Of a stretch of DNA of 64,000 bases, positions 1 through 64,000 are shown one piece after another (within the stretch, counting starts at the first letter, position 1; the number at the start of each line of letters is the position of its first letter). Source of the DNA: an uncultured Spirochaetales bacterium (lineage in GTDB: Bacteria; Spirochaetota; Spirochaetia; Sphaerochaetales; Sphaerochaetaceae); assembly GCA_902781545.1 (NCBI GenBank), contig CACZJR010000003.1, positions 1-64,000 of the forward strand, written 5' to 3'. The notes under the pieces are model-generated. The model ran no database searches. It had not been told where the DNA came from and worked only from the letters and a program-made list of their open reading frames with translations. The translations under genes were made by a program, and so were the position numbers.

Positions 1-237
1 AGGGATGAGCGAGACCCTCTCGTGGAAGCGGTACTCGTTTCCGTCGGTGACGAACTCCACCTCTCCGATGAAGCAGATCAGGATGTGGTAGAAGTCGCCG
101 GGCTCAAGTGTGAGCTCGGTGCCCTTCATGATAGAGTGATGATACGGGGTTGCTCCGGGAATGCATCCGGGAAGCAGGACCGTCGTCCTGTTCTCTCTTG
201 TTGTTACGTCCAGTTTCTGGGTAGGTACGTCTCTCAT
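1..237 (-). CDS. Cupin-fold protein, C-terminus outside window
   Basis: The 79 visible residues begin at an ATG preceded by a strong GGAGG (TGGAGGACAAG before ATG). The segment has the look of a small cupin barrel: an aromatic/histidine pair (YHH, about residues 36-38), a Leu-Glu-Pro-Gly-Asp-Phe turn and a further His near residue 57. Such proteins are sugar isomerases, small dioxygenases or ligand-binding domains, and the visible part does not separate these. It is the third gene of the minus-strand set behind the activase and the glycyl radical enzyme, with 22 bases between it and the enzyme stop, so it probably acts in the same pathway. The gene continues past position 1. Confidence 0.6.
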   Translation of the reverse strand, partial: MRDVPTQKLDVTTRENRTTVLLPGCIPGATPYHHSIMKGTELTLEPGDFYHILICFIGEVEFVTDGNEYRFHERVSLIP

Positions 238-259
238 ATCTTGTCCTCCATTTTTGTTC

Positions 260-2488
260 TTATTCCTCACAGGCATCGCCGTTGACGGCTCTGACCCTGT
301 CAACGACAAGCTGCCTGAATTTCTCGCTTAGCATCGCGAAGAATGCTGTGAAACCTGTGACCCTGACCACAAGGTCGGGATACTTGTACGGATCCTTGTG
401 AGCCTCCAGGATCTTCTTGGCATCGATTATGTTGATGTTCAGAAGGGTGTTTCCGCTCTTGAGGATTCCAAGGACCATGGCGCACATCTTGTCCACGCCG
501 TCCGGGTCGTTGGTGATCTGCGGGTCAACCTCAAGCTGCACGGGTGCGGTGTTGCCGTATCCCGGCTGGACCGCTGCGATTGAGTTGCACATGCTGGTCA
601 CCGCTCCGTCCTTGCGGAAGCCGCCGTTGGGGTTTGCTCCGTGGTTGATGGGCTCTCCGGCCTTTCTTCCGTTCGGTGTGGCCTTGAGGATTGATCCCAG
701 AAGGATTGTGTTTGACCATGAGAACAGTCCTGGGATGAAATTCACGTGCTTGGGATTGTCCTTGTGCTGTCTGACAAGGTCCTTCACAAGGTCAGTAAAG
801 AGCTGTGAGATCCTTACCGCCCACTTGTCTCCGAGAGTGTCTCCTCCGCCGTAACGCTCGCTGTGGAGCATCATCTGCCTGACATACTCGCCGTCCTGGT
901 CCTCATAGTTGGCGATCATGTGCTGTGTGAGCTGGTCATAGGTGAGCTTCTGCTCGATGTCTATGCGCTGCTCGCATGCCGCGAAGCTGTCTGCCGCAAC
1001 GGCGATTCCCGCTCCGTCAACGCACATGTTGTAGTAATTGGCGCCGCCGTCCGTGATGTTCACTCCCTTCTCGATCAGACCGTGCTGGAACAGGTTCAGG
1101 ATCAGTTCCGGCTGGCTCTTTGTCTGGTAGGTGAGGTGGTGGATGATTCCGGCACCTGTCGCGTCGACCGCTATCTTGAGGTGCTTCTTGTAATAATCCC
1201 AGAGAGTCTCTGCAGACGGTTTGACAAGTCCGGTGTTCGCCATCATGTCCTGATAGGCGACCTGGAACACCATTGCGAGGTTTACCTTGACGGTGTCGTT
1301 CATCGTGTACTCCATGCCTGGCATGCACATCCAGTGGCATCCTGCGGCAACACGCTTTCTTGCAAGCTCCTTGGAGTAGCCGTTTCTCATGAAGCCCTCG
1401 GTAAGGGCCTTGTCGTTTGAGTATCTTGGCCAGCCCTGCTTGTTCTTGAACAGAAGCTCAACTGACTTGCGGAAGAACACCGGATCCAGCTTGTCATGGA
1501 CCCTGATGGTGAGGTTTGTGGCGATGTTCAGCTTGTCCGCAGCATCAAGTGCGAGATAGCTGAGGTGGCAAGTCTTGTCATTGTCGTTCTCATCCGGTCC
1601 GCCCAGCTGCCAGTAACGGCTGTCCTGGAGGAACATGCAAGCCAGATAGAAGACTGCCTCGTCATCTGTGAGACGGCCCATCTTGATGTCCTTCTCATAG
1701 AACGGATTGAACAGGTCCTCAAGCTGTCCGCCTGCGCTTCCGCGGTTGTAGGTCCTGGAGAGCATGCTGAACCAGTTGCTCCACTGAATGGCCTCTCTGA
1801 AAGTCTTTGGTGGATTTTCTGCTATATTGCGGTCAATCTGAGCCATTGTATGCAGGTTTTCAGACAACTGTTCGTTTCTTTCCTCATTTGCGCAAGCCTC
1901 AATCTCGTCCGCCGCGCGGTAGATGAAGGCTATGATGTTCTTGACCACCTCGATCTCAGCATCGTAGAACTCATGATGGCTCTCATCATGCTTCTCGCGC
2001 TGCTCCTGGAGCTTTGCGAGGATTCCTCCCCAGCCGAGCTCCATTCCGATCTGTAAATCCGGGGTGAAGTGGTGGCAGTTGTCAATTCCGGAGATGACCT
2101 GGTACTTGTCGAATATGGCCTGGAGCTCAGGGTACGGGTAGTCCGGATTCCATTTCTTTGTCTTTGGTCTGAGACGCTCCAGGAACAGGAAGCCCTTTGC
2201 CGAGAATGCATCAAGGGCATCGACATAGATCGGATGTTGCTTCAGGATGGAGCAGTAGTTGAATGTCCAGGCCTTGTAGCCGTAGATGGATCCGTTCGGG
2301 TGGTTGGGCTGGAGCTTGTAGTCGAACTTGTCCTGGACAATCAGGCCGTAGTCGTCCTCGTCGGCTCCGCCGGCCTTTGCCTTCTCCTCGGTCTGAGCGA
2401 CCTTGCGCTTTCTGAGAAGAGCGATTCTCTCGTCATATGTGAATGTCCTGTCTGGCTCGAACTCGTTGATGAATCTTATTTCACTCAT
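260..2488 (-). CDS. Glycyl radical enzyme (pyruvate formate-lyase superfamily), substrate unknown
   Basis: The 742-residue protein has the superfamily hallmarks: a C-terminal glycyl radical loop RVTGFTAFF with the radical Gly near residue 712, the preceding PNGRKAGEP turn (about 605-613), and a Cys loop AAGCHWMCMPG with the likely thiyl residue Cys384. Diol dehydratases and choline lyase carry G-C-V-E here, with Glu as general base; this protein has G-C-H-W instead and a second Cys at 388, so none of the well-known substrates can be assigned. The chosen ATG has GAGGAGG eight bases upstream; a longer reading runs into the activase gene and has no support. Its activase is encoded 10 bases upstream. 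It should be cytoplasmic, strictly anaerobic and oxygen-cleaved at Gly712. Confidence 0.93.
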   Translation of the reverse strand: MSEIRFINEFEPDRTFTYDERIALLRKRKVAQTEEKAKAGGADEDDYGLIVQDKFDYKLQPNHPNGSIYGYKAWTFNYCSILKQHPIYVDALDAFSAKGFLFLERLRPKTKKWNPDYPYPELQAIFDKYQVISGIDNCHHFTPDLQIGMELGWGGILAKLQEQREKHDESHHEFYDAEIEVVKNIIAFIYRAADEIEACANEERNEQLSENLHTMAQIDRNIAENPPKTFREAIQWSNWFSMLSRTYNRGSAGGQLEDLFNPFYEKDIKMGRLTDDEAVFYLACMFLQDSRYWQLGGPDENDNDKTCHLSYLALDAADKLNIATNLTIRVHDKLDPVFFRKSVELLFKNKQGWPRYSNDKALTEGFMRNGYSKELARKRVAAGCHWMCMPGMEYTMNDTVKVNLAMVFQVAYQDMMANTGLVKPSAETLWDYYKKHLKIAVDATGAGIIHHLTYQTKSQPELILNLFQHGLIEKGVNITDGGANYYNMCVDGAGIAVAADSFAACEQRIDIEQKLTYDQLTQHMIANYEDQDGEYVRQMMLHSERYGGGDTLGDKWAVRISQLFTDLVKDLVRQHKDNPKHVNFIPGLFSWSNTILLGSILKATPNGRKAGEPINHGANPNGGFRKDGAVTSMCNSIAAVQPGYGNTAPVQLEVDPQITNDPDGVDKMCAMVLGILKSGNTLLNINIIDAKKILEAHKDPYKYPDLVVRVTGFTAFFAMLSEKFRQLVVDRVRAVNGDACEE

Positions 2489-2498
2489 GTCTGCCTCC

Positions 2499-3404
2499 TC
2501 AGCTGATCTTGATCCGGACTCCGGAGCCCTCAAGCTCCTTCCTGATCTCGTCAAGGTCCTTCCTGGAATACGGTCTTGCATCCTCGAACGGGTCATCCGC
2601 AGCCATGGCCACACGCTTTGAGGACCCCAGCGGGTTGTAGTTCAGAAGCTCATAGCACTCTATGTTCTGGAGCTTTGCCACGAACTCGGCTATCTGCTTC
2701 AGGTTGCTGATGTCGTTTGTAGCTCCCGGAATGAGCGGGGTGCGCACTATCATGGGAATTCCGAGAAGGGATGCGCGGCCGACGTTGTTGAAGATTATCT
2801 GGTTGTCCATGCCGGTGTACTTCTTGTGAGTGGGGGAGTCCACATGCTTGATGTCGCACATGATCAGGTCCATCTTCTTCAGCATCACGTACATCTTCTG
2901 CCAAGGAAGGGCCATGTTGGTCTCGCACGCGATCTTTATTCCTTTCTCATGACAGGCATCAGCCAGCTCACTGATGAATGATGCATGAAGGGAGGACTCT
3001 CCGCCGGAGACTGTCACACCGCCGCCGGAAAGGTCGTAGTAGAGCTTGTCCTGGACAACCTCGGCCATGACCTCTTCTACCGTGTAAGGCCGTGATGACA
3101 TGACAAGGGCCGATGCCTGGCAGTTCTCTGCAAGGACCTCCGGGTTCTTGAGCTTCTTCCTGTCAATCACATGGGCGCCGCCCTCTATGCGGTTCGCCTC
3201 AGGCGGATCACTCAGGCTGAAGCATCTGCCGCAGCCGATACATTTGTTCTGATAATGCATCAGAACGGGTTTCATGGAGATGGTCTCCGGATTATGGCAC
3301 CATGTGCAGTGCATGTTGCAACCCTGGAAGAACACTGTGGACCTTATTCCCGGACCGTCATTCAGGGAGAACCTCTGGATATTTGTAATGAGAGCCTGTT
3401 TCAC
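2499..3404 (-). CDS. Glycyl radical enzyme activase (radical SAM)
   Basis: This 301-residue protein installs the glycyl radical on its partner using S-adenosylmethionine and a [4Fe-4S] cluster. The radical SAM motif C29-x3-C33-x2-C36 lies in GCNMHCTWCHNPE, after the family opening FSLNDGPGIRSTVFF. A short ferredoxin-like insert carries CIGCGRC (C55, C58, C61) and a distant Cys95, enough for one extra cluster, whereas many activases of the PflA2/BssD type carry two. The start is a GTG with GAGG five bases upstream. It is the first gene of the minus-strand operon, followed at once by the enzyme gene, so the pair is matched. Confidence 0.93.
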   Translation of the reverse strand: MKQALITNIQRFSLNDGPGIRSTVFFQGCNMHCTWCHNPETISMKPVLMHYQNKCIGCGRCFSLSDPPEANRIEGGAHVIDRKKLKNPEVLAENCQASALVMSSRPYTVEEVMAEVVQDKLYYDLSGGGVTVSGGESSLHASFISELADACHEKGIKIACETNMALPWQKMYVMLKKMDLIMCDIKHVDSPTHKKYTGMDNQIIFNNVGRASLLGIPMIVRTPLIPGATNDISNLKQIAEFVAKLQNIECYELLNYNPLGSSKRVAMAADDPFEDARPYSRKDLDEIRKELEGSGVRIKIS

Positions 3405-3481
3405 GCCAACCTCACTCGATGATGATTAGGGCATAGCCATCCTATACCTCTTAAATAGAGTATTATCAGCACCACAGATGG

Positions 3482-3494
3482 ACAATACAAAAAA
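3482..3494 (-). promoter_or_regulatory. Shared promoter motif, glycyl radical enzyme operon side
   Basis: Read on the minus strand this is TTTTTTGTATTGT. The same 13 bases occur on the plus strand at 4786-4798 ahead of dctP. Here a TAATAC box follows 16 bases after TATTGT, so the motif may be a T-rich upstream element plus -35 region. It sits about 80 bases before the activase start. Whether it is simply a promoter or an operator for the neighbouring regulator cannot be told from sequence. Confidence 0.35.
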
Positions 3495-3597
3495 ACAAGG
3501 TTTTGCCACGGTATTTTTTTGATTGTTTTTTTTGACACATGCGGTGAAGATGTTGTGGTAAAATAATCTGGTACCATAAAAAAAGAGGAGGGGCCAC

Positions 3598-4746
3598 ATG
3601 CAGATGGACGACAGGACAATACACCTGATAGTTGAGCCGAACTACATCACGCCCTTCTGGTATGCCCGGAGCATAGAGGGCCTTGAGGAGGCCGCGTCAA
3701 GGCATAAGCAGGAAGTTAAACGGCTGTCCTCAATAGATGAGCTTACCGTTCCGGCCAATGTCATAGTGGTGATAGGGACCACTAAATCATGGATCAGGGA
3801 TACCCTGGATGCCGCAAGGGCCAGGAACCTCAGGTCTATCCTTATCGGTACAGTCCCGTCCAAATACGGAGAGGATGTCTCCGGAACCATGTACGGAAGC
3901 CACTCCGCAATTGAGGAGATAGTCTATTACTTCTATCATTACGGGCACAGGAAAATGGCGCTTGTGGACATCAACGGTGCATCGACCAACGACGCCATGA
4001 AGGTTGAGAGCTTTCTCAGCACCGCCAAGAAGCTCGGGCTCCCCACATCCTACAATGATGTCTATTTCCGTAATGCGGGAGCACAGAACGGGGATGAGAA
4101 ATTCCTGATATCGATACGCTCTTATGATGCCGTAGTTTGCTCGAACGATTATTCTGCGGCATTCATCCTCAAGTATGCGGAGGATCACGGCATAAAGGTC
4201 CCTGACGAGCTTTTCGTGGCCGGCCTGGGTGACACGACTCTCTGCAGGTACACCAATCCTTCACTGACATCTGCCACAAGAAGCTATTATGAGTCCGGTG
4301 AGAACGCATACGACCTCTGGCGCACGCTGACAAGGAATCCCAATGTTGAGTCCATTGTCACGACAATGCGGAGCTCGCTCAAACCCCGCGGAAGCACGGG
4401 TTTCCTGCCGTGTGTCCCTGTGGAGATCAATTCGTCCTCATTGCACGAGGATCATGCGGAGATTGACGAGAACACTCTCAGGAAAGGTGCGGACTCCCTC
4501 AAATCCATCCAGGAATGCCTGTCGGAATGCGATGCAGTTGACATGTCCATAATCGCAGGGGTGCTGAACAATGTGAGCAATGAGCGTCTTGCCGAGGAGC
4601 TGTCCATGTCAACCGGAACCATCAACTACAGGCTCAAGAAACTGTACAAGAACGCCGGTGTCACAACCAAGAACGAGTTCTCCGAACTGATCCGCAGCTC
4701 CATATCAGTAGATACTTTACTTAAGGACACAAAGCATCTGGACTGA
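3598..4746 (+). CDS. LacI-like sensor domain fused to a C-terminal LuxR-type HTH regulator
   Basis: Residues 1 to about 280 read as a periplasmic-binding-protein type 3 sensor of the LacI family (DALVCSND-like segment AVVCSNDYSAA, then VPDELFVAGLGDT and the TNPSLTS segment), which normally binds a sugar or related effector. LacI proteins carry their HTH at the N-terminus; here it is absent and the last 68 residues instead form a GerE/LuxR-like HTH (NERLAEELSMSTGTINYRLK). The start ATG follows GAGGAGGGG. The gene lies between the divergent glycyl radical enzyme operon and the TRAP operon and is the obvious candidate regulator of both. Effector and operator are unknown. Confidence 0.8.
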   Translation: MQMDDRTIHLIVEPNYITPFWYARSIEGLEEAASRHKQEVKRLSSIDELTVPANVIVVIGTTKSWIRDTLDAARARNLRSILIGTVPSKYGEDVSGTMYGSHSAIEEIVYYFYHYGHRKMALVDINGASTNDAMKVESFLSTAKKLGLPTSYNDVYFRNAGAQNGDEKFLISIRSYDAVVCSNDYSAAFILKYAEDHGIKVPDELFVAGLGDTTLCRYTNPSLTSATRSYYESGENAYDLWRTLTRNPNVESIVTTMRSSLKPRGSTGFLPCVPVEINSSSLHEDHAEIDENTLRKGADSLKSIQECLSECDAVDMSIIAGVLNNVSNERLAEELSMSTGTINYRLKKLYKNAGVTTKNEFSELIRSSISVDTLLKDTKHLD

Positions 4747-4785
4747 GTGTTGTCCATCTAAAAAATCTCGGAAAAAAATCTTTCA

Positions 4786-4798
4786 TTTTTTGTATTGT
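4786..4798 (+). promoter_or_regulatory. Shared promoter motif, TRAP transporter side
   Basis: TTTTTTGTATTGT, identical to the minus-strand motif at 3482-3494. A TTATCC box follows 18 bases after TATTGT, giving a plausible but weak promoter about 90 bases before dctP. The matching copies upstream of the two divergent operons suggest common control. Confidence 0.35.
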
Positions 4799-4840
4799 TG
4801 GCACCTGATGGCGGCCTTATCCTGTTCTTAAAGAAGGAAC

Positions 4841-4863
4841 GGGGCGGGCAGTCTGTCCGTCCC
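4841..4863 (+). other. GC-rich stem-loop in the dctP leader
   Basis: GGGGCGGGC pairs with GTCCGTCCC, with G-U pairs and a tight loop. It is followed by an A-rich stretch and the dctP ribosome binding site CGGAGGA, not by a T run, so it is more likely a 5' mRNA stabiliser or leader structure than a terminator. Confidence 0.35.
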
Positions 4864-4888
4864 AAAAGAACAAAAACGGAGGAAAAAG

Positions 4889-5908
4889 ATGAAAAAGGTT
4901 ATTGTTGTACTTCTTGCCCTCATTCTGGCAAGCAGCATGATTTTTGCACAGTCCGCATCTGAGACACCTGCGGCTGGTGCAAGAACACAGAAACTGGTTC
5001 TCACATTCCCTGAGATCAACGCTGATTCTGACCTTGCATGCAAGTTCCTGGTCAGGTTCGCAGACACAGTCAAGCAGAAGACCAACGGAATGATTGAGAT
5101 CAACGTCTTCGGAAGCGGCCAGCTCGGAACAGAGGCTGAGTGTATCGAAGGTCTGAGACTCGGAACATATGCATTCTTCAGAATCAACCCTGCAAACCTC
5201 AAGAACAGAGGAGTCGACATTCCTGAGTACACAGCTCTGGGACTTCCGTTCCTGCTTCAGAGCATCAAGGGCGGACTTGACTTCCTGTACAGCGATTCAG
5301 GAAGAAAGCTCGGAGACAAGGTATTCGAGGCATCAAACGGAGAGATCAGGTCACTTTACAACTACATCTGCACACCGGCAAGAAACATGTTCACAAAGAC
5401 ACAGTGCACATCTCTTGCAGACTTCAAGAAACTGAAGATCAGATCCGAAACATCAGACATCAAGATCGACATGATCAACTGCTGGGCAAGTGCAACACCG
5501 CTTGCAATGTCAGAGATCTACACATCACTCTCAACAGGTGTCCTGGACGGATGCGAGAACACACTCTCCGGACTCAGGAACAACAACTGGTATGAGCAGG
5601 TCAAGTATGTCTATGAGACAGAGCACGTAATCGGAACATCAGTCATCCTGGTATCAGAGAAGGTCTGGCAGCAGCTCACAGCTGAAGAGCAGAAGATCGT
5701 CTCAGAGGCAATGAAGGAGGCCTGTGACTGGTTCCAGGTCGAGACCGAGAAGCAGATCTCAGAGAACAAGGCATTCCTGACAGAGAAGGGAGTTGTCTTC
5801 ACACCTTGTACAGACAAGCAGGCATGGATCGATGCATGTGCACCTCTCTATGCAAAGTACGCTGCTGGCGTCCAGGATTTCATCAAGGAGATCCAGAGCT
5901 ACAAGTAA
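4889..5908 (+). CDS. dctP: TRAP transporter substrate-binding protein DctP
   Basis: This 339-residue periplasmic solute receptor starts with a signal peptide (MKKVIVVLLALILASSMIFA, then QSASE). DctP features follow: the FGSGQLGTEAECIEGLRLG segment near residues 73-92, the KLKIRSE strand around 190 with the conserved carboxylate-binding Arg, and the LSTGVLDGCENT segment. Family members bind organic acids, sugar acids or similar anions through that Arg; the ligand here is unknown. A good GGAGGA precedes the ATG. Codon use is strongly skewed (Thr almost always ACA, Lys AAG), unlike its neighbours and typical of a highly expressed gene. It heads the dctPQM operon. Confidence 0.93.
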   Translation: MKKVIVVLLALILASSMIFAQSASETPAAGARTQKLVLTFPEINADSDLACKFLVRFADTVKQKTNGMIEINVFGSGQLGTEAECIEGLRLGTYAFFRINPANLKNRGVDIPEYTALGLPFLLQSIKGGLDFLYSDSGRKLGDKVFEASNGEIRSLYNYICTPARNMFTKTQCTSLADFKKLKIRSETSDIKIDMINCWASATPLAMSEIYTSLSTGVLDGCENTLSGLRNNNWYEQVKYVYETEHVIGTSVILVSEKVWQQLTAEEQKIVSEAMKEACDWFQVETEKQISENKAFLTEKGVVFTPCTDKQAWIDACAPLYAKYAAGVQDFIKEIQSYK

Positions 5909-5930
5909 TCACCGTCATTGTACATACGGC

Positions 5931-5959
5931 AGGGGGAGCAAAGCGTTTTTGCTCCCTCT
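5931..5959 (+). other. Intercistronic stem-loop between dctP and dctQ
   Basis: A 12-base arm AGGGGGAGCAAA pairs with TTTGCTCCCTCT (one G-U) around a 5-base loop. No T run follows, so it is better read as a 3' stabiliser or attenuator that lets the binding protein be made in excess over the membrane subunits, a common arrangement in binding-protein-dependent operons. Confidence 0.6.
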
Positions 5960-5996
5960 GTCTTAAAACTGACAAATCACAACTAATGGGTTTCAA

Positions 5997-6506
5997 ATGA
6001 CAGACAAGATTAAGAAAATCCTTTTCAAGATTGCAAACTGGATCTGTCTGGTTGCAATGGTCGTGATAGTGGTAGTGCTTCTGATAGTCGTCATCGGAAG
6101 GTATTTCTTCAACTACACGCCATCATGGTCTGAGGAAACAGCACTGTTCATGCTCACGTGGGTGGGACTTTTCAGTGCAAGCATCGCAGAGTACCATGGC
6201 TCGCATGTCCGTGTGCAGTTCATAGACACTGTGTTTCCCCCGAAGGTCCTCAGGGTGTTAGGCATTATCCGATGGTTCCTGAAGGTCGCCTTCTTCTCTT
6301 TGATGATTTTCTATGGCGTGAAGATCTTTGCCACAACAAAGCAGAGGTTCGGAGCCATTAACCTATCATACAGGTGGCAGGTCCTGCCTGGCTTGTTCAC
6401 CGGCATCTTCTGTCTTGTTTTCACTCTGCTCAACGCCAAGACCGTGTTCACTGACAAACATGAGAGGGATGTTGAGAAGGATCTGGAGGAACTGATCAAT
6501 GGCTAA
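5997..6506 (+). CDS. dctQ: TRAP transporter small membrane subunit DctQ
   Basis: The 169-residue protein has the four membrane segments of DctQ (about residues 14-36, 50-68, 88-108 and 129-148) and the family segment NYTPSWSEETALFMLTWV after helix 1. It joins the large subunit DctM in the inner membrane to form the Na+- or proton-driven importer fed by DctP. It overlaps dctM by 8 bases, which implies translational coupling. Confidence 0.92.
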   Translation: MTDKIKKILFKIANWICLVAMVVIVVVLLIVVIGRYFFNYTPSWSEETALFMLTWVGLFSASIAEYHGSHVRVQFIDTVFPPKVLRVLGIIRWFLKVAFFSLMIFYGVKIFATTKQRFGAINLSYRWQVLPGLFTGIFCLVFTLLNAKTVFTDKHERDVEKDLEELING

Positions 6507-7797
6507 CATGACATTGGGTGTCTGGGTCCTTGTCGGATCCTTTGTGCTTATGCTCGTCATGGGTGTGGAGATCTCCTACACCCTCGGGCTCTCAGCGGTC
6601 TTCACATGTCTGGTGATGAAGATCAACCTCCTGGTTGTCTTCCAGACTATCTTCTACAAGATGGCGAACTACTCGCTGCTTGCCGTGCCTTGCTTCATGC
6701 TCATGGGCGAGTTCATGAGCATAGGAACAATGGCGGACAACATAGAGGAGCTTGCCAGGGTCCTTGTCGGCTGGATGCCGGGCGGACTTGCAATGGTCAA
6801 CGTCGTTGACTCGATGTTCTTCGGAGGAGTCTCCGGATCATCAGTCGCGGACGTCTCATCCCTGGGACCGATCATCATCAAGCTGATGACAGACTCCGGA
6901 TATGACAAGGACTTCTCAGTCGCACTGACCTGTACGTCGGCAATACAGGGAATAATAATACCGCCGAGCCATAACCTGGTCATCTATGCGGTCACTGCCG
7001 GAGGTGTGTCCATCTCCGCCCTGTACATGGGCGGATATCTCTCCGGCATTGTCCTTGGGCTCTGTCTCGCGGTCTACTGCTTCTACGTCTCAAAGAAGCG
7101 CCACTATCCTGTGGACAAGGCTTTCTCCATGAAGAGGATGCTGCATGCTCTCTGGATATCGCTTCCGACCATCCTCTGTATGGTGATTGTCGTAGGAGGA
7201 GTCCTGCTCGGATGGATGACCGCAACCGAATCGGCTGCCGCGGCCTGTGTCTTCTGCTTCATCTGGACATTCCTGATTGAGAGGAAGGGAACCTGGAAGG
7301 ACCTGTACGGTGCGTTCACAAGGACCGCGAAGACAATAGGATCTGTTCTGATACTTGCCGCATGCGCCACTGCGTTCAGCTGGGTCCTGACATATCTGAG
7401 GATCCCGCAGATGGTAACAAACGGCCTGTTCGCAATCACTGAGAACAAGATCGTCATGCTCCTGATCATCAACGTGATCCTGCTTATCATGGGATGCTTC
7501 ATGAACATGGTCTCCATCGTGTACATCATGACACCGATCCTGCTTCCGATAGTCCAGAGACTGGGGATGCATCCGGTCCAGTTCGGAATAATGATGATCC
7601 TGAATCTCGGAATAGGACTTCTCACACCGCCTGTCGGCCAGGTCCTGTTCGTGGGATGCTCTGTCGGAGACATCTCGATGGAGAAGCTCACCAAGGCCCT
7701 GCTGCCGCAGATGGCGTTCATGGTCCTTGCCCTGGTGCTTGTGACGTTCGTCCCGGCCATCACGATGTGGCTGCCGCACCTTGCAGGCTATGTTTGA
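6499..7797 (+). CDS. dctM: TRAP transporter large membrane subunit DctM
   Basis: At 432 residues this is the usual length for DctM, with about a dozen hydrophobic segments. The family blocks are visible: PCFMLMGEFM near residue 70, FGGVSGSSVADVSSLG about 110-125, IIPPSHNLVIYA about 152-163, and LLTPPVGQVLFVG about 372-384. It forms the transport channel with DctQ. The gene is coupled to dctQ and followed 21 bases later by an isomerase-like gene, so the imported substrate is probably handled by the enzymes just downstream. Confidence 0.95.
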   Translation: MANMTLGVWVLVGSFVLMLVMGVEISYTLGLSAVFTCLVMKINLLVVFQTIFYKMANYSLLAVPCFMLMGEFMSIGTMADNIEELARVLVGWMPGGLAMVNVVDSMFFGGVSGSSVADVSSLGPIIIKLMTDSGYDKDFSVALTCTSAIQGIIIPPSHNLVIYAVTAGGVSISALYMGGYLSGIVLGLCLAVYCFYVSKKRHYPVDKAFSMKRMLHALWISLPTILCMVIVVGGVLLGWMTATESAAAACVFCFIWTFLIERKGTWKDLYGAFTRTAKTIGSVLILAACATAFSWVLTYLRIPQMVTNGLFAITENKIVMLLIINVILLIMGCFMNMVSIVYIMTPILLPIVQRLGMHPVQFGIMMILNLGIGLLTPPVGQVLFVGCSVGDISMEKLTKALLPQMAFMVLALVLVTFVPAITMWLPHLAGYV

Positions 7798-7818
7798 TTT
7801 AATTGGAGGATTAGATAA

Positions 7819-8616
7819 ATGAGATTTGGAATGTGCACGGACATTGCCACCGCAACACGTGACCGTGTCGAGTATGCTCTTCTGGAGCGTATCAAGGAGG
7901 CAGGATTCGACTATGTCGAGTTCCCGCTCATGATGATTGACACCCTCTCAGATGAGGATTTCGAGTATCTGCTCTCAGAGCTCAAGCGCCTGGACCTGGC
8001 CTGCGACTGCAGCTGCAACTACTTTCCGGGCCGCATCAAGGTCACCGGACTCACCAGAGACAAGAAGGAGATCGATGCCTACCTGGACCATGCCATGGGC
8101 AGGGCAAAGAGGATGGGTGTGAAGAAGATTGTCTTCGGAAGCAACAACTCCCGAAATCTTCCTGAGGGTGAGAGCCTTGAGCAGGGTTATGACGAGCTCT
8201 GCCAGACAATTCACGAGTCAGTTGTCCCGTACTGCCAGAAATACGGCATCCACGTAGTGATGGAGCCCATCCGCAAGCAGTCAGGCAACATCCTGATCAC
8301 CGTCAAGGACGGATGGTATGTCGTAAACCGTGTCCACAGGCCGGAGGTTGTGCTTCTGGCTGACCTGATGCACATGATGTACAACGAGGAGAACGCCGAG
8401 GATCTCAGGGAGATCTATCCTCTACTGCACCATGTCCATGTCTGTGAGATGGACAGGCTGATTCCGGAGGACGGCTTCAGCCCGTTCCTGACAAAGGCGC
8501 TCGGAATCCTCAAGGAGCTCGGATATGACGAGACGATCTCCTTCGAGAGCAAGGGCGGAAAGGGACCTGACAGCATGAAGAAGGCCCTGGCCCAGATAAA
8601 AGAATTCTTCAAATAA
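7819..8616 (+). CDS. Sugar phosphate isomerase/epimerase family TIM barrel
   Basis: The 265-residue protein belongs to the xylose-isomerase-like / AP-endonuclease family 2 barrels. Likely metal ligands are Glu in VVMEPIR, Asp in VLLADLMHM, His in HHVHVCEMD and Glu in TISFESKGG, in the order expected for this fold. Members epimerise or isomerise sugars, inositols or hydroxyacids; the substrate cannot be read from sequence. The gene lies between dctM and a Gfo/Idh/MocA dehydrogenase, the usual companion for such barrels in sugar or polyol catabolism. GGAGG precedes the start. Confidence 0.8.
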   Translation: MRFGMCTDIATATRDRVEYALLERIKEAGFDYVEFPLMMIDTLSDEDFEYLLSELKRLDLACDCSCNYFPGRIKVTGLTRDKKEIDAYLDHAMGRAKRMGVKKIVFGSNNSRNLPEGESLEQGYDELCQTIHESVVPYCQKYGIHVVMEPIRKQSGNILITVKDGWYVVNRVHRPEVVLLADLMHMMYNEENAEDLREIYPLLHHVHVCEMDRLIPEDGFSPFLTKALGILKELGYDETISFESKGGKGPDSMKKALAQIKEFFK

Positions 8617-8630
8617 ACAAGGAGCATATC

Positions 8631-9698
8631 ATGGCAAGAATCAAAACAGCTATCATCGGTTGCGGAAAGAACGCAAATGAGCTTCATACCCCGATTCTCC
8701 TCAGACATCCTGAGTTCGAGGTCGTGGGAACATATGACATTGTCTTTGACAGAGCTGAGAAGCTCGCGAAGGTCTTCTATCTGAACGGCCACAAGAACTG
8801 CAAGGCCTACAACACACGTGAAGAGCTCCTTGCCTCTGATGTCGAGTACTGTCTTGTCCTGACGAACAGCCACATGCACACCGAGGTCGCTGCCGCATGT
8901 CTGCGTGCAGGCAAGAACGTCCTGATCACCAAACCATGGGCAAAGGACAGCAAGGATGCGGCTTTCATCATTGAGGAGGCAAAGAAGGCAAAGGCAAAGT
9001 TCGGCGTGCACCTAATGCCGTTCCTGCCGCAGAACTGGGGAACAGACCTGGCCGCTGTCAAGGAGTACATGAGAAACGGTGAGATCGGTGAGGTCTATGA
9101 GATCCGCAGGCGCGCTGCCACATTCGGAAAGAGATACGACTGGCAGATCTGGAAGGACCAGGCCGGCGGATACCTGAACAACTGGGGACCGCATCTTCTT
9201 GGACAGCTGCTTGCCGCGGTTGACGAGCCGATCGTCAAGGTCTGCGCAGAGAAGAAGCAGGTCATCATGGACGGAGACTGTGAGGACACCTTCATCGCCA
9301 ACATGAAGACCCAGAGCGGAATAATCCTCAACTGTGAGCACTGCATCATGGTTGACAAGCTGCCGCACTGGATAGTTCAGGGAAGCAAGGGAACGATCTT
9401 CATCACCGACGGAACAATCGATGTCCATAAGATCAGCTATCCGGGACCGATCGATCCGACTGCCTACAGGTCAAAGACCAATGATGACAACACCACAGGT
9501 CCGCTTCCTGGAGCCTACAACGGTGACCGCTATGCCATCTACACACACATCGCAGATGTCATCCGCGGAAAGTGCGAGTATCTGGTGCCGCTCACATTCA
9601 CAAGGAATCTGACCACCGTCTGTGACGCCATCCACAAGAGTGCCGACACGGATGAGATCGTCAGGATCTCGCCGGAGGAGTGGAACAGGCCGCTCTGA
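8631..9698 (+). CDS. Gfo/Idh/MocA family NAD(P)-dependent oxidoreductase
   Basis: The 355-residue protein has an N-terminal Rossmann fold (AIIGCGKNANELHTPIL, residues about 7-23) and the family's catalytic-lysine turn, here TKPWAKDSKDA instead of the common EKP. A C-terminal alpha/beta domain carries NNWGPHLLGQLL with the conserved His. Such enzymes oxidise a sugar or polyol hydroxyl or reduce the ketone. It is 14 bases behind the first isomerase-like gene and before a terminator-like hairpin, so it ends the first transcriptional block of the TRAP operon. Confidence 0.88.
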   Translation: MARIKTAIIGCGKNANELHTPILLRHPEFEVVGTYDIVFDRAEKLAKVFYLNGHKNCKAYNTREELLASDVEYCLVLTNSHMHTEVAAACLRAGKNVLITKPWAKDSKDAAFIIEEAKKAKAKFGVHLMPFLPQNWGTDLAAVKEYMRNGEIGEVYEIRRRAATFGKRYDWQIWKDQAGGYLNNWGPHLLGQLLAAVDEPIVKVCAEKKQVIMDGDCEDTFIANMKTQSGIILNCEHCIMVDKLPHWIVQGSKGTIFITDGTIDVHKISYPGPIDPTAYRSKTNDDNTTGPLPGAYNGDRYAIYTHIADVIRGKCEYLVPLTFTRNLTTVCDAIHKSADTDEIVRISPEEWNRPL

Positions 9699-9732
9699 TG
9701 CATTGATGTCCCAATAAGTGAGCTTTATGCGA

Positions 9733-9772
9733 GAAAAGGCCATCATGCGTCAGTATGGTGGCCTTTTCTTTC
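9733..9772 (+). terminator. Rho-independent terminator after the Gfo/Idh/MocA gene
   Basis: GAAAAGGCCATCAT pairs with ATGGTGGCCTTTTC (one wobble) around an 8-base loop, and the 3' arm is itself T-rich (CTTTTCTTTC). The next gene starts 18 bases on in the same direction, so termination may be partial. Confidence 0.75.
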
Positions 9773-9789
9773 ATCTGATGGAGTGAGCA

Positions 9790-10608
9790 ATGATCATTAG
9801 CTGTTTTTCCGATGAGATCGACCCCTCGCTGGATATCCAGATAAGGGTGATCAGAGAACTTGGACTGAGGCATCTAGAGATCAGGACCATGGATGACGTC
9901 AATGTGATGGACCTGCCGCCCTCAAAGCTTAGGGAGATCAGGCGCAGGACTGATTCGGAAGGTCTGACAATCACATGCGTTTCCTCTCCTGTTGGAAAGG
10001 AGTATGTCTCATGCTCCAGAGCCTCCATCCTGGGCAAGGTGAAAGACGCCTGTGACAGGGCCCATGAGTTCGGATGCCCCTATGTGAGGGTCTTCTCATT
10101 TTATCCCGGTGACATGAACAGGACAGAGGCACTTCCTTATGCCGTAGAGCATCTGAAGGCGATGGCCGAGCAGGCCGGGAAGGAAGGCATCGTCCTTGTG
10201 ATGGAGGGCGGGGAGAAGACAATCGGGGCACACGGGTCATTCTCCAGGAGAATCCTTGAGGAGGTCGCAAGTCCTCATCTTCGCTGCGCATTTGACCCTG
10301 CGGCGTTTGTTGCGGAGGGCGATGACCCCATGAGGGACTGTTATCCCGTCCTGAAAGATTATATTGAGTATGTTCATATCAAGGATGCGTGTTATGATGA
10401 TGAGGAGCGGTATGCTGCAGGCGAGGGCCAGGGCGGAATTCCTGAGCTTCTTGACTCTCTCCGAAAACGGGAGGACCTGATTATCTCCCTTGAGCCTCAT
10501 CTGTCCTATGCGGGCAGGATGAGGGGTTTCTCGGGAATAGAGCCCTTCAGACATGCACACAAGGCTCTGACGGACATACTTAAAGGCCTTGGGATATCCT
10601 ACAGGTAG
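9790..10608 (+). CDS. Second sugar phosphate isomerase/epimerase family TIM barrel
   Basis: At 272 residues this is another xylose-isomerase-like barrel, only distantly similar to the one at 7819. Putative metal ligands are Glu in LVMEGGE, Asp in CAFDPAAF, His in YVHIKDA and Glu in ISLEPHLS, matching the family pattern. It begins 18 bases after the terminator hairpin and ends 10 bases before larA, suggesting it belongs with the racemase/Etf block. Substrate unknown. Confidence 0.8.
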   Translation: MIISCFSDEIDPSLDIQIRVIRELGLRHLEIRTMDDVNVMDLPPSKLREIRRRTDSEGLTITCVSSPVGKEYVSCSRASILGKVKDACDRAHEFGCPYVRVFSFYPGDMNRTEALPYAVEHLKAMAEQAGKEGIVLVMEGGEKTIGAHGSFSRRILEEVASPHLRCAFDPAAFVAEGDDPMRDCYPVLKDYIEYVHIKDACYDDEERYAAGEGQGGIPELLDSLRKREDLIISLEPHLSYAGRMRGFSGIEPFRHAHKALTDILKGLGISYR

Positions 10609-10618
10609 GAGGATTCAA

Positions 10619-11887
10619 ATGAGACTTTCTTTTCCGTTCGGCCACGAGGAGCAGTTTCTCGATGTCCCGGATTCCTCTCTGAGAGGGGTCCTGCGCTCAG
10701 GCATCAACGGCTATGAGCCTGAAGGAGACCCTGACTTCCTGGTGAGGAAAGCCCTTGAGAATCCCATTGGATCCAATAGGCTGTGCGAGCTTTCCTCCGG
10801 CAAGAAGAAGGTCGTGATCATATGCAGCGACCATACCAGGCCTGTTCCAAGCAAGGTGATAATTCCCCATATGCTTAGTGAAATCCGCAAGGGAAATCCT
10901 GATGCGGACATAACGCTTCTGATCAGCACCGGCTGCCATAGGCCCACCACCAGGGCCGAACTTGAGTCCAAGTTCGGAAAAGAGATCGTTGATTCCGAGC
11001 GGATCGTGATCCATGACTGTGACAACTCGCCGATGGTGAACCTCGGCAGATTGCCCAGCGGAGGGGAGCTGATAGTCAACGAGCTTGTGACCTCTGCAGA
11101 CCTTGTCTGCTCGGAAGGCTTCATTGAGCCTCATTTCTTCGCGGGCTTCTCAGGCGGAAGGAAATCGGTTCTCCCGGGCATTGCATCCAGGATCACCGTG
11201 ATGGCGAACCACTGCTCCGAGTTCATAAACGATCCCCACTCAAGGACTGGAATACTTGAGGGCAACAACATACACAAGGACATGGTCTGGGCCGCAAGGC
11301 GTGCAGGACTTGCCTTTATCTGCAATGTGGTGATCAACGCCGAGAAGAAGGTGATCTATGCCGTATCCGGTGATGTGGAGAAGGCCCATGAAAAGGGCTG
11401 TGCCTTCCTTTCCAAGCTCTGCGCGGTGAAGGCACTTCCCGCTGACGTTGCGATCTCCACGAACGGAGGCTACCCGCTTGACCAGAACATCTACCAGTCA
11501 GTCAAGGGAATGACCGCAGCAGAGGCCACAGTCAGGCAAGGCGGAGTGATAATCATGGTCGCCTCATGCAATGACGGTCATGGAGGAGAGTCGTTCTTCA
11601 GGCAGATATCAGATGCGTCAAGCCTTGAGAAGGCGATGGACCAGATCCTTGCAAGAGGCAGGAATGAGACAATCCCGGACCAGTGGGAGGCACAGATACT
11701 GCTGAGGATCCTGATGAAGGCCAGGGTGATCCTTGTATCGCAGGCTCCGGATGAGATGATCAAGGCCATGCATATGATACCGGCACACGATATCAAGTCT
11801 GCCATGGACATGGCACGTGATATAATTGGCAGGACAGATGTCTCTGTCACTGCAATACCTGACGGTGTGTCCGTCATGGTTGTATGA
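10619..11887 (+). CDS. larA: LarA-type nickel-pincer racemase/epimerase (lactate racemase family)
   Basis: The 422-residue protein matches the LarA (DUF2088) layout: SDHTRPVP, STGCHRPT with His107, and EPHFFAGFSGGRKS with His172 and Lys182. These correspond in order and spacing to the two catalytic histidines and the lysine that bears the nickel pincer cofactor in lactate racemase. Family members act on many 2-hydroxyacids, so lactate is likely from context but not proven. The start has TAGGAGG eight bases upstream; a longer reading extends into the preceding gene. The cofactor genes larB, larC and larE are not in the window. It is followed by etfB, etfA and a lactate-dehydrogenase-like gene, the order of parts known from acetogen lactate operons. 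Confidence 0.87.
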   Translation: MRLSFPFGHEEQFLDVPDSSLRGVLRSGINGYEPEGDPDFLVRKALENPIGSNRLCELSSGKKKVVIICSDHTRPVPSKVIIPHMLSEIRKGNPDADITLLISTGCHRPTTRAELESKFGKEIVDSERIVIHDCDNSPMVNLGRLPSGGELIVNELVTSADLVCSEGFIEPHFFAGFSGGRKSVLPGIASRITVMANHCSEFINDPHSRTGILEGNNIHKDMVWAARRAGLAFICNVVINAEKKVIYAVSGDVEKAHEKGCAFLSKLCAVKALPADVAISTNGGYPLDQNIYQSVKGMTAAEATVRQGGVIIMVASCNDGHGGESFFRQISDASSLEKAMDQILARGRNETIPDQWEAQILLRILMKARVILVSQAPDEMIKAMHMIPAHDIKSAMDMARDIIGRTDVSVTAIPDGVSVMVV

Positions 11888-11906
11888 GAGAAAAGGAGGA
11901 AACCGG

Positions 11907-12695
11907 ATGAACATACTGGTATGCGTTAAGCAGGTTCCGGGTTCTAGTAACGTGCAGGTTGATGAGAAGACCGGTCTTCTCATAAGGCCCAAGAAGGGTA
12001 ATAAACTCAACCCTTATGACCTTTATGCCATTGAGGCGTCGCTTGAGCTCCGCGAGAAGACAGGCGGGGCTGTCAAGATACTGACAATGGGACCGCCGCA
12101 GGCGGCAGAGGCCCTGGAGGAATGTCTTTGGATGGGCTGTGATGAGGGCTTTCTCATCACTGACAGGGCATTCGGAGGCGCTGATGTGCTTGCCACCAGC
12201 TACACTATTAGCCAGGGAATCCGAAGGACCGGCTCGGTTGACCTGATTGTCTGCGGCAAGCAGACTACGGACGGAGACACCGCCCAGGTAGGAGCGGAGA
12301 CCGCAGAGCATCTGGGAATCCCTCATCTCTCAAATGTCACCAAGATCCTGTCTGTTGATAAGGGGTGGGTCACGGTGGAGGCCAACCAGGAGAACATGAT
12401 TGTCAAGGAGAGTCTCAGGATGCCGTGTCTTATCTGCATGGACAGCGAGATCAACACCCCGAGGCTTCCGTCCTACAGGCGCAAGAAGGCATTGGACGGC
12501 AGTCTGATCCATTCACTGACACTCAATGACCTTGAGGACAAGGACAGCACCCATTACGGGCTTAAAGGCTCTCCGACACAGGTACAGAAGGTGTTCCCTC
12601 CTGAGAAGAGCACATCAAGGGTCATGGTCGAGGGTTCTTCTGAAGAACTGGCGCAGAAGCTCAATGATCTTCTCGCAGACAGGAAATTCATCTGA
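11907..12695 (+). CDS. etfB: Electron transfer flavoprotein beta subunit (lactate dehydrogenase-linked type)
   Basis: The 262-residue protein opens with the EtfB signature MNILVCVKQVPGS and contains LNPYDLYAIEASLEL and DLIVCGKQTTDGDTAQVG, the segments that in bifurcating Etfs bind the second flavin. It pairs with the EtfA encoded 13 bases downstream. AAAGGAGG precedes the ATG. Together with the next two genes it corresponds to LctB of the acetogen LctBCD complex, which moves lactate electrons to NAD+ at the cost of reduced ferredoxin. Confidence 0.9.
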   Translation: MNILVCVKQVPGSSNVQVDEKTGLLIRPKKGNKLNPYDLYAIEASLELREKTGGAVKILTMGPPQAAEALEECLWMGCDEGFLITDRAFGGADVLATSYTISQGIRRTGSVDLIVCGKQTTDGDTAQVGAETAEHLGIPHLSNVTKILSVDKGWVTVEANQENMIVKESLRMPCLICMDSEINTPRLPSYRRKKALDGSLIHSLTLNDLEDKDSTHYGLKGSPTQVQKVFPPEKSTSRVMVEGSSEELAQKLNDLLADRKFI

Positions 12696-12708
12696 CGGGA
12701 GGCTTTGA

Positions 12709-13893
12709 ATGGGACTTGTTATTCATAAGGAAGTTGTTACAAAAGAGCTCGGTGAAAAGCTGAAGTCAATCTGTCCGTTCGGAGCCATCTCTTATGATGA
12801 GAAGGACGGTCTGTCCATAGGAATGGGCTGTAAGCTCTGCAAGCTCTGCGTCAAGAAGGGAGATGGGGCAGTCACATTCGAGGAGGAGCAGGCACCGAAG
12901 GTGGACAAGAGCAAGTGGAACGGTGTCCTGGTCTTCTGCGAGCATTTCCATGGCAAGATACATAACGTGACATTCGAGCTCCTGGGAAAGGCCAGGGAGC
13001 TTGCCGCCGTCAACGGCCACAAGGTTCTGGCCCTGATGATAGGATCAGATATCAAGGGTAAGGCCAGGGAGCTTTTCTGCTATGGCGCAGATGAGGTCTA
13101 TGTCTATGATGACCCGGGGCTGAAGGACTTCCTGATCGAGCCTTACACCAATGTGTTCTACTCGTTCATCCAGGACATTAAGCCGTCATCGATTCTTGTG
13201 GGAGCCACGAATGTGGGCCGCTCCCTGGCTCCTCGTGTGGCCGCCAGGCTCAAGACGGGACTTACAGCGGACTGCACGTCATTGGAGATGACTAAGGACA
13301 CTGACCTGGTTCAGATCCGTCCGGCATTCGGCGGAAACATCATGGCAAGGATCATGACCCCGAACCACAGACCGCAGTTCTGCACTGTCAGATATAAGAT
13401 CTTCTCAAAGCCTGAGAGAGTCGAATGCGACAAGAGTCCGACCATCATGGAAGTGACGCCCAAGATGCTTGTCTCAAACGCAAAGCTTCTTGATGTCGAG
13501 ATGAAGCCTGAGGATGTTGACATATCCGAGGCAGAGGTCATTGTCCAGTGCGGACGTGGCGTGAAGAGCAAGACGGACCTTGCGATGGTGCAGGAGCTTG
13601 CAGACCTTCTGGGCGCCAGGATGGCATGCACAAGGCCTCTTGTGGAGAACAACTGGTTTGACGCAAAGCATCAGATAGGTCTTTCCGGAAGGACTGTCAA
13701 ACCTAAGCTCCTTATCTGCGTGGGAGTCTCAGGTGCGGTGCAGACGGTAGCCGGAATGAAGGGCAGTGACCTGATAATTGCAATAAACAGTGACCCTCAG
13801 GCACCGATTTTCGATGTGGCCAATTATGGATTCGTGGGAGACCTCTATGAGATCATCCCCCGTCTGACCAAGATGATTAGGGAGGCAAGATGA
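12709..13893 (+). CDS. etfA: Electron transfer flavoprotein alpha subunit with N-terminal ferredoxin domain
   Basis: The 394-residue protein is longer than ordinary EtfA because residues 1 to about 65 form a small ferredoxin-like domain with Cys22 (CPFGAI) and Cys41, Cys44, Cys47 (CKLCKLC), enough for one [4Fe-4S] cluster. The rest is EtfA, with the C-terminal FAD site [26 protein letters not shown] and [17 protein letters not shown]. An EtfA with an added Fe-S domain is what the LctC subunit of electron-confurcating lactate dehydrogenase has. It overlaps the next gene by 4 bases. Confidence 0.9.
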
Positions 13894-15281
13894 TGTTCAA
13901 CAAGCTAACCAGAGAAGATTTCCAGAAACTCGAGTCCATGCTTCCCGGACGTGTGCTGGACGGAAAATCAATCAATGAGGACTACTATCACGATGAGCTC
14001 GGAACCGCATTCGGGGTTCCGGAGGTCCTTGTTAAGGTCCTCTCCACTGAGGATGTCGCCTCTGTGATGAAGCTCGCCTATGAGCGTAACATCCCTGTGG
14101 TTGTCAGAGGCTCCGGAACAGGTTTGGTCGGAGGTGCAGTCGCGATCAACGGCGGCATAATGCTTGACACCTCTGCCATGAAGAAGGTCATTGAGCTTGA
14201 TGAGAACAACCTGACCGTGACCGTCCAGAGCGGATTGCTTCTGATGGAGCTTGCCGCCTATTGTGACGAGCACGGCTATCAGTACTGTCCTGACCCCGGT
14301 GAGAAGAGCGCCACCATAGGAGGCAACATCTCAACCAATGCGGGCGGCATGAGGGCCGTGAAATACGGGGTGACCCGTGATGCAGTCAGGGCCATAACCG
14401 CAGTCCTTCCAACCGGTGAGATAATGAGGTTCGGCAGCAAGGTGGTCAAGAACTCAAGCGGCTATGACCTGAAGGACCTGATCATCGGAAGCGAGGGAAC
14501 ACTGGCAGTAGTCACTGAGGCCACTCTTAAGATAATCCCCAAGCCTGAGTACGCCATCAGCATCCTTGTACCGTTCAGCAGCATGAAAGATGCCATCTCC
14601 ACCGTCCCCAAGGTCATCAGGGCACAGGTCACCCCTGTTGCTGTTGAGTACATGAGCCAGGATGTCATCCTCTTTGCCGAGGAGTACCTTGGCAAGAAGT
14701 TCCCCACGCATGCATCGGACGCATATCTTCTTCTGACATTCGACGGCAACACACGTGAGGCCGTGATGCATGACATGGAGACAATCGCCGACCTCTGCCT
14801 TGAGAACGATGCCCTGGATGTGTTCATGATTGACACGGATGAGCGCTCAGCCTCGGTCTGGTCGGCAAGAGGAGCCTTCCTTGAGGCAATCAAGGGCTCG
14901 ACGGACCAGATGGATGAGTGTGATGTGGTTGTCCCCAGAAGCAAGGTGGCTGACTTCATCCTTTACACCCATCAGGTGGCAAAGGAGGTGGGGCTGAGGA
15001 TCCCGAGCTTCGGTCATGCTGGAGACGGAAACCTCCACATCTACCTCTGCAGGGACGGTCTGGAGGAGAAGGAGTGGGAGAGCCGTAAGGACAGGGCGTT
15101 CAAGCTCATGTATGACAGGGCAAAGGAGATCGGAGGCCTTGTCAGCGGAGAGCACGGAATTGGCCTGGACAAGAGGCCGTACCTCCTGAACATGCTCGGA
15201 GAGAGACAGCTTGAGCTCATGAGGGGCATCAAGAACGTGTTTGACCCCAAAGGCATCCTGAATCCGGGCAAGGTCGTCTGA
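13890..15281 (+). CDS. FAD-linked 2-hydroxyacid (D-lactate/glycolate) dehydrogenase, LctD/GlcD type
   Basis: The 463-residue protein has an N-terminal FAD-binding type 4 (PCMH) domain with [15 protein letters not shown] (about residues 70-84) and a C-terminal FAD-oxidase domain with [12 protein letters not shown] and [12 protein letters not shown]. The family oxidises D-lactate, glycolate or related 2-hydroxyacids. Because it directly follows etfB and etfA (overlapping ATG, with GGGAGG upstream) it is most likely the dehydrogenase of a confurcating complex. An alternative start is the next ATG three bases later. The racemase in the same operon would supply the correct enantiomer. Confidence 0.88.
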
Positions 15282-15291
15282 GGACCTTACC

Positions 15292-15975
15292 ATGAGATGC
15301 ATCAGATGCAACACAAATGAAGGCTCTTTCAGCTTCAAGGCCGTGGAGGTCCAGGAGGAGTATGTCTCAGGCAAGTCCGGTTTCCTGAGAAGCAGCAGAA
15401 AGCCATCACAGAAGATCCAGAGCCTCTCCGGAATAAAGGAGTTCTGTGTCTGTGACGCGTGCATAGACAGAAAGCTGCAGGCCACCATGAATCCCTGGCG
15501 TGGATTTCTCAGCTACTACAAGGTAGGTGCCATCCTTCTTATATTCGGAGTGGTGATCCTTGTGCTTTACGGAGGAAAGGACACCGTCTACACTGTGGGA
15601 GGGGTTCTTCTTGTGATGCTTGCGCTGATGCGAGCATACGGGTATTTCCGCAGGTCCAACGCCAAGAAGGAACAGTACATGAAGATGTCGGAGAACAACC
15701 GCCGCTTTGTCTCCGCATGGGAATGTGTCTCAGAGTCCGCTCCCAGGCGCATAGGAAACCACAGCGTCTATTACATTCCCATGACAGACGCCACTGACAG
15801 GATGACACGCGAGGATTTCTCAAGATACTATAAGCTCACGCAGGAGAACGCAGATGAGTTTTACAGGCTCGTCCATGGCTCAGAGAAGAAACACCCGTCA
15901 CCCAGGCAAATTGAGAAGGTTGAGGAGGATCTTGACGAGCGCGAGCCTAACACCGATCTTACAGACGAGGATTGA
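15292..15975 (+). CDS. Zinc-ribbon membrane protein, unknown function
   Basis: I do not recognise this 227-residue protein. It opens with a Cys pair (MRCIRCN) and a second pair (FCVCDACID, near 47-54), forming a probable zinc ribbon. Two hydrophobic segments follow (about 78-94 and 100-115), then a soluble acidic C-terminus rich in charged residues (EEDLDEREPNTDLTDED at the end). It starts 10 bases after the dehydrogenase and ends 6 bases before the DUF362 gene, so it is part of the operon. A membrane-anchored accessory or assembly role is possible but unsupported. Confidence 0.65.
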   Translation: MRCIRCNTNEGSFSFKAVEVQEEYVSGKSGFLRSSRKPSQKIQSLSGIKEFCVCDACIDRKLQATMNPWRGFLSYYKVGAILLIFGVVILVLYGGKDTVYTVGGVLLVMLALMRAYGYFRRSNAKKEQYMKMSENNRRFVSAWECVSESAPRRIGNHSVYYIPMTDATDRMTREDFSRYYKLTQENADEFYRLVHGSEKKHPSPRQIEKVEEDLDEREPNTDLTDED

Positions 15976-15981
15976 GGCAGC

Positions 15982-17073
15982 ATGAAGAAAAATGAGATTC
16001 AGATCATATACGGCAAAGACCCTTATGACATGGCCTTCAAGCTGATGGAGAGCTGCGACCTTGCATCCATGATCGGAGACAGGGACAGGAAGATAGGCCT
16101 GAAGCCGAATCTCATAACGTCATCGACCGCAGACCACGGCGCAGTGACTCATCCGGAGATCGTAGTTGCCGTCATTGAGTACCTTCAGGACCACGGGTTC
16201 AGGAACATCAGGATAATCGAGAGCTCATGGGTCGGTGACAACACAAGGCGTGCTTTTGCCGTCAACGGTTACAACGAGATCTCGGCTAAATACAATGTCC
16301 CTCTTGTTGATGTCAAAACAGATGCCTATGACAGAATTACCATTGATGGAATCACGATGGAAATCTCAAAACAGGCCATTGATCTGGATTTCCTGATTAA
16401 TCTTCCCGTCCTGAAGGGCCACTGCCAGACACTGATGACATGCGCGCTGAAGAACATGAAAGGCCTTCTGTCTGACAGGTCCAAGAGGCAGTTCCACTCA
16501 CTTGGCCTCCATAAGCCGATCGCCACATTGAACAAGGCCGTACGTCAGGATTTCATAATCGTGGACAGTCTCAACGGAGACCTGGACTTTGAGGAAGGCG
16601 GGACTCCTGTGTACTCATACCGCATGTTCGCGGGATCGGATCCTCTTCTGATGGACTGCTACTGTGCGACCCAGATCGGTTTCTCTCCGGATGAGATCGG
16701 ATACATCAGATATTCAAGGCAGCTGGGAGTGGGGGAAGGTGATCTCTCAAAGCTGAGCACGATAGAGCTCAATGAGGCCATCTGCATTCCTTCCAGGTCA
16801 ACTGGAAGGGCAAAGTCACTTGAGAGATATGTCAAAGAGGACTCAGCCTGCTCCGCATGCTATGCGAACCTGATTAACGCCCTTGCCAGAATGGATGAGA
16901 ACGGTGATCTGAGGTCCCTTTCAGGCAGAGACATATGCATAGGGCAGGGATACAGGGGAAAGAGCCTTCATTGCATAGGCATAGGGAACTGTACCGGACT
17001 CTTTGATGAGAATGTCCCCGGATGCCCGCCTTCTGCGACTGCGATAAGAGAAAAGCTAGAGAGTTTGATTTGA
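15982..17073 (+). CDS. DUF362 domain protein
   Basis: The 363-residue protein shows the DUF362 pattern: KIGLKPNL, VIEYLQDHGFRNIRIIES, LINLPVLKGHCQTLMTCALKNMKGLL and FAGSDPLLMDCYCATQIGF. The biochemical role of the family is not established; some members carry ferredoxin domains. This one has no classical ferredoxin motif, only scattered cysteines such as CSACY near residue 290. It is the last gene of the racemase/Etf operon and is met by a convergent gene 4 bases beyond its stop, with no hairpin between them. Confidence 0.75.
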   Translation: MKKNEIQIIYGKDPYDMAFKLMESCDLASMIGDRDRKIGLKPNLITSSTADHGAVTHPEIVVAVIEYLQDHGFRNIRIIESSWVGDNTRRAFAVNGYNEISAKYNVPLVDVKTDAYDRITIDGITMEISKQAIDLDFLINLPVLKGHCQTLMTCALKNMKGLLSDRSKRQFHSLGLHKPIATLNKAVRQDFIIVDSLNGDLDFEEGGTPVYSYRMFAGSDPLLMDCYCATQIGFSPDEIGYIRYSRQLGVGEGDLSKLSTIELNEAICIPSRSTGRAKSLERYVKEDSACSACYANLINALARMDENGDLRSLSGRDICIGQGYRGKSLHCIGIGNCTGLFDENVPGCPPSATAIREKLESLI

Positions 17074-17077
17074 GTTA

Positions 17078-18073
17078 TTACTCCTCAACAAAGTCCTTGA
17101 TCTGACGGTAGATTGCAAGACCCTTCTTCTGGCCGTACTTGGAGACAATGGCCATGTAGACGATCTGCTTGAGGTTCGGATCATCTGCCCTGCTGGAGAG
17201 TGTCCTGTTGACGAATCTGAGGACATCCGGGGTGAAGATCTCTGTGTCAGGTCTGTCTGTCTTGATCTGGAGCACTCCGTCAGCTGATCTTACGGGAATG
17301 ACCTTAACCGGGTCCTTTACCTCTGCCGGTGTGATGTGCTTGAGATCCGGCTCAGGAACAACCTCTGCGGGCTTTGTCTCAACAGGTTTGGTCTCAACAG
17401 GTTTGGTCTCAACAGGTTTAGTCTCAACGGGCTTTGCTTTAACCGGCTCAAAGACTGGTTCCGGCTTGAGCTCAGGCTCTGCCTGGACAGGCTCAGCAGG
17501 CTCGACATGCTCCATTACAGGTGCAGGCTCTGCCTTAGGCTCGACATAGACGGGAGCTGGTCTCTCAGAAACAGGCCTCGGGCGCTCAGGTCTTGTGAAA
17601 TCCGGTCTTGGTCTTCTCTCCATCGGTCTTGCTGCCGGTCTTGCAAGCGGTCTGACCTGAACAGGTCTGGGCACCGCGGAAGCGGCCTGCCTGAACGCTG
17701 TGGGTCTCTCATAACCGTCATGCCTCTCGCGGATTGTGATCATGTGGATGTTCACGCCGCGTCTTCCCCAGAATCTGACGAGCTCGCTGAAGTCATGGCC
17801 GGAGCTGACGATGAAGAATGAGTCCTGCTGCTCTGAATCCGCACCGATCAGATATCCGAGTGTGGTGGCGATATGGACATCAAGGGAATTGGAGTCATCA
17901 CTGACCTTGTGTGCCTTCACTGATGCGTTACGCATGAGCGTCAGATACTCAAGGGATATCCTGGCGGTGCTGGCGCTGAAGAAGATATGTATGCAGCAGT
18001 CTTTCTGAAGTGCTCCTATCTCACGGAGTCCTTCATCATTGACATTTTCGAAATCAACCAGATAGTGTCTCAT
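17078..18073 (-). CDS. NYN (PIN-like) domain protein with Pro-rich linker and VETKP repeats
   Basis: Residues 1 to about 120 match a NYN/PIN-like ribonuclease fold: MRHYLVDFENVNDEGL supplies the first acidic site, with SLDVHIATTLGYLI and FFIVSSGHDFSELVRFW bearing the other conserved acids. A long linker rich in Pro, Arg, Glu and Val follows, including four tandem VETKP units. The last 50 residues form a helical domain (RFVNRTLSSRADDP to the end) resembling the tail found in other bacterial NYN proteins. The target RNA is unknown. The start has AGGGGG upstream and overlaps the stop of the gene before it by 4 bases. Confidence 0.78.
   Translation of the reverse strand: MRHYLVDFENVNDEGLREIGALQKDCCIHIFFSASTARISLEYLTLMRNASVKAHKVSDDSNSLDVHIATTLGYLIGADSEQQDSFFIVSSGHDFSELVRFWGRRGVNIHMITIRERHDGYERPTAFRQAASAVPRPVQVRPLARPAARPMERRPRPDFTRPERPRPVSERPAPVYVEPKAEPAPVMEHVEPAEPVQAEPELKPEPVFEPVKAKPVETKPVETKPVETKPVETKPAEVVPEPDLKHITPAEVKDPVKVIPVRSADGVLQIKTDRPDTEIFTPDVLRFVNRTLSSRADDPNLKQIVYMAIVSKYGQKKGLAIYRQIKDFVEE
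17376..17435. repeat. Four tandem 15-base units inside the NYN gene
   Basis: The plus strand reads GTCTCAACAGGTTTG twice, then GTCTCAACAGGTTTA and GTCTCAACGGGCTTT. Each encodes VETKP on the minus strand. The copies are nearly identical at the DNA level, so copy number could change by slippage without breaking the frame. Confidence 0.95.
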
Positions 18074-18609
18074 TTTTCCCCCTCTATCGTATCCTGTACA
18101 AAACCAAAGCCGTCCTCAGCAAGATAGATGAACATTTCAAGATGGTCATAAACGGCAACCCCGTATGATGCGATTCCTTCAGTCGTCATCACCGCGGATG
18201 CCTTCAGGCAACCGTCATAAGGATCTATCGACAAGGTCGCCCAGTTGGCATAGCTGTCTGAGAAATCATTGATTGCCCAAAGGGCATCAATCAATGTCTC
18301 ATCCGTGACAAATGTGTCGCTGTACCAGAAGAACTCAATCATCAGAGGCTCGAAATAAAGGATCACGCTCTCACTGAGGTCACAGTCCGCAGGATGGAAG
18401 GCCACGTAGTAGTCCCCGTCTTCATCAATGTTCACGGCATAGTAATCGAACTCCGTGTTCAGGATCTCCTCGGTCTTGAGATAGTTGATGAATGAGACAA
18501 CCCTTGAATCCTTGCATTCTGACAGATTCATTCCGCCCTGTGCCGTGACCGCAAAAGCGCACAGACAAACGGCAGAAAGCATCAGGAGAATGGCAACAGC
18601 TTTCCTCAC
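18070..18609 (-). CDS. Small exported protein, unknown function
   Basis: The 179-residue product begins with a signal peptide (KAVAILLMLSAVCLCAFAVTAQG). I chose a GTG start because GGGGG lies eight bases upstream and the signal peptide then has the normal length; an ATG 30 bases further up would add ten residues. The rest is acidic with many Tyr and Asp residues and resembles small spirochaetal or archaeal sensory YbjN-like folds, but I would not assign it. It is coupled to the NYN gene by an ATGA-type overlap. Confidence 0.6.
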   Translation of the reverse strand: MRKAVAILLMLSAVCLCAFAVTAQGGMNLSECKDSRVVSFINYLKTEEILNTEFDYYAVNIDEDGDYYVAFHPADCDLSESVILYFEPLMIEFFWYSDTFVTDETLIDALWAINDFSDSYANWATLSIDPYDGCLKASAVMTTEGIASYGVAVYDHLEMFIYLAEDGFGFVQDTIEGEK

Positions 18610-18742
18610 TACAAGCCCCCTGAGTATATACAACTCCATTTCTATTCTAATTTTGGATTTTCAGTTTGGCAACAGTTTTTATTAGGATATAAACAGTAAT
18701 ATATGTATTTTTGATGAAAATAATGGCCTATTTGCGGCAAGA

Positions 18743-18773
18743 AAAACAAAAAACCTCCCGATTTGGGAGGTTT
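18743..18773 (-). terminator. Terminator of tRNA-Ile
   Basis: On the minus strand AAACCTCCC pairs perfectly with GGGAGGTTT and is followed by a T-rich tail (TTTGTTTTTC). It starts two bases after the tRNA discriminator base. Confidence 0.9.
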
Positions 18774-18774
18774 A

Positions 18775-18847
18775 TGGGCCCACTGAGATTTGAACTCAGG
18801 ACCAAAGGATTATGAGTCCTCTGCTCTAACCGCTGAGCTACAGGCCC
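18775..18847 (-). tRNA. tRNA-Ile (CAU anticodon, lysidine type)
   Basis: The 73 bases fold as a full cloverleaf: acceptor GGGCCTG with TGGGCCC, D stem GCTC/GAGC, anticodon stem GAGGA/TCCTT around loop CTCATAA, and T arm CTGAG-TTCAAAT-CTCAG. The anticodon is CAU. The segment ACTCATAATC after GGTTAGAGCAG closely resembles tRNA-Ile2, whose C34 is changed to lysidine to read AUA, and differs from initiator and elongator tRNA-Met. The CCA end is not encoded. Confidence 0.88.
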
Positions 18848-18918
18848 GGTCACCATGGGTTGCTCCTTCTGGTGGCGTCTAAAGTTAGCACTTTTGTATT
18901 CTAATTTCAAGTGCATCC

Positions 18919-18947
18919 TTGTCTTTAGCCTTGCAATCAAATACAAT
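18919..18947 (+). promoter_or_regulatory. Promoter of the tandem exported protein genes (leaderless type)
   Basis: TTGTCT, a 17-base spacer and TACAAT. The -10 box ends 7 bases before the ATG at 18955, and no Shine-Dalgarno sequence lies in between, so transcription should start at or next to the start codon. Confidence 0.6.
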
Positions 18948-18954
18948 TCAAGCG

Positions 18955-20178
18955 ATGAGACATAGGGCATTCATTCTTTTTTCATTGGCTCTGATGCTGT
19001 TTGCCTGTGTCTCACTGTCTGCGCTGTCCTTCTCCACAAAACTCACCGGAATGACCACACATCCTGACTTCTGGCTAGGAATGTTCCCCTCAAGCGTCAG
19101 ATGTTTCGCCGGCCTTGAGGGCCTTGAGTTCATTCCCGGGAGAATGACAGAGGCCGGCGTGGAGATTGCCACCGGAACCATAGCCAGGACGCTCTCCCAG
19201 GATCCTGAGACCGGAACAGTCATAGGTGACTCATCTGCGCAGGAGCTGAAGGACAACAGGTACTATGATGTCACCTATGCCGCATGGAAGATAGGTGTTG
19301 CCCAGGGAATAGGGTGGTCCAGACTTGCAGACTATGATCTTGTGACATTGCGCTTCACCATTGACGGCCAGTGGGAGGTGGCTCTTGACCCCCTGATGCA
19401 GGTTCCCGCAAGGTCCGGTTATCCGTTCAGGAACATTGCCGCTTTCAATAATGCCGTCCCGGGACAGGTGCTTCCGGGAACCCCTGACCTGTCCGGAAAC
19501 AGGCAGCTTCTCAGCACCAGCTTTGATCTTTACGGAAAGGTCTCCGACAGGTTTTTCAGCACAGGGTTCCTTGACGGGCTGTCAGTGGAGTTCAAGTTCG
19601 TGTGGGCTCCGGCCTTCATGACATTTTCAAAGGGCTTCGGCGGTTATGCCGATTACTGGAAGATCTGGACTTATGCCCAGTACGGCAAGATGATACACCA
19701 GAAGAAGGACGCGGAGGGGAACAACCGCTGGTCAATCGGATTCTCCGACGAGTTTGAGATGCGTATTCTGGGCGGTGAATATGTTCCCGAGTATGCAAGG
19801 ACATTGAAGTCACACATCTGGTGGTATGAGCCTGAGAACATGACGTTCATCGCAAAGAACACGCTGAGAATAAACTACTACGGCCAGCAGTTCTTCGGAG
19901 ACTGCATCCCGTACATCTATCTTTTCCTGGACCTGAACTACTCAGGAGGTAAGCTCAACAACTACACCCTTGAGGACAAGATCGCATCGGTCTGGGAAGG
20001 TAGCTTCGGGGTCCATGCCGAGCTCCAGCTTTTCAGCATGTTCCATATTTACTATGAAATCGGACGTGTTTTCATGTATACTGGCGATAAAGAGGGCGTT
20101 AAGGGCCTTCAATACTCAAAGACCGTGAGAGTCACCGTCTCCCTTCCGGGAGGCGATGGCGCTGACTGGTCGAATTAA
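18955..20178 (+). CDS. Exported protein, probable outer-membrane family member, paralogue A
   Basis: The 407-residue protein has a signal peptide (FILFSLALMLFACVSLSALS). The mature part is rich in aromatic and alternating polar residues and ends in a strand (TVRVTVSLPGGDGADWSN), suggesting a beta-rich envelope protein, perhaps a barrel. Its N-terminal block HPDFWLGMFPSS and the later QDPETG segment line up with HPEILAGFLPT and QDPVTG in the next gene, so the two are tandem duplicates. Function unknown. The chosen ATG removes 12 residues that have no signal-peptide character and sits 7 bases behind a promoter. Confidence 0.7.
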   Translation: MRHRAFILFSLALMLFACVSLSALSFSTKLTGMTTHPDFWLGMFPSSVRCFAGLEGLEFIPGRMTEAGVEIATGTIARTLSQDPETGTVIGDSSAQELKDNRYYDVTYAAWKIGVAQGIGWSRLADYDLVTLRFTIDGQWEVALDPLMQVPARSGYPFRNIAAFNNAVPGQVLPGTPDLSGNRQLLSTSFDLYGKVSDRFFSTGFLDGLSVEFKFVWAPAFMTFSKGFGGYADYWKIWTYAQYGKMIHQKKDAEGNNRWSIGFSDEFEMRILGGEYVPEYARTLKSHIWWYEPENMTFIAKNTLRINYYGQQFFGDCIPYIYLFLDLNYSGGKLNNYTLEDKIASVWEGSFGVHAELQLFSMFHIYYEIGRVFMYTGDKEGVKGLQYSKTVRVTVSLPGGDGADWSN

Positions 20179-20194
20179 AGCTAAGGGGCATCAA

Positions 20195-21448
20195 ATGAAG
20201 AAAGCGTTGACTGTCGTTCTGATTCTCGCTCTTGCACTGTGCAGTGTATTTGCAGGGGACTTCAAGTTCCTCTTCACAGAACTTGACCAGCATCCGGAGA
20301 TCCTTGCGGGATTCCTTCCCACACTCACCGCAATCGGAGCAGGGTATGAGGGGCTTTCACTCATAGAGGGGGATCTGACACAGTTCCAGGCCACAATCGG
20401 CGGAGGTTACACCCAGCGTGTGCTTTTCCAGGATCCTGTGACAGGAGAGCCCCTTATCTCAGACCAGATGCTATATGACCAGATCCAGGTCCGCTGGAAC
20501 CTGAAGTTCCTGCAGGGGTTCGGTGATTCGTGGGTCGAGGGCAAGGACCTTGTGACAGCTTATGTCGGTTATGAGGGCCGCTATGAGAAGGCAGTTGACT
20601 CCATGAAGGTCCATGAGGAGCGTTTCCGCGGCTATGCGGACCCTGTGGCAATGGAGAAGGGGAAGACCGCCATCCCGAGTCTTGACGAGTGGTTCAACAC
20701 CCACTATGACGACGGAAACGGAAACGGAACCCTTAAGGGAAACAAGATCTATCCTGATCTTGCAGATGACTACTCGGCATTCATGACGAACTTCTACCTG
20801 GGTGCAAGACTGAACCTGATGGATGACAAGATGGTGTCCAACCAGGGCGGCCTTGCGGAGATTAAGCTCCAGTTCGCGCCCTCATTCCTAAACAACAAGG
20901 CAAGTTACTACAGCGTCACGTTCAATGCTGTCGCGGGAACCACGCTCTTTGAGATGTCAAATAAGAAAGGCCTGAACCTGTTCTCTGTTGTCCTGATCGA
21001 CAGGGTCAACGTCAACTGGACCGACGGAAGCCAGGTGCCTGTATATGCCTCAAGGCCTGTGTCCCTCGGAAGAAAGGTCCGCGGCTTCAACACCAACAGC
21101 TATAACACAAACTTCACGGTTGTGAACAACCTGGACATCCGTCTCGCAGGTCCTGAGTTCCTCCTTGACGGAGTGTTCCCGCGCCTGAACCTGTTCTTCG
21201 ACATGGGCTGGCACGCAGGCAACTACCTCAACACGGGACACAACGGTGTGGCTGCCGCAAGCGCAGGGGCAATGGCCGATAAATATGACCTGAAGAGGTT
21301 CCTCTGCTCAACAGGCTTCCAGCTTGAGATGTGCATCTATGACTTCATTGACCTTGGATTCCAGCTGTCATACCTCATCAGCGGAGACAACATGAAGACT
21401 CCGGGTGAGAAGTTCATAACCGGTGCCACATTCTTCCTGGATTTCTGA
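20195..21448 (+). CDS. Exported protein, probable outer-membrane family member, paralogue B
   Basis: The 417-residue protein has a signal peptide (MKKALTVVLILALALCSVFAG) and shares with the preceding gene the order of landmarks: the tax HP-x-x-L/W-G-F/M-P block near residue 33, a QDPxTG turn near 90, a lone NYY/SYY-type strand region, and a final beta segment (FITGATFFLDF) ending in Phe, as many outer-membrane barrels do. It lies 16 bases after paralogue A and should be co-transcribed. No function is recognised. Confidence 0.7.
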   Translation: MKKALTVVLILALALCSVFAGDFKFLFTELDQHPEILAGFLPTLTAIGAGYEGLSLIEGDLTQFQATIGGGYTQRVLFQDPVTGEPLISDQMLYDQIQVRWNLKFLQGFGDSWVEGKDLVTAYVGYEGRYEKAVDSMKVHEERFRGYADPVAMEKGKTAIPSLDEWFNTHYDDGNGNGTLKGNKIYPDLADDYSAFMTNFYLGARLNLMDDKMVSNQGGLAEIKLQFAPSFLNNKASYYSVTFNAVAGTTLFEMSNKKGLNLFSVVLIDRVNVNWTDGSQVPVYASRPVSLGRKVRGFNTNSYNTNFTVVNNLDIRLAGPEFLLDGVFPRLNLFFDMGWHAGNYLNTGHNGVAAASAGAMADKYDLKRFLCSTGFQLEMCIYDFIDLGFQLSYLISGDNMKTPGEKFITGATFFLDF

Positions 21449-21469
21449 TTCGAATCAGCCTAAGCGTAT

Positions 21470-21508
21470 AGCCGTGTCTGCCTGTCAGGCACGGCTTGAT
21501 TATTGTCT
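21470..21508 (+). terminator. Stem-loop after the tandem paralogues
   Basis: AGCCGTGTCTG pairs with CAGGCACGGCT (one G-U) around a 5-base loop, followed by TGATTATTGTCT. The T content is modest, so termination may be incomplete; the end of this stretch is also the -35 box of lysS. Confidence 0.6.
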
Positions 21509-21531
21509 AAGGTAATTGATTTCAATATACT
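21503..21531 (+). promoter_or_regulatory. Promoter of lysS (leaderless type)
   Basis: TTGTCT, 17-base spacer, TATACT. The -10 box ends 8 bases before the ATG at 21540 and there is no ribosome binding site, so the predicted transcript begins at or within a base or two of the start codon. Confidence 0.65.
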
Positions 21532-21539
21532 GACTAACT

Positions 21540-23108
21540 ATGGAACAGAATTCAGTACATTGGGCGGATATTTACGCTGACAAGATCATCAGGGAGAAGG
21601 GTCAGAAGGACCTTTACACATGTGCTTCGGGAATCACCCCGTCCGGCACAGTCCATATCGGCAATTTCAGGGAGATCATCTCGGTTGACCTTGTGGTCAA
21701 GGCACTCAGGCAGAAGGGCCAGAAGGTGCGTTTCATTTACTCATGGGATGACTATGATGTCTTCAGGAAGGTTCCCAAGAACATGCCGCAGCCGGAGCTT
21801 CTTGAGACTTATCTCAGAAAGCCCATCACTCTTGTTCCTGACACAACGGGCAGAGCAGACAACTATGCCCGCGGAAACGAGCTTGATGTCGAGGAGAAGC
21901 TCCCGATCGTAGGAGTCTATCCTGAGTACCTCTATCAGGCACAGCGCTACAGAAGCTCAATGTATGCCGAGCAGATGAAAAGAGCACTTGAGCTCAAGAG
22001 CCAGATCATCGGAGTCCTGAACCAGTACCGTGCGGAGCCGCTTGATGACTCATGGTGGCCGATCGCAGTGTTCAGCTCATTCACAGACAAGGACAACACA
22101 ACAATCCTCTCCTGGGACGGGGAGTACGGGATCACATACCGTGACAACGACCTGGGCAAGGAGGAGACAATAGACCTCAGGACCACCCCATATGCGAAGC
22201 TTCACTGGAGAGTCGACTGGCCCATGCGCTGGGTCGTGGAGGGTGTTGACTTCGAGCCTGCAGGAAAGGACCACCACTCAAAGGGAGGAAGCTTTGACAC
22301 ATCAAAGCAGATCGTCGAGTTCTTCGGCGGCCATGCACCTGTCTCCTTCCAGTATGACTTCATCTCAATCAAAGGACGCGGAGGAAAGATTTCCTCATCA
22401 AGCGGTGAGGTCGTCTCACTCGGTGATGTCCTTGAGGTCTACACACCGGAGGTCACAAGGTTCCTGTTTGCATCAACAAGACCGAACACCGAGTTCGCAA
22501 TCTCCTTTGACCTTGATGTCCTGAAGCTCTATGAGGACTATGACAACTGCGAGAGACGTTATTTCGGACTGCTTCCGTGCAATGAGAAGAAGCTTGCCAT
22601 GGAGAAGCGCGTCTACGAGCTCTCCCAGGTGGGCGATGTCCCCAAGACTCCCGGTTATCAGATCCCGTTCAGGCACCTGTGCAACCTGCTTCAGATCAAC
22701 AGCGGAGACATTGAAGCTGTGATTGCTTCATTGCCGGATGTGCTTGAGGACCAGGTCGAGAGACTCAGGACCCGCTGCCGCTGCGCATGGACATGGATCA
22801 CAACCTTTGCACCTGAGGATTTCAGGTTCTCCGTGGCAACAGCCGAGACTCCGAAGGTTGATCTTGATCAGGACGGCCTGAAGGCTGTCAGAGCCCTTTG
22901 CGCGAAGGTCAGCACCTGGGACGGAAAGGATGAGAAGGCTCTCTCAGAGCTTGTCTATGAGGCTGCAGCTGATGCCGGCGTGGAGAACACGGTTCTCTTC
23001 ACCGCAACTTATCTTGCGCTGATAGGCAAGGAGAAGGGACCCAAGCTCGCAGGCTTCATGAGCACAATCGGTAAAGACAGGGTGATGGAGATCCTTTCAA
23101 GGTATTGA
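21540..23108 (+). CDS. lysS: Lysyl-tRNA synthetase, class I
   Basis: The 522-residue enzyme charges tRNA-Lys. It is the class I form, with the HIGH motif as HIGN at residues 39-42 (ITPSGTVHIGNFRE) and the KMSKS motif as KISSSSG near 280. Class II LysRS motifs are absent. Class I LysRS occurs mainly in archaea and in a few bacterial groups including spirochaetes, which is one of the main taxonomic clues here. The gene has its own promoter and lacks a Shine-Dalgarno sequence. It ends 1 base before the convergent SGNH gene. Confidence 0.96.
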   Translation: MEQNSVHWADIYADKIIREKGQKDLYTCASGITPSGTVHIGNFREIISVDLVVKALRQKGQKVRFIYSWDDYDVFRKVPKNMPQPELLETYLRKPITLVPDTTGRADNYARGNELDVEEKLPIVGVYPEYLYQAQRYRSSMYAEQMKRALELKSQIIGVLNQYRAEPLDDSWWPIAVFSSFTDKDNTTILSWDGEYGITYRDNDLGKEETIDLRTTPYAKLHWRVDWPMRWVVEGVDFEPAGKDHHSKGGSFDTSKQIVEFFGGHAPVSFQYDFISIKGRGGKISSSSGEVVSLGDVLEVYTPEVTRFLFASTRPNTEFAISFDLDVLKLYEDYDNCERRYFGLLPCNEKKLAMEKRVYELSQVGDVPKTPGYQIPFRHLCNLLQINSGDIEAVIASLPDVLEDQVERLRTRCRCAWTWITTFAPEDFRFSVATAETPKVDLDQDGLKAVRALCAKVSTWDGKDEKALSELVYEAAADAGVENTVLFTATYLALIGKEKGPKLAGFMSTIGKDRVMEILSRY

Positions 23109-23109
23109 T

Positions 23110-23814
23110 TCAGTCGTAAATCTGGACGTAAGGCCTCAATGTGTCAAACCACAGCTGGTTACCGGCTTCGGAGAAGTGCACTCCGTCAGGTGTGGCATAC
23201 TCGCCCTTGAGCTTTCCGCCGGATGTGTTCATCAGGGCGGCCATGTCTATCACTGTCATGGAGTGTGAGGCCGCAAGCTCCTTGATGATTCTGTTCGCCT
23301 CATCCATTCTGCTGTTTACGGTCCTTGCGGTCTTTGCGGAGACGTTCGATCCTTCGTCGGTTATTCCCGCGACGGTGTTCACATAAACGGTTATCCCCAA
23401 ACCCTCAAGCTCCGAGAGAAGCCGGTCATACTCCGTCCTGAATGCTGTGCTGTCATAACTGCCGCTCATGCAGTCGTTTCCGCCTATCGCCAGAAAGCAG
23501 CACTGAAGCTGGCCGTTCTCCTTCAGGGTCCGGATCTGGGGCATGCGGATGAGAAGGTTGCCTATCTTGTCACCGCCCACTCCGAGGTTGATGACCTCTG
23601 AGTCCGGGTATGCCGTGTTCCAGTCCGCACCGATAACCCTCGAGTCTCCGAAGAACGCTATCTTGGCATCTGCATGGGCAAGGCTCTGGGCCCATACCTG
23701 TGAGAGATGCTCATACATGGCGTTGTATGTCGAGGCAGGGATCTTGTCCTGACTGCAGGATACACAGAGAAGAAGCAGGGCAATCAGAACGTAAACAATG
23801 GCAATGCGCTTCAT
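23110..23814 (-). CDS. SGNH/GDSL-family hydrolase lipoprotein
   Basis: The 234-residue protein has a lipoprotein signal peptide (lipobox LLCVSC, Cys20). SGNH blocks are visible: FFGDSRVIGADW with the nucleophile Ser (block I), NLGVGGDKIGN (block II), IGGNDC (block III) and DGVHFSEAG with Asp and His (block V). It is probably an esterase or acetylhydrolase acting on envelope or host glycans. It follows era on the same strand by 1 base, with only a distant GGAG, so it is likely coupled to era. Confidence 0.88.
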   Translation of the reverse strand: MKRIAIVYVLIALLLLCVSCSQDKIPASTYNAMYEHLSQVWAQSLAHADAKIAFFGDSRVIGADWNTAYPDSEVINLGVGGDKIGNLLIRMPQIRTLKENGQLQCCFLAIGGNDCMSGSYDSTAFRTEYDRLLSELEGLGITVYVNTVAGITDEGSNVSAKTARTVNSRMDEANRIIKELAASHSMTVIDMAALMNTSGGKLKGEYATPDGVHFSEAGNQLWFDTLRPYVQIYD

Positions 23815-23815
23815 C

Positions 23816-24709
23816 TCAGGCCTGCGTCTCCTTGAACACCTTGGAGAGTATCATGTCATTGGACTTCCATTTGCCGTTGACTCGGACTCTCAGATCCAGT
23901 TCAAGCTTTGAGGACGGGAATATCTTCTTGATATCCTTAAAAGAAGCTATTCGAATCTTTTTGATGTTCTCTCCGCCTTTTCCGACCATTATTCCTTTCT
24001 GGCTTTCCCTCTCTACTGTTATGAATGCACGGACCCAGACCTTGTTCTCTGCCTCATTGTACTCAAGGTCGGAGACCTCGACCATGATGGCATAGGGGAT
24101 CTCGGCGGTCACGGAGTTCATGGCTTTCTCCCTGATGATCTCGGAGACACGGAACTCCAGGTCCTGGTCAGTCCTGGCATCCTCATCATAGAGGAGCTCT
24201 CCTTCCGGCGCATGCTTGAAAAGCTCGATAAGTATCTCGTCCACGCCGTCATCGTCCTTGGCTGAGGCAGTGAGGATGGTGCGGCCGGGCATGCTGCGCT
24301 TCAGGTATTCCTCGGCATCGGCTATCTGCCTGTCGGTGAGGATGTCCTTCTTGTTGATGCAGCAGACCACAGGCACTGACAGTCCGCTGAGCATGTAGGT
24401 GATTGCGTCTTCCTCGCTTCCGGGCTTACGTGTGGCATCAAGGAGGTACAGCACGGCATCAGTTTCCTCGAGCGATGCCACGGTGATGTCCTGCATGCGT
24501 TTCTGGAACTTCTTCTCGGAGATATGGAAGCCCGGGGTGTCCGTGAATATGATCTGGCCGCGGGAATCAGTGTAGATTCCGCGGATGGCGTTGCGGGTTG
24601 TGTGAGGAGTGGGGCTTGTGATGGATACCTTTGACTCACAGATAGTGTTGATCAAGGTGGACTTGCCGGACGACGGTCTGCCGATTATGGCTACTGATGC
24701 GCATTTCAT
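23816..24709 (-). CDS. era: GTPase Era
   Basis: The 297-residue protein helps mature the 30S ribosomal subunit by binding the 16S rRNA 3' end. G motifs are GRPSSGKST, TRNAIRG, DTPGFH and NKKD, followed by a KH domain with VGKGGENIKKIR near residue 235. The start is the ATG that gives the normal MKCASVAIIG opening; a TTG 36 bases upstream would add residues with no homology sense. The ATG has no Shine-Dalgarno sequence and lies 7 bases after a -10 box. Confidence 0.95.
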   Translation of the reverse strand: MKCASVAIIGRPSSGKSTLINTICESKVSITSPTPHTTRNAIRGIYTDSRGQIIFTDTPGFHISEKKFQKRMQDITVASLEETDAVLYLLDATRKPGSEEDAITYMLSGLSVPVVCCINKKDILTDRQIADAEEYLKRSMPGRTILTASAKDDDGVDEILIELFKHAPEGELLYDEDARTDQDLEFRVSEIIREKAMNSVTAEIPYAIMVEVSDLEYNEAENKVWVRAFITVERESQKGIMVGKGGENIKKIRIASFKDIKKIFPSSKLELDLRVRVNGKWKSNDMILSKVFKETQA

Positions 24710-24716
24710 GTGTAAA

Positions 24717-24745
24717 CATATATAGCAAACGTGTTTGGCTTGCAA
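24717..24745 (-). promoter_or_regulatory. Promoter of era (leaderless type)
   Basis: On the minus strand TTGCAA, a 17-base spacer and TATATG. Seven bases (TTTACAC) separate the -10 box from the era ATG. Confidence 0.5.
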
Positions 24746-24758
24746 GTGGAAATGTCAT

Positions 24759-24816
24759 GACAGGGAGTGCCTGTCTTAAAAGATCGATGATCTGGTGACA
24801 CATGGGAATCTCCATG
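24759..24816. other. Two short stem-loops in the era/lipoprotein intergenic region
   Basis: GACAGG-gagtg-CCTGTC (24759-24775) and CATGG-gaatct-CCATG (24801-24816) are both perfect. A T run follows at 24853-24859. They could be part of the lipoprotein mRNA leader or protein-binding dyads; nothing decides between these. Confidence 0.3.
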
Positions 24817-24872
24817 TTAATATTCATCTGTCGGGTATGATGCCTGCCCAATCTTTTTTAGGGTGGTGAAGT

Positions 24873-25625
24873 ATGAAAAGATATCTTTTGATCGTTTTGG
24901 CGGTTATTCTTTTATCCTGTTTCCTGATCTCATGTAATCCGGAAGCTGAGGATGTCAAACGTACTGATCCCGCAATTGTCGGAACGTGGACGTGTACGGA
25001 GGAAAAGAGTCCGGTAGCGACTTATACATGGAACCTTACGCTTAAAAACGATGGGACTTACATAATGGAAGAGTTTTATAACGGAGATCCTTCCCAAACT
25101 GATACTGGAACATGTTGGAATGAAGGCAATAAATTGGTATGTACTTTCACCAATCTTGAGGATTTCTTCCCATATTATAAGCCTTATACAAGTGAGCATC
25201 CATGCTATGTTTTTAGGGACGCGGATGAGACTCACTGGAAACTTGGTTTCTCTGAGAAATGTGAGAATCCGCTGGATTATGATAACACTTATGACTGGGA
25301 TGATGAGAAGAAGATATATTACATTGAGCAAAACGATGCGGAGCGTCATGAATACTGGTACCACAAGTTTGGGGATGCCTCATATGAGTTCAGTTCTACA
25401 GGTATCACAAAGGATGAATCTGACAATGAAATGTACAGGATGGAAATAGTTTTTATTGCCAAAGCGGAAGCCTATACGGATCCTTCGGCAAACAAAGTGT
25501 TTGAGAAGTTCTACGATTTTGACACTGGCAAGTGCTCATGTAAAGTGACCTCCAGCTATAAGAAAGACGGAGACACTCTCACCCTATACTGGCAGGGCTC
25601 AGAGAAAACATTCACAAAAAAGTAG
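24873..25625 (+). CDS. Lipoprotein with lipocalin-like domain, unknown function
   Basis: The 250-residue product has a lipoprotein signal (lipobox FLISC, Cys21). The mature part begins with the lipocalin-like IVGTWTCTEE segment (about 36-45) and strand-rich text with the KNDGTYIMEEF hairpin typical of small bacterial lipocalin-like domains. It is probably an envelope-anchored beta-barrel binding protein. The gene is visibly lower in G+C than its neighbours, suggesting recent acquisition or weak constraint. Confidence 0.65.
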   Translation: MKRYLLIVLAVILLSCFLISCNPEAEDVKRTDPAIVGTWTCTEEKSPVATYTWNLTLKNDGTYIMEEFYNGDPSQTDTGTCWNEGNKLVCTFTNLEDFFPYYKPYTSEHPCYVFRDADETHWKLGFSEKCENPLDYDNTYDWDDEKKIYYIEQNDAERHEYWYHKFGDASYEFSSTGITKDESDNEMYRMEIVFIAKAEAYTDPSANKVFEKFYDFDTGKCSCKVTSSYKKDGDTLTLYWQGSEKTFTKK

Positions 25626-25634
25626 TTTCTCCAT

Positions 25635-25678
25635 GATCTGATCCGGTCCTGGCTTGAGCATCAGGGCCGGATTGATCT
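25635..25678 (+). other. Large stem-loop after the lipoprotein gene
   Basis: ATCCGGTCCTG pairs with CAGGGCCGGAT (one G-U), flanked by outer GATC/GATC pairing. It lacks a T run; it may still serve as the 3' end or processing structure of the lipoprotein mRNA. Confidence 0.5.
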
Positions 25679-25684
25679 GCATCA

Positions 25685-25713
25685 TTGAAAACAAATAGGA
25701 TTACTGTTATTTT
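25685..25713 (+). promoter_or_regulatory. Promoter of the ClpP-type protease gene
   Basis: TTGAAA, 17-base spacer, TATTTT, 35 bases ahead of a start that has a proper GGAGG. Confidence 0.5.
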
Positions 25714-25748
25714 TAAGCGTGAGCTTTTAGTAGCGTCACGGAGGCCAT

Positions 25749-26333
25749 ATGAGACTTGAGGACAAAGAGAACAAGAACGAGCAGAACATGAATGCGGCAG
25801 GGCAGTATGACAAGCTGCTCAAGACACGGTCCCTGCTTCTCTCAGGAGAGATCAACAAGGATTCCGCGGACAAGCTGATCAAGGACCTCCTTGTCCTTGA
25901 GGCAGAGAGCAGTGATCCGGTGCGCATCTTCATCAATTCCCCTGGCGGTGATGTCGATGCGGGCTTTGCCATCTATGACATGGTCAGGTTCGTCACATGC
26001 CCAGTGATCATGATCGGTATGGGTCTTGTGGCCAGTGCCGCTTCTCTGATTCTTCTTGCCGTTCCGGCAGAGCGCAGGATAGGGCTCCCTAACTCATCAT
26101 ATCTGATCCATCAGCCTCTCAGCGAGATGAAGGGCAATGCGACCGACATCGAGATCCATGCCATGCAGCTTGAGAAGATGAAGGCGAAGATTAACTGCAT
26201 CATCGCCGAGGCAACCGGCATGAGCCTTGAAACAGTCACCGCCGATACCGACAGGGACCACTGGCTTGATGCGTTAGAGGCCCAGAAGTACGGCCTGATC
26301 AGCAGGATCGTTGAGAGCAGAAGCAAGCTGTAA
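25749..26333 (+). CDS. clpP: ClpP-type ATP-dependent protease proteolytic subunit
   Basis: The 194-residue protein has the ClpP serine-protease triad: Ser96 in GLVASAASL, His121 in LIHQP and Asp170 in TDRDHW. The oxyanion glycine region is NSPGGDVDAG. The nucleophile loop reads VASAASL rather than the usual AASMGA, and no ClpX, ClpA or trigger factor gene is adjacent, so this may be a second, divergent ClpP. It should form a barrel of two heptamers fed by a Clp ATPase encoded elsewhere. GGAGG precedes the ATG. Confidence 0.87.
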   Translation: MRLEDKENKNEQNMNAAGQYDKLLKTRSLLLSGEINKDSADKLIKDLLVLEAESSDPVRIFINSPGGDVDAGFAIYDMVRFVTCPVIMIGMGLVASAASLILLAVPAERRIGLPNSSYLIHQPLSEMKGNATDIEIHAMQLEKMKAKINCIIAEATGMSLETVTADTDRDHWLDALEAQKYGLISRIVESRSKL

Positions 26334-26338
26334 TAGAT

Positions 26339-26410
26339 CCGGCAACACAAAAAAATCATACTTTTTTCTCATTACCTGAAATATTTCCTGCACTTTTCTC
26401 GTATATAAGG
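26339..26410 (+). repeat. Composite intergenic repeat, copy R1
   Basis: The left arm CGGCAACACAAAAAAATCA is followed by a linker and the right arm with GAAATATTTCCTGCAC and TTTTCTCGTATATAAGG. R1 and R2 (27852) differ at about one position over nearly 70 bases. The element ends about 30 bases before the RhuM-PLD start and contains promoter-like boxes (CTGAAA and TATATA, 20 bases apart). Confidence 0.85.
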
Positions 26411-26440
26411 GTGAAAACAGATATACGGGAGGAGTTGATC

Positions 26441-27355
26441 ATGTCAGAAACCTATGAATTAGTTAAGTTCGTTGACGACAGCTTTGAGCTTGAGGTGAAT
26501 GTGAGTCCTGAGGAGGACACGGTGTGGCTTACGCAACAGCAGATGGCAATGTTATTCGAAGTCGATCAAAGTCGAATAAGCAGACATATCACTACCATTT
26601 ACAAAGAGAAAGAACTGGAGAAGGAGACAACTTATGCGGAAAACGCATTAGTTCAAGTTGAAGGGCAACGAAGAATAAAAAGAAGAGTACAATTCTACAA
26701 CCTTGATATGATTATCGCAGTAGGATACCGAGTCAATTCGAAACGAGGCACACTCTTCAGACAATGGGCAAACAAGATCCTGAAATCCTACATGCTCAGG
26801 GGTTTTGCGGTGGAGCCATCACGAGTGCTTGTCTCCAGGGAGAACTACCTGGACCTTGTGAATGTGGTCAACAGGATAGACAGCACTCAGTCGGACTTGG
26901 TAGGCAGGGTCGAGAGACTGGAGGACAAGTATCCGGAGCTGGGGATGAGGATATTCTTCAAGGGCCAGCTCTATGACGCCTCAAGTTGCATCAGGGGGAT
27001 ACTTGAGCAGGCGCACAGGGAGATACTGCTCATAGACGGCTATGTGGACAGACATACCCTGGACATGCTGTCCGGAAAGAGAGACGGTGTTAAAGTCCTC
27101 CTGTTCACCTCATCCCGGGGCAACAGGATCACAGGAAAGGAGATCAGTGACTTCAACGCCCAGTACCCGTCACTGGAGGTACGGATCACCGATGAGTTCC
27201 ATGACAGGTTCCTCATATTGGACAGGGAGAGGATGTATCACATAGGGGCCTCTGTGAAGGATGCGGGACGCAGGACGTTTGAGATCAGCGAGAACAAAGA
27301 CGGAAGGTACCTGGATATGATTCTTGAAAGGCTCGGCGTAACATTAGCTGAATGA
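26441..27355 (+). CDS. RhuM-family protein fused to a phospholipase D-like domain
   Basis: Residues 1 to about 135 are a RhuM-type domain (VWLTQQQMAMLFEVDQSRIS as a DNA-binding HTH; FYNLDMIIAVGYRVNSKRG; FRQWANKILKSYM). Residues about 165-304 look like a PLD-like domain: LLIDGYVDRHTL, VKVLLFTS, then FHDRFLILD and HIGASVKDAG, where the HxK motif has become HxR. RhuM proteins occur on phage, plasmid and virulence islands; exact function is unknown. GGGAGGAG precedes the ATG. The gene sits inside the R1-R2 direct repeat interval with a transposase remnant, which marks it as acquired cargo. Confidence 0.8.
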   Translation: MSETYELVKFVDDSFELEVNVSPEEDTVWLTQQQMAMLFEVDQSRISRHITTIYKEKELEKETTYAENALVQVEGQRRIKRRVQFYNLDMIIAVGYRVNSKRGTLFRQWANKILKSYMLRGFAVEPSRVLVSRENYLDLVNVVNRIDSTQSDLVGRVERLEDKYPELGMRIFFKGQLYDASSCIRGILEQAHREILLIDGYVDRHTLDMLSGKRDGVKVLLFTSSRGNRITGKEISDFNAQYPSLEVRITDEFHDRFLILDRERMYHIGASVKDAGRRTFEISENKDGRYLDMILERLGVTLAE

Positions 27356-27721
27356 CAGGCTGCACATAATCTATGTGAACTGCAGGTGCCGCGGTGATGA
27401 AGAGATGGATTGTCTGATGAGGGATTCTCTTGCACCAACGCGGATGAGATGACATATAATGAACTTGCGGAGAGGGTAAGGTACCTGAAGGAGAACACGA
27501 TGAGCAAGTACGGCATGAGCAGGGCTGTTGAGGAGTACGGCGACGAGCGTGAGGCGAAAGGACTTGAGAAAGGTCTTGCGGCAGGCCGTGCCGAAGGTGC
27601 TGACAGGATGGCTGGCCTTGTCTCAGTGCTTCTGAAGGCAGGCAGGACAGAGGATCTTCAGAAAGCATCTTATGACACTGACTACAGGGAACAGCTGTTC
27701 AAGGAATTCGGCATAGCCTGA
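27354..27721 (+). pseudogene. C-terminal remnant of a PD-(D/E)XK (Rpn family) transposase, frameshifted
   Basis: From 27360 one frame reads LHIIYVNCRCRGDEEMDCLM and then RDSL; the match to the Rpn C-terminal region continues in another frame as GFSCTNADEMTYNELAERVR, LKEN and the Glu/Lys/Gly-rich tail EREAKGLEKGLAAGRAEG. The N-terminal catalytic PD-(D/E)XK part is absent and the frame changes near 27420, so the gene is dead, though an ORF of 103 codons remains from 27410. It starts overlapping the RhuM stop codon, so a rearrangement probably joined the two. Confidence 0.8.
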
Positions 27722-27746
27722 ACCCTATTATTATCTGATTATTTAC

Positions 27747-27784
27747 GACCGGGAGAATTCAATGAGAAGTCTCCCGGTTTTTCA
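27747..27784 (+). terminator. Rho-independent terminator after the transposase remnant
   Basis: ACCGGGAGA pairs with TCTCCCGGT around a 13-base loop and is followed by TTTTTC. Confidence 0.85.
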
Positions 27785-27851
27785 CTTCTTTAGGCAATGT
27801 CTTCCGTATCTTCCATATCTTCCAAACCCTTCCATTTGCCATCCGGAATGG

Positions 27852-27920
27852 CCGGCAACACAAAAAAATCATACTTTTTTCTCATTACCTGAAATATTTC
27901 CTGCACTTTTTTCGTATATG
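27852..27920 (+). repeat. Composite intergenic repeat, copy R2
   Basis: Almost identical to R1 from CCGGCAACAC through TTTTTTCGTATAT. It ends five bases before the ATG of the EEP lipoprotein gene, so its TATATG box would give a very short or absent leader. R1 and R2 are in the same orientation 1.5 kb apart. Confidence 0.85.
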
Positions 27921-27925
27921 TATGT

Positions 27926-28909
27926 ATGAAGAAAGCAAGAAATATCATTATGTCTGTTTTGATCCTGATGGCCCTTGCATCATGCAGTGTCTCATGCAGG
28001 GAGCAGGTGCCTGCCTCAGATGAAAGCTCGGTCTGCATCGCAAGCTGGAATGTCCAGAACCTGTTCAACGCTTCACTTGATGGTGGTGAATATGACGAGT
28101 ACAAGCCGGAATCCGGGTGGGACCAGGGTTCATATGAGAGACGCCTGGCAAGCATTAGGACCGTGCTTGGATATCTTCCCATGTCCAGGGAGAAGATTAT
28201 TGTCTTGAATGAGGTCGAGGGTTCAGATGTGGTTGAAGAGCTGATAAAAACCAATGATATCACAAATCTAGGACTTTGTTGGTTTGCCTGTACCTCATCT
28301 GAGAATCTTGCTGTCCAGACAGCTGTGATCAGCTCTTTGCCGATAGAACATGCGAGCGTGCATGAGGTGGATGAGAATCTGAGACCGGTTCTTGAGGTCT
28401 GCATAGAGACCGGGAGGGGAAAGCTCTTCATCCTTGCAGTTCATTTCAAGTCGAACCTCGGAGGAGTGGAGGAGACAGCACTCCTGAGGCGGAAGGGGGC
28501 CGAGGTCACCGCTCAGATTTCTAAAGTCATTGAGAGGGAGAACCCCGGGTGCCTGATCCTTGTCTGCGGAGACATGAACGAGGAATGCTGGGACAACCGC
28601 ATAATGGGACCTGACGGACCGCTTAAGGCATCAGGGTCCTTTATTCCCGGATCCTGGTACTGTTTCTGGGAGGATCAGGGGTTATCTCTTTGGCCGAACG
28701 GCTCTTACTGGTACTCAGGCAGCTGGAGATGTTATGACAACATACTGGTCTCTTCATCAGGACGCGACGGTGCGGGACTGGAGGTCAATGACTGCGGGGT
28801 TGTATTCAAGGGGATCCTGAGCACCGCAGACTCCAAGCCCGCTGCATGGAACAGGAGGCTTCTGACAGGTGTGTCGGACCATCTGCCTGTCTGGGTCATG
28901 CTGAAATAA
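27926..28909 (+). CDS. Endonuclease/exonuclease/phosphatase (EEP) family lipoprotein
   Basis: The 327-residue product has a lipoprotein signal (lipobox MALASC near residue 20). The EEP metal and catalytic motifs are all present: SWNVQNLF, VLNEVEG, VHFKSNLGG, CGDMNEECWD and VSDHLPVWV. The fold covers DNases, phosphodiesterases and phosphatases; as an exported lipoprotein it may degrade extracellular DNA or phosphoesters. It lies directly behind repeat R2, with no separate Shine-Dalgarno sequence, and shares this upstream element with the ComEC-like gene. Confidence 0.85.
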   Translation: MKKARNIIMSVLILMALASCSVSCREQVPASDESSVCIASWNVQNLFNASLDGGEYDEYKPESGWDQGSYERRLASIRTVLGYLPMSREKIIVLNEVEGSDVVEELIKTNDITNLGLCWFACTSSENLAVQTAVISSLPIEHASVHEVDENLRPVLEVCIETGRGKLFILAVHFKSNLGGVEETALLRRKGAEVTAQISKVIERENPGCLILVCGDMNEECWDNRIMGPDGPLKASGSFIPGSWYCFWEDQGLSLWPNGSYWYSGSWRCYDNILVSSSGRDGAGLEVNDCGVVFKGILSTADSKPAAWNRRLLTGVSDHLPVWVMLK

Positions 28910-28961
28910 CAGGGTGGACAACAGGGCCGATTACTTTTATCATGTGTTGTATTAATAATAT

Positions 28962-28977
28962 CAGTACGACTGTACTG
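28962..28977. promoter_or_regulatory. Dyad upstream of the exopolysaccharide export genes
   Basis: CAGTAC-gact-GTACTG, a perfect 6+6 inverted repeat 19 bases before the start of the export protein gene and overlapping the probable promoter (TTGTAT at 28948, TGTACT). A likely operator for a dimeric regulator. Confidence 0.45.
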
Positions 28978-28996
28978 GGAAGAGGTATCCTTTTTT

Positions 28997-30487
28997 ATGA
29001 GAATCAAGCCTTGCCTGTTAGTGGTCATACTTGTTGCACTTGCCATTGCTCCGGTTTTCGCCGACGGCATGTTCGTGCAGTCTCCGTTGTACCCGGGTGA
29101 TGTAAGCTATACATACAGCTCACAGCTCGGGATTTCCGGTTCTTCGACATCCATTCCCGTTAATGCTGTCCTGCAGGCCATCGGAAACACCGATTATCCC
29201 GTCACGCCAGGAGACAGTTTCACTCTTGCTTACTCAGACGGCAAGAACCTTGTCACGCTTGAGCTTCAGGCTGACAGCGACTGCCGTGTCATGATCCAGT
29301 CCGTAGGTGTAGTAGAGGCAGCCGGCCTCACATACAGGGAGTTCAAGCTCCAGGTCGAGGATCTGATCTCCAAGTATTACACCTATTCTGCCCCGCAGCT
29401 TGTGCTGAAGAACTGCGGTGTCTTCTCCGTGAGGGTAAGCGGAGAGGTCAACTTCACACAGTATGTCACAGCCTGGGGACTCTCAAGGCTCTCCGATCTT
29501 GCAGACTATGCGACCAGATTCGCATCCACAAGGTCCGTGACACTGATCACAAAGGACGGCACAAGCCGCGATTATGACCTTTATGCCGCTCTCAGGGATG
29601 ACTCCTTTGAGGATAATCCGCTTCTCTCACCGGGCTGTGAGGTCAGGTTCAACAAGGCCTCATCCATCATCTCCCTTGGAGGAGCGGTCAAGAGCCCCGG
29701 AGTCTATCAGCCTCTGGCAGGGCAGACACTCTACCAGGTCATAGAGTCTTACGGTGGCGGACTCCTTAATTCCGCGGACGAGAGGGTGATCTCCGTATCC
29801 AACTTCCAGAACGGCCAGTACAGCGCCAGACAGCTGTCCATGGAGCAGGCGAAGTCATATGTGCCTGCTGACGGGGATTCAATCAACATCACTTCTGGCT
29901 CTCAGGCCATGCCTTATGTGACAATCACAGGCGCACTTGCATCTGAATCCGCTACAAATCTGACGGCTGCAAGCAGGATCAACTACAACTTCATCCCCGG
30001 CGAGACAGCCCTGCAGCTGGTGCGCAACATTGCGCCGAGGCTCCTTGCAACAAGCGACACAAGCGCCATCTACATCCTGCGCGGCTCACAGAAGATTTAT
30101 GTCGATGCCTCTGCGGCACTCACATCAGCTGAGATCGGTGACATTTACCTTGAGCAGGGAGACATTGTGGTCATCCCGTTCTCACAGCTCACGGTCACTG
30201 TCACAGGAGCTGTAAGGAATCCCGGCTCCTTCACTTATGTGCCTGACCGCAACACAGACTATTACATCAACCTCGCCGGAGGTTTCTCTGATGTGGCCAC
30301 ACAAGGGGTCAAGGTCCTGGACAAGGACGGCAACAAGATAAAGGACAGCACCGTCCCTGCTGATTCGACCATTGTAGCGAACAAGACAAACATCACGAAC
30401 AACATAGCGCTTGTCGCCTCAATTCTCTCGATAGTGAGCACTGTCCTGACCATAGTGATCAACGGTCACACAATCGCCACATGGTGA
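28997..30487 (+). CDS. Polysaccharide export outer-membrane protein (Wza family, SLBB repeats)
   Basis: The 496-residue protein has a signal peptide (PCLLVVILVALAIAPVFA), a poly-export domain (YPVTPGDSFTLAYSDG at about 56, LTYREFKLQVEDLI near 112) and three SLBB-like repeats (VRVSGEVNF near 150, ISLGGAVKSPGVYQPLAG near 225, VTVTGAVRNPGSFTYVPD near 398). It ends with a hydrophobic helix (about 468-490), matching the C-terminal helix of Wza that lines the outer-membrane pore. It pairs with the Wzc-like kinase encoded 15 bases downstream. No glycosyltransferases are adjacent. Confidence 0.92.
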   Translation: MRIKPCLLVVILVALAIAPVFADGMFVQSPLYPGDVSYTYSSQLGISGSSTSIPVNAVLQAIGNTDYPVTPGDSFTLAYSDGKNLVTLELQADSDCRVMIQSVGVVEAAGLTYREFKLQVEDLISKYYTYSAPQLVLKNCGVFSVRVSGEVNFTQYVTAWGLSRLSDLADYATRFASTRSVTLITKDGTSRDYDLYAALRDDSFEDNPLLSPGCEVRFNKASSIISLGGAVKSPGVYQPLAGQTLYQVIESYGGGLLNSADERVISVSNFQNGQYSARQLSMEQAKSYVPADGDSINITSGSQAMPYVTITGALASESATNLTAASRINYNFIPGETALQLVRNIAPRLLATSDTSAIYILRGSQKIYVDASAALTSAEIGDIYLEQGDIVVIPFSQLTVTVTGAVRNPGSFTYVPDRNTDYYINLAGGFSDVATQGVKVLDKDGNKIKDSTVPADSTIVANKTNITNNIALVASILSIVSTVLTIVINGHTIATW

Positions 30488-30502
30488 TGCTGGAGGTAAT
30501 TC

Positions 30503-32965
30503 ATGGAAGAAAAAGAGCTTAATGAAAAGCGAGACATCCAGTACAACGCAGACAGGGACGAACAGGAGATCTCAATCTCACAGCTTCTTGGCATTGTGAA
30601 GCAGAGAAGGATCTGGATCTACCTGTTCTTCATCCTCGCACTTGGTGCAGCAATCTTCTATCTCAAGATAACCGATCCCACATATGAGGCTACAGCCAGC
30701 GCACTTGTTGAGCCGATCTCCAACGCCACATCAATCGAGAGCCTGCTGACATCTACGTCAAGCTCCTCCAAGATCGACACCGAGGTCCAGCTGATCACAT
30801 CAACGACAAACCTCCAGAACGCCCTGGACAGACTTGACCTGACACAGTACCTGGATCCGGAAGGGGTACCGTACTCGGAGAAGGACCTGAAGGGCCAGAA
30901 TTTCACAAAGAAAGTCTCGGTCAAGACGGTGAGCAACACCAAAGTCATCCAGCTGACTGTCTCTGACAAGAACGCCCGGTTCTGCGCGGACTTCGCCAAT
31001 GCCATCCTGGATGCATACACCGAGATGCTCACACGGATTGCAAAGAACTCAAAGAGCGCACAGCGCGAGTTCCTTGAGACCCAGATTCCCGCAACAGAGG
31101 CCCTTCTTGCCGAGGCAAGTGAGGAGCTCTCCGACTACAAGGAGCAGAGCGGAATCACCCAGATGACCCAGAAGAACACTCTCCTGACATCCAAGATCGC
31201 ATCATTCCAGCTTGAGATCGAGCCGCTGAAGCTGCAGATGATAGAGGCCCAGAGCCTGATGGGCAGCCTGAACGCCGACGGAAGCCTTCCTTCCGTGGAG
31301 CAGATCAAGGAGAAGGCGGCCCTTGATGCCATGCTGGATGAGTACAAGGCAAACAGCAAAGAGCTGATCATGTATCAGAATGTCGAGTCCTCCGCTGGAT
31401 CCTCAAGGATCTTCGTGCTCCAGAACGCACTTGCCTCCAAGGAGAAGGATATCCTGAATGCCGTAGTGGCTGTTGTGGGACAGGCGAACTCCGCATATGC
31501 CAAGGCCGCATCTGATTATATCCTTGTCACTGCGGCCACAGAGGCAATTGAGAACGTAATTGATGTATACAACAGTGATCTTGCCGACTATCCTCTGATG
31601 GAGCGCAAGTACCTCGAGCTGCAGAGGAACGTTGAGATCTACGAGCAGCTTCTGCTCTCACTGAGGCAGCTCCTTGAGGAGACCAGGATGGTCGAGGCCG
31701 CCGTTGTTGGTAACGTCAACGTCATTGACAGCGCTGTTGTCCCCACTGTTCCGGTGAGTCCGAGAAAACTCATGATCCTGGCCATTGCTGTTGTGGGAGG
31801 AGTAGTGCTTGGAGTGCTGTTCGGTCTGTTCCTTGAGTTCACTGATGACACGATCCGCAGCGAGGACACAATCAAGAACATCGTCGGACGTGATGTCCCG
31901 TCATTGGGCTGGACTCCGTTCATCAAGGATGTCGAGAAGGTGAAGAAGGACTTTCCGGCCTTGTTTGTCCTGAATGATCCCGATGCCTCGGTCTCCGAGC
32001 GTTTCAGGGCAATCTCGAACAACATCATCTATTCACTGCCGAAGAAAATCCAGGTCCTGTCAATCAACTCCACCGACATGAGTGAGGGAAAGACCACCGT
32101 CATATGCAACGTGGCCACATCCTATGCCATGACAGGCAGGAAGGTCCTTCTGATTGACGGTGACTTCCGTAAGCCTGCCATTGAGTCTTTCTTCAAGCTC
32201 AAGAGGTCAAAGATCGGTCTTGTGGACGCTGTCATCAACAACGTCCCGCTCGAGAAGTGCATTGTCAGGCCTACAGAGCTGGTTCCGAACCTGCACATCC
32301 TGCCTCCGGGATCAGGAACCAGGAATCCGAACGCACTTTACAATTCGGAGAAATTCAGCAAAATAATCGAGAAGCTCAAGACCGTTTATGATTATGTCAT
32401 CATAGACTGTCCGCCGCTCTCATACGGCTCGGAGTTCACACACCTGTCAAAGCATCTGGACGGTTTTGTCCTTAACGTCAGGGCTGGTGTTTCATCAAAG
32501 AGGGCGCTTGCAAGCTTCATCTCGGACCTTGAGTTCCTCCGTGCACCGCTTCTGGGGTTCATCTACTATGGCGTTGTGGCAAGAAACCAGAGCTCCTACG
32601 GAACCTACGGTTACTATGGCGCATATGGCAGCTATGCCAAGAAACGCTACGGTTACGGTTACGGAAAGTCTTACGGCTATTACGGATCGAACCAGAAGTC
32701 CCTCTATGAGGAGGGCCATGGCTCATACAGGCAGATCCACATCAAGGAGCTGAAGAGAAGAAAAGATGTCTCCTATGGAAACAGGGAGCCGGTTCTTGCG
32801 TTCTCCGCAGGGCTTTCCGGCGCATTCAGCTCTGCCGTGAACCTTGGCGGTCCGCAGGCAAAGCACAGGCCTGTCATCCGCACCGTAGATGATGCTGAGA
32901 AGAAGACCTCCGACATGCTTTCGGATATCGAGGAGATCTACAAGAAAGAAGAGACAAAGAACTGA
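30503..32965 (+). CDS. Wzc-type chain-length determinant and tyrosine autokinase
   Basis: The 820-residue inner-membrane protein has helices at about 33-53 and 425-447 flanking a periplasmic Wzz domain with a long coiled coil, then a cytoplasmic BY-kinase: Walker A STDMSEGKTT near 525, Walker A' LIDGDFRKP near 550 and Walker B VIIDCPP near 631. After it comes a Tyr/Gly-rich cluster (about 697-736, with repeated YGYG and YGSY units), the autophosphorylation tail, and about 85 further residues that most Wzc proteins lack. It drives polymer export together with the Wza-like protein. GGAGGTAATTC precedes the ATG. Confidence 0.92.
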   Translation: MEEKELNEKRDIQYNADRDEQEISISQLLGIVKQRRIWIYLFFILALGAAIFYLKITDPTYEATASALVEPISNATSIESLLTSTSSSSKIDTEVQLITSTTNLQNALDRLDLTQYLDPEGVPYSEKDLKGQNFTKKVSVKTVSNTKVIQLTVSDKNARFCADFANAILDAYTEMLTRIAKNSKSAQREFLETQIPATEALLAEASEELSDYKEQSGITQMTQKNTLLTSKIASFQLEIEPLKLQMIEAQSLMGSLNADGSLPSVEQIKEKAALDAMLDEYKANSKELIMYQNVESSAGSSRIFVLQNALASKEKDILNAVVAVVGQANSAYAKAASDYILVTAATEAIENVIDVYNSDLADYPLMERKYLELQRNVEIYEQLLLSLRQLLEETRMVEAAVVGNVNVIDSAVVPTVPVSPRKLMILAIAVVGGVVLGVLFGLFLEFTDDTIRSEDTIKNIVGRDVPSLGWTPFIKDVEKVKKDFPALFVLNDPDASVSERFRAISNNIIYSLPKKIQVLSINSTDMSEGKTTVICNVATSYAMTGRKVLLIDGDFRKPAIESFFKLKRSKIGLVDAVINNVPLEKCIVRPTELVPNLHILPPGSGTRNPNALYNSEKFSKIIEKLKTVYDYVIIDCPPLSYGSEFTHLSKHLDGFVLNVRAGVSSKRALASFISDLEFLRAPLLGFIYYGVVARNQSSYGTYGYYGAYGSYAKKRYGYGYGKSYGYYGSNQKSLYEEGHGSYRQIHIKELKRRKDVSYGNREPVLAFSAGLSGAFSSAVNLGGPQAKHRPVIRTVDDAEKKTSDMLSDIEEIYKKEETKN

Positions 32966-32984
32966 CTTTTTAGGAAGTAGATAG

Positions 32985-34448
32985 ATGGATTTTATTGCTA
33001 AACTGAAGGAGACGCTCACGTCTGTTCTTCCGATAATGGTGATTGTTCTGATTCTGAACTTCACAATCACGCCGTTGGGGACAGACAGGCTGCTGCGTTT
33101 CATCCTGGGGGGAGTGATGCTCATAATAGGGCTGTCTCTCTTCCTTGCGGGAACAGAGATCGGGATGGTGCCTGTAGGGGAGAAACTGGGATCCACCCTC
33201 ACAAGGAAACGCAATGTGTGGTTCATGCTCGCAGTGGGTTTCATCATCGGTTTTGCCGTGACAATGGCAGAGCCTGACGTCTCAGTGCTGGCATCTCAGG
33301 TTCATGACCTCAACCCTGCGATTTCCGAGAGGACACTGGTGCTGATGATAGCACTTGGACTTGGCATATTCGTAGACATCGGGCTGCTCCGCACCGTGAT
33401 GGGGTTCCCCCTGAGATGGGTTCTCTTCATCTTCTACGGATTGGTGTTCGTGTTTGTCGCAGTCATAGGCCAGGCGATGGCCTCCATCAGCTTTGACGCA
33501 AGCGGTGCGACGACAGGTCCGCTGGCGGTTCCGTTCATCCTTGCCCTCGGCCTTGGTGTGTCATCCTCGACCAAGAACAACAGTGACAACAGTTTCGGTC
33601 TTACAGGTGTGGCTTCCATAGGTCCGATCATTGCAGTCGCAATGATGGCAATGATGGCCTCAAAGGCAACAGGCGGAGCCTCTTCCGTGGCTGCCGAGGC
33701 CTCTGCCACGACATTTGCCGGAGTCCTGCTCTCAACACTTGGTGAGACCGCGATCGGGTTCGCTCCGCTTCTTGCCATCATAGTGCTGATGCAGTTCACG
33801 ATGCTTCATTTCCCGAAGATCAAGTTCAGGAACATCATGTTCGGTATTGTATACAGCTTTGTGGGAATAGTCGTCTTCCTGACCGGAGTCAGCTATGGAT
33901 TCTCCGATGTCGGATTCTTCCTCGGCAAGACAATGTCCCAGAATTTCAGTCCTGTGCTTGTTGTCGGAATAGCATTGCTGTTCGGAGGCATTGTTGTCTT
34001 TGCCGAGCCCGCGGTGTGGGTTCTCACAAAACAGGTCGAGAGCGTCACGGCCGGAAGAATCAAGCGCTCAATGGTCATGATCTTCATCTGCATGGGTGTC
34101 GCCGTCGCCGTTGCCCTTGCCATGGTGAGGATACTTCTTCATATCAACTACCTCTGGTTCGTGTTCATCGGAGTGGGTCTTGCGCTTGTCATGACGCTTT
34201 TCACTCCGTCTCTGTTCACAGGCATTGCATTTGACTCCGGAGGAGTTGCGAGCGGTCCTATGAGCACGTCGTTCCTGTTGTCTTTCGCGTTGGGGGTCTC
34301 CGATTCGGCGGACATGGGTTTCGGACTTGTGGGCCTGATAGCGATTTCTCCGCTTATAGCGATCCAGATCCTGGGAATTATCTTCAGGCTGAAGGAGAAG
34401 AAGAGTAAGGGAAAGGAGGGGGTGACCGATGCTTCTGCTGCAAAATAA
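32985..34448 (+). CDS. DUF1538 multi-pass membrane protein
   Basis: The 487-residue protein consists of two similar halves of six or so membrane segments each. Repeated landmarks are FLAGTEIGMVPVG and FLTGVSYGFSDVG, MAEPDVSVLASQV and FAEPAVWVLTKQV, and SGATTGPLAVPF and SGGVASGPMSTSF. This is the DUF1538 family, whose transport substrate is not known. It overlaps a tandem PII-like gene by 20 bases, so the two form a probable transporter plus regulator pair. Confidence 0.88.
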   Translation: MDFIAKLKETLTSVLPIMVIVLILNFTITPLGTDRLLRFILGGVMLIIGLSLFLAGTEIGMVPVGEKLGSTLTRKRNVWFMLAVGFIIGFAVTMAEPDVSVLASQVHDLNPAISERTLVLMIALGLGIFVDIGLLRTVMGFPLRWVLFIFYGLVFVFVAVIGQAMASISFDASGATTGPLAVPFILALGLGVSSSTKNNSDNSFGLTGVASIGPIIAVAMMAMMASKATGGASSVAAEASATTFAGVLLSTLGETAIGFAPLLAIIVLMQFTMLHFPKIKFRNIMFGIVYSFVGIVVFLTGVSYGFSDVGFFLGKTMSQNFSPVLVVGIALLFGGIVVFAEPAVWVLTKQVESVTAGRIKRSMVMIFICMGVAVAVALAMVRILLHINYLWFVFIGVGLALVMTLFTPSLFTGIAFDSGGVASGPMSTSFLLSFALGVSDSADMGFGLVGLIAISPLIAIQILGIIFRLKEKKSKGKEGVTDASAAK

Positions 34449-35034
34449 TCTTATGATAGCCATTGTCAACAAAGGTCAGGCGAGACGCTTTGTTGACATT
34501 GCCAGGAAAGCGGGCACAGGCGGTGGCACCGTGATTCCCGCAAGAGGAACTGCTACAGGCAATTTCCTCAGGTTCCTTGGATTGGGAGACACTTCCAAGG
34601 AGATGATCCTCATGGTCATTGAGAAAGACCTTGCGGATAAGATTGTGGAGGAGGTCCGCTCTGACGGACGCATACAGGGTGTGGCAGCTTTGCTCAGATC
34701 CGAGAAGGAGGAAAACATGGCTTCTAAATGGAAGATGATTACCATAATAGTGAACATCGGTTATGCCGATGACATAATGGATGCTGCCAGGAAGGCGGGT
34801 GCCAGAGGCGGCACGGTGACTCATGCCAGAGGAACCGGAACGGCTGATGATGTTAAGTTCATGGGCGTTGAGATTGTCCCTGAGAAGGAGATGATCCTGA
34901 TTCTCAGTGAGGCAGAACAGGCGGAGAAGATCATCAGCGCCATCTCCTCACTGAAATGCCTTGACGAGCCTGGTATAGGAATCATCTACACACAGGATGT
35001 CAGCGACTTCAAGAACCTGGACCCGAAGAAATGA
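34429..35034 (+). CDS. Tandem PII-like (GlnB-fold) protein, partner of DUF1538
   Basis: The 201-residue protein contains two GlnB-like domains in a row. Domain 1 (about 8-95) has IVNKGQARRFVDIARKAG and GGTVIPARGT; domain 2 (about 103-195) has IVNIGYADDIMDAARKAG and GGTVTHARGTGTADD. Each is the PII-like beta-alpha-beta with its T-loop region. PII proteins bind ADP/ATP and other effectors and gate membrane transporters; in this position it probably controls the DUF1538 protein. GGAGGGGGTGACCG precedes the ATG, which lies inside the DUF1538 gene. Confidence 0.85.
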   Translation: MLLLQNNLMIAIVNKGQARRFVDIARKAGTGGGTVIPARGTATGNFLRFLGLGDTSKEMILMVIEKDLADKIVEEVRSDGRIQGVAALLRSEKEENMASKWKMITIIVNIGYADDIMDAARKAGARGGTVTHARGTGTADDVKFMGVEIVPEKEMILILSEAEQAEKIISAISSLKCLDEPGIGIIYTQDVSDFKNLDPKK

Positions 35035-36266
35035 CAGATACTGCTCAGGTTGTGATAAAAAGCGGCAAGGAGAAGAACCTGCTGCGCCATCATCCATGGG
35101 TGTTCTCCGGTGCGATAGAGGACTCATCTGTCCCTGCGGAGGCATGCATCTGCCGTGTGGTGACCAGCGAGCAGAGATTCATCGCCTGGGGAGCCTATGA
35201 TCCTGAGAGCCATATCCAGCTCAGGCTTCTCTCCTGGAAGCAGGATGTCCTTCCGGATGAAAAGTGGTGGCGTGAGACAGTCAGGGCCTCCGTCATCAGA
35301 CGCAGGCGTTTCTTTGAGGACAAGGCATCCGAGACAACCGCGTTCAGGATAATACACGGTGAGGCCGACATGCTTCCCGGAATAGCCGCTGACGTCTACG
35401 GCAAGATTGTCAGGATCATTCTCAGCGCGAGAATCGCATGGAACATGAGGTCTGTTGTTGTCTCTGCCATTGAGGATCTTCTTCATCCGCAGATGATCAT
35501 ACTGAACACTGATTCCTCGTTCTGTGCCATAGAGCATCTTCATGAGGTCACCGAGTATTACAGACAGGGACAGAGATTCACGCCTACCGAGAAGCTTGAG
35601 GACATAAAGATCCGCGAGAGCGGATTGTATTATTCCCTCACACCTGGTTCCGGACAGAAGAGCGGCTTCTACTGTGACCAGCGTGAGAACAGGATCAGGC
35701 TTGAGCAGTATGTCCGTGACGCCGAGGTTCTGGACGGATGCAGCTATACAGGCGGCTTCACGCTTCATGCCCTGAGGACAGGAGCCAGGCATGTCCAGGC
35801 GGTTGACAGCTCATCCGAGGCGGTCCACAGGCTTCTGTCCAATGTGAACCTGAACGTGGAGCTAGGGACCCTTGATCCTGATTCACGTGACCGTGTTGAC
35901 GCGGAGAAGGCCGATATCTTCGAGTATCTCAGGTCGATGCCCCGAAACAAGTATGACGTGATAATTCTTGACCCGCCTAAGCTGGCTCAGACCATCAAAG
36001 CCCTTGAGAATGCCAAGAAGGCATATAAGGAACTGAACCGGACCGCCATGGAGAAGATCAAGGACGGGGGCATTCTTGTCACATGTTCCTGCTCCGGATC
36101 TCTCTCACGTGAGGAATTCAGGACGGTTCTTGCATGGAGCGCAAAGGATGCGGGAGTTGAGGTGCAGGTGCTTGAGACCCTGGGACAGGCGCAGGATCAT
36201 CCTGTAAGGCTGTCGTTTCCGGAGAGCGAGTACCTGAAGGTTTTCATTCTTCGCGTAATTAAGTGA
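35031..36266 (+). CDS. Class I SAM-dependent rRNA methyltransferase with PUA domain (RlmI-like)
   Basis: The 411-residue protein has an N-terminal PUA-type domain (KNLLRHHPWVFSGAIE, about 14-29), an EEHL-type middle domain and a Rossmann methyltransferase: VLDGCSYTGGFTLHAL for SAM, VDSS at the end of strand 2 and IILDPPKLAQ as the catalytic DPPK loop. Close relatives make m5C in 23S rRNA (RlmI). It overlaps the PII-like gene by 4 bases, although no functional link is evident. Confidence 0.88.
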   Translation: MTDTAQVVIKSGKEKNLLRHHPWVFSGAIEDSSVPAEACICRVVTSEQRFIAWGAYDPESHIQLRLLSWKQDVLPDEKWWRETVRASVIRRRRFFEDKASETTAFRIIHGEADMLPGIAADVYGKIVRIILSARIAWNMRSVVVSAIEDLLHPQMIILNTDSSFCAIEHLHEVTEYYRQGQRFTPTEKLEDIKIRESGLYYSLTPGSGQKSGFYCDQRENRIRLEQYVRDAEVLDGCSYTGGFTLHALRTGARHVQAVDSSSEAVHRLLSNVNLNVELGTLDPDSRDRVDAEKADIFEYLRSMPRNKYDVIILDPPKLAQTIKALENAKKAYKELNRTAMEKIKDGGILVTCSCSGSLSREEFRTVLAWSAKDAGVEVQVLETLGQAQDHPVRLSFPESEYLKVFILRVIK

Positions 36267-36352
36267 AGAATTGTGTGAATCATAAGGCATTCTTGAAAAA
36301 GAATGTACTAAGTATTAGTCTTGTCTTGATGACATGAAAATGGGGGACTCCG

Positions 36353-37018
36353 ATGTCAAAAAGAATCATGGTTCTGGCAATGGCACTTGTTCTTTGCATT
36401 GCGTTAGCACAGGGTGTCTTTGCAGAAGACAACCAATATCCGGGTTATTACAAGCCTTTCACGGTAAAAAGCGTTGATGATGGATATTCTCTCTGGGATG
36501 CGCTTTGGTTCAATCCCACCATCTATTGCCTTGATGTTCTTCAGTTCAATCAGGTCTATCTCATGCCTGATGATCCCGTCACCTTCTTCCTTGAGGCCGC
36601 TGCCCAGACCGATGAGCAGATTGAGGAGGACTACTTCATCTACGGCTCATTCGTGGAGCCTGAGTTTGTCGGTCGTGTGAGTTTTGCCCTCAGCTGTGAT
36701 GTCGAGGAGTACGCGAAGGTCATCGGACACGTCTTTGACCCTTCATTCTCATATTACCTGAGCAATGTGTTCACTGACCTTGAGACAGTTCCTGAGATCT
36801 TCCCGCGCGGAATCGGAAGAGCCAACGCATATGACACATACAGGCGCACCGCACTCCAGCTCGCGATCTATGCCAAAAAGAACGGCAAGACACCTGCCTC
36901 TGACCTGATCAGTGAGTATCTGGATGATGCATTTGCCAAGTTCGAGAAGCAGTTCGAGGATGCAATGGCGGCGGAGGCGGCAGCCAATGCAGGCGCTGAG
37001 GGAACAACAGCCCCCTGA
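36353..37018 (+). CDS. Exported protein, unknown function
   Basis: The 221-residue protein has a signal peptide (VLAMALVLCIALAQGVFAED). I do not recognise the mature sequence. It is acidic, rich in Asp, Tyr and Phe, with a helical Glu/Ala-rich C-terminus (QFEDAMAAEAAANAGAEGTT). GGGGGA lies eight bases before the ATG. It is 40 bases upstream of pta and may be co-transcribed with it. Confidence 0.6.
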   Translation: MSKRIMVLAMALVLCIALAQGVFAEDNQYPGYYKPFTVKSVDDGYSLWDALWFNPTIYCLDVLQFNQVYLMPDDPVTFFLEAAAQTDEQIEEDYFIYGSFVEPEFVGRVSFALSCDVEEYAKVIGHVFDPSFSYYLSNVFTDLETVPEIFPRGIGRANAYDTYRRTALQLAIYAKKNGKTPASDLISEYLDDAFAKFEKQFEDAMAAEAAANAGAEGTTAP

Positions 37019-37057
37019 CAGGGTTTGACTGAGTATTATTTATAGGAGATAAATAAC

Positions 37058-38059
37058 ATGACATTTGCTGAGAAAATGAAGGCACAGGCCATTGCGGCCG
37101 GAAAATCACTTGTCCTGCCAGAGGGACTTGAGCCTAGGACTGTGAAGGCAGCCAGAATGATTCTTGACCAGAAGATCGCATCTTCCGTGACTCTTGTTGG
37201 AAATGTCTCAGAGGTCAAGGCCAACGCTGAGAAGCTCGGAGTGGACCTCACCGGGATCAAGATCGTCGATCCTCTTGTGAGCGAGAAGAGAGCCGCTTAT
37301 GCCAATGAGTATTATGAGCTCAGAAAGCACAAGGGAATGACTCCGGAGCAGGCCAATGACCTGATTGTCAACGAGCTCAGATGGGGCGCCATGATGACAC
37401 ACATGGGCGATGCCGATGCAATGGTCGCAGGCGCTGAGAATACAACAGGTAATGTTCTTCTGGCTTCATTCCAGATCATCAAGTGCCGCCCGGGAATCAA
37501 GAGCGCCTCCTCATGCTTTGTCATGGCGACAGACAAGAAGCAGTATGGTGTTGACGGCACCCTCATTTTCGCTGACTGCGCAACAATTCCTAACCCGACA
37601 GCCGAGCAGCTTGCCGAGATCGCAGAGGCATCAGCTCTCTCATGCAGGACATTCCTCGGGGCAGAGCCGGTTGTGGCCATGCTCTCATACTCAACAAAGG
37701 GAAGCGCGAAGGGTGAGCTGGTCGACAAGGTCACCACAGCCCTCTCACTTGTCAAGGAGAAGTGCCCGGACCTCAAGGTTGACGGAGAGCTCCAGCTTGA
37801 TGCAGCCATTGTTCCGTCAGTCGCCTCACAGAAGGCTCCAGGCTCAACAGTCGCAGGTCATGCGAACGTCCTGGTCTTCCCGGATCTCCAGGCCGGAAAC
37901 ATCGGTTACAAACTCACACAGAGACTTGCAGGAGCAGAAGCCTATGGTCCTATCCTCCAGGGTTTCGCAAAGCCTGTCTCTGATCTCTCAAGAGGATGCA
38001 GCTCCGAAGACATCGTTGTCACTGCTGCAATCACACTTGCACAGGCGGCTTCAAACTGA
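37058..38059 (+). CDS. pta: Phosphate acetyltransferase
   Basis: The 333-residue enzyme interconverts acetyl-CoA and acetyl phosphate, the first step of ATP-yielding acetate formation with acetate kinase, which is not in this window. It is the short, single-domain form (no P-loop N-terminal region). Family segments include [56 protein letters not shown] and [19 protein letters not shown] near the end. GGAGA precedes the ATG. It is terminated by the hairpin within repeat R3. Confidence 0.93.
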
Positions 38060-38070
38060 TGTTCTGAGCC

Positions 38071-38140
38071 AGCAACAGAAAAAAATCAAAAAAAGTGTCG
38101 GAAAGTTGAAATATTTCCGACACTTTTTTCGTATATAAGG
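38071..38140 (+). repeat. Composite intergenic repeat, copy R3
   Basis: Left arm AGCAACAGAAAAAAATCA, right arm with GAAATATTTCC, GACACTTTTTTCG and TATATAAGG. In this copy the two arms are perfect inverted repeats over 16 bases, which makes a terminator for pta while the right edge acts as promoter-like sequence ending two bases before the ComEC ATG at 38143. Confidence 0.85.
38089..38130 (+). terminator. Terminator of pta inside repeat R3
   Basis: AAAAAAGTGTCGGAAA pairs perfectly with TTTCCGACACTTTTTT around a 9-base loop; the 3' arm ends in six T. Because of the A run on the other side it can also act on the minus strand. Confidence 0.85.
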
Positions 38141-38142
38141 GC

Positions 38143-39501
38143 ATGAAGTATCTGATGATATGTCTTCTGCTCTCAGTACTCTCATTCTGCCTTATAACCT
38201 GTGCCGCAGGCTGCATTCTCATAATTGTCCATCTGTTCGTTGTATCCATTTCTTTCCTCTCGGCCTGCGGCACTTTATTTCCCTCTGCCAGGATCCGTCA
38301 GGCGGCTGTTGTCTCATTCATAGGTCTTGCTGCCTCAGCACTGGCCTTTGTGACATGCCGCAGCCTTGATCCGGAGATCTGTTTCCCTGAGGCCTACATA
38401 ACAAGGATAGAGGGCAGTGTGATATATGACTCATCATTTACCAAGAACGGGAACCACATGATGAAGATAAGGCTCCGAAGGTGCATCACCAATACTGGCG
38501 ACGAAGGCACCGCCTCAGGGGTTGTTACCGTCGTTGGCAATGAGGTTCAGATCATCTCAGCAGGGGTGCATGTCAGGCTCAACGGTGCTTTCTCGGACGG
38601 ACTCTTCATCTATGATGATATCCAGGTCCTTGAGCGTAACACCTTGAATGACATCAGGGAGAACCTGATCTCAAGGCTTCAGCGGAGGGTGCTCGGGGAT
38701 GATGACGATGATGCATCGCTTTTGAGCAGCCTGCTGCTTCTGGGCCGTGCAGATGGTGCTAAGATAGGTCTTCAGGAGAAGGCAAGACAATGCGGCTGTG
38801 CCCATGTGCTTGCGCTCTCGGGAATGCATCTGGGTCTGCTGGCAGGAATATGCATGTCACTTTTCGGCAAAGGGAGGCTCGCACGAGTTTTGGCCTTTGC
38901 AGCTGTCTCGGCATTTGTGTTTGCCGCAGGCCCCAGGGCATCGCTCATCAGGGCGGCATTGTCTTTCTTTCTGTTCTTCATCCCGCTGAAAGAGCGCACT
39001 GTGGCGGTGTTCTGCATTCACTTGATCCTGTTCCCCATGACCATGGGAGAACCGGGCTGCTGCTACGGATATCTTGCCATATTCGCGATTGTTTCGCTCT
39101 CTCCATATATCAGGGCGGTTCTCTTTCAATATTGCGGCAGGCTCTCCTCCCTGGTAAGCGCAACACTGGCCGTTCTTGCCTTCAGCGCTCCGGTATATAT
39201 CCTTCAGAACGGTTTCTGGTGCCCTGCGGTGATAGTTGCATCTCCTCTTGCAGGCGTTCTGGCGGGACTGTCCATGTCCATGGGGCTGCTTCTTCTTGTC
39301 TTCGGACGTGCGGCCTGGATACTGAAAGCCAACAGCCTCATCTTCAGCTGCATGGAGCGACTCTTTGACATGCTTCTTGATTTCCCCAAGGCAGGATGGC
39401 TCGGTTACGGGATACTGGTCCTTCTGCTTCTGTCCATGTTTGTCCTGAACAGGTTGCAGCATCGGTGGAGCACTTCAACAGATTCGGTTATTTCTATATA
39501 A
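38143..39501 (+). CDS. ComEC/Rec2-family membrane protein lacking the metallo-beta-lactamase domain
   Basis: The 452-residue protein has N-terminal membrane helices and a small soluble region (YITRIEGSVIYD, ISAGVHVRLNG) like the ComEC N-terminal domain, then the competence domain (about 195-440) with the family's LALSGMHLGLLAG and AAGPRASLIRAALSF signatures. Full ComEC proteins run to 700-800 residues with a C-terminal nuclease-like metallo-beta-lactamase domain, absent here: the frame stops 12 bases before rsmA. It is the inner-membrane DNA channel for transformation in competent bacteria. The start lies at the edge of repeat R3. Confidence 0.85.
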   Translation: MKYLMICLLLSVLSFCLITCAAGCILIIVHLFVVSISFLSACGTLFPSARIRQAAVVSFIGLAASALAFVTCRSLDPEICFPEAYITRIEGSVIYDSSFTKNGNHMMKIRLRRCITNTGDEGTASGVVTVVGNEVQIISAGVHVRLNGAFSDGLFIYDDIQVLERNTLNDIRENLISRLQRRVLGDDDDDASLLSSLLLLGRADGAKIGLQEKARQCGCAHVLALSGMHLGLLAGICMSLFGKGRLARVLAFAAVSAFVFAAGPRASLIRAALSFFLFFIPLKERTVAVFCIHLILFPMTMGEPGCCYGYLAIFAIVSLSPYIRAVLFQYCGRLSSLVSATLAVLAFSAPVYILQNGFWCPAVIVASPLAGVLAGLSMSMGLLLLVFGRAAWILKANSLIFSCMERLFDMLLDFPKAGWLGYGILVLLLLSMFVLNRLQHRWSTSTDSVISI

Positions 39502-39512
39502 TCCCTTTTGCA

Positions 39513-40370
39513 ATGGCAATATGGGATTTTGACTACAGCTCCATTTCCTCTATAACAAGACTCCTGGAAGAGAACGGCCTTGGCATGACCAAGAAGTTCG
39601 GCCAGAACTTCCTTGTATCAATGAGCGCTCTTGACAGGATCACTGCCCTGAGCGGTGCATGCGAGGGCATGAGGGTATGGGAGGTCGGTCCCGGGATAGG
39701 GGCTCTGACGACAAAGCTCCTTCATTCCGGTGCTGAGGTCACCGCATTTGAGATAGACCATGGCTTCTGCAGAATCCTGCGTGAGCAGGCTTATGTGGAT
39801 GTGCCGAACTTCAAGCTTGTGGAGGGCGATGCCCTGAGGAACTGGAAGACGGAGTGGGAGACCCAGGGCACTCCGGATATCATCTGCGCCAATCTGCCTT
39901 ATAACGTCGGATCCATATTCATTGCCTCGGTGATAGAGAACAGGTGCCTTCCTCAGACGATGGTGTTCACGCTGCAGTCCGAGGTCGTTGACAGGATCTG
40001 CGCAAAGCAGACCGATGACGCTTTCTCCGGCTTCTCGATCCTCACCGGCATTGATTATGAGAACACCGATGCCATGAGGCTCAGATCCGGTTGCTTCTTC
40101 CCGTCTCCGAACGTGGACAGCTCGGTAGTAGTCATGAGAAAGAGGGAGAATCCTCTTGTCCCGGATGCAGAGGCAAGGGATTTCCTGGAGCTGGTCAGGA
40201 TACTGTTCGCACAGAGGAGAAAGACCGTGAAGAACAACCTGAAGGCAACAGGCAAGAGCTCCGCTGACATAGACAGGGCGCTTACAGAATGCGGCATAAG
40301 TCAGACAGAGCGTGCAGAGAAGCTCTCTGTCGGGCAGATCCTTGCCCTGAAGAGGAGTCTTCAGGGATGA
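39513..40370 (+). CDS. rsmA: 16S rRNA dimethyladenosine transferase RsmA (KsgA)
   Basis: The 285-residue enzyme dimethylates two adenines near the 16S rRNA 3' end. Signatures are KKFGQNFLVS, VWEVGPGIGALTTKLL (SAM motif I), AFEIDHGF and ICANLPYNVGS (catalytic NLPY). The C-terminal helical domain ends in SVGQILALKRSLQ. I start at the ATG 12 bases after the comEC stop, because a longer reading overlaps comEC in another frame. It overlaps mtaB by 4 bases. Confidence 0.94.
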   Translation: MAIWDFDYSSISSITRLLEENGLGMTKKFGQNFLVSMSALDRITALSGACEGMRVWEVGPGIGALTTKLLHSGAEVTAFEIDHGFCRILREQAYVDVPNFKLVEGDALRNWKTEWETQGTPDIICANLPYNVGSIFIASVIENRCLPQTMVFTLQSEVVDRICAKQTDDAFSGFSILTGIDYENTDAMRLRSGCFFPSPNVDSSVVVMRKRENPLVPDAEARDFLELVRILFAQRRKTVKNNLKATGKSSADIDRALTECGISQTERAEKLSVGQILALKRSLQG

Positions 40371-41659
40371 ACGTGTTTGTCTATACCCTCGGATGCCGCG
40401 TAAACCAGTGTGAGAGCGAGGCAGTTGCCGAGTCATTTGCAAAAAACGGGCACAATATCCTCAAGTCATATGACAAGGCTGACCTGATCATAGTCAACAC
40501 ATGCACCGTCACCAGCAAGGCCGAGCAGAAGGCAAGGCGTGAGATAAGGCTGTATTCAAAGCAGGCCCCGGTCCTTGTCACCGGCTGCTATGCCCAGGTG
40601 AACCCGAAGGAGATCGAGGGTCTTGCTGACAATGTCGTGGTCTTCCCCCTGATGCGTAAGCCTGAGCTTCTGGGACTGGCGGGCTTTCTCAATGACCGCA
40701 AGGACCAGGATATCGTGACCTCAATTAGGGAATTTGCCAAAGAGCGCAGGGAAGGCTACGGGAACCTATTTGACTTTGCTCCCAGCCAGTTCAGCTATCA
40801 CAGCAGGTCCTATCTGAAGATCCAGGACGGCTGTGACAACAACTGCGGGTTCTGCCGTGTTCACATAGCCCGCGGACCTTCCAATAGCCTGGATTCTGAT
40901 ATTGTTGTGAAAAGAGCGCTTGAGATTGAGGAAAAAGGCTATCATGAGATTGTCCTGACAGGCGTGAACCTGACAATGTATGACCACACCGGAAGAGGCC
41001 TCGGTGGTCTTCTTGAGAAGCTTCTCGCCGCAGTAGGACCTGACATGCGTTTCAGGCTCTCCTCGCTGGAGCCGGACCATATAGATGACCTTCTGCTTGA
41101 GCAACTGAAGGATCCGAGGATGCAGCCTTATTTCCACATCCCGATCCAGAGCGCGGCAGACAAGGTCATCAAGAGGATTAACCGCACATATGACAGCTCA
41201 CATCTTGAGTATGTGATTTCAAGGCTCCGCCAGATAAAGGATGATCCGTTCCTGGCATGTGACATCATCACAGGTCTTCCGGGAGAGGGGGATGAGGAGT
41301 TTGAGATAACTAGGTCGTTCCTGGAGAGGCACGGATTCGCTCTGATGCATGTCTTCCCGTTCAGCCCAAGGCCTGACACCGCACTTGAGAGGGCACGTGA
41401 CCGCGTTCCTGAGAACATCAGGGACGAGAGGGCTCTTGTTTTGAGGAACCTCTCTGCCAAGCTAAATGCCGCCTATGTGGAGCGTCAGGTGGGAAAGTGC
41501 GCAGAGGTCATACTTGAGGGCCGCCGTCTGGGCAAGTGGCACGGCCTTACCGGAAACTATCTCAAGCTTGATGTGGCTGGAGCCCCGGACAGTGCATCTG
41601 TCGGAGACCTTCTCAATGTCAGGATCAGAAGCAAGGACCTTGCGGAGGTGATTCTGTGA
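40367..41659 (+). CDS. mtaB: tRNA t6A37 methylthiotransferase MtaB
   Basis: The 430-residue enzyme has a methylthiotransferase N-terminal domain (VYTLGCRVNQCESEAV; Cys clusters at NTCTVTS and TGCYAQ), a radical SAM core (QDGCDNNCGFCRVHIARG) and a short C-terminal TRAM-like domain (VILEGRRLGKWHGLTGNYLK). The TLGCRVNQ opening and the RVHIARG segment fit MtaB, which makes ms2t6A, rather than MiaB or RimO. The start ATG overlaps the rsmA stop. Confidence 0.9.
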   Translation: MNVFVYTLGCRVNQCESEAVAESFAKNGHNILKSYDKADLIIVNTCTVTSKAEQKARREIRLYSKQAPVLVTGCYAQVNPKEIEGLADNVVVFPLMRKPELLGLAGFLNDRKDQDIVTSIREFAKERREGYGNLFDFAPSQFSYHSRSYLKIQDGCDNNCGFCRVHIARGPSNSLDSDIVVKRALEIEEKGYHEIVLTGVNLTMYDHTGRGLGGLLEKLLAAVGPDMRFRLSSLEPDHIDDLLLEQLKDPRMQPYFHIPIQSAADKVIKRINRTYDSSHLEYVISRLRQIKDDPFLACDIITGLPGEGDEEFEITRSFLERHGFALMHVFPFSPRPDTALERARDRVPENIRDERALVLRNLSAKLNAAYVERQVGKCAEVILEGRRLGKWHGLTGNYLKLDVAGAPDSASVGDLLNVRIRSKDLAEVIL

Positions 41660-42378
41660 ATGCTCTTCCGGAGATCAAGGTTTTTGAATATCAGGAGCTA
41701 GACTCCACGAACAGGCTTCTGCTGGACATGGCGAAGGAAGGTGCCCCTTGCGGGACGGTTGTGCTTGCCCGCAGGCAGAGCAGCGGAAGGGGAAGGCTCG
41801 GAAGAAGCTTCTCATCACCTGAGGGCGGGGTCTACATCAGCATGCTCGTTCCTGTGCACCGGAACGGATTTTCTCTTACCGCAAAGGCCGGAGTTGCCGT
41901 GAAAAGGACCATTGAACGGATGTGCGGCAAGAAGTGCGGCATCAAATGGGTTAATGACATCATCTATGAGGGCAAAAAGGTCTGCGGGATTCTTGCACAG
42001 GGTTATGAGGACAAGGCAGTTCTGGGAATTGGCGTCAACTATGCCGTAGACATCAGGGAGCTTCCTGTGGATGTCAGGGAGATAGCCATTTCATTATATG
42101 ATGACATTAAGGATGCTCCTCCGATGAGGGCCTTCATCGATGAGCTGATAGACAATGTGTACACGCTTGTCTACGGCAGTGATGAAAACTGGCTTGATGA
42201 GTACAAAGGCTCTAGCACAATTATCGGAAACAAAGTATTAATATTGAAGGCCGGCTCTGTCACCGGGTCCGGAACCGCGGCGTTCATAGACGACTCATGC
42301 TTCCTGCATGTTGCCGGTGATGACGGGAAAGAGATTGTTCTCTCCACAGGAGAGGTCAGCGTAAGGAATAAGGGATAA
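41656..42378 (+). CDS. birA: Biotin-[acetyl-CoA carboxylase] ligase
   Basis: The 240-residue enzyme attaches biotin to carboxyl carrier proteins. It has YQELDSTNRLL, the biotinoyl-AMP loop SSGRGRLGRSF, GGVYISMLV and KWVNDIIYEGKKVCGIL. It lacks the N-terminal HTH of the repressor form, so it is a ligase only (group I). The GTG start overlaps the mtaB stop by 4 bases; an ATG immediately inside the reading is out of frame. Confidence 0.92.
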   Translation: MNALPEIKVFEYQELDSTNRLLLDMAKEGAPCGTVVLARRQSSGRGRLGRSFSSPEGGVYISMLVPVHRNGFSLTAKAGVAVKRTIERMCGKKCGIKWVNDIIYEGKKVCGILAQGYEDKAVLGIGVNYAVDIRELPVDVREIAISLYDDIKDAPPMRAFIDELIDNVYTLVYGSDENWLDEYKGSSTIIGNKVLILKAGSVTGSGTAAFIDDSCFLHVAGDDGKEIVLSTGEVSVRNKG

Positions 42379-42382
42379 AGAG

Positions 42383-44212
42383 ATGATTGACAAAGCACAG
42401 TGGAAACAGCTTGTTCAGGACAGGCTTCAGAACTTGTATGAGAAGTCAGGACATGAGGGAAAACTCCAGGATGTTGTGATCCAGGTTCCGCCCAAGCCGG
42501 AGCTGGGAGATCTTGCATTCCCGCTCTTTGCATTTGCCAAGGCATTCTCAAAGGCCCCTAACATCCTTGCCCAGGAGCTCTCCGCGGACATCAATGCCCT
42601 GGAGGACAAACCGGATGGGGAGGCGTTTGCCGCAGGCCCGTACATGAACGTGCGCCTGAACATGGACAAGATGGTGAGCGACCTCTACAGGCAGATAGTC
42701 AGACAGAAGGCAGACTACGGCAAGACAAATCTTCTGGGTAAGAAGAAGGTCATGATTGAGTTCAGCTGCCCCAACACCAACAAGCCGCTGCATCTCGGAC
42801 ACGTGAGAAACGACTGCATCGGCCAGAGCATGAGCCAGATCCTCAAGGCAGGCGGTGCTGAGGTCATGAAGGTCAACCTGATCAACAACAGGGGAGTCCA
42901 TATCTGCAAGTCCATGCTCGCCTACAAGAAGTTCGGAAACGGCGAGACTCCTGAGTCCTCAGGAATCAAGGGCGACCATCTGGTGGGCAACTACTATGTC
43001 CGCTTCGCCCAGTGGGAGAAAGAGGTCTTGGACAAGGACATCGCATCATTTGTCTCACAGGGAATGAAGCCGGAGGAGGCTGAGGCAAAGGCCAAGGAGA
43101 TCAATGCTCCGGACCTTGAGGCCCAGGCAATGCTGCGTGACTGGGAGAAGGGCGTTCCTGAGGTGATTGAGCTGTGGAAGAAGATGAACCGGTGGACCCT
43201 GGACGGGGTGGATGAGACCTACAGGAACACGGGAATCTCATTTGACAGATACTACTATGAGAGTGACACCTACAAGCTCGGAAAGGACAAGGTCCTCGAG
43301 GGCCTGGAGCGCGGTGTCTTCCAGAAGGCTGAGGACGGTGCCATCTACATCGACAATGCCGATATCGGCCTGGACAAGAAGATCCTCCTGAGGAAGGACG
43401 GAACGTCAATTTACATCACACAGGATATCGGGACTGCCATCAACCGCCATGAGGACTGGCCGTTTGACAGCCTGATCTATGTTGTTGCAAGCGAGCAGCA
43501 GTACCACTTCAAGGTCCTGTTCCACGTCCTGGACAAGCTGGGCTATCCGTGGGCCAAGGACCTGCACCATCTCTCATACGGCATGGTCTTCCTGCCTGAG
43601 GGCAAGATGAAGAGCCGCGAGGGCACGGTCGTTGATGCGGACGACCTCATCAAATCCCTTACAGAGATGGCCCGTGAGGAGATAATCGAGAAGGGCAGGG
43701 ACAGCGAGCTTGACGATGTGGACCAGACCGCACACGATATAGCACTCGGTGCGTTGAACTACTATATCCTCCAGTTCGACCCGAACAAGGACTTTGTGTT
43801 CAACCCCAAGGAGTCGCTATCATTCAACGGCAACACCGGACCTTATCTTCAGTACATGGGAGCCAGAATCTCCTCAATGCTGCGCAAGTTCGACGAGGTG
43901 CGCTCAGACTATGACTCTGTGGAGTTCGACCCGTCCATCCTCTCGCTTGAGGATGAGAGAGAGCTGGTCAAGCTCATAGGCGCATTCCCTGAGACTGTCT
44001 CCAAGGCATGCAGGCAGTATGACCCGAGCATCATCTGCGCCTACCTCTATGACATGTCAAAGCGTTTCTCTCACTGGTACCATGACAACCAGATCCTCAA
44101 GGCCGAGACAGCGGCCCTTGTGAAGGCACGTGTCAGCCTCTGCGAGATGGTGCTGCAGGTCATGAAGAACGCATTTGACCTTGTAGGCATTCCGTTCTTG
44201 GAGAAGATGTGA
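42383..44212 (+). CDS. argS: Arginyl-tRNA synthetase
   Basis: The 609-residue class I enzyme has an N-terminal additional domain typical of ArgRS (about 1-110), the HIGH motif as HLGH in NTNKPLHLGHVRND (near residue 137), a KMSKS-like KMKSREGTVV (near 410) and a C-terminal anticodon-binding DALR-type helical domain ending in FDLVGIPFLEKM. The start has AGAG five bases upstream and lies 5 bases after birA, closing the comEC-rsmA-mtaB-birA-argS run. Confidence 0.95.
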   Translation: MIDKAQWKQLVQDRLQNLYEKSGHEGKLQDVVIQVPPKPELGDLAFPLFAFAKAFSKAPNILAQELSADINALEDKPDGEAFAAGPYMNVRLNMDKMVSDLYRQIVRQKADYGKTNLLGKKKVMIEFSCPNTNKPLHLGHVRNDCIGQSMSQILKAGGAEVMKVNLINNRGVHICKSMLAYKKFGNGETPESSGIKGDHLVGNYYVRFAQWEKEVLDKDIASFVSQGMKPEEAEAKAKEINAPDLEAQAMLRDWEKGVPEVIELWKKMNRWTLDGVDETYRNTGISFDRYYYESDTYKLGKDKVLEGLERGVFQKAEDGAIYIDNADIGLDKKILLRKDGTSIYITQDIGTAINRHEDWPFDSLIYVVASEQQYHFKVLFHVLDKLGYPWAKDLHHLSYGMVFLPEGKMKSREGTVVDADDLIKSLTEMAREEIIEKGRDSELDDVDQTAHDIALGALNYYILQFDPNKDFVFNPKESLSFNGNTGPYLQYMGARISSMLRKFDEVRSDYDSVEFDPSILSLEDERELVKLIGAFPETVSKACRQYDPSIICAYLYDMSKRFSHWYHDNQILKAETAALVKARVSLCEMVLQVMKNAFDLVGIPFLEKM

Positions 44213-44222
44213 GCGCTATTAT

Positions 44223-44344
44223 TTGCAAAAGTTGTATTTTTGATTGATTTTTGACTTGCAAAAGTTTTATTTTGCTTGTAGGAAACTCTTGCAAAAGTTG
44301 AGTTAGGAAAAAAATAAATCCGCCCATCTGACTTCTGCAAAAGT
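44223..44344 (+). repeat. Iteron-like direct repeats between argS and tetR
   Basis: TTGCAAAAGTT occurs at 44223, 44256 and 44289, exactly 33 bases apart each time; a fourth, shorter copy TGCAAAAGT lies at 44336. The spacers are AT-rich and differ from each other. Thirty-three bases is about three helical turns, so the copies lie on the same face of the DNA. The stretch 44213-44483 holds no gene. Confidence 0.8.
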
Positions 44345-44355
44345 CTGAGCGGATT
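44307..44355 (-). terminator. Probable terminator of tetR
   Basis: On the minus strand AATCCGC pairs with GCGGATT and, inside, GACTT with AAGTC; a T run (TATTTTTTTCC) follows. It lies about 130 bases beyond the tetR stop. The fourth iteron copy is in the loop. Confidence 0.6.
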
Positions 44356-44483
44356 ATCGCAAAACTTCGAATGAGGTCAGCCGTCTGCCGGCAGCACCTC
44401 TATGTATCTTCATTATCTGTTAATAAATTCCTATTGTCAATGGAATAGATTATCTGATTCCTTGGGATAATCGTGCTAGAAAA

Positions 44484-45035
44484 TCAGAACAATTCAATCA
44501 GGCCGTCTGCAAGGCGGTCTGTCTCCCAGTCGGCAGAATCAGACAGCACATCACAGATCTTGCGCATGACGGCGGCTGTCATCAGGTCCGCTGCATAGTC
44601 CGTGTCCTTTATGTCCAGCCAGTCTCTCTGAATGCAGAACTCAAGGGCGATCCTGATCCTGGCGTTTATCATGGATGAGATCATCCTGTCCTCTGAGGCA
44701 AAGGAGTCGTCAAACATGCGCTGCTGCTGGACTATTGAGAAGAAGGATGATATCGGTTTCTCAGCAAAGACCTTGATTATGTTGTCGAACAGCCCGACAA
44801 GCATGGTTCTCGCATCCTTTGCCTTGAAGTCCACAAGAAATGACCTCTTCCCGAGCTCCTCATGACAATGGCGGAGCATCGCGTCGATTATGGCCTGCTG
44901 GCTCTCGAAGTGGCTGTAGATGCTTGCCTTCCTGATTCCCACCTCAAGGGCTATGTCCGAGAGGCTGACATTCGCCAGTCCTTTCTCCTCCCCGAGGTCC
45001 AGCATTGCCGTGATTATGTCTTCCCTGGTGCTCAT
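44484..45035 (-). CDS. TetR-family transcriptional regulator
   Basis: The 183-residue protein has the N-terminal TetR HTH (MLDLGEEKGLANVSLSDIALEVG then KASIYSHFESQQAIIDAM, residues about 10-58) and a variable ligand-binding helical domain. No transporter or enzyme target adjoins it; the divergent neighbour is rplU. The start has no Shine-Dalgarno sequence and sits 7 bases behind a -10-like box. A 20-base dyad overlaps its promoter, so it probably represses itself. Confidence 0.88.
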   Translation of the reverse strand: MSTREDIITAMLDLGEEKGLANVSLSDIALEVGIRKASIYSHFESQQAIIDAMLRHCHEELGKRSFLVDFKAKDARTMLVGLFDNIIKVFAEKPISSFFSIVQQQRMFDDSFASEDRMISSMINARIRIALEFCIQRDWLDIKDTDYAADLMTAAVMRKICDVLSDSADWETDRLADGLIELF

Positions 45036-45042
45036 AATGACA

Positions 45043-45071
45043 TTAAAAACTACCGAACGTTAGTTAGTCAA
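45043..45071 (-). promoter_or_regulatory. tetR promoter overlapped by a 20-base operator dyad
   Basis: On the minus strand TTGACT, 17-base spacer, TTTTAA, then 7 bases to the ATG. The spacer and -35 edge coincide with a dyad at 45049-45068: ACTACCGAAC facing GTTAGTTAGT, which match at seven of ten positions as inverted halves centred on AACGTT. Size and position fit a TetR-type autorepressor site. Confidence 0.6.
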
Positions 45072-45166
45072 CAGCATTTCGGGAAGATTCTTTTCCTTTT
45101 CTATGGAATAAACTTGCGCAAGGTTGTATAAAGACAAAGCAAATTTCATTTACAAGGATGTGTTTA

Positions 45167-45478
45167 ATGTACGCACTCGTAGAAATTCTTGGAAAGCAGT
45201 ACAAGGCAGAAGAGGGAAAGACTGTCAGAGTCGATCTGGTTGATGCAGAAGTCGGCGCTAAGGTCACCTATGAATCTGTTCTTGCAGTTGTTAAGGAAGA
45301 TGACGTCAAGTTCGGCGCTCCTTATGTCAAGGGTGCCAGCGTTGTAGCCACACTTCAGTCCAACATCAAGGACGACAAGGTTCGTGTCTACAAGTATCAC
45401 AGAAGAAAGGGATACCGCAGGACCCAGGGTCACAGACAGCAGTATTCAATTCTCACGATCGACAAGATCAACGCTTAA
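45167..45478 (+). CDS. rplU: 50S ribosomal protein L21
   Basis: The 103-residue protein has the L21 opening YALVEILGKQYKAEEGK and the C-terminal rRNA-binding KVRVYKYHRRKGYRRTQGHRQ segment. I start at the ATG with AAGGA eight bases upstream; an ATG inside that Shine-Dalgarno stretch would add three residues not seen in the family. It heads the L21-L27-Obg operon. The ysxB/prp gene that lies between rplU and rpmA in Firmicutes is absent. Confidence 0.96.
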   Translation: MYALVEILGKQYKAEEGKTVRVDLVDAEVGAKVTYESVLAVVKEDDVKFGAPYVKGASVVATLQSNIKDDKVRVYKYHRRKGYRRTQGHRQQYSILTIDKINA

Positions 45479-45490
45479 GGGAGGCAATCA

Positions 45491-45745
45491 ATGGCTCATC
45501 ATAAAGGTGGTGGTTCATCAAAGAACGGAAGAGATTCTAATGCACAGCGTCTCGGAGTGAAGCGTTACGGTGGTCAGGTCGTCAAGGGTGGTGAGATTCT
45601 TGTCCGTCAGCACGGAACAAAGATCCATCCGGGCGAGAACGTCGGTCTCGGATCAGATTACACTCTTTTTGCTAAGGTTGGCGGAAAGGTCCTTTATCAT
45701 GCAAGGAACAACCGCAACTACGTCAGCATCGTTGTTGAAGAGTAA
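45491..45745 (+). CDS. rpmA: 50S ribosomal protein L27
   Basis: The 84-residue protein is a normal L27: [20 protein letters not shown] at the N-terminus, then [18 protein letters not shown]. The tail begins directly with MAHHKGG, so there is no N-terminal leader of the kind cleaved by Prp in Firmicutes, which fits the missing prp gene. GGGAGGCAATCA precedes the start. Confidence 0.97.
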
Positions 45746-45763
45746 TCAAGAGAATTAATCTCA

Positions 45764-46825
45764 ATGTTTGGTTTTTCAGATGAAACCTATATCGACATTG
45801 CCTCCGGAAACGGGGGCAATGGTTGTGTCTCATTCAGACGAGAGAAATTCGTCGAGAAGGGCGGCCCTGACGGCGGTGACGGCGGCAAGGGCGGCGATCT
45901 TGTCTTTGTCGTCAAGGACAACCTCAGGACACTGGCTCATCTGAAGATCATCAGGACCTTCCGTGCGGAGAACGGGAAGAACGGCAGCGGGGCACGCTGC
46001 TACGGCCGTGCCGGAAACGACATGGAGATCCCGGTACCGCCCGGAACAGTCATCAAGGACGCCAACACCGGAGAGATCATCAAGGACCTCACAGGTGTTG
46101 ACCGCTTTGTTTTCCTGAAAGGCGGACGCGGAGGTCTTGGAAACTATCATTTCAGGACATCCACAAGGCAGGCTCCCAAATTCGCCCAGCCGGGTGAGCC
46201 CGGAATAGAGATGAGAGTCGGTCTTGAGCTTCTTGTGATAGCGGACATCGGTTTTGTGGGCTTCCCGAATGCGGGTAAGAGCTCCCTGATGAACATGCTC
46301 ACCAATGCAAGGAGCAAGGTCGCCAGCTATCCGTTCACCACAAAGATCCCTCAGCTGGGAATGATGCGCCTGGGAGACCAGGACGTGGTGCTTGCGGATA
46401 TCCCGGGAATCATAGAGGGTGCTAGCCAGGGTGCCGGAATGGGATTCAAGTTCCTGAAGCATATCGCAAGGACGGGCGGACTTGCCTACCTCGTGGACAT
46501 GTCGGAGCCTGACTGCCTGGACAAGTACGAGCTTCTCAGGCATGAGCTTGAGACTTACTCCCCGGATCTTGTCCAGAAGAAGGAGGTCCTGATAGGGACC
46601 AAGCTGGACGAGGACGGCGCGCAGGAGAACTTTGAGCGCTTCAAGGCCAAATTCAGCGACAAGACCGTGTTCGGGATGTCCATCTTTGACGAGGACTCGG
46701 TCAAACCCATCATGAAGGCCTTTGTGGACATGCTCGGAAAGAACACCGAGGAGAAGGGCTTCAGCTCAAGGCCGGACACCGATGCCTATTATCCGGAGAC
46801 ACAGGAGGAATATGAGCTCAGATAA
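45764..46825 (+). CDS. obg: GTPase Obg (CgtA)
   Basis: The 353-residue GTPase acts in late 50S assembly and stress control. It has the glycine-rich Obg fold (GNGGNGCVSFRREKFVEKGG and GRGGLGNYHF), then the G domain with GFPNAGKSSL, DIPGIIEG and GTKLDED in place of NKxD. It ends soon after the G domain with a short acidic tail, so the OCT domain of some Obg proteins is absent. The end overlaps nadD by 14 bases. Confidence 0.95.
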   Translation: MFGFSDETYIDIASGNGGNGCVSFRREKFVEKGGPDGGDGGKGGDLVFVVKDNLRTLAHLKIIRTFRAENGKNGSGARCYGRAGNDMEIPVPPGTVIKDANTGEIIKDLTGVDRFVFLKGGRGGLGNYHFRTSTRQAPKFAQPGEPGIEMRVGLELLVIADIGFVGFPNAGKSSLMNMLTNARSKVASYPFTTKIPQLGMMRLGDQDVVLADIPGIIEGASQGAGMGFKFLKHIARTGGLAYLVDMSEPDCLDKYELLRHELETYSPDLVQKKEVLIGTKLDEDGAQENFERFKAKFSDKTVFGMSIFDEDSVKPIMKAFVDMLGKNTEEKGFSSRPDTDAYYPETQEEYELR

Positions 46826-47420
46826 GACCGCAATCCTTGGCGGAAGCTTTGACCCTGTTCATCTGGGGCACATGTTTCTGCTTCATTGCGCCGTCAGCAT
46901 GACGGATTACAGCTCATTTCTCATAATCCCGGCAAAGGTAAGCAACTTCAAGCAGGACAACAGCCCAAAGGCAAGTGACGCAGATCGTCTTGAGATGCTG
47001 CGCCTTGCGCTTCTGGATTATCATGACCTCTATCCACAGGACAAGGCAGATATCTCGATCTCGACAATGGAGCTTGACCGCGGCGGGGTCTCTTATACCT
47101 CAGATACAATCAGGATCCTCAAGGAGGAGCTTGGCGTGAAGAGGATAGGGATGGTCATGGGTGACGATCATGTTTCGGGACTTTCCCGCTGGCATGATTT
47201 TCCTTATCTGAGGGACAACGTGGAGTTCCTGATCTGCAGGAGAAATCCGGAGGGGACTTGCTGGGACACTCTGCCACAGGGACTGTGCTACAGGAGGCTT
47301 GAGCCTGCGGATGTGGCACCCCAGTCCTCAAGCGCGATTAGGGAGAACGTGTCTGAGAGAAATGACTATCTCTCAAGAAGGGTAGGCGAATATGTCAGAG
47401 CCAACAATCTTTACATCTGA
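46812..47420 (+). CDS. nadD: Nicotinate-nucleotide adenylyltransferase
   Basis: The 202-residue enzyme makes nicotinate adenine dinucleotide in NAD synthesis. The nucleotidyltransferase motifs are GGSFDPVHLGH (residues 9-19) and, near the C-terminus, SSSAIREN (the ISSTxIR equivalent). The start chosen has GGAGGAAT immediately upstream, inside the end of obg; a longer reading continues through obg in another frame and is rejected. It overlaps the next gene by 29 bases. Confidence 0.92.
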   Translation: MSSDKTAILGGSFDPVHLGHMFLLHCAVSMTDYSSFLIIPAKVSNFKQDNSPKASDADRLEMLRLALLDYHDLYPQDKADISISTMELDRGGVSYTSDTIRILKEELGVKRIGMVMGDDHVSGLSRWHDFPYLRDNVEFLICRRNPEGTCWDTLPQGLCYRRLEPADVAPQSSSAIRENVSERNDYLSRRVGEYVRANNLYI

Positions 47421-48018
47421 TGAACTGAGGTCTTACCTCAGGAACGCTGTCTCGGAGCGCAGGTACCTGCATAGCGTAGGGGTGGCGGAGACCACTGAGA
47501 AGGTCCTGGAGCATTTCGGGTGCAAGGACTACACAAGAAGATGGAACGGCTTTGACGCCCCTGTCTTCTGCGGGCTTGCGCATGACATTGCCAGGGAGAT
47601 GTCAGATGACCAGATTCTTGAGTATTGCAGGAAAAATGGCATATATCTGTCTTCTGAGGACATCGAGGCACCGGTTCTGGCTCACGGCGTTGTGTCAGCG
47701 GAGATTGCCATGGAGCTGGCGGGAGAGTTCCCCATGTCATGGTACAAGGCTCTCTGTGTCCATACCACAGGCAATGCCGGTATGGATGATCTTGCGCTTG
47801 CCCTGTTCATCGCGGATTACATCGAGCCCACACGCAGGTTCATGACAGATGAGAGGAGGGCCTTTTATCTCGGATCTGCGAGCATTTCCCAATGCGCCTA
47901 CAGGGTCTTGTGTGATATGATTGATCATTGGAGGCAGACAGGCTTCCATGACGCGTCAAGCGGATCGGTCGCAATGAAGGAGTTTCTGGAAAGGAGTGCA
48001 GGCTGCAGGTATGAATAG
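47392..48018 (+). CDS. yqeK: YqeK-family HD-domain hydrolase
   Basis: The 208-residue protein has an HD domain with RYLHSVGVAETT, FCGLAHDIAREM (the HD pair), VLAHGVVSAEIA and LALFIADYIEPTR. YqeK proteins split diadenosine tetraphosphate symmetrically. The position behind nadD and ahead of rsfS is the conserved bacterial order. It overlaps nadD by 29 bases and the next gene by 8. Confidence 0.9.
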   Translation: MSEPTIFTSDELRSYLRNAVSERRYLHSVGVAETTEKVLEHFGCKDYTRRWNGFDAPVFCGLAHDIAREMSDDQILEYCRKNGIYLSSEDIEAPVLAHGVVSAEIAMELAGEFPMSWYKALCVHTTGNAGMDDLALALFIADYIEPTRRFMTDERRAFYLGSASISQCAYRVLCDMIDHWRQTGFHDASSGSVAMKEFLERSAGCRYE

Positions 48019-48601
48019 GAGATTACGGTCAATAATCCTGTCCATTCTCATCGCATGCGTGGCTCTTTTACTTGTCACGGGATGCAGCTCCTCTCAGAAC
48101 ACATGTTACTATGCCTATTACGGGGACAGCGCCTATGCGATGATCTACAACCCGTCAAGCAACGGCTTCTACTGCATCCAGCTTCCGCTTGAGCAGATCC
48201 TGAGATGGGGAAAGGCCAGCGGACTGGATTCAATCCCGATTGCCATGCGCAACTACGTGGGCCTTAAGGACAGCGGATTCCTTTTGGGGAACACGGACTC
48301 ACTCAAGGCAATCAGGGATATCCTTGATGTGCTCGGTTCGGAGAGCGACGAGCCGGCGACGAATACGAAGAGAGTAAAGACAATGGTCCAGAAGGCGCAA
48401 GCCTTGAGCAAAAAACCACTGTCAGATAAGATAAACCAGCTCAGCGGGCAGGATGCGGAGTCGCTTCTGGAGCTCCTTGCTGAGAAAAACCCGGACAGCT
48501 GGTGCTATGATGCACACAGCTTCTTCAACACAGATGATCTGAACTTCTCGCAGCGCTATTTCACCGAGTGGCTGGAGCAGGTTCTTGGAGGAAATAGATG
48601 A
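48011..48601 (+). CDS. Lipoprotein in the nadD-yqeK-rsfS operon, unknown function
   Basis: The 196-residue product has a lipoprotein signal (RSIILSILIACVALLLVTGC, lipobox VTGC). The mature part begins SSSQNTCYYAYYGDSAYAMI and is not recognised. In many bacteria a LytR-CpsA-Psr protein lies between yqeK and rsfS; this has the slot but neither the length nor LCP motifs. A GTG 15 bases upstream with a nearer GGAG is an alternative start. The stop overlaps rsfS by 4 bases. Confidence 0.65.
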   Translation: MNRRLRSIILSILIACVALLLVTGCSSSQNTCYYAYYGDSAYAMIYNPSSNGFYCIQLPLEQILRWGKASGLDSIPIAMRNYVGLKDSGFLLGNTDSLKAIRDILDVLGSESDEPATNTKRVKTMVQKAQALSKKPLSDKINQLSGQDAESLLELLAEKNPDSWCYDAHSFFNTDDLNFSQRYFTEWLEQVLGGNR

Positions 48602-48936
48602 AAGACGAAACCAAACTTCAGGCTGAGAAGATCTGCGAGTTTCTTAAAGACCACAAGGGACAGGAGGTCACACTGATTGATGTGTCAGAGGAGTGCTCCT
48701 GGACTGACTGTTTCATTATCTGCACTGTGACCAGCCTCGGACACCTCAGAGGCCTTGCCCACGAGATCTGGAGCGAGATAGACAGCGTTGGCCTTGAGGT
48801 GCGCAACCGCCATAAGGCTGTAGGTGATGACGGCTGGGAGCTGATTGACTGCGGAGATATAGTGATTCACCTGATGAGTCAGGAGATGAGGGATTTCTAT
48901 TCTCTGGAAAAACTCTGGCAGCGTTTCGGCAAGTGA
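48598..48936 (+). CDS. rsfS: Ribosomal silencing factor RsfS
   Basis: The 112-residue protein has the RsfS/Iojap fold markers VTLIDVSEECSWTDCFIICT and GWELIDCGDIVIHLMSQEMRDFYSLEKLW. It binds L14 on the 50S subunit and blocks subunit joining when nutrients are short. GGAGGAAATAG precedes the ATG. It closes the rplU operon. Confidence 0.95.
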   Translation: MKDETKLQAEKICEFLKDHKGQEVTLIDVSEECSWTDCFIICTVTSLGHLRGLAHEIWSEIDSVGLEVRNRHKAVGDDGWELIDCGDIVIHLMSQEMRDFYSLEKLWQRFGK

Positions 48937-48988
48937 AAGCCCCGCTCTGAAAGCACTTTGAAATAAACTGAAACAGAACAAGAGTCTC

Positions 48989-49017
48989 TTGAATTCATAC
49001 CGAGTTCGGAATATCCT
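48989..49017 (+). promoter_or_regulatory. Promoter of the Fic-like gene (leaderless type)
   Basis: TTGAAT, 17-base spacer, TATCCT; six bases (ATTCTC) separate the -10 box from the ATG at 49024 and no Shine-Dalgarno sequence is present. ACCGAGTTCGG in the spacer is partly palindromic. Confidence 0.55.
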
Positions 49018-49023
49018 ATTCTC

Positions 49024-49848
49024 ATGGAGTACATAAGCACAAAAGAAGCTGCCCAGAAGTGGGGTATCAGTGAGAGGCGCGTAAGATCATTATGCGCAGA
49101 GGGTAAGATCGAGGGCGCCGCACGTTGCGGTGACTGGGTGTGGAGCATTCCTGCGGGAACTCAGAAGCCGGCAGACGGCAGAACGCTCAGATACATGAAG
49201 AACCGTGCCCTCAGGACCGGGAACCAGGATTACCGCGAGGCAGACAAGCTGCGCGCCAGCTCAAATCAGGGAACCCTTTCCGCTGACAGGAAGGTCCAGA
49301 TTGTCCTTGAGGCCCTCACATATGACAACACCGATATCAGCCTTGAGCAGGTTCTTGCAATATTCGACCTTGAGAACCAGGTCGAGATTCCGCTTGAGAA
49401 GCAGATAATGGCCCTGAACATGAGATCTGCTCTTTCATCAATCCCGTTTGACCTGAATGAGAAGAGGCTTTTGGACCTGCACAGCAGGATGCTCATGTCA
49501 ATTGATGAGCGCAGTGCCGGAAAGTACCGCCTTGGCGGGAATCAGAGCCAGGAGACAGAGGCGATGTTCGAGCAGTACTCGGGTCCGTGGTCAGTACTCC
49601 ATCCTGTGGCCAGGGCAGCATTCCTCTTTGCCGAGATCCTGAGGATCCAGCCGTTTGAGAAGGGCACTCCTGAGATTGCGTTTGTACTTCTTGCCAACGA
49701 GATGTACAAGGCAAAGCTCCCGCCGGCACTCTTCGGTGAGAACCAGATTCCGGAGCTCAAGGCGGCCCTTGCATCAACCGCAATCCGCGGCAACAGCCAG
49801 ATGCTGGTGTCGATGATCCTTGATGCGGTGACAGGTAACAAGCAGTAA
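49024..49848 (+). CDS. HTH protein with a degenerate Fic domain
   Basis: The 274-residue protein starts with a MerR/excisionase-like HTH (ISTKEAAQKWGISERRVRSL, residues 4-23, then DGWVWSIPAG-like DWVWSIPAGTQKP). Its C-terminal half resembles a Fic fold: HPVARAAFLFAEILRIQPFEKGTPEIAFVLLA aligns with HPFxxGNGRxxR, but the catalytic His is Gln and the GNGR anion loop is GTPE, so AMP transfer is unlikely. It may be a regulator that keeps the Fic scaffold. It ends 2 bases before the deacylase gene and is probably co-transcribed with it. Confidence 0.68.
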   Translation: MEYISTKEAAQKWGISERRVRSLCAEGKIEGAARCGDWVWSIPAGTQKPADGRTLRYMKNRALRTGNQDYREADKLRASSNQGTLSADRKVQIVLEALTYDNTDISLEQVLAIFDLENQVEIPLEKQIMALNMRSALSSIPFDLNEKRLLDLHSRMLMSIDERSAGKYRLGGNQSQETEAMFEQYSGPWSVLHPVARAAFLFAEILRIQPFEKGTPEIAFVLLANEMYKAKLPPALFGENQIPELKAALASTAIRGNSQMLVSMILDAVTGNKQ

Positions 49849-49850
49849 TC

Positions 49851-51431
49851 ATGTCCGTCCTATTCAGAAACGCCACGGTGATCGACGGATCAGGAGAAAG
49901 GCCCTTTGAGGCCGATGTCCTTGTGCGCGGCACCACAATCGTGAAAATCTGTCCGGAAGGTTTAGTCACACAGCAGGATGCAGAGGTAATTGATGCAACT
50001 GGCAAGATCCTCTGCCCGGGTTTCATGGACATGCATGCCCACAGTGACCTGGAGCTGATCAGGAACCCGTCCATGCCTTACAAGATCCAGCAGGGAATCA
50101 CATTTGACCTGTCGGGAAACTGCGGCATTGGCGTGTATCCATGGAGGCGGGGTGATGAACCGAGGTTCTTCGACATAATAGGGCACTACGATAGCTGGGA
50201 CTGGACTGATTTCAAGACATACTCGGAGAAGCTGAATCCCGGAATCAACTGCGGATTCTTGCAGAGCCACAGCTGTCTCAGGATCAATGCCATTGAGGGG
50301 AACCCAAACAGGGAAGCCACTGATGAGGAGATACAGAGGATGTGCTCTCTTCTTGAGACTTCCCTTGAGCAGGGATGCTTCGGGTTTTCCACCGGCCTCT
50401 ATTATGCCCCGTGCATGTATGCAGGCAAGAAGGAGATCCTTGCACTTCTGTCTGTCGTGAAGAGGCATGACGGCATCTTCGCCGTCCATCACAGGTGCGA
50501 GGGAGATGACATTCTTCCTTCCATAGACGAGATTCTTTCATATACAAGGGAGACCGGGGTGCGTCTTGAGATATCGCATCTCAAGGCAATAGGGCGCAAG
50601 AACCAGGCCAAAGTCCCATTGGTGCTTGAGAAGATCCACCGCATGAGGGATGAGGGCTTTGATGTGGCCTTTGACCAGTATCCCTACGAATACGGCAGCA
50701 CAAGCCTATTCAGCCTGCTTCCTCCCGATGTCCTGAGGCTGTCTCCCAATGACCTCTCTGATTTGCTTGAGAAAACAAAGCATGACAGCCAGCTGAGGAC
50801 CTCGATCGTGAATGAGATGATGCATCCTCACGGCTGGGACAGCATCTCCGAGCTCTGCCCTTGGGAGGACATCAGCATAGTGACCATGGAGAGCTCTCCT
50901 GAGTTCAACGGGATGAACATGGCCCAGGTTTCGGAAACCCTTTCCATGGAGCCTTATGATGCGCTTCTCCATATCCTCTCAAGGGAGAAGGGCTATGCCC
51001 TGATGTCAGACATAACCCAGAGCTCCGGGAGCCTGAGGATGATATTCGAGGACCCTCTTATGTGCTTCGGGACCGATGCCCTCTATACCGGTCCGTTTGC
51101 CCATCCCAGAAGCGCTAACGGTGCGATCCATCTGCTTTATGAGAGATGCATCAAAGAGCGTTACAGCTTTGAGTCCGTCATAAGGAAGATGACATCCGAG
51201 GTCTCCCGCAGACTCAGAATCAAGGACAGAGGCCTTGTCAGGGAAGGGTGTAAGGCCGATCTCGTGCTGTTTGACCCGAAGACCCTTAAAGACAACTCCG
51301 ACATGGCACACCCGTTTGAAAGATGCTCCGGCCTTGATTATGTGATGGTCAACGGAACCTTTGCCCTGAAGGACGGGAAGCTGACAGGTAGCATTTCAGG
51401 CAGGGTTCTGAAAAGGAAGAACAGGTTTTAA
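49851..51431 (+). CDS. N-acyl-D-amino-acid deacylase family amidohydrolase
   Basis: The 526-residue protein is a metal-dependent amidohydrolase of the D-aminoacylase type. It has the first metal motif as FMDMHAHSD, then SGNCGIGVYP with the metal-bridging Cys of this subfamily, LEISHLKAIGRKN, and the C-terminal Asp in GTDALYTG. It ends with the usual small beta domain (VREGCKADLVLFDP). Substrates are N-acylated D-amino acids or D-aminoacyl peptides, for example from peptidoglycan. It overlaps the convergent antitoxin gene by 4 bases. Confidence 0.88.
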   Translation: MSVLFRNATVIDGSGERPFEADVLVRGTTIVKICPEGLVTQQDAEVIDATGKILCPGFMDMHAHSDLELIRNPSMPYKIQQGITFDLSGNCGIGVYPWRRGDEPRFFDIIGHYDSWDWTDFKTYSEKLNPGINCGFLQSHSCLRINAIEGNPNREATDEEIQRMCSLLETSLEQGCFGFSTGLYYAPCMYAGKKEILALLSVVKRHDGIFAVHHRCEGDDILPSIDEILSYTRETGVRLEISHLKAIGRKNQAKVPLVLEKIHRMRDEGFDVAFDQYPYEYGSTSLFSLLPPDVLRLSPNDLSDLLEKTKHDSQLRTSIVNEMMHPHGWDSISELCPWEDISIVTMESSPEFNGMNMAQVSETLSMEPYDALLHILSREKGYALMSDITQSSGSLRMIFEDPLMCFGTDALYTGPFAHPRSANGAIHLLYERCIKERYSFESVIRKMTSEVSRRLRIKDRGLVREGCKADLVLFDPKTLKDNSDMAHPFERCSGLDYVMVNGTFALKDGKLTGSISGRVLKRKNRF

Positions 51432-51721
51432 TAAGTTGCAGTTTCAGTCAAAGGAACAATCGCAAGCTTTTTTCCAAGAGGGATGAGCACTTTGATGATT
51501 GTATCTATTTTTGTGTTCTCTCCCTTTTCCATCCTTGCTATTACAGGTTGCCTGACACCGCATAGTTCCTCAAGTTCTCTCTGAGATATCCTTCTCTCGT
51601 TTCTTGCCTTGATGAGCTCACTCATCAGTTCTGCGTAAAGATCGCTTATTGCTATCTCCTCAGGAGTATATACTTCTTTCTCTACATCCTCCCAAGTTGT
51701 GAGCTTACCTTTCATCACCAT
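51428..51721 (-). CDS. XRE-family antitoxin (HigA-like)
   Basis: The 97-residue protein has a single XRE HTH (RRISQRELEELCGVRQPVIARMEKG, about 43-67) behind an acidic N-terminal segment, the layout of HigA-type antitoxins. GGAGG stands 3 bases before the first ATG and 9 before an in-frame ATG at 51715, which may be the real start. The toxin that should precede it survives only as a fragment, so the antitoxin is now an orphan. Confidence 0.8.
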   Translation of the reverse strand: MVMKGKLTTWEDVEKEVYTPEEIAISDLYAELMSELIKARNERRISQRELEELCGVRQPVIARMEKGENTKIDTIIKVLIPLGKKLAIVPLTETATY

Positions 51722-51815
51722 GTTCCTCCAAAAACTGCGCCAGTTCGGCTTTTGCTCTCCTGATCTCTGAAGCCGGAGTCTTCTGGGTCTTTTTCACGAA
51801 ATGATAACTATAAAG
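51705..51815 (-). pseudogene. C-terminal remnant of a RelE/HigB-type toxin
   Basis: On the minus strand the open frame reads HFVKKTQKTPASEIRRAKAE and on to LAQFLEEHGDER before its stop, the characteristic end of phage-derived Gp49/HigB toxins (F-x-K-K-T-Q-K-T-P). A stop codon lies only 37 codons upstream of the end and no start precedes the match, so at least the first two thirds of the toxin are missing. Its stop overlaps the antitoxin start, as in intact higBA pairs. Confidence 0.7.
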
Positions 51816-51877
51816 TTATCTAATATGCAATATGAAAATCTCACCGATAAAGCATTAATTAACTGGGTTTTGTTCTT

Positions 51878-52690
51878 CTAGCTCAAGAATCTACAGATTG
51901 CCTCTGCCACACCGCAGCGGAGGTTGTCTGCCTTTGTCACATATGTAACCTGGCTCTTGATGTCCTCAGGGGCATTTGCCATGGCAACGGAGATTCCTGA
52001 GGCCAGGAACATGTCAATGTCATTGTAATAATCGCCTATGGACATGACATTTTCTTTCTGGAGGCCATAGTGCCTGCATAGTGCCTGCACGGCAGTGCCT
52101 TTGTTCACTCCCTTGGGTACAATCTCCAGGAAACGCGGATCTGACTTGAAGCAATCGACATCAGCAGGGAAACGCTCTGATATCCTTTTCTGAAGCAAAT
52201 CTGTGATACACGGGTCAATATGAACTCCGAGCATCTTGTTGGGGATCAGGCGCCTAATGAGGCTGTCTGTGTCAGTGATGGTCCCTCTGATGTTCGTGGC
52301 CTTGAACTCGGATTCCGCCCAGTAGTCATTTCCCGGATCCAGATACCACAGGTCATGATGATAAACGAACATCGCGCAGCTTAGATCCCTGGCTATCGCA
52401 TTGATCTCAAGTGCCACATCACGGATAATGTTGTTCTCCTCTATGAGAGTCCCGTCCCAATCCTGGACAACGCAGCCGTTGAGAGAAGGGTAGGCGTCAT
52501 GAACCCCGAGGCGCTCCATGTAATCACGTGTGGACGGTGCGATGCGGCCTGAGTTTATGGCAATATGTGCGCCTTTCTCAAAATGCGCCCACCTGATTGC
52601 CTCCCTGTTGGGTTCTGGGATGTTCTTCTGGTCATCCACAAGGGTGTTGTCCACATCAATGCAGATGAGTTTTACCGGAGTCTGTGTCAC
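51878..52690 (-). CDS. Cof-type HAD-superfamily phosphatase
   Basis: The 270-residue hydrolase has HAD motif I as CIDVDNTLVDD (residues about 10-20), motif II INSGRIAPS, a C2-type cap, and motif III/IV MSIGDYYNDIDMF. Such enzymes dephosphorylate sugar phosphates or flavin-type metabolites. It starts at a GTG, with only nine residues before the catalytic Asp, so this start is firm. There is no Shine-Dalgarno sequence, and the -10 box ends 7 bases upstream. Confidence 0.88.
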   Translation of the reverse strand: MTQTPVKLICIDVDNTLVDDQKNIPEPNREAIRWAHFEKGAHIAINSGRIAPSTRDYMERLGVHDAYPSLNGCVVQDWDGTLIEENNIIRDVALEINAIARDLSCAMFVYHHDLWYLDPGNDYWAESEFKATNIRGTITDTDSLIRRLIPNKMLGVHIDPCITDLLQKRISERFPADVDCFKSDPRFLEIVPKGVNKGTAVQALCRHYGLQKENVMSIGDYYNDIDMFLASGISVAMANAPEDIKSQVTYVTKADNLRCGVAEAICRFLS

Positions 52691-52697
52691 AGGTCAG

Positions 52698-52727
52698 AAA
52701 ATAGCATACTAGACACTTTCTGGGCAA
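52698..52727 (-). promoter_or_regulatory. Promoter of the Cof-type phosphatase gene (leaderless type)
   Basis: On the minus strand TTGCCC, 18-base spacer, TATTTT, then 7 bases to the GTG start at 52690. Confidence 0.45.
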
Positions 52728-52911
52728 CTGTAAAAAAAAGTCTTTCAGTTCGTAAAAATTTTTTACACAATTTGGCGGTTAAAATGAAAAATATTAAACA
52801 AAAAGCTTGACTGCAATATACTGATAATATACATTTATTATTGGGATAAAAGGATATTTTTCTTATAGACCGTATTTGAGACTGGATTCCAGAAGGGAGA
52901 GGGAGAGACGG

Positions 52912-53616
52912 GTGAAGAAAGCATTGATTCTTACAGTATTGCTTTTGCTCATTATTGTGCCCTCTGCTTTCTGTGAGGTATCAATCGGTTTCAAGTTGCA
53001 TAAGGAGCCGGAGTCTCAAAACTATGATTTCAAGTCAAGTTTCACCTCATATGATATAAGCAAGACTGCAAACGACATTTATGCGAACTATAAGAAAAAT
53101 ACTGCATCTAATCTCAGCTTCCAGGATTCAACACTAGAGGTTCCTACCATAGGTTATGGCACATGGACGAAAAGCTTATTTTTCTTTTCCCTGAAATTCA
53201 GTTTCTCCAGGATGCAGATGACCAAGAACAACGTGACCTACTATGGCGGTTATGATGTTGAAATATACAAGCCTGTGTATTTCAACACAAATCCCGGATT
53301 AACACAGTACTCTGAGTCATGTGATAAGCTTGATGAGTTCTCCGATAATGCCGGAAGAGTCACAGTTTCTCCGGAGTCATCCAGTGATGCAACCATCATC
53401 ATTGATTTCAATGACAGGGAGTATAAAAAACAGGATACTCCGACATCAAAGGATGCGCCGTATTCAGGCTCAACCTTCGCGAACTCTGACCCACAGTTTG
53501 ATCACTATAGGGAAGGGTGGCTTTATCCTATAGCCTTCAGATTCTCAAATCACAGTTATGAGATGGAAGGAACCTACACCGCAACAATAAGAGTGGAGGT
53601 CATATCAAACACATGA
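52912..53616 (+). CDS. Secreted protein 1 of a four-gene envelope operon, unknown
   Basis: The 234-residue product has a signal peptide (KKALILTVLLLLIIVPSAFC). I start at GTG, where the signal peptide begins and a purine-rich GGGAGAGGGAGAG lies upstream; an ATG 36 bases earlier would add twelve charged residues. The mature part is Ser/Asp/Tyr-rich and beta-like, and ends with EGTYTATIRVEVISNT, a strand pattern G-x-Y-x-A/S-x-V/I shared by the next three proteins. No family is recognised. The operon is distinctly AT-richer than its surroundings. Confidence 0.65.
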   Translation: MKKALILTVLLLLIIVPSAFCEVSIGFKLHKEPESQNYDFKSSFTSYDISKTANDIYANYKKNTASNLSFQDSTLEVPTIGYGTWTKSLFFFSLKFSFSRMQMTKNNVTYYGGYDVEIYKPVYFNTNPGLTQYSESCDKLDEFSDNAGRVTVSPESSSDATIIIDFNDREYKKQDTPTSKDAPYSGSTFANSDPQFDHYREGWLYPIAFRFSNHSYEMEGTYTATIRVEVISNT

Positions 53617-54383
53617 AAAAGATTGTTCTTGTGCTGATCATCCTTGTTGTTGTCTCGGCCCTGTATTCAGAACAGCTCTCTGATACATCTTTTGATATTA
53701 CGGCGTTTAAGAGAGGCGGTATTCCAAAGACCATCATCAATGTGTATACCGGAGTATCGGATTCTTTCTCTTATACTTCCGAGGACGGGTCAAGTGGCCC
53801 GAGTCAGTCAAGTGTCTTTGATATTACTGCAATTGCAGCCAAGGGCAGTAATACTGTTGCAGACGCGATAATAATCGAATATATAACAAACAAAAAAACC
53901 ACTTTGGTAATCACACTGGAGTTCACACCGTTCAAAAGCTATTCCTATAACGGTGATGTCCCTGTACTTGATAATAATAGCAATTGGAAGGATGCAAATT
54001 ATTACTCGCCTAACCCGGACTCGGGCAGCAACGATTTCATAGGCTCTGCAGAGAACTGCCTTTATGAGGGGGAATACTACAACTACTATTCAAAGCTGAC
54101 AACTGCAAATAAACAGTATGAGACCTCTGATGTCCTTGATTTGAAGGCAAAATCCAACGGAAACAGCAATGTCACAATATCATTAACTAACAAGGTCATT
54201 GCAGAGAAAGGCGGACAGAGCTCTGATATCCTGGTCAACAACCATAACAGCACATTACCTGGGATTGGAACCAAAATGCTGACCTCGAAAAGGGTGTTCA
54301 GCCTGAAAGATATTAATTTCAACAATCTCACCGGCGGGAAAGACTATATCTCGACTGTGACCATCACCATAGGAGCAAACTGA
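53613..54383 (+). CDS. Secreted protein 2 of the envelope operon, unknown
   Basis: The 256-residue protein has a signal peptide (KKIVLVLIILVVVSALYSEQ) and a mature region full of Ser, Thr, Asn and Tyr. It has no cysteine pair typical of pilins, apart from a single Cys near residue 150. The C-terminus GGKDYISTVTITIGAN matches the shared final-strand pattern. The start overlaps the stop of gene 1 by 4 bases (ATGA), so translation is coupled. Confidence 0.65.
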   Translation: MKKIVLVLIILVVVSALYSEQLSDTSFDITAFKRGGIPKTIINVYTGVSDSFSYTSEDGSSGPSQSSVFDITAIAAKGSNTVADAIIIEYITNKKTTLVITLEFTPFKSYSYNGDVPVLDNNSNWKDANYYSPNPDSGSNDFIGSAENCLYEGEYYNYYSKLTTANKQYETSDVLDLKAKSNGNSNVTISLTNKVIAEKGGQSSDILVNNHNSTLPGIGTKMLTSKRVFSLKDINFNNLTGGKDYISTVTITIGAN

Positions 54384-54394
54384 GGGGAGGAAGA

Positions 54395-54985
54395 ATGAAG
54401 CGGTTTCTACTTGTCATTACATTCTTAATTCTCTCCATATCAATTTGCTTTGCTACAGAATATCTTCACAACAATAATGCCGGAAGTATTCCCGTTTACG
54501 GATTCATGGGAGAATACTGGATCCTCTCTGTCAGCACAATCAACCATGGCGGCGGTCCCGTTGGGATGGATTTTGATCTTCTGGGAGATGATGTCACTTA
54601 CAATGCCAATATTGAGAATAATAACGGCACAATCATTGGTGGTTTTGATCTGGGAAGGTTGATCGGGTATTGGACATTCATTGTGGATCTCAGAAACAAC
54701 AGCACATGGACCCTGTGTATTGAGCCGTCATCTCTCATGGTTACAGACGGATCGTCTCAGACCCAGATAGATTATTATCTTGCACTCGGATTTGATGACG
54801 GAGATGAGGTCGTAGATCTGATTGCCAAAAGCGGAAGACAGAACACATTCTCAAGAAATGAAAGAATCTCTTCCCAGAACAAGCAGATACGATTCATGCT
54901 GGATTATTATGACCAGGATACAAGATACAGCTGGCCGGATGGCAACTATAGCGCTACCGTAACAATAACGCTGGAGAGAAACTGA
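54395..54985 (+). CDS. Secreted protein 3 of the envelope operon, unknown
   Basis: This 196-residue protein is the shortest of the four, with a signal peptide (RFLLVITFLILSISICFA). The mature sequence has alternating hydrophobic strands and ends in DGNYSATVTITLERN, the clearest form of the shared terminal strand. The ending resembles the last strand of fimbrial or spore-coat-U-like beta sandwiches, but no further match supports that. GAGGGGAGGAAG precedes the ATG. Confidence 0.65.
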   Translation: MKRFLLVITFLILSISICFATEYLHNNNAGSIPVYGFMGEYWILSVSTINHGGGPVGMDFDLLGDDVTYNANIENNNGTIIGGFDLGRLIGYWTFIVDLRNNSTWTLCIEPSSLMVTDGSSQTQIDYYLALGFDDGDEVVDLIAKSGRQNTFSRNERISSQNKQIRFMLDYYDQDTRYSWPDGNYSATVTITLERN

Positions 54986-56364
54986 TGGGAAGTAAAAGAG
55001 TTCTGATCTGTCTAATTCTATTGATTCTCTCTATCTCTCTGTTTGCTGATCCCACCATGTATTTCAAGTTGAATGACAGGTGTAATCTCATAGACCTGGA
55101 GCCGACTCTTTCCCAAGGGACAAACAAGTATCTGACCCACACCATGGTTTCAGAATACAAGGACCAGTCCGAGAACATCGATACTTCAGGTTTGTCAAAT
55201 GATTCCTTCTACTATTACAAACAGGCCCTTGCGACCGTTGGAATCATTGACCTGAATTTTCTGAATGGTCAGTCGGGCTTTGAGAATGCAAAACTCAAAG
55301 TCACTGTCACATCTGGTGAGAACTGGTATTACACTCTTGTGGAGGACAGTAATTTCAAACGGCATTTCGGGGTGGATTTATTCGCACGTGCCTCCACCGG
55401 AAGCGGCGGTGACTTCAATGTCACTGGTGTCAACGGAAATCAGTCTGATACCGGCATCCGGTTTGGAAAGCAGGGCGGAATTGATGCCGGTGTAAGTACA
55501 ATTGAATTAGAGGTAGGTAATTCCAATGGTACCAGCAAGTACAGATCCGCTTGGTTCGACATTTGCCTTGTCACAGATTTGCCGGTAATGGGTGACGACC
55601 AGCTGATTCCAACAGACTCCTATTATATAGGAAATCTCACATTCGAGATCAGTTTGATTTCTGCGACCCCCGGGCCGGGAGGTGAGGATGTTGTCTTAAG
55701 CTATCGGGGAAAGACCCTCGCTGCCGAGTATCTTGTCCAGGTAGTAGGCTATTACAAGCCAGGAGACCCTTCTTCCTCGATGGACAGCACTGCCATCTTC
55801 TATGTTGAGAGAAACGAAGATGCAATTGATATCGCAAACACATATGATACCGGTGCAAAAGTCGAGATTGCCCAGTATCATTTCACTACCAACTCAAAGA
55901 ATGCCGGATCCTACAGCGCTTCGGATCCAGGAAATGTTTATATCTTCCTCTCAACCTCTGCTGATGCAAGAAATGCCAACAATGCGGAATTCAGTCTTGA
56001 TTGGATTGACGGACCAAGGGAACAACAGCATACAAATACATCAATTAAGTATCTGACCACTTTGGAATCAAGCAATACTACGTTCGGACACAAGTATGGA
56101 GATCCTCAGTCTGCGGAGACTCTGCCTTCAAATGGAGCTGTCTCTTATAACGCTGCAAACTTTTATGACTACAGCCTTGTCATAGAGCCGGAGAAATACA
56201 AGGACAAGTCGGCCTCATATGTCAGGTGGCATGACGACGGTGCGATTTATCTGACTATTCCGAAGGTCAACGGATATCCTGATGCTCAGTCACTCGGTCT
56301 GAAAGCAGGAAGCTATAAGTCAAACATCTACATCCACATTGTCACGGACTTCCATCCCAAATAA
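54985..56364 (+). CDS. Secreted protein 4 of the envelope operon, large, unknown
   Basis: The 459-residue protein has a signal peptide (RVLICLILLILSISLFADP) and opens with PTMYFKLNDRCNLIDLEPTL. It probably contains two or more beta domains; the end, GSYKSNIYIHIVTDFHPK, matches the operon's terminal-strand pattern. Being last and largest, it could be a tip or anchor protein of a surface assembly, although no usher or chaperone gene is present. It starts one base inside the previous stop (TGATG), so is coupled. Confidence 0.65.
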   Translation: MGSKRVLICLILLILSISLFADPTMYFKLNDRCNLIDLEPTLSQGTNKYLTHTMVSEYKDQSENIDTSGLSNDSFYYYKQALATVGIIDLNFLNGQSGFENAKLKVTVTSGENWYYTLVEDSNFKRHFGVDLFARASTGSGGDFNVTGVNGNQSDTGIRFGKQGGIDAGVSTIELEVGNSNGTSKYRSAWFDICLVTDLPVMGDDQLIPTDSYYIGNLTFEISLISATPGPGGEDVVLSYRGKTLAAEYLVQVVGYYKPGDPSSSMDSTAIFYVERNEDAIDIANTYDTGAKVEIAQYHFTTNSKNAGSYSASDPGNVYIFLSTSADARNANNAEFSLDWIDGPREQQHTNTSIKYLTTLESSNTTFGHKYGDPQSAETLPSNGAVSYNAANFYDYSLVIEPEKYKDKSASYVRWHDDGAIYLTIPKVNGYPDAQSLGLKAGSYKSNIYIHIVTDFHPK

Positions 56365-56436
56365 CTAATGTGAACTTTTGTGTAGTGATTGAAACTTATT
56401 ATTGATTAAAGTCTCTTTGAGGGGTAAACAGAAAAC

Positions 56437-57141
56437 ATGAAGTTGATTTATGTCGTGGAAGACCATCAGGTAATTAGAGACGGAGTACGCAGGTACCTTG
56501 AGCTTGCAGGCTACAAGGTGCTCGGGTTCGGGAATCTGGCATCGGTCCGTGATGCGTTCAAGATCACAAAGGCGGATCTCCTGATCCAGGATGTGATGCT
56601 GCCGGACGGGGACGGGTTTGAGTTCGTCCAGGAGCTCCGGAAGAGCATGGATATCCCGGTGATCTTCATGACGGCCAAGATAGCTGAGGAGGACCGCATC
56701 CATGGCTTTGAGCTCGGTGCGGACGACTATATCTCCAAGCCTTTCTCACCGAAGGAGCTTGTGCTGAGGGTCCAGGCCATCCTCAGGAGGGTTGACGGAG
56801 GCCAGGAGGTCGAGACCAGCCATAAGTATTATTATAAGGCAGACAGCGGCATCATGTGCTTTGACGAGGTCGAGCACAAGGTGACGGTCAACGATGAGCC
56901 AGTTGCACTCACCGCCGCAGAGTGGAGGATCCTGGGACTTCTGATCGGGAACACCTCCAGGATCCTGCCCAGATCAGAGATCCTCAAGAAGTGCTTTGAC
57001 TACACATCCGAGTCCTATGAGAGGATCGCCGACACACACATAAAGAACCTCAGGGCAAAGCTCGGTCCTTACCCGTGGATTGAGACGGTCCGTGGTTACG
57101 GATACAGGTTCATCGGTTATCCGGTGGAGGAGAAGGCCTGA
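56437..57141 (+). CDS. OmpR-family response regulator
   Basis: The 234-residue protein has a receiver domain with the acidic pair VVEDH, phospho-acceptor Asp52 (LIQDVMLPDGDG) and Lys in MTAK, followed by a winged-helix DNA-binding domain (LTAAEWRILGLL to GYGYRFIGYP). The sensor kinase gene starts on the last base of its stop codon. The pair lies 72 bases behind the four-gene secreted operon and may control it. Confidence 0.93.
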   Translation: MKLIYVVEDHQVIRDGVRRYLELAGYKVLGFGNLASVRDAFKITKADLLIQDVMLPDGDGFEFVQELRKSMDIPVIFMTAKIAEEDRIHGFELGADDYISKPFSPKELVLRVQAILRRVDGGQEVETSHKYYYKADSGIMCFDEVEHKVTVNDEPVALTAAEWRILGLLIGNTSRILPRSEILKKCFDYTSESYERIADTHIKNLRAKLGPYPWIETVRGYGYRFIGYPVEEKA

Positions 57142-58622
57142 TGAGGAAGCTCTTCTTCCGTTACTTCATAAGCATTTTCTCAATTGCTGTTGTTGTGCTT
57201 CTGGTTCAGTTCGGCGTGCTGCTTCTTCAGTATAGGACAAGCCAGGACAGGTGGAAGAACAAGGTCTATGACGATTTTGTCGTCTCTGTGGAGAATGCAA
57301 TAACAGACGGTGATTTCACCGATTATGGGCTTAACGGAATAATGATGGCCGTCTCCAACATAGATGACAACAGGGTAAGCGGATTCCTGCTGCGCGACGC
57401 AAGCGGCTCCAACATGGTGGCGTTCGGAAAGACGGCCGAGGGGCGCATGCTGACAAGTCTCTTCTCCGGCAACCAGAGACTCCAGGACCAGGGTGAGTCC
57501 ACAACCCGTAACGGAAAGCTCACAAGGATCAACCTCAAAGTCGTTTACTCCGAATTTGGGCTTGTCTCTGATATTTCCATTGACGGTGTCACATCCGGGA
57601 AATCCGAGATAAAGATCCCCGCGATGCTCAAAGGCCAGGATGTCATAGGCTCGATTGTCATTGCCTTTGACGGAGAGGATTCGTTCATAATCGATCTTCT
57701 GACATTCAGCCCAAGAACCTACGAGTACTCCAAGGACATCATCAACTCCTGCATCAAGGGCCTGATGTTCAGCATCCCTGTCTGTCTTGTGTTCGCGCTT
57801 GTAGCGGCATGGATCATCAGCTCAAGGAACACGAGATACATCAACGATGTCCGCAAGGCCCTCAATGACCTGTCCCATGGCAAACCGAATGTCACAGTCC
57901 CCAAGCAGGGCAACAGCGAGCTCAATGAGATCTCTGATGCCATAGAGGAGCTGGATAAGGACCTTCAGGCTAATGCAAAGAGCCGTAAGGCATGGCTGAG
58001 CAGCATCTCACATGACCTCAACACGCCTACAGCGGCGATGAAGATGATAATCGACGGCCTGAATGACGGGGTGTTCCCTGCTGATGAGAGCACACTCAGG
58101 GAGCTTCAGGTCGAGAACGACAAGCTTTCTGAGAGAATCGGACGTGTCATAGAGTTCTCCAACCTCCAGGCTGACGCAAAGCCGGTGATGGAGAACCTGG
58201 ACGCAAGTCAGTTCATCAGTGATGTCCTGTCCTCCTTCAAGGATGCACAGTCAGTCCAGGCATCGGCCACATGTCAGAGCATCAGATGTGATGACAGCCT
58301 CATGTTCCGTGCCGTGACAGAGCTTCTGGACAATGCTATCGCAGCCAGAGGTGACTCGACCGATCCTGTGGTCTGGACGGTGGGGGAGGCTGACGGCTGC
58401 TACAGGATGGAGATCACGAACCCCGGACGTATTCCGGCTTCAATGGACGCAGATTTCTTCGAGCCCTGGGCCCGTGGTGACTGGTCACGTACAAGCGGAG
58501 GCTCGGGTCTTGGTCTTCCCATTGCATCAACCATAGTGTTCCTGCATGGCGGTCAGATCACTTTGACCCAGAAAGAGGATGATCTTGTAAGTGCTGTGAT
58601 CAGCTGGCCTGCTCAGGCCTGA
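57141..58622 (+). CDS. Sensor histidine kinase
   Basis: The 493-residue kinase has membrane helices at about 10-28 and 210-230 enclosing a 180-residue extracytoplasmic sensor domain, then a HAMP-like linker, a HisKA domain with WLSSISHDLNTPTAAMK (His near residue 291) and a HATPase with TELLDNAIAA and GGSGLGLPIAS. The sensor domain is not recognised. It ends overlapping the convergent thrH gene by 10 bases. Confidence 0.93.
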   Translation: MRKLFFRYFISIFSIAVVVLLVQFGVLLLQYRTSQDRWKNKVYDDFVVSVENAITDGDFTDYGLNGIMMAVSNIDDNRVSGFLLRDASGSNMVAFGKTAEGRMLTSLFSGNQRLQDQGESTTRNGKLTRINLKVVYSEFGLVSDISIDGVTSGKSEIKIPAMLKGQDVIGSIVIAFDGEDSFIIDLLTFSPRTYEYSKDIINSCIKGLMFSIPVCLVFALVAAWIISSRNTRYINDVRKALNDLSHGKPNVTVPKQGNSELNEISDAIEELDKDLQANAKSRKAWLSSISHDLNTPTAAMKMIIDGLNDGVFPADESTLRELQVENDKLSERIGRVIEFSNLQADAKPVMENLDASQFISDVLSSFKDAQSVQASATCQSIRCDDSLMFRAVTELLDNAIAARGDSTDPVVWTVGEADGCYRMEITNPGRIPASMDADFFEPWARGDWSRTSGGSGLGLPIASTIVFLHGGQITLTQKEDDLVSAVISWPAQA

Positions 58623-59227
58623 CTCTCATCCACAAAGGCCTTTATCTCAGCGAAGAACTCATCATAGGTGGTGCAGAGCTTCAAATCAGGCTCTTCCTTG
58701 AGTATGTTCACAGGAGCACGGAACAGACAGCCTTTGTCCGCCTTGCGGATCATAGTCAGGTCATTGTAGCTGTCTCCGGCGGCAAAGGTGCGGAAGTTCA
58801 TTGACCTGAAGCCGTCGATTGCCTTTCTTTTTCCGTCCTGCTGGCGCAGCCTCATGCCGGTGAGCATTCCCTTGTCATCTACTATCAGGCTGTTGCAGAG
58901 GATTGTGGGCCAGCCCAGCTGTCTCATCAGGGGCTTGGCGAACTCTGTGAACGTGTCGGAGAGAATGACTACCTGCGTGATCTCCCTGACCTTGTCCAGG
59001 AACTCGCGGGCGCCTTCAAGCGGGCGGATTGTGGCAATGACATCCTGGATGTCCTTCAGTGTCAGGTTGTGCTCCCTGAGGATGTTCATGCGGTATCTCA
59101 TGAGCTTGTCATAGTCAGGCTCCTCACGTGTTGTGATCCTGAGCTCTGGAATCCCGGTCTTCTCTGAAAATGCAATCCAGATTTCGGGTACAAGCACGCC
59201 TTCAAGGTCCAGACAGATAATCTCCAT
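58613..59227 (-). CDS. thrH: ThrH: phosphoserine phosphatase / homoserine phosphotransferase
   Basis: The 204-residue HAD protein matches ThrH: LDLEGVLVPEIW (motif I), VILSDTFTEFAKPLMRQLG (motif II) and TFAAGDSYNDLTM (motif III/IV). In Pseudomonas ThrH moves phosphate from phosphoserine to homoserine, bypassing ThrB. No thrB lies in the window while hom, lysC and thrC do, so ThrH is the likely source of phosphohomoserine. I use the ATG with AGGAG five bases upstream; a GTG two codons earlier overlaps that site. It is 11 bases after thrC. Confidence 0.9.
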   Translation of the reverse strand: MEIICLDLEGVLVPEIWIAFSEKTGIPELRITTREEPDYDKLMRYRMNILREHNLTLKDIQDVIATIRPLEGAREFLDKVREITQVVILSDTFTEFAKPLMRQLGWPTILCNSLIVDDKGMLTGMRLRQQDGKRKAIDGFRSMNFRTFAAGDSYNDLTMIRKADKGCLFRAPVNILKEEPDLKLCTTYDEFFAEIKAFVDESQA

Positions 59228-59238
59228 ATTCACTCCTT

Positions 59239-60711
59239 TCAGATTCCCAGCACCTGCAGCACATATTCCATGACTGCGGTCCTGTCAATCACATCATCGT
59301 GAAGCTCCTTCTTGCTCTCCAATGAGCTGAGGTTCTTGGGTACAGGAACTCCGGTCTTCTTTGAGATCTGCTCGATCTGGAAGAACTCATCGCCGCTGAC
59401 AGGAAGTCCTATCGCCTCAGATACCGGGGCAGGGAACTTGTATGGGCTGGCTGTGGACAGCACCACAACAGGGACATTGTCCTTCACCTTATTCATGTAG
59501 TCTCCGGCGGCCTTGATTCCCACAGCAGTGTGCGGGTCGCAGAGATAACCGTCCTTGCGGTAGGTCTCTCCGATTGTGGAGATAGTCTCTTTCTCTGTGC
59601 AGCAGTATGCCTTGAATGTATCTGTGATTCTCTTAAGCACGGAGGCCTGAACCTTGAAGCTGCCCTTTGAGCTCAGGTCACTCATCCATGACCTCACCTG
59701 TTCTGCATCGCATCCGCAGGCCAGGAACAGAAGTCTCTCAAGGTTGGATGAGACCAGTATGTCCATGGACGGCGAGCTTGTGCGGTAGAACGGACGCTGT
59801 CTGTCATAAAGGCCGGTTGTCAGGAAGTCGGTCAGGACGCGGTTCTCGTTTGACGCACAGATGAGGTGCCTTACCGGAAGTCCCAAGAGCTTCGCGAAGT
59901 AACCTGCGAGGATGTCACCGAAGTTGCCTGACGGGACCACGAAGTCAATCTGGTCTCCGAGGCTGATGCGGTTCTCTCCGACAAGGTCTGAGTAGGCCTT
60001 GAAGTAGTAGACTACCTGAGGGGCAAGACGTCCGATGTTTATTGAATTCGCGGAGGAGAGGGTCTTTCCTGCATTCTTGAGCTCTTCCATTGCATTTACC
60101 TTGGCAAAGGTCTGCTTCACTGCGGTCTGGCAGTCATCGAAGTTGCCCCGCACCGCGCAGACTCTTACATTGGAGCCTTCCTGTGTGACCATCTGGGCAC
60201 GCTGGATGGGGGAGACGCCTCCGTCTGGATAGAACACTATGATCCTTGTTCCCGGCACGTCGTGGAAGCCCTCAAGAGCTGCCTTGCCTGTATCACCTGA
60301 TGTAGCCGTCAGGATGACGGTCTCATCCTTGTCTCCTGTCTGCTTTTTTGCCGCGGTGATCAGCTGTGGGAGCATTGAGAGAGCAACGTCCTTGAACGCA
60401 GATGTGGGACCCCTGAACAGCTCAAGCACATATTTGTCTCCGACTTTCACAAGCGGTGTCAGGTCTTCTGTCTCGAATTTGCCCCTGTAGGCCTTCTGTA
60501 CCAGGTCCTCCATGTCATTGAAATCAGGAAGGAGGTGGGACAGGATCAGGCGGGCCATCTCCAGAGTGGGCTGGCCGATTACGGACCTCCAGTCAAACGG
60601 GCTGGAGAGGATCTCCGGCGAGATGAACAGACCTCCGTCAGGTGATATGCCGGAGAGGACGGCCTGAAGGGAATTACAGCTGTAGTTGCTACGCGTACTT
60701 ATGTATTTCAT
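59239..60711 (-). CDS. thrC: Threonine synthase
   Basis: The 490-residue PLP enzyme converts phosphohomoserine to threonine. It is the long class: N-terminal ISTRSNYSCNSLQAVLSGIS with PDGGLF, the PLP lysine in GPTSAFKDVALSMLP, TSGDTGKAALEGF, and PSGNFGDILAGYFAK. The ATG used has AAGGA six bases upstream; a TTG two codons earlier is the alternative. It is read with thrH and follows the ACT regulator gene on the same strand. Confidence 0.95.
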   Translation of the reverse strand: MKYISTRSNYSCNSLQAVLSGISPDGGLFISPEILSSPFDWRSVIGQPTLEMARLILSHLLPDFNDMEDLVQKAYRGKFETEDLTPLVKVGDKYVLELFRGPTSAFKDVALSMLPQLITAAKKQTGDKDETVILTATSGDTGKAALEGFHDVPGTRIIVFYPDGGVSPIQRAQMVTQEGSNVRVCAVRGNFDDCQTAVKQTFAKVNAMEELKNAGKTLSSANSINIGRLAPQVVYYFKAYSDLVGENRISLGDQIDFVVPSGNFGDILAGYFAKLLGLPVRHLICASNENRVLTDFLTTGLYDRQRPFYRTSSPSMDILVSSNLERLLFLACGCDAEQVRSWMSDLSSKGSFKVQASVLKRITDTFKAYCCTEKETISTIGETYRKDGYLCDPHTAVGIKAAGDYMNKVKDNVPVVVLSTASPYKFPAPVSEAIGLPVSGDEFFQIEQISKKTGVPVPKNLSSLESKKELHDDVIDRTAVMEYVLQVLGI

Positions 60712-60733
60712 GTTCAATCCTTGTTGTCTGCTG

Positions 60734-61171
60734 TCAGTCTATGGCTATGAGTTTGGTGTTATCCACCCCGGTGCATTCGTCAATGTCCTTCAGGAGCCCT
60801 GTGACAGGCTCCGGCATGGCGCTGATGTCCAGTGTGATCGTCACGCTTGCCTTCCCATGGACGGGAAGGCTCTGTGTTATTGTGAGGATGCTTGCTCCGG
60901 CAGATGAGATCACGGTCAGGACGTGGCTCAGGATACCTGTCTCATGGGAGAGAAGCATCGATATGACAGCCTTCCTTCCGTCTGAGAGGCGTATGGGCTC
61001 CAAGATAAAGTCCTTGTATTTATAGTAAGTGCTGCGTGATATGCCGACCATCCTTGTGGCCTGCATGACGTTCTTTGCCTTGCCTTCCTCTATCATGTGC
61101 TTTGCCTTGAGCACCGCATCGTAATAATCGGGTAGTATACTTTTGTGCACTATCAGGTAGTTTTCAAGCAT
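60734..61171 (-). CDS. ACT-domain protein (PheB/ThrR type, UPF0735)
   Basis: The 145-residue protein has an N-terminal HTH-like region (NVMQATRMVGISRSTYYKYK, about 39-58) and a C-terminal ACT domain (VISMLLSHETGILSHVLTVI). This is the UPF0735/PheB layout; a Bacillus homologue has been described as a threonine-responsive repressor of threonine genes. Its place between thrC and the divergent hom-lysC pair fits the same role here. GGAGAG precedes the ATG. The 119-base gap to hom holds the divergent promoters and a TGCATTGCA palindrome near 61200. Confidence 0.87.
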   Translation of the reverse strand: MLENYLIVHKSILPDYYDAVLKAKHMIEEGKAKNVMQATRMVGISRSTYYKYKDFILEPIRLSDGRKAVISMLLSHETGILSHVLTVISSAGASILTITQSLPVHGKASVTITLDISAMPEPVTGLLKDIDECTGVDNTKLIAID

Positions 61172-61290
61172 TTTTCTCTCCGCATATTGCCATTTTGTTG
61201 CATTGCATGATACATTGTCCTCAATAAAAAGACAAGTGTTTTTGAGAGACGTACATTTTATTTTTTTGTGCGCGTCAAAAGGGAGACAGT

Positions 61291-62460
61291 ATGAAGGTTT
61301 CGATTCTCGGTCATGGCATTGTAGGAAAAGGCGTGTGGGAGATGCTCAGGAGCAATCAGGGCTATGAGATCCGCAATGTACTTGTTAAGAAAGGAGAGAA
61401 GACAGCATCCTTCATGACGGAGAGCTTTGAGACCGTCCTTGAGGACGACTCTGATCTTGTCATCGAATGCATGGGCGGAATTGACCCTGCCTTTGAGTTC
61501 ACCTCCAAATGCCTTGAGGCCGGAAAGAGCATCATCAGCTCAAACAAGGCCCTTGTCGCCGCACACGGGATTGACCTGATGAACATCGCACGTCGCAATG
61601 GCAAGGCATTTCTGTTCAGCGCGGCCTGCGGCGGCGCAATCCCGATTCTCCAGAACCTGTGCCTTGCCAGGCGCACGGATGAGATCCTTTGGGCCGGCGG
61701 AATACTCAACGGAACCACGAACTATATCCTGGACTCTATGGACAGACGCGGCATGAGCTTTGAGGATGCCCTTGCAGAGGCCAAGGCCCTTGGTTATGCC
61801 GAGTTTGACCCGACCGCGGACATCTCAGGTCTTGATACTCTAAGGAAGATAATGCTCATCAGCATGGTGGCCTATGATGTGCTGCCTAACTCAGACTACA
61901 ACATTGAGGGAATCCAGAATGTAAGCGCGCTTGATTTCGAGGTCGCGAAGGAGCTCGGATGCACCATCAGGCTTGTCGGAAAGTGCGGCCTTGCGGAGTC
62001 AGGAAGGCTCTACGCCTATGTCCAGCCGGTGCTGTGTGACATGGACTCGGCTTACAGCGGAATCAGAAGCAACATCAACCTTGCCCGTTATGAGGGCAAG
62101 AACTCGGGCCTGATGTCCTTCATGGGCCAGGGTGCCGGAAGATATCCTACAGCATCGGCGATCCTGAGGGACGTCACATCTGTTGCTGACGGACAGAAGC
62201 AGATGCTGACTGAGAAGTGTCTTGTGGGTTTCCCTTACAACAACTCCAAGGAATGTGAGAGAAACTATTTCATCAGGCTTGATGCTTCTACGTTCGCATC
62301 CCAGATCGGCAGCATCCCTGTCAAGAAGGTCATCTGCGAGAAGGGCGGCTCAGTGTTTGCCATTACTGAGGCAGTTACAGTGAAGGCAATGCATGATCTT
62401 GCCGCAGAGCTCAGAAGACACGGGGCAAAGCTGTTCTTTGCTGAGAAGAAGGAGGACTGA
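61291..62460 (+). CDS. hom: Homoserine dehydrogenase
   Basis: The 389-residue enzyme reduces aspartate semialdehyde to homoserine. It has the NAD(P)-binding opening SILGHGIVGKGVWEML, the catalytic region GGIDPAFEF, SSNKALVAAHG, and GILNGTTNYILD followed by ALGYAEFDPTADISGLDTLRK. The polypeptide stops shortly after the catalytic domain, so the C-terminal ACT domain of the long form is missing and allosteric threonine control may be lost or reside elsewhere. GGGAGACAGT precedes the ATG. Confidence 0.95.
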   Translation: MKVSILGHGIVGKGVWEMLRSNQGYEIRNVLVKKGEKTASFMTESFETVLEDDSDLVIECMGGIDPAFEFTSKCLEAGKSIISSNKALVAAHGIDLMNIARRNGKAFLFSAACGGAIPILQNLCLARRTDEILWAGGILNGTTNYILDSMDRRGMSFEDALAEAKALGYAEFDPTADISGLDTLRKIMLISMVAYDVLPNSDYNIEGIQNVSALDFEVAKELGCTIRLVGKCGLAESGRLYAYVQPVLCDMDSAYSGIRSNINLARYEGKNSGLMSFMGQGAGRYPTASAILRDVTSVADGQKQMLTEKCLVGFPYNNSKECERNYFIRLDASTFASQIGSIPVKKVICEKGGSVFAITEAVTVKAMHDLAAELRRHGAKLFFAEKKED

Positions 62461-62462
62461 TC

Positions 62463-63779
62463 ATGCTTAAGGTCGCAAAGTTCGGAGGCTCCTCGGTTGC
62501 CTCCGCCGCACAGTTCCGCAAGGTCAGGGACATCATTCTCTCAGACCCGTCAAGACGTCTTGTGGTTGTCTCTGCCGCAGGCAAGAGGGACTCCAAGGAC
62601 CACAAGATCACAGACCTTCTGTATCTGTGCCATGCCCATCTGACATATGGTGTCTCATGTGATGAGATATTCGACAAGATAAGCAGCCGCTTCATTGAGA
62701 TAAGGGATGAGCTGGGACTGTCATTCAGGATCGAGGATGAGCTTGATGCCCTCAGGGCAAGGCTCAACAAGGACTTCTCGGTTGACGAGCTTGTCAGCAG
62801 GGGAGAGTATCTTACCTCAAGGCTCATGGCCGAATACCTTGACTACTCTTTCCTGGATGCCTCCAAATGCATCTTCATGGATTATGACGGAAGGTTTCTT
62901 CCTGAGAAGATATCTAAGGCAGTCAATGAGGTTCTGAACGAGGAGAAAGGTGTTGTGATCCCCGGTTTCTACGGGGTGCTGCCGTCTGGCAAGATCAAGG
63001 TCATGAGCCGAGGCGGAAGCGATATCACCGGCTCCCTTGTGGCCGCTGCCTGCAATGCCGACCTCTATGAGAACTGGACCGATGTCTCAGGTATCCTCAT
63101 GGCTGATCCGCGCATTGTGGACAATCCCAGCCCGATCTCCGAGATCACGTTTGCCGAGCTCCGCGAGCTTGCCTACATGGGCGCGTCTGTTCTCCATGAG
63201 GATTCAGTGGCCCCTGTCAAGGAGATAGGAATCCCTCTCAACATCCGCAACACGAATGACCCGTCACATCCCGGAACGATGATAGTCGACAAGGCAGGCG
63301 GGAACGAGGCTGACCAGGACCGCTTCATCACGGGAATCTCAGGCAAGAGGAACTTCATCATCCTCACCGTATCCAAGCGCATCAACGGCTCGAACGAGAC
63401 TTTGCGTGATGTCCTGGAGATCCTGGACAGGCACAAGGTCCACGCGGAGCACATCTCAATGGGAATCGACCAGTTCGCCCTTGTCCTCTCGCAGACCAGC
63501 ATAGGGGATGCACTGTATGAGATCATCGGCGACATCCGTGCAAAGTGTTCTCCGGACGATGTATCCGTGCAGGACAACATTGCCCTTGTCGCTGCCGTGG
63601 GACGCAAGATGATATTCCGTCCCGGTATCTCGGGCAAACTCTTCAACGCGCTCGGAAAAGAGGGCATCAACATCCGCACAATCGCTCAGGGCTCCGATGA
63701 GCTTGCAATCATTGTCGGTGTTGACAACAGCCAGTTCGAGACCACCATCCGCGTCCTCTATCACAGTTTCGCCGGCTGA
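62463..63779 (+). CDS. lysC: Aspartate kinase
   Basis: The 438-residue enzyme phosphorylates aspartate, the first step to lysine, threonine and methionine. It has KVAKFGGSSVASAAQFRKV, VSRGEYLTSRLMAEYL, SRGGSDITGSLVAAA and DVSGILMADPRI, then two ACT domains (about 300-438). It begins 2 bases after hom with AAGGAGG inside the hom end, so the two are coupled. Its end is followed at once by repeat R4. Confidence 0.95.
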   Translation: MLKVAKFGGSSVASAAQFRKVRDIILSDPSRRLVVVSAAGKRDSKDHKITDLLYLCHAHLTYGVSCDEIFDKISSRFIEIRDELGLSFRIEDELDALRARLNKDFSVDELVSRGEYLTSRLMAEYLDYSFLDASKCIFMDYDGRFLPEKISKAVNEVLNEEKGVVIPGFYGVLPSGKIKVMSRGGSDITGSLVAAACNADLYENWTDVSGILMADPRIVDNPSPISEITFAELRELAYMGASVLHEDSVAPVKEIGIPLNIRNTNDPSHPGTMIVDKAGGNEADQDRFITGISGKRNFIILTVSKRINGSNETLRDVLEILDRHKVHAEHISMGIDQFALVLSQTSIGDALYEIIGDIRAKCSPDDVSVQDNIALVAAVGRKMIFRPGISGKLFNALGKEGINIRTIAQGSDELAIIVGVDNSQFETTIRVLYHSFAG

Positions 63780-63790
63780 TCTCGGCTTGC

Positions 63791-63853
63791 TCCGGCACTT
63801 TTTTTGATTTTTTTTTGTTGATTTGAAATATTCTCTGCACTTTTTTCGTATAG
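63791..63853 (+). repeat. Composite intergenic repeat, copy R4
   Basis: TCCGGCACTTTTTTTGATT and a T run ending GTTG form the left arm, here inverted relative to R1-R3; the right arm has TTTGAAATATT, CTGCACTTTTTTCGTATA as in the others. The right arm ends 22 bases before the ATG of the gene at the window edge. Confidence 0.75.
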
Positions 63854-63875
63854 GTTTGCGAAAAGGAGAAAGACC

Positions 63876-64000
63876 ATGTTCGTAAGCCTTAAACTAAGCA
63901 TGTTCAATTCAATCGGAACACGTGTTGCCGTCAACCTGTTCAAGAAGAGCGGCAAAATCGAGTACGAGATCCTGTTTCCGGGTCTCGGTGTTGAGAAGAC
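63876..64000 (+). CDS. N-terminus of an unrecognised protein, cut by the window edge
   Basis: Forty-one residues are visible from an ATG preceded by AAAAGGAGAAAGACC. They begin MFVSLKLSMFNSIGTRVAVN and run into KIEYEILFPGLGVEK. No signal peptide or family is evident. It belongs to the set of genes headed by the composite repeat. Confidence 0.55.
   Translation, partial: MFVSLKLSMFNSIGTRVAVNLFKKSGKIEYEILFPGLGVEK

Follow-up and report, generated by a model that had tools for sequence, protein, structure and literature searches.

We identified a conserved and, by every test made on its sequence, undescribed subfamily of the oxygen-sensitive glycyl radical enzymes (GREs), here called CxW GREs, through a gene in a 64,000-nucleotide stretch of DNA from an uncultured Spirochaetales bacterium (the window). 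The GRE gene lies at 260-2488 on the minus strand (coding 263-2488 plus stop), and its translated reading frame of 742 aa carries Cys384-His385-Trp386-Met387-Cys388 as Cys loop and RVTG(712)F as glycyl loop. A sequence-only reading of this DNA had claimed a GCHW loop in which the thiyl Cys384 is followed by His-Trp, and this is what we observed. A C-terminal RVXG[FWY] motif with the catalytic Gly is the fingerprint of the GRE superfamily (PMC11528403); it is present in the window GRE and is invariant in the clade save for a conservative V/I change. Pfam matched the protein to PFL-like (295 bits) and Gly_radical (45 bits), and with the PFL-like match a ribonucleotide-reductase-type reading was set aside. 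A search of the assembled genome revealed the window GRE as its only PFL-like gene.

Compared with the homologue in locus L032, the window GRE shows a dN of 0.081 and a dS of 1.08 (dN/dS ~0.075), and is thus under strong purifying selection. Because the GCHW loop also occurs in at least 10 loci from three phyla, it is not a chance feature. The absence of the Glu found in the CXE motif of other GREs, together with a related reading frame that carries an internal stop (G636), could be read as signs of a non-catalytic or decaying GRE relative. We find this hardly credible, as the catalytic Cys and Gly are invariant, an activase gene is adjacent, dN/dS is low and the gene has been retained over the long term in several phyla. 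Instead, the product is almost certainly an active GRE with its own activase.

The predicted activase, a radical SAM GRE-activating enzyme of 301 aa (2499-3404, minus strand), was recognised by TIGR02494 (281 bits, above the cut-off of 174) and by alignment. It is encoded directly upstream of the GRE, with a gap of 10 bp to the GRE start, and carries a CX3CX2C SAM cluster and an Fe-S insert cut down to CX2CX2C plus one distant Cys. The reduced insert pointed out earlier is therefore real in the window, as it is in L032, but it is lineage-specific: the insert is fuller in L033, L035, L039 and L044, and the activases of the Kiritimatiellia members L098 and L101 lack it.

Next to the catalytic Cys, the CxW GREs depart from other GREs. 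The CXE motif is a conserved feature of GRE eliminases, and its Glu is needed, as the IslA E470Q and HypD E436Q variants are inactive (PMC8473560, PMC7077986). The motif is absent from the window GRE, which has Cys-His-Trp in its place. In the alignment, Cys384 coincided with a Cys in 30/30 other GREs. The residue at Cys+2 was Trp in all 14 family rows, whereas the 30 other GREs had Glu (24), Ser (three, all PFLs), Asp (two) or Val (one). At Cys+1, His characterises the window's subclade (GCHW) and Asn the GCNW sequences. The second Cys at 388, also highlighted in the sequence-only reading, is present in the window GRE but is replaced by Ser or Ala elsewhere in the wider clade; a PFL-like Cys pair formed through it was ruled out because of this variability. 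The adjacent Cys-Cys pair of pyruvate formate-lyase is likewise absent, the window GRE having Gly383-Cys384.

Further positions distinguish the clade. Arg245 is a clade-specific invariant, and other such invariants include Asp289, Tyr292, Gln294, Glu393 and Asp398. Arg249 is also clade-invariant, in a column where 11/30 other GREs have His. His140, which never varies, shares an alignment column with the GHxxxD-motif His; we take His140 to be the equivalent of glycerol dehydratase His164. This His is the point of likeness to the glycerol/1,2-propanediol dehydratases, from which the window GRE differs in its Trp for the CXE Glu, in having Arg249 in the aligned His column and in a shorter segment before the GG motif, where CxW GREs lack ~20-25 residues relative to canonical GREs. 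The placing of Trp386, Arg245 and Arg249 comes from sequence alignment to very divergent enzymes, and an AlphaFold2 model of the GRE, for which the eight closest sequences were allowed, reached a mean pLDDT of 58, and most of its Cys and Gly regions fell below 50.

We then compared the window GRE with known families. Against the NCBIfam equivalog models for HypD, CutC, HpsG/HpfG, HPAD, IAD and PFL it scored at most 209 bits, with cut-offs of ~1000; for the eliminase equivalogs (diol dehydratase, CutC, HypD, IslA and HpsG type), the same ceiling of 209 bits compares with cut-offs of 994-1150. The broad PFL2-3 model gave 243 bits against a cut-off of 678. For ten other GREs, the same model gave 553-960 bits in nine cases, seven of them above the cut-off, and the tenth, L057 of another divergent branch, had no match at the 1e-120 limit. 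In a maximum likelihood tree of 45 rows (quick search, SH-aLRT support only, several long-branch rows unsure), the GC[HN]W sequences formed one clade with an SH-aLRT of 100 and a stem of 1.45 changes per site. In the same tree, this CxW clade was separate from PFL, CutC, PflD and YbiW, and a GCQW sequence was its sister with a support of 99.

The shared fold family and glycyl loop might suggest that the window GRE is simply a divergent representative of one of the known eliminase classes (diol dehydratase, CutC, HypD or HpsG). With scores this far below the equivalog cut-offs, no CXE Glu and a separate clade, we consider this very improbable. The best match among solved structures was E. coli PflD, a probable dehydratase (PDB 8yjo; 183 bits over residues 148-731), followed by CutC. 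The Cys and Gly loops of PflD align with those of the window GRE, but its Cys loop reads GCVELSIPG as opposed to GCHWMCMPG, and the function of PflD is unknown. CutC, the choline trimethylamine-lyase, shares the GRE fold, the Cys-to-Gly radical relay and an adjacent activase, but has CXE, and the window GRE reached 170 bits against the CutC cut-off of 1050; microcompartment or choline genes were not found in the loci examined. HypD belongs to the same GRE family, but the window GRE scored 184 bits against its cut-off of 1100 and lacks its essential Glu436. IslA, the isethionate sulfite-lyase, is a GRE that uses arginines in its active site for an anion (R189 and R678; PMC8473560), but it has CXE and its substrate, isethionate, is not a sugar.

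Across profiles, solved structures and tree, no characterised or structurally solved GRE grouped with the window GRE, and the GCHW and GCNW members found were all uncharacterised. Clustering with a characterised enzyme that shares the GCHW loop, named earlier as the outcome that would speak against a new class, thus did not occur. The proposal of a possible undescribed substrate class is supported, and Trp in place of the CXE Glu is clade-invariant; a new substrate is what we predict. We found nothing relevant in the open-access literature that connects GREs with Kiritimatiellia, with mannan or sugar acids, or with TRAP import; a description elsewhere is possible.

The CxW clade spans four phyla of gut and marine bacteria. 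The GCHW subclade (66-98% identical) was found in MAGs of Spirochaetales/Sphaerochaetaceae, Clostridia and Kiritimatiellia, many of which derive from the ruminant gut. The GCNW relatives (44-53% identical) come from Clostridia, Sphaerochaetaceae and Kiritimatiellia, and from plasmids of two marine Bacteroidota, Flammeovirga kamogawensis and Persicobacter psychrovividus. When 393 genomes were drawn evenly from the window's phylum, the only match at E 1e-60 was in the window's own genome, and we therefore regard the family as rare in that phylum. A scan of viral contigs for deeper sequences turned up a single partial GRE of canonical type and nothing from the family.

Other unusual GREs were also observed. 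GCQW Cys-loop GREs (L009, and L043 at 8577-10883), sister to the CxW clade, have as neighbours a gene for a UroD-family methyltransferase-like protein and two regulators of the LacI type. Another distant group, with an RVWGW or RIWGW glycyl loop and an ACWE Cys loop (L057/L115, L014, L018, L020, L025, L119), is common in these spirochaetes and Kiritimatiellia. A plasmid of Peptoclostridium acidaminophilum (L126, 3527-5896) encodes a GRE with a GCVV Cys loop, which lacks the CXE Glu and groups with CutC in the tree. In the Kiritimatiellia genomes G577, G615 and G608, a first-look search turned up as many as 12-14 candidate GREs each, which suggests a large GRE expansion there.

The gene neighbourhood links the window GRE to carbohydrate enzymes. 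GCHW loci share the activase, the GRE, a bicupin and a ManA-like isomerase, the last with a conserved QxHP motif, 85 bits against the ManA cut-off of 116 and a match to PDB 1qwr. The bicupin family is present in 10 GCHW loci and matched no Pfam or PDB family; in the window, the contig end cuts the gene, leaving its start at 1-237 on the minus strand (ATG at 237, GGAGG ribosome site), and the 81-aa fragment is 94% identical to the L032 bicupin. A small cupin follows the Bacteroidota GREs and is also found in the spirochaete locus L033. After the shared GCHW genes, L035, L039 and L040 carry a TIM-barrel gene (TIM1) and then a Gfo/Idh dehydrogenase gene, and in L044 this pair directly follows the bicupin, so that it accompanies the GCHW operon in Clostridia and one spirochaete. 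In the window, both genes are located in a divergent TRAP operon instead of the GRE operon: TIM1, an AP_endonuc_2 isomerase/epimerase of the IolO/psicose-epimerase-like type by Pfam, NCBIfam and PDB matches, at 7819-8616, and the Gfo/Idh/MocA-type dehydrogenase, by Pfam, at 8631-9698, both on the plus strand. Their homologues in the GRE operons of L035, L039, L040 and L044 are 42-47% (TIM1) and 45-46% (Gfo/Idh) identical. The neighbours named in the sequence-only reading, namely TRAP DctPQM, two AP_endonuc_2 barrels, the Gfo/Idh dehydrogenase and the truncated cupin, are all real.

Other genes nearby have a less certain place in the pathway. The second AP_endonuc_2 barrel (9790-10608, plus strand; Pfam) is absent from the other loci seen, and its pathway link is uncertain. 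A LarA-type nickel lactate racemase (10589-11887; NF033504, 613 bits, above the cut-off of 460) and tightly spaced genes for EtfB, EtfA and a GlcD-type FAD dehydrogenase (11907-15281; GlcD by profile, EtfB and EtfA by sequence) form a set (10589-15281) on the plus strand, as the TRAP operon does, and resemble lactate racemisation coupled to Etf-linked lactate oxidation. A role for this set in the pathway, with lactate as the product, was left uncertain: these genomes commonly carry LarA paralogues, and the set was seen in no other independent GRE locus examined. We discounted NagB: it was seen near three loci, at a distance and inconsistently. In one Clostridia locus (L094, 8527-18052), two consecutive activase-GRE pairs are accompanied by a GH88 protein, an FGGY kinase and a PMI-like isomerase.

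Between the two divergent operons lies a regulator gene (3598-4746, plus strand) encoding a sugar-binding-protein-like (Peripla_BP_3) domain, by Pfam, and a C-terminal HTH; it is found beside the GRE in six loci. The usual LacI HTH is N-terminal, and the C-terminal arrangement is kept beside spirochaete GCHW loci and one other. The aligned activase/regulator gaps of relatives have a common word, CAATACAAA followed by A. The window carries a putative operator, the 13-mer ACAATACAAAAAA, in this gap (3482-3494, plus strand), and a second exact copy upstream of dctP (4786-4798, minus strand). Two exact copies in the window compare with 0.01 expected when one mismatch is allowed, and 0/100 shuffles had two; the 13-mer was chosen after the alignment, which makes its rarity at the first site partly circular, while the dctP site was not used in the choice. 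The assembled 2.2 Mb genome contains the same two exact copies and no more. Both sites are present in the near relative L038, CAATACAAA is found at both places in L045 of another genus, and the first site is present in L032 and L033. Because ACAATACAAAAAA precedes both operons, occurs only twice in the genome and is conserved in relatives, the shared putative operator supports placing importer and GRE in one regulon. In L033 (708, minus strand), ACAATACAAAAAA is followed ~20 bp on by TTTTTTGTATTC, the two together forming an inverted repeat that may represent the full operator.

The importer also offers a clue to the substrate. It consists of the TRAP solute-binding protein DctP (4889-5908), the small membrane subunit DctQ (5997-6506; recognised by its length and by lying between DctP and DctM, with a 96% identical copy in L038) and the large membrane subunit DctM (6499-7797; 97% identical copy in L038), all on the plus strand. 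Two Arg and one Asn are conserved in glucuronate-binding TRAP proteins, with 4n15 as the template for one (PMC7660916). R165, R185 and N224 of DctP align with this Arg-Arg-Asn triad of hexuronate binders. The best PDB matches of DctP were 4n8y and 4n15/4n17, and the other top matches are presumably hexuronate binders too. DctP is thus a predicted hexuronate-type TRAP binder by its ligand residues. A sialic-acid pathway, which we considered in view of AGE, TRAP and a NanA-like protein in L041, was rejected: SiaP gave DctP a lower score than 4n8y/4n15 did, and the NanA-like gene occurs in one locus only. TIM1 has Thermotoga maritima TM0416 (IolO) as its closest solved relative and only PDB match at E 1e-8 or better (40 bits); its best NCBIfam model is IolO, 5-keto-L-gluconate epimerase, but at 59 bits it falls well under the family cut-off of 300. 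The genome also encodes the canonical uronate isomerase UxaC, so that plain glucuronate or galacturonate would not need a GRE pathway.

Deeper relatives point to a broader range of sugars. The GRE cluster of Flammeovirga contains GH92, a sulfatase, GH130 and GH47, that of Persicobacter GH47 and a GH130-like protein, and in L042 a GH38 gene directly follows the GRE. An AGE epimerase lies beside Kiritimatiellia members, and L032 has an IolG-like Gfo/Idh. Such alpha-mannan and other carbohydrate genes tie the wider clade to carbohydrate breakdown, not to one agreed substrate. Together with the ManA-like isomerase, they would also suit a carbohydrate substrate that is a neutral mannose-configured sugar, polyol or inositol, not a sugar acid. 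The two invariant clade-specific arginines of the GRE and the carboxylate-binding Arg of the TRAP importer in the window's regulon argue against this, and we consider it rather unlikely. As transporters (TRAP, AEC-type Mem_trans, SSS) and neighbouring enzymes vary among loci, the substrate may differ between subclades or not be an acid. We conclude that the window GRE probably acts on a carbohydrate, and that for the window's subclade a hexuronate-like acid is an evenly balanced prospect.

Activase action, the Gly-to-Cys radical relay and hydrogen abstraction are established GRE biochemistry. From the observed gene content, clade, residue pattern and shared motif, we infer a substrate, a reaction and residue roles as follows. 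The neighbouring activase would install a radical on Gly712, which would move to Cys384, and the resulting thiyl radical would abstract a hydrogen from the carbohydrate substrate. This substrate would be a TRAP-imported hexuronate-like sugar acid, or a ketose or aldose form into which the isomerases and dehydrogenase of its regulon convert it. C-O cleavage (dehydration) beside the radical carbon would follow, with His140, at the diol-dehydratase His place, protonating the leaving group. Trp386 would take the position of the CXE Glu, normally the base, and pack against the sugar, and Arg245 and Arg249 would hold the substrate carboxylate, although they could bind phosphate or sulfate instead. 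We propose this complete scheme, dehydration without the CXE Glu of an imported hexuronate-like acid or its isomerase- or dehydrogenase-made form, tentatively. The more general reading, a GRE subfamily dispensing with the CXE base and using a Trp/Arg-lined pocket to convert, by radical chemistry, a substrate that is hexuronate-like or otherwise derived from a hexose, falls just short of an even chance.

Dehydration as the reaction type is plausible, if a little under evenly poised. Loss of a Glu needed by GRE eliminases (PMC8473560, PMC7077986) would also fit an enzyme that decarboxylates its sugar or sugar acid, cleaves a C-C bond in it or epimerises it, radical reactions that need not involve the CXE base; PFL, a C-C cleaving GRE, also lacks this Glu. 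Retention of His140 at the diol-dehydratase His place, and nearest solved relatives that are mostly eliminases, speak for dehydration, and we regard another reaction as unlikely.

If the proposal is true, it would add a new substrate class and a new active-site chemistry to the GRE superfamily, in CxW GREs that occur across four phyla, among anaerobes and polysaccharide degraders of gut and sea. An invariant Trp in a widespread natural clade offers a clear test of whether the CXE base is needed. The clade also suggests that an unrecognised anaerobic route exists in rumen, hindgut and sea, by which sugar acids or sugars derived from mannan would be used. It comes with a compact set of genes and sites: activase and GRE, the bicupin, the ManA-like and TIM-barrel isomerases, the dehydrogenase, the importer, the regulator and the putative operator.
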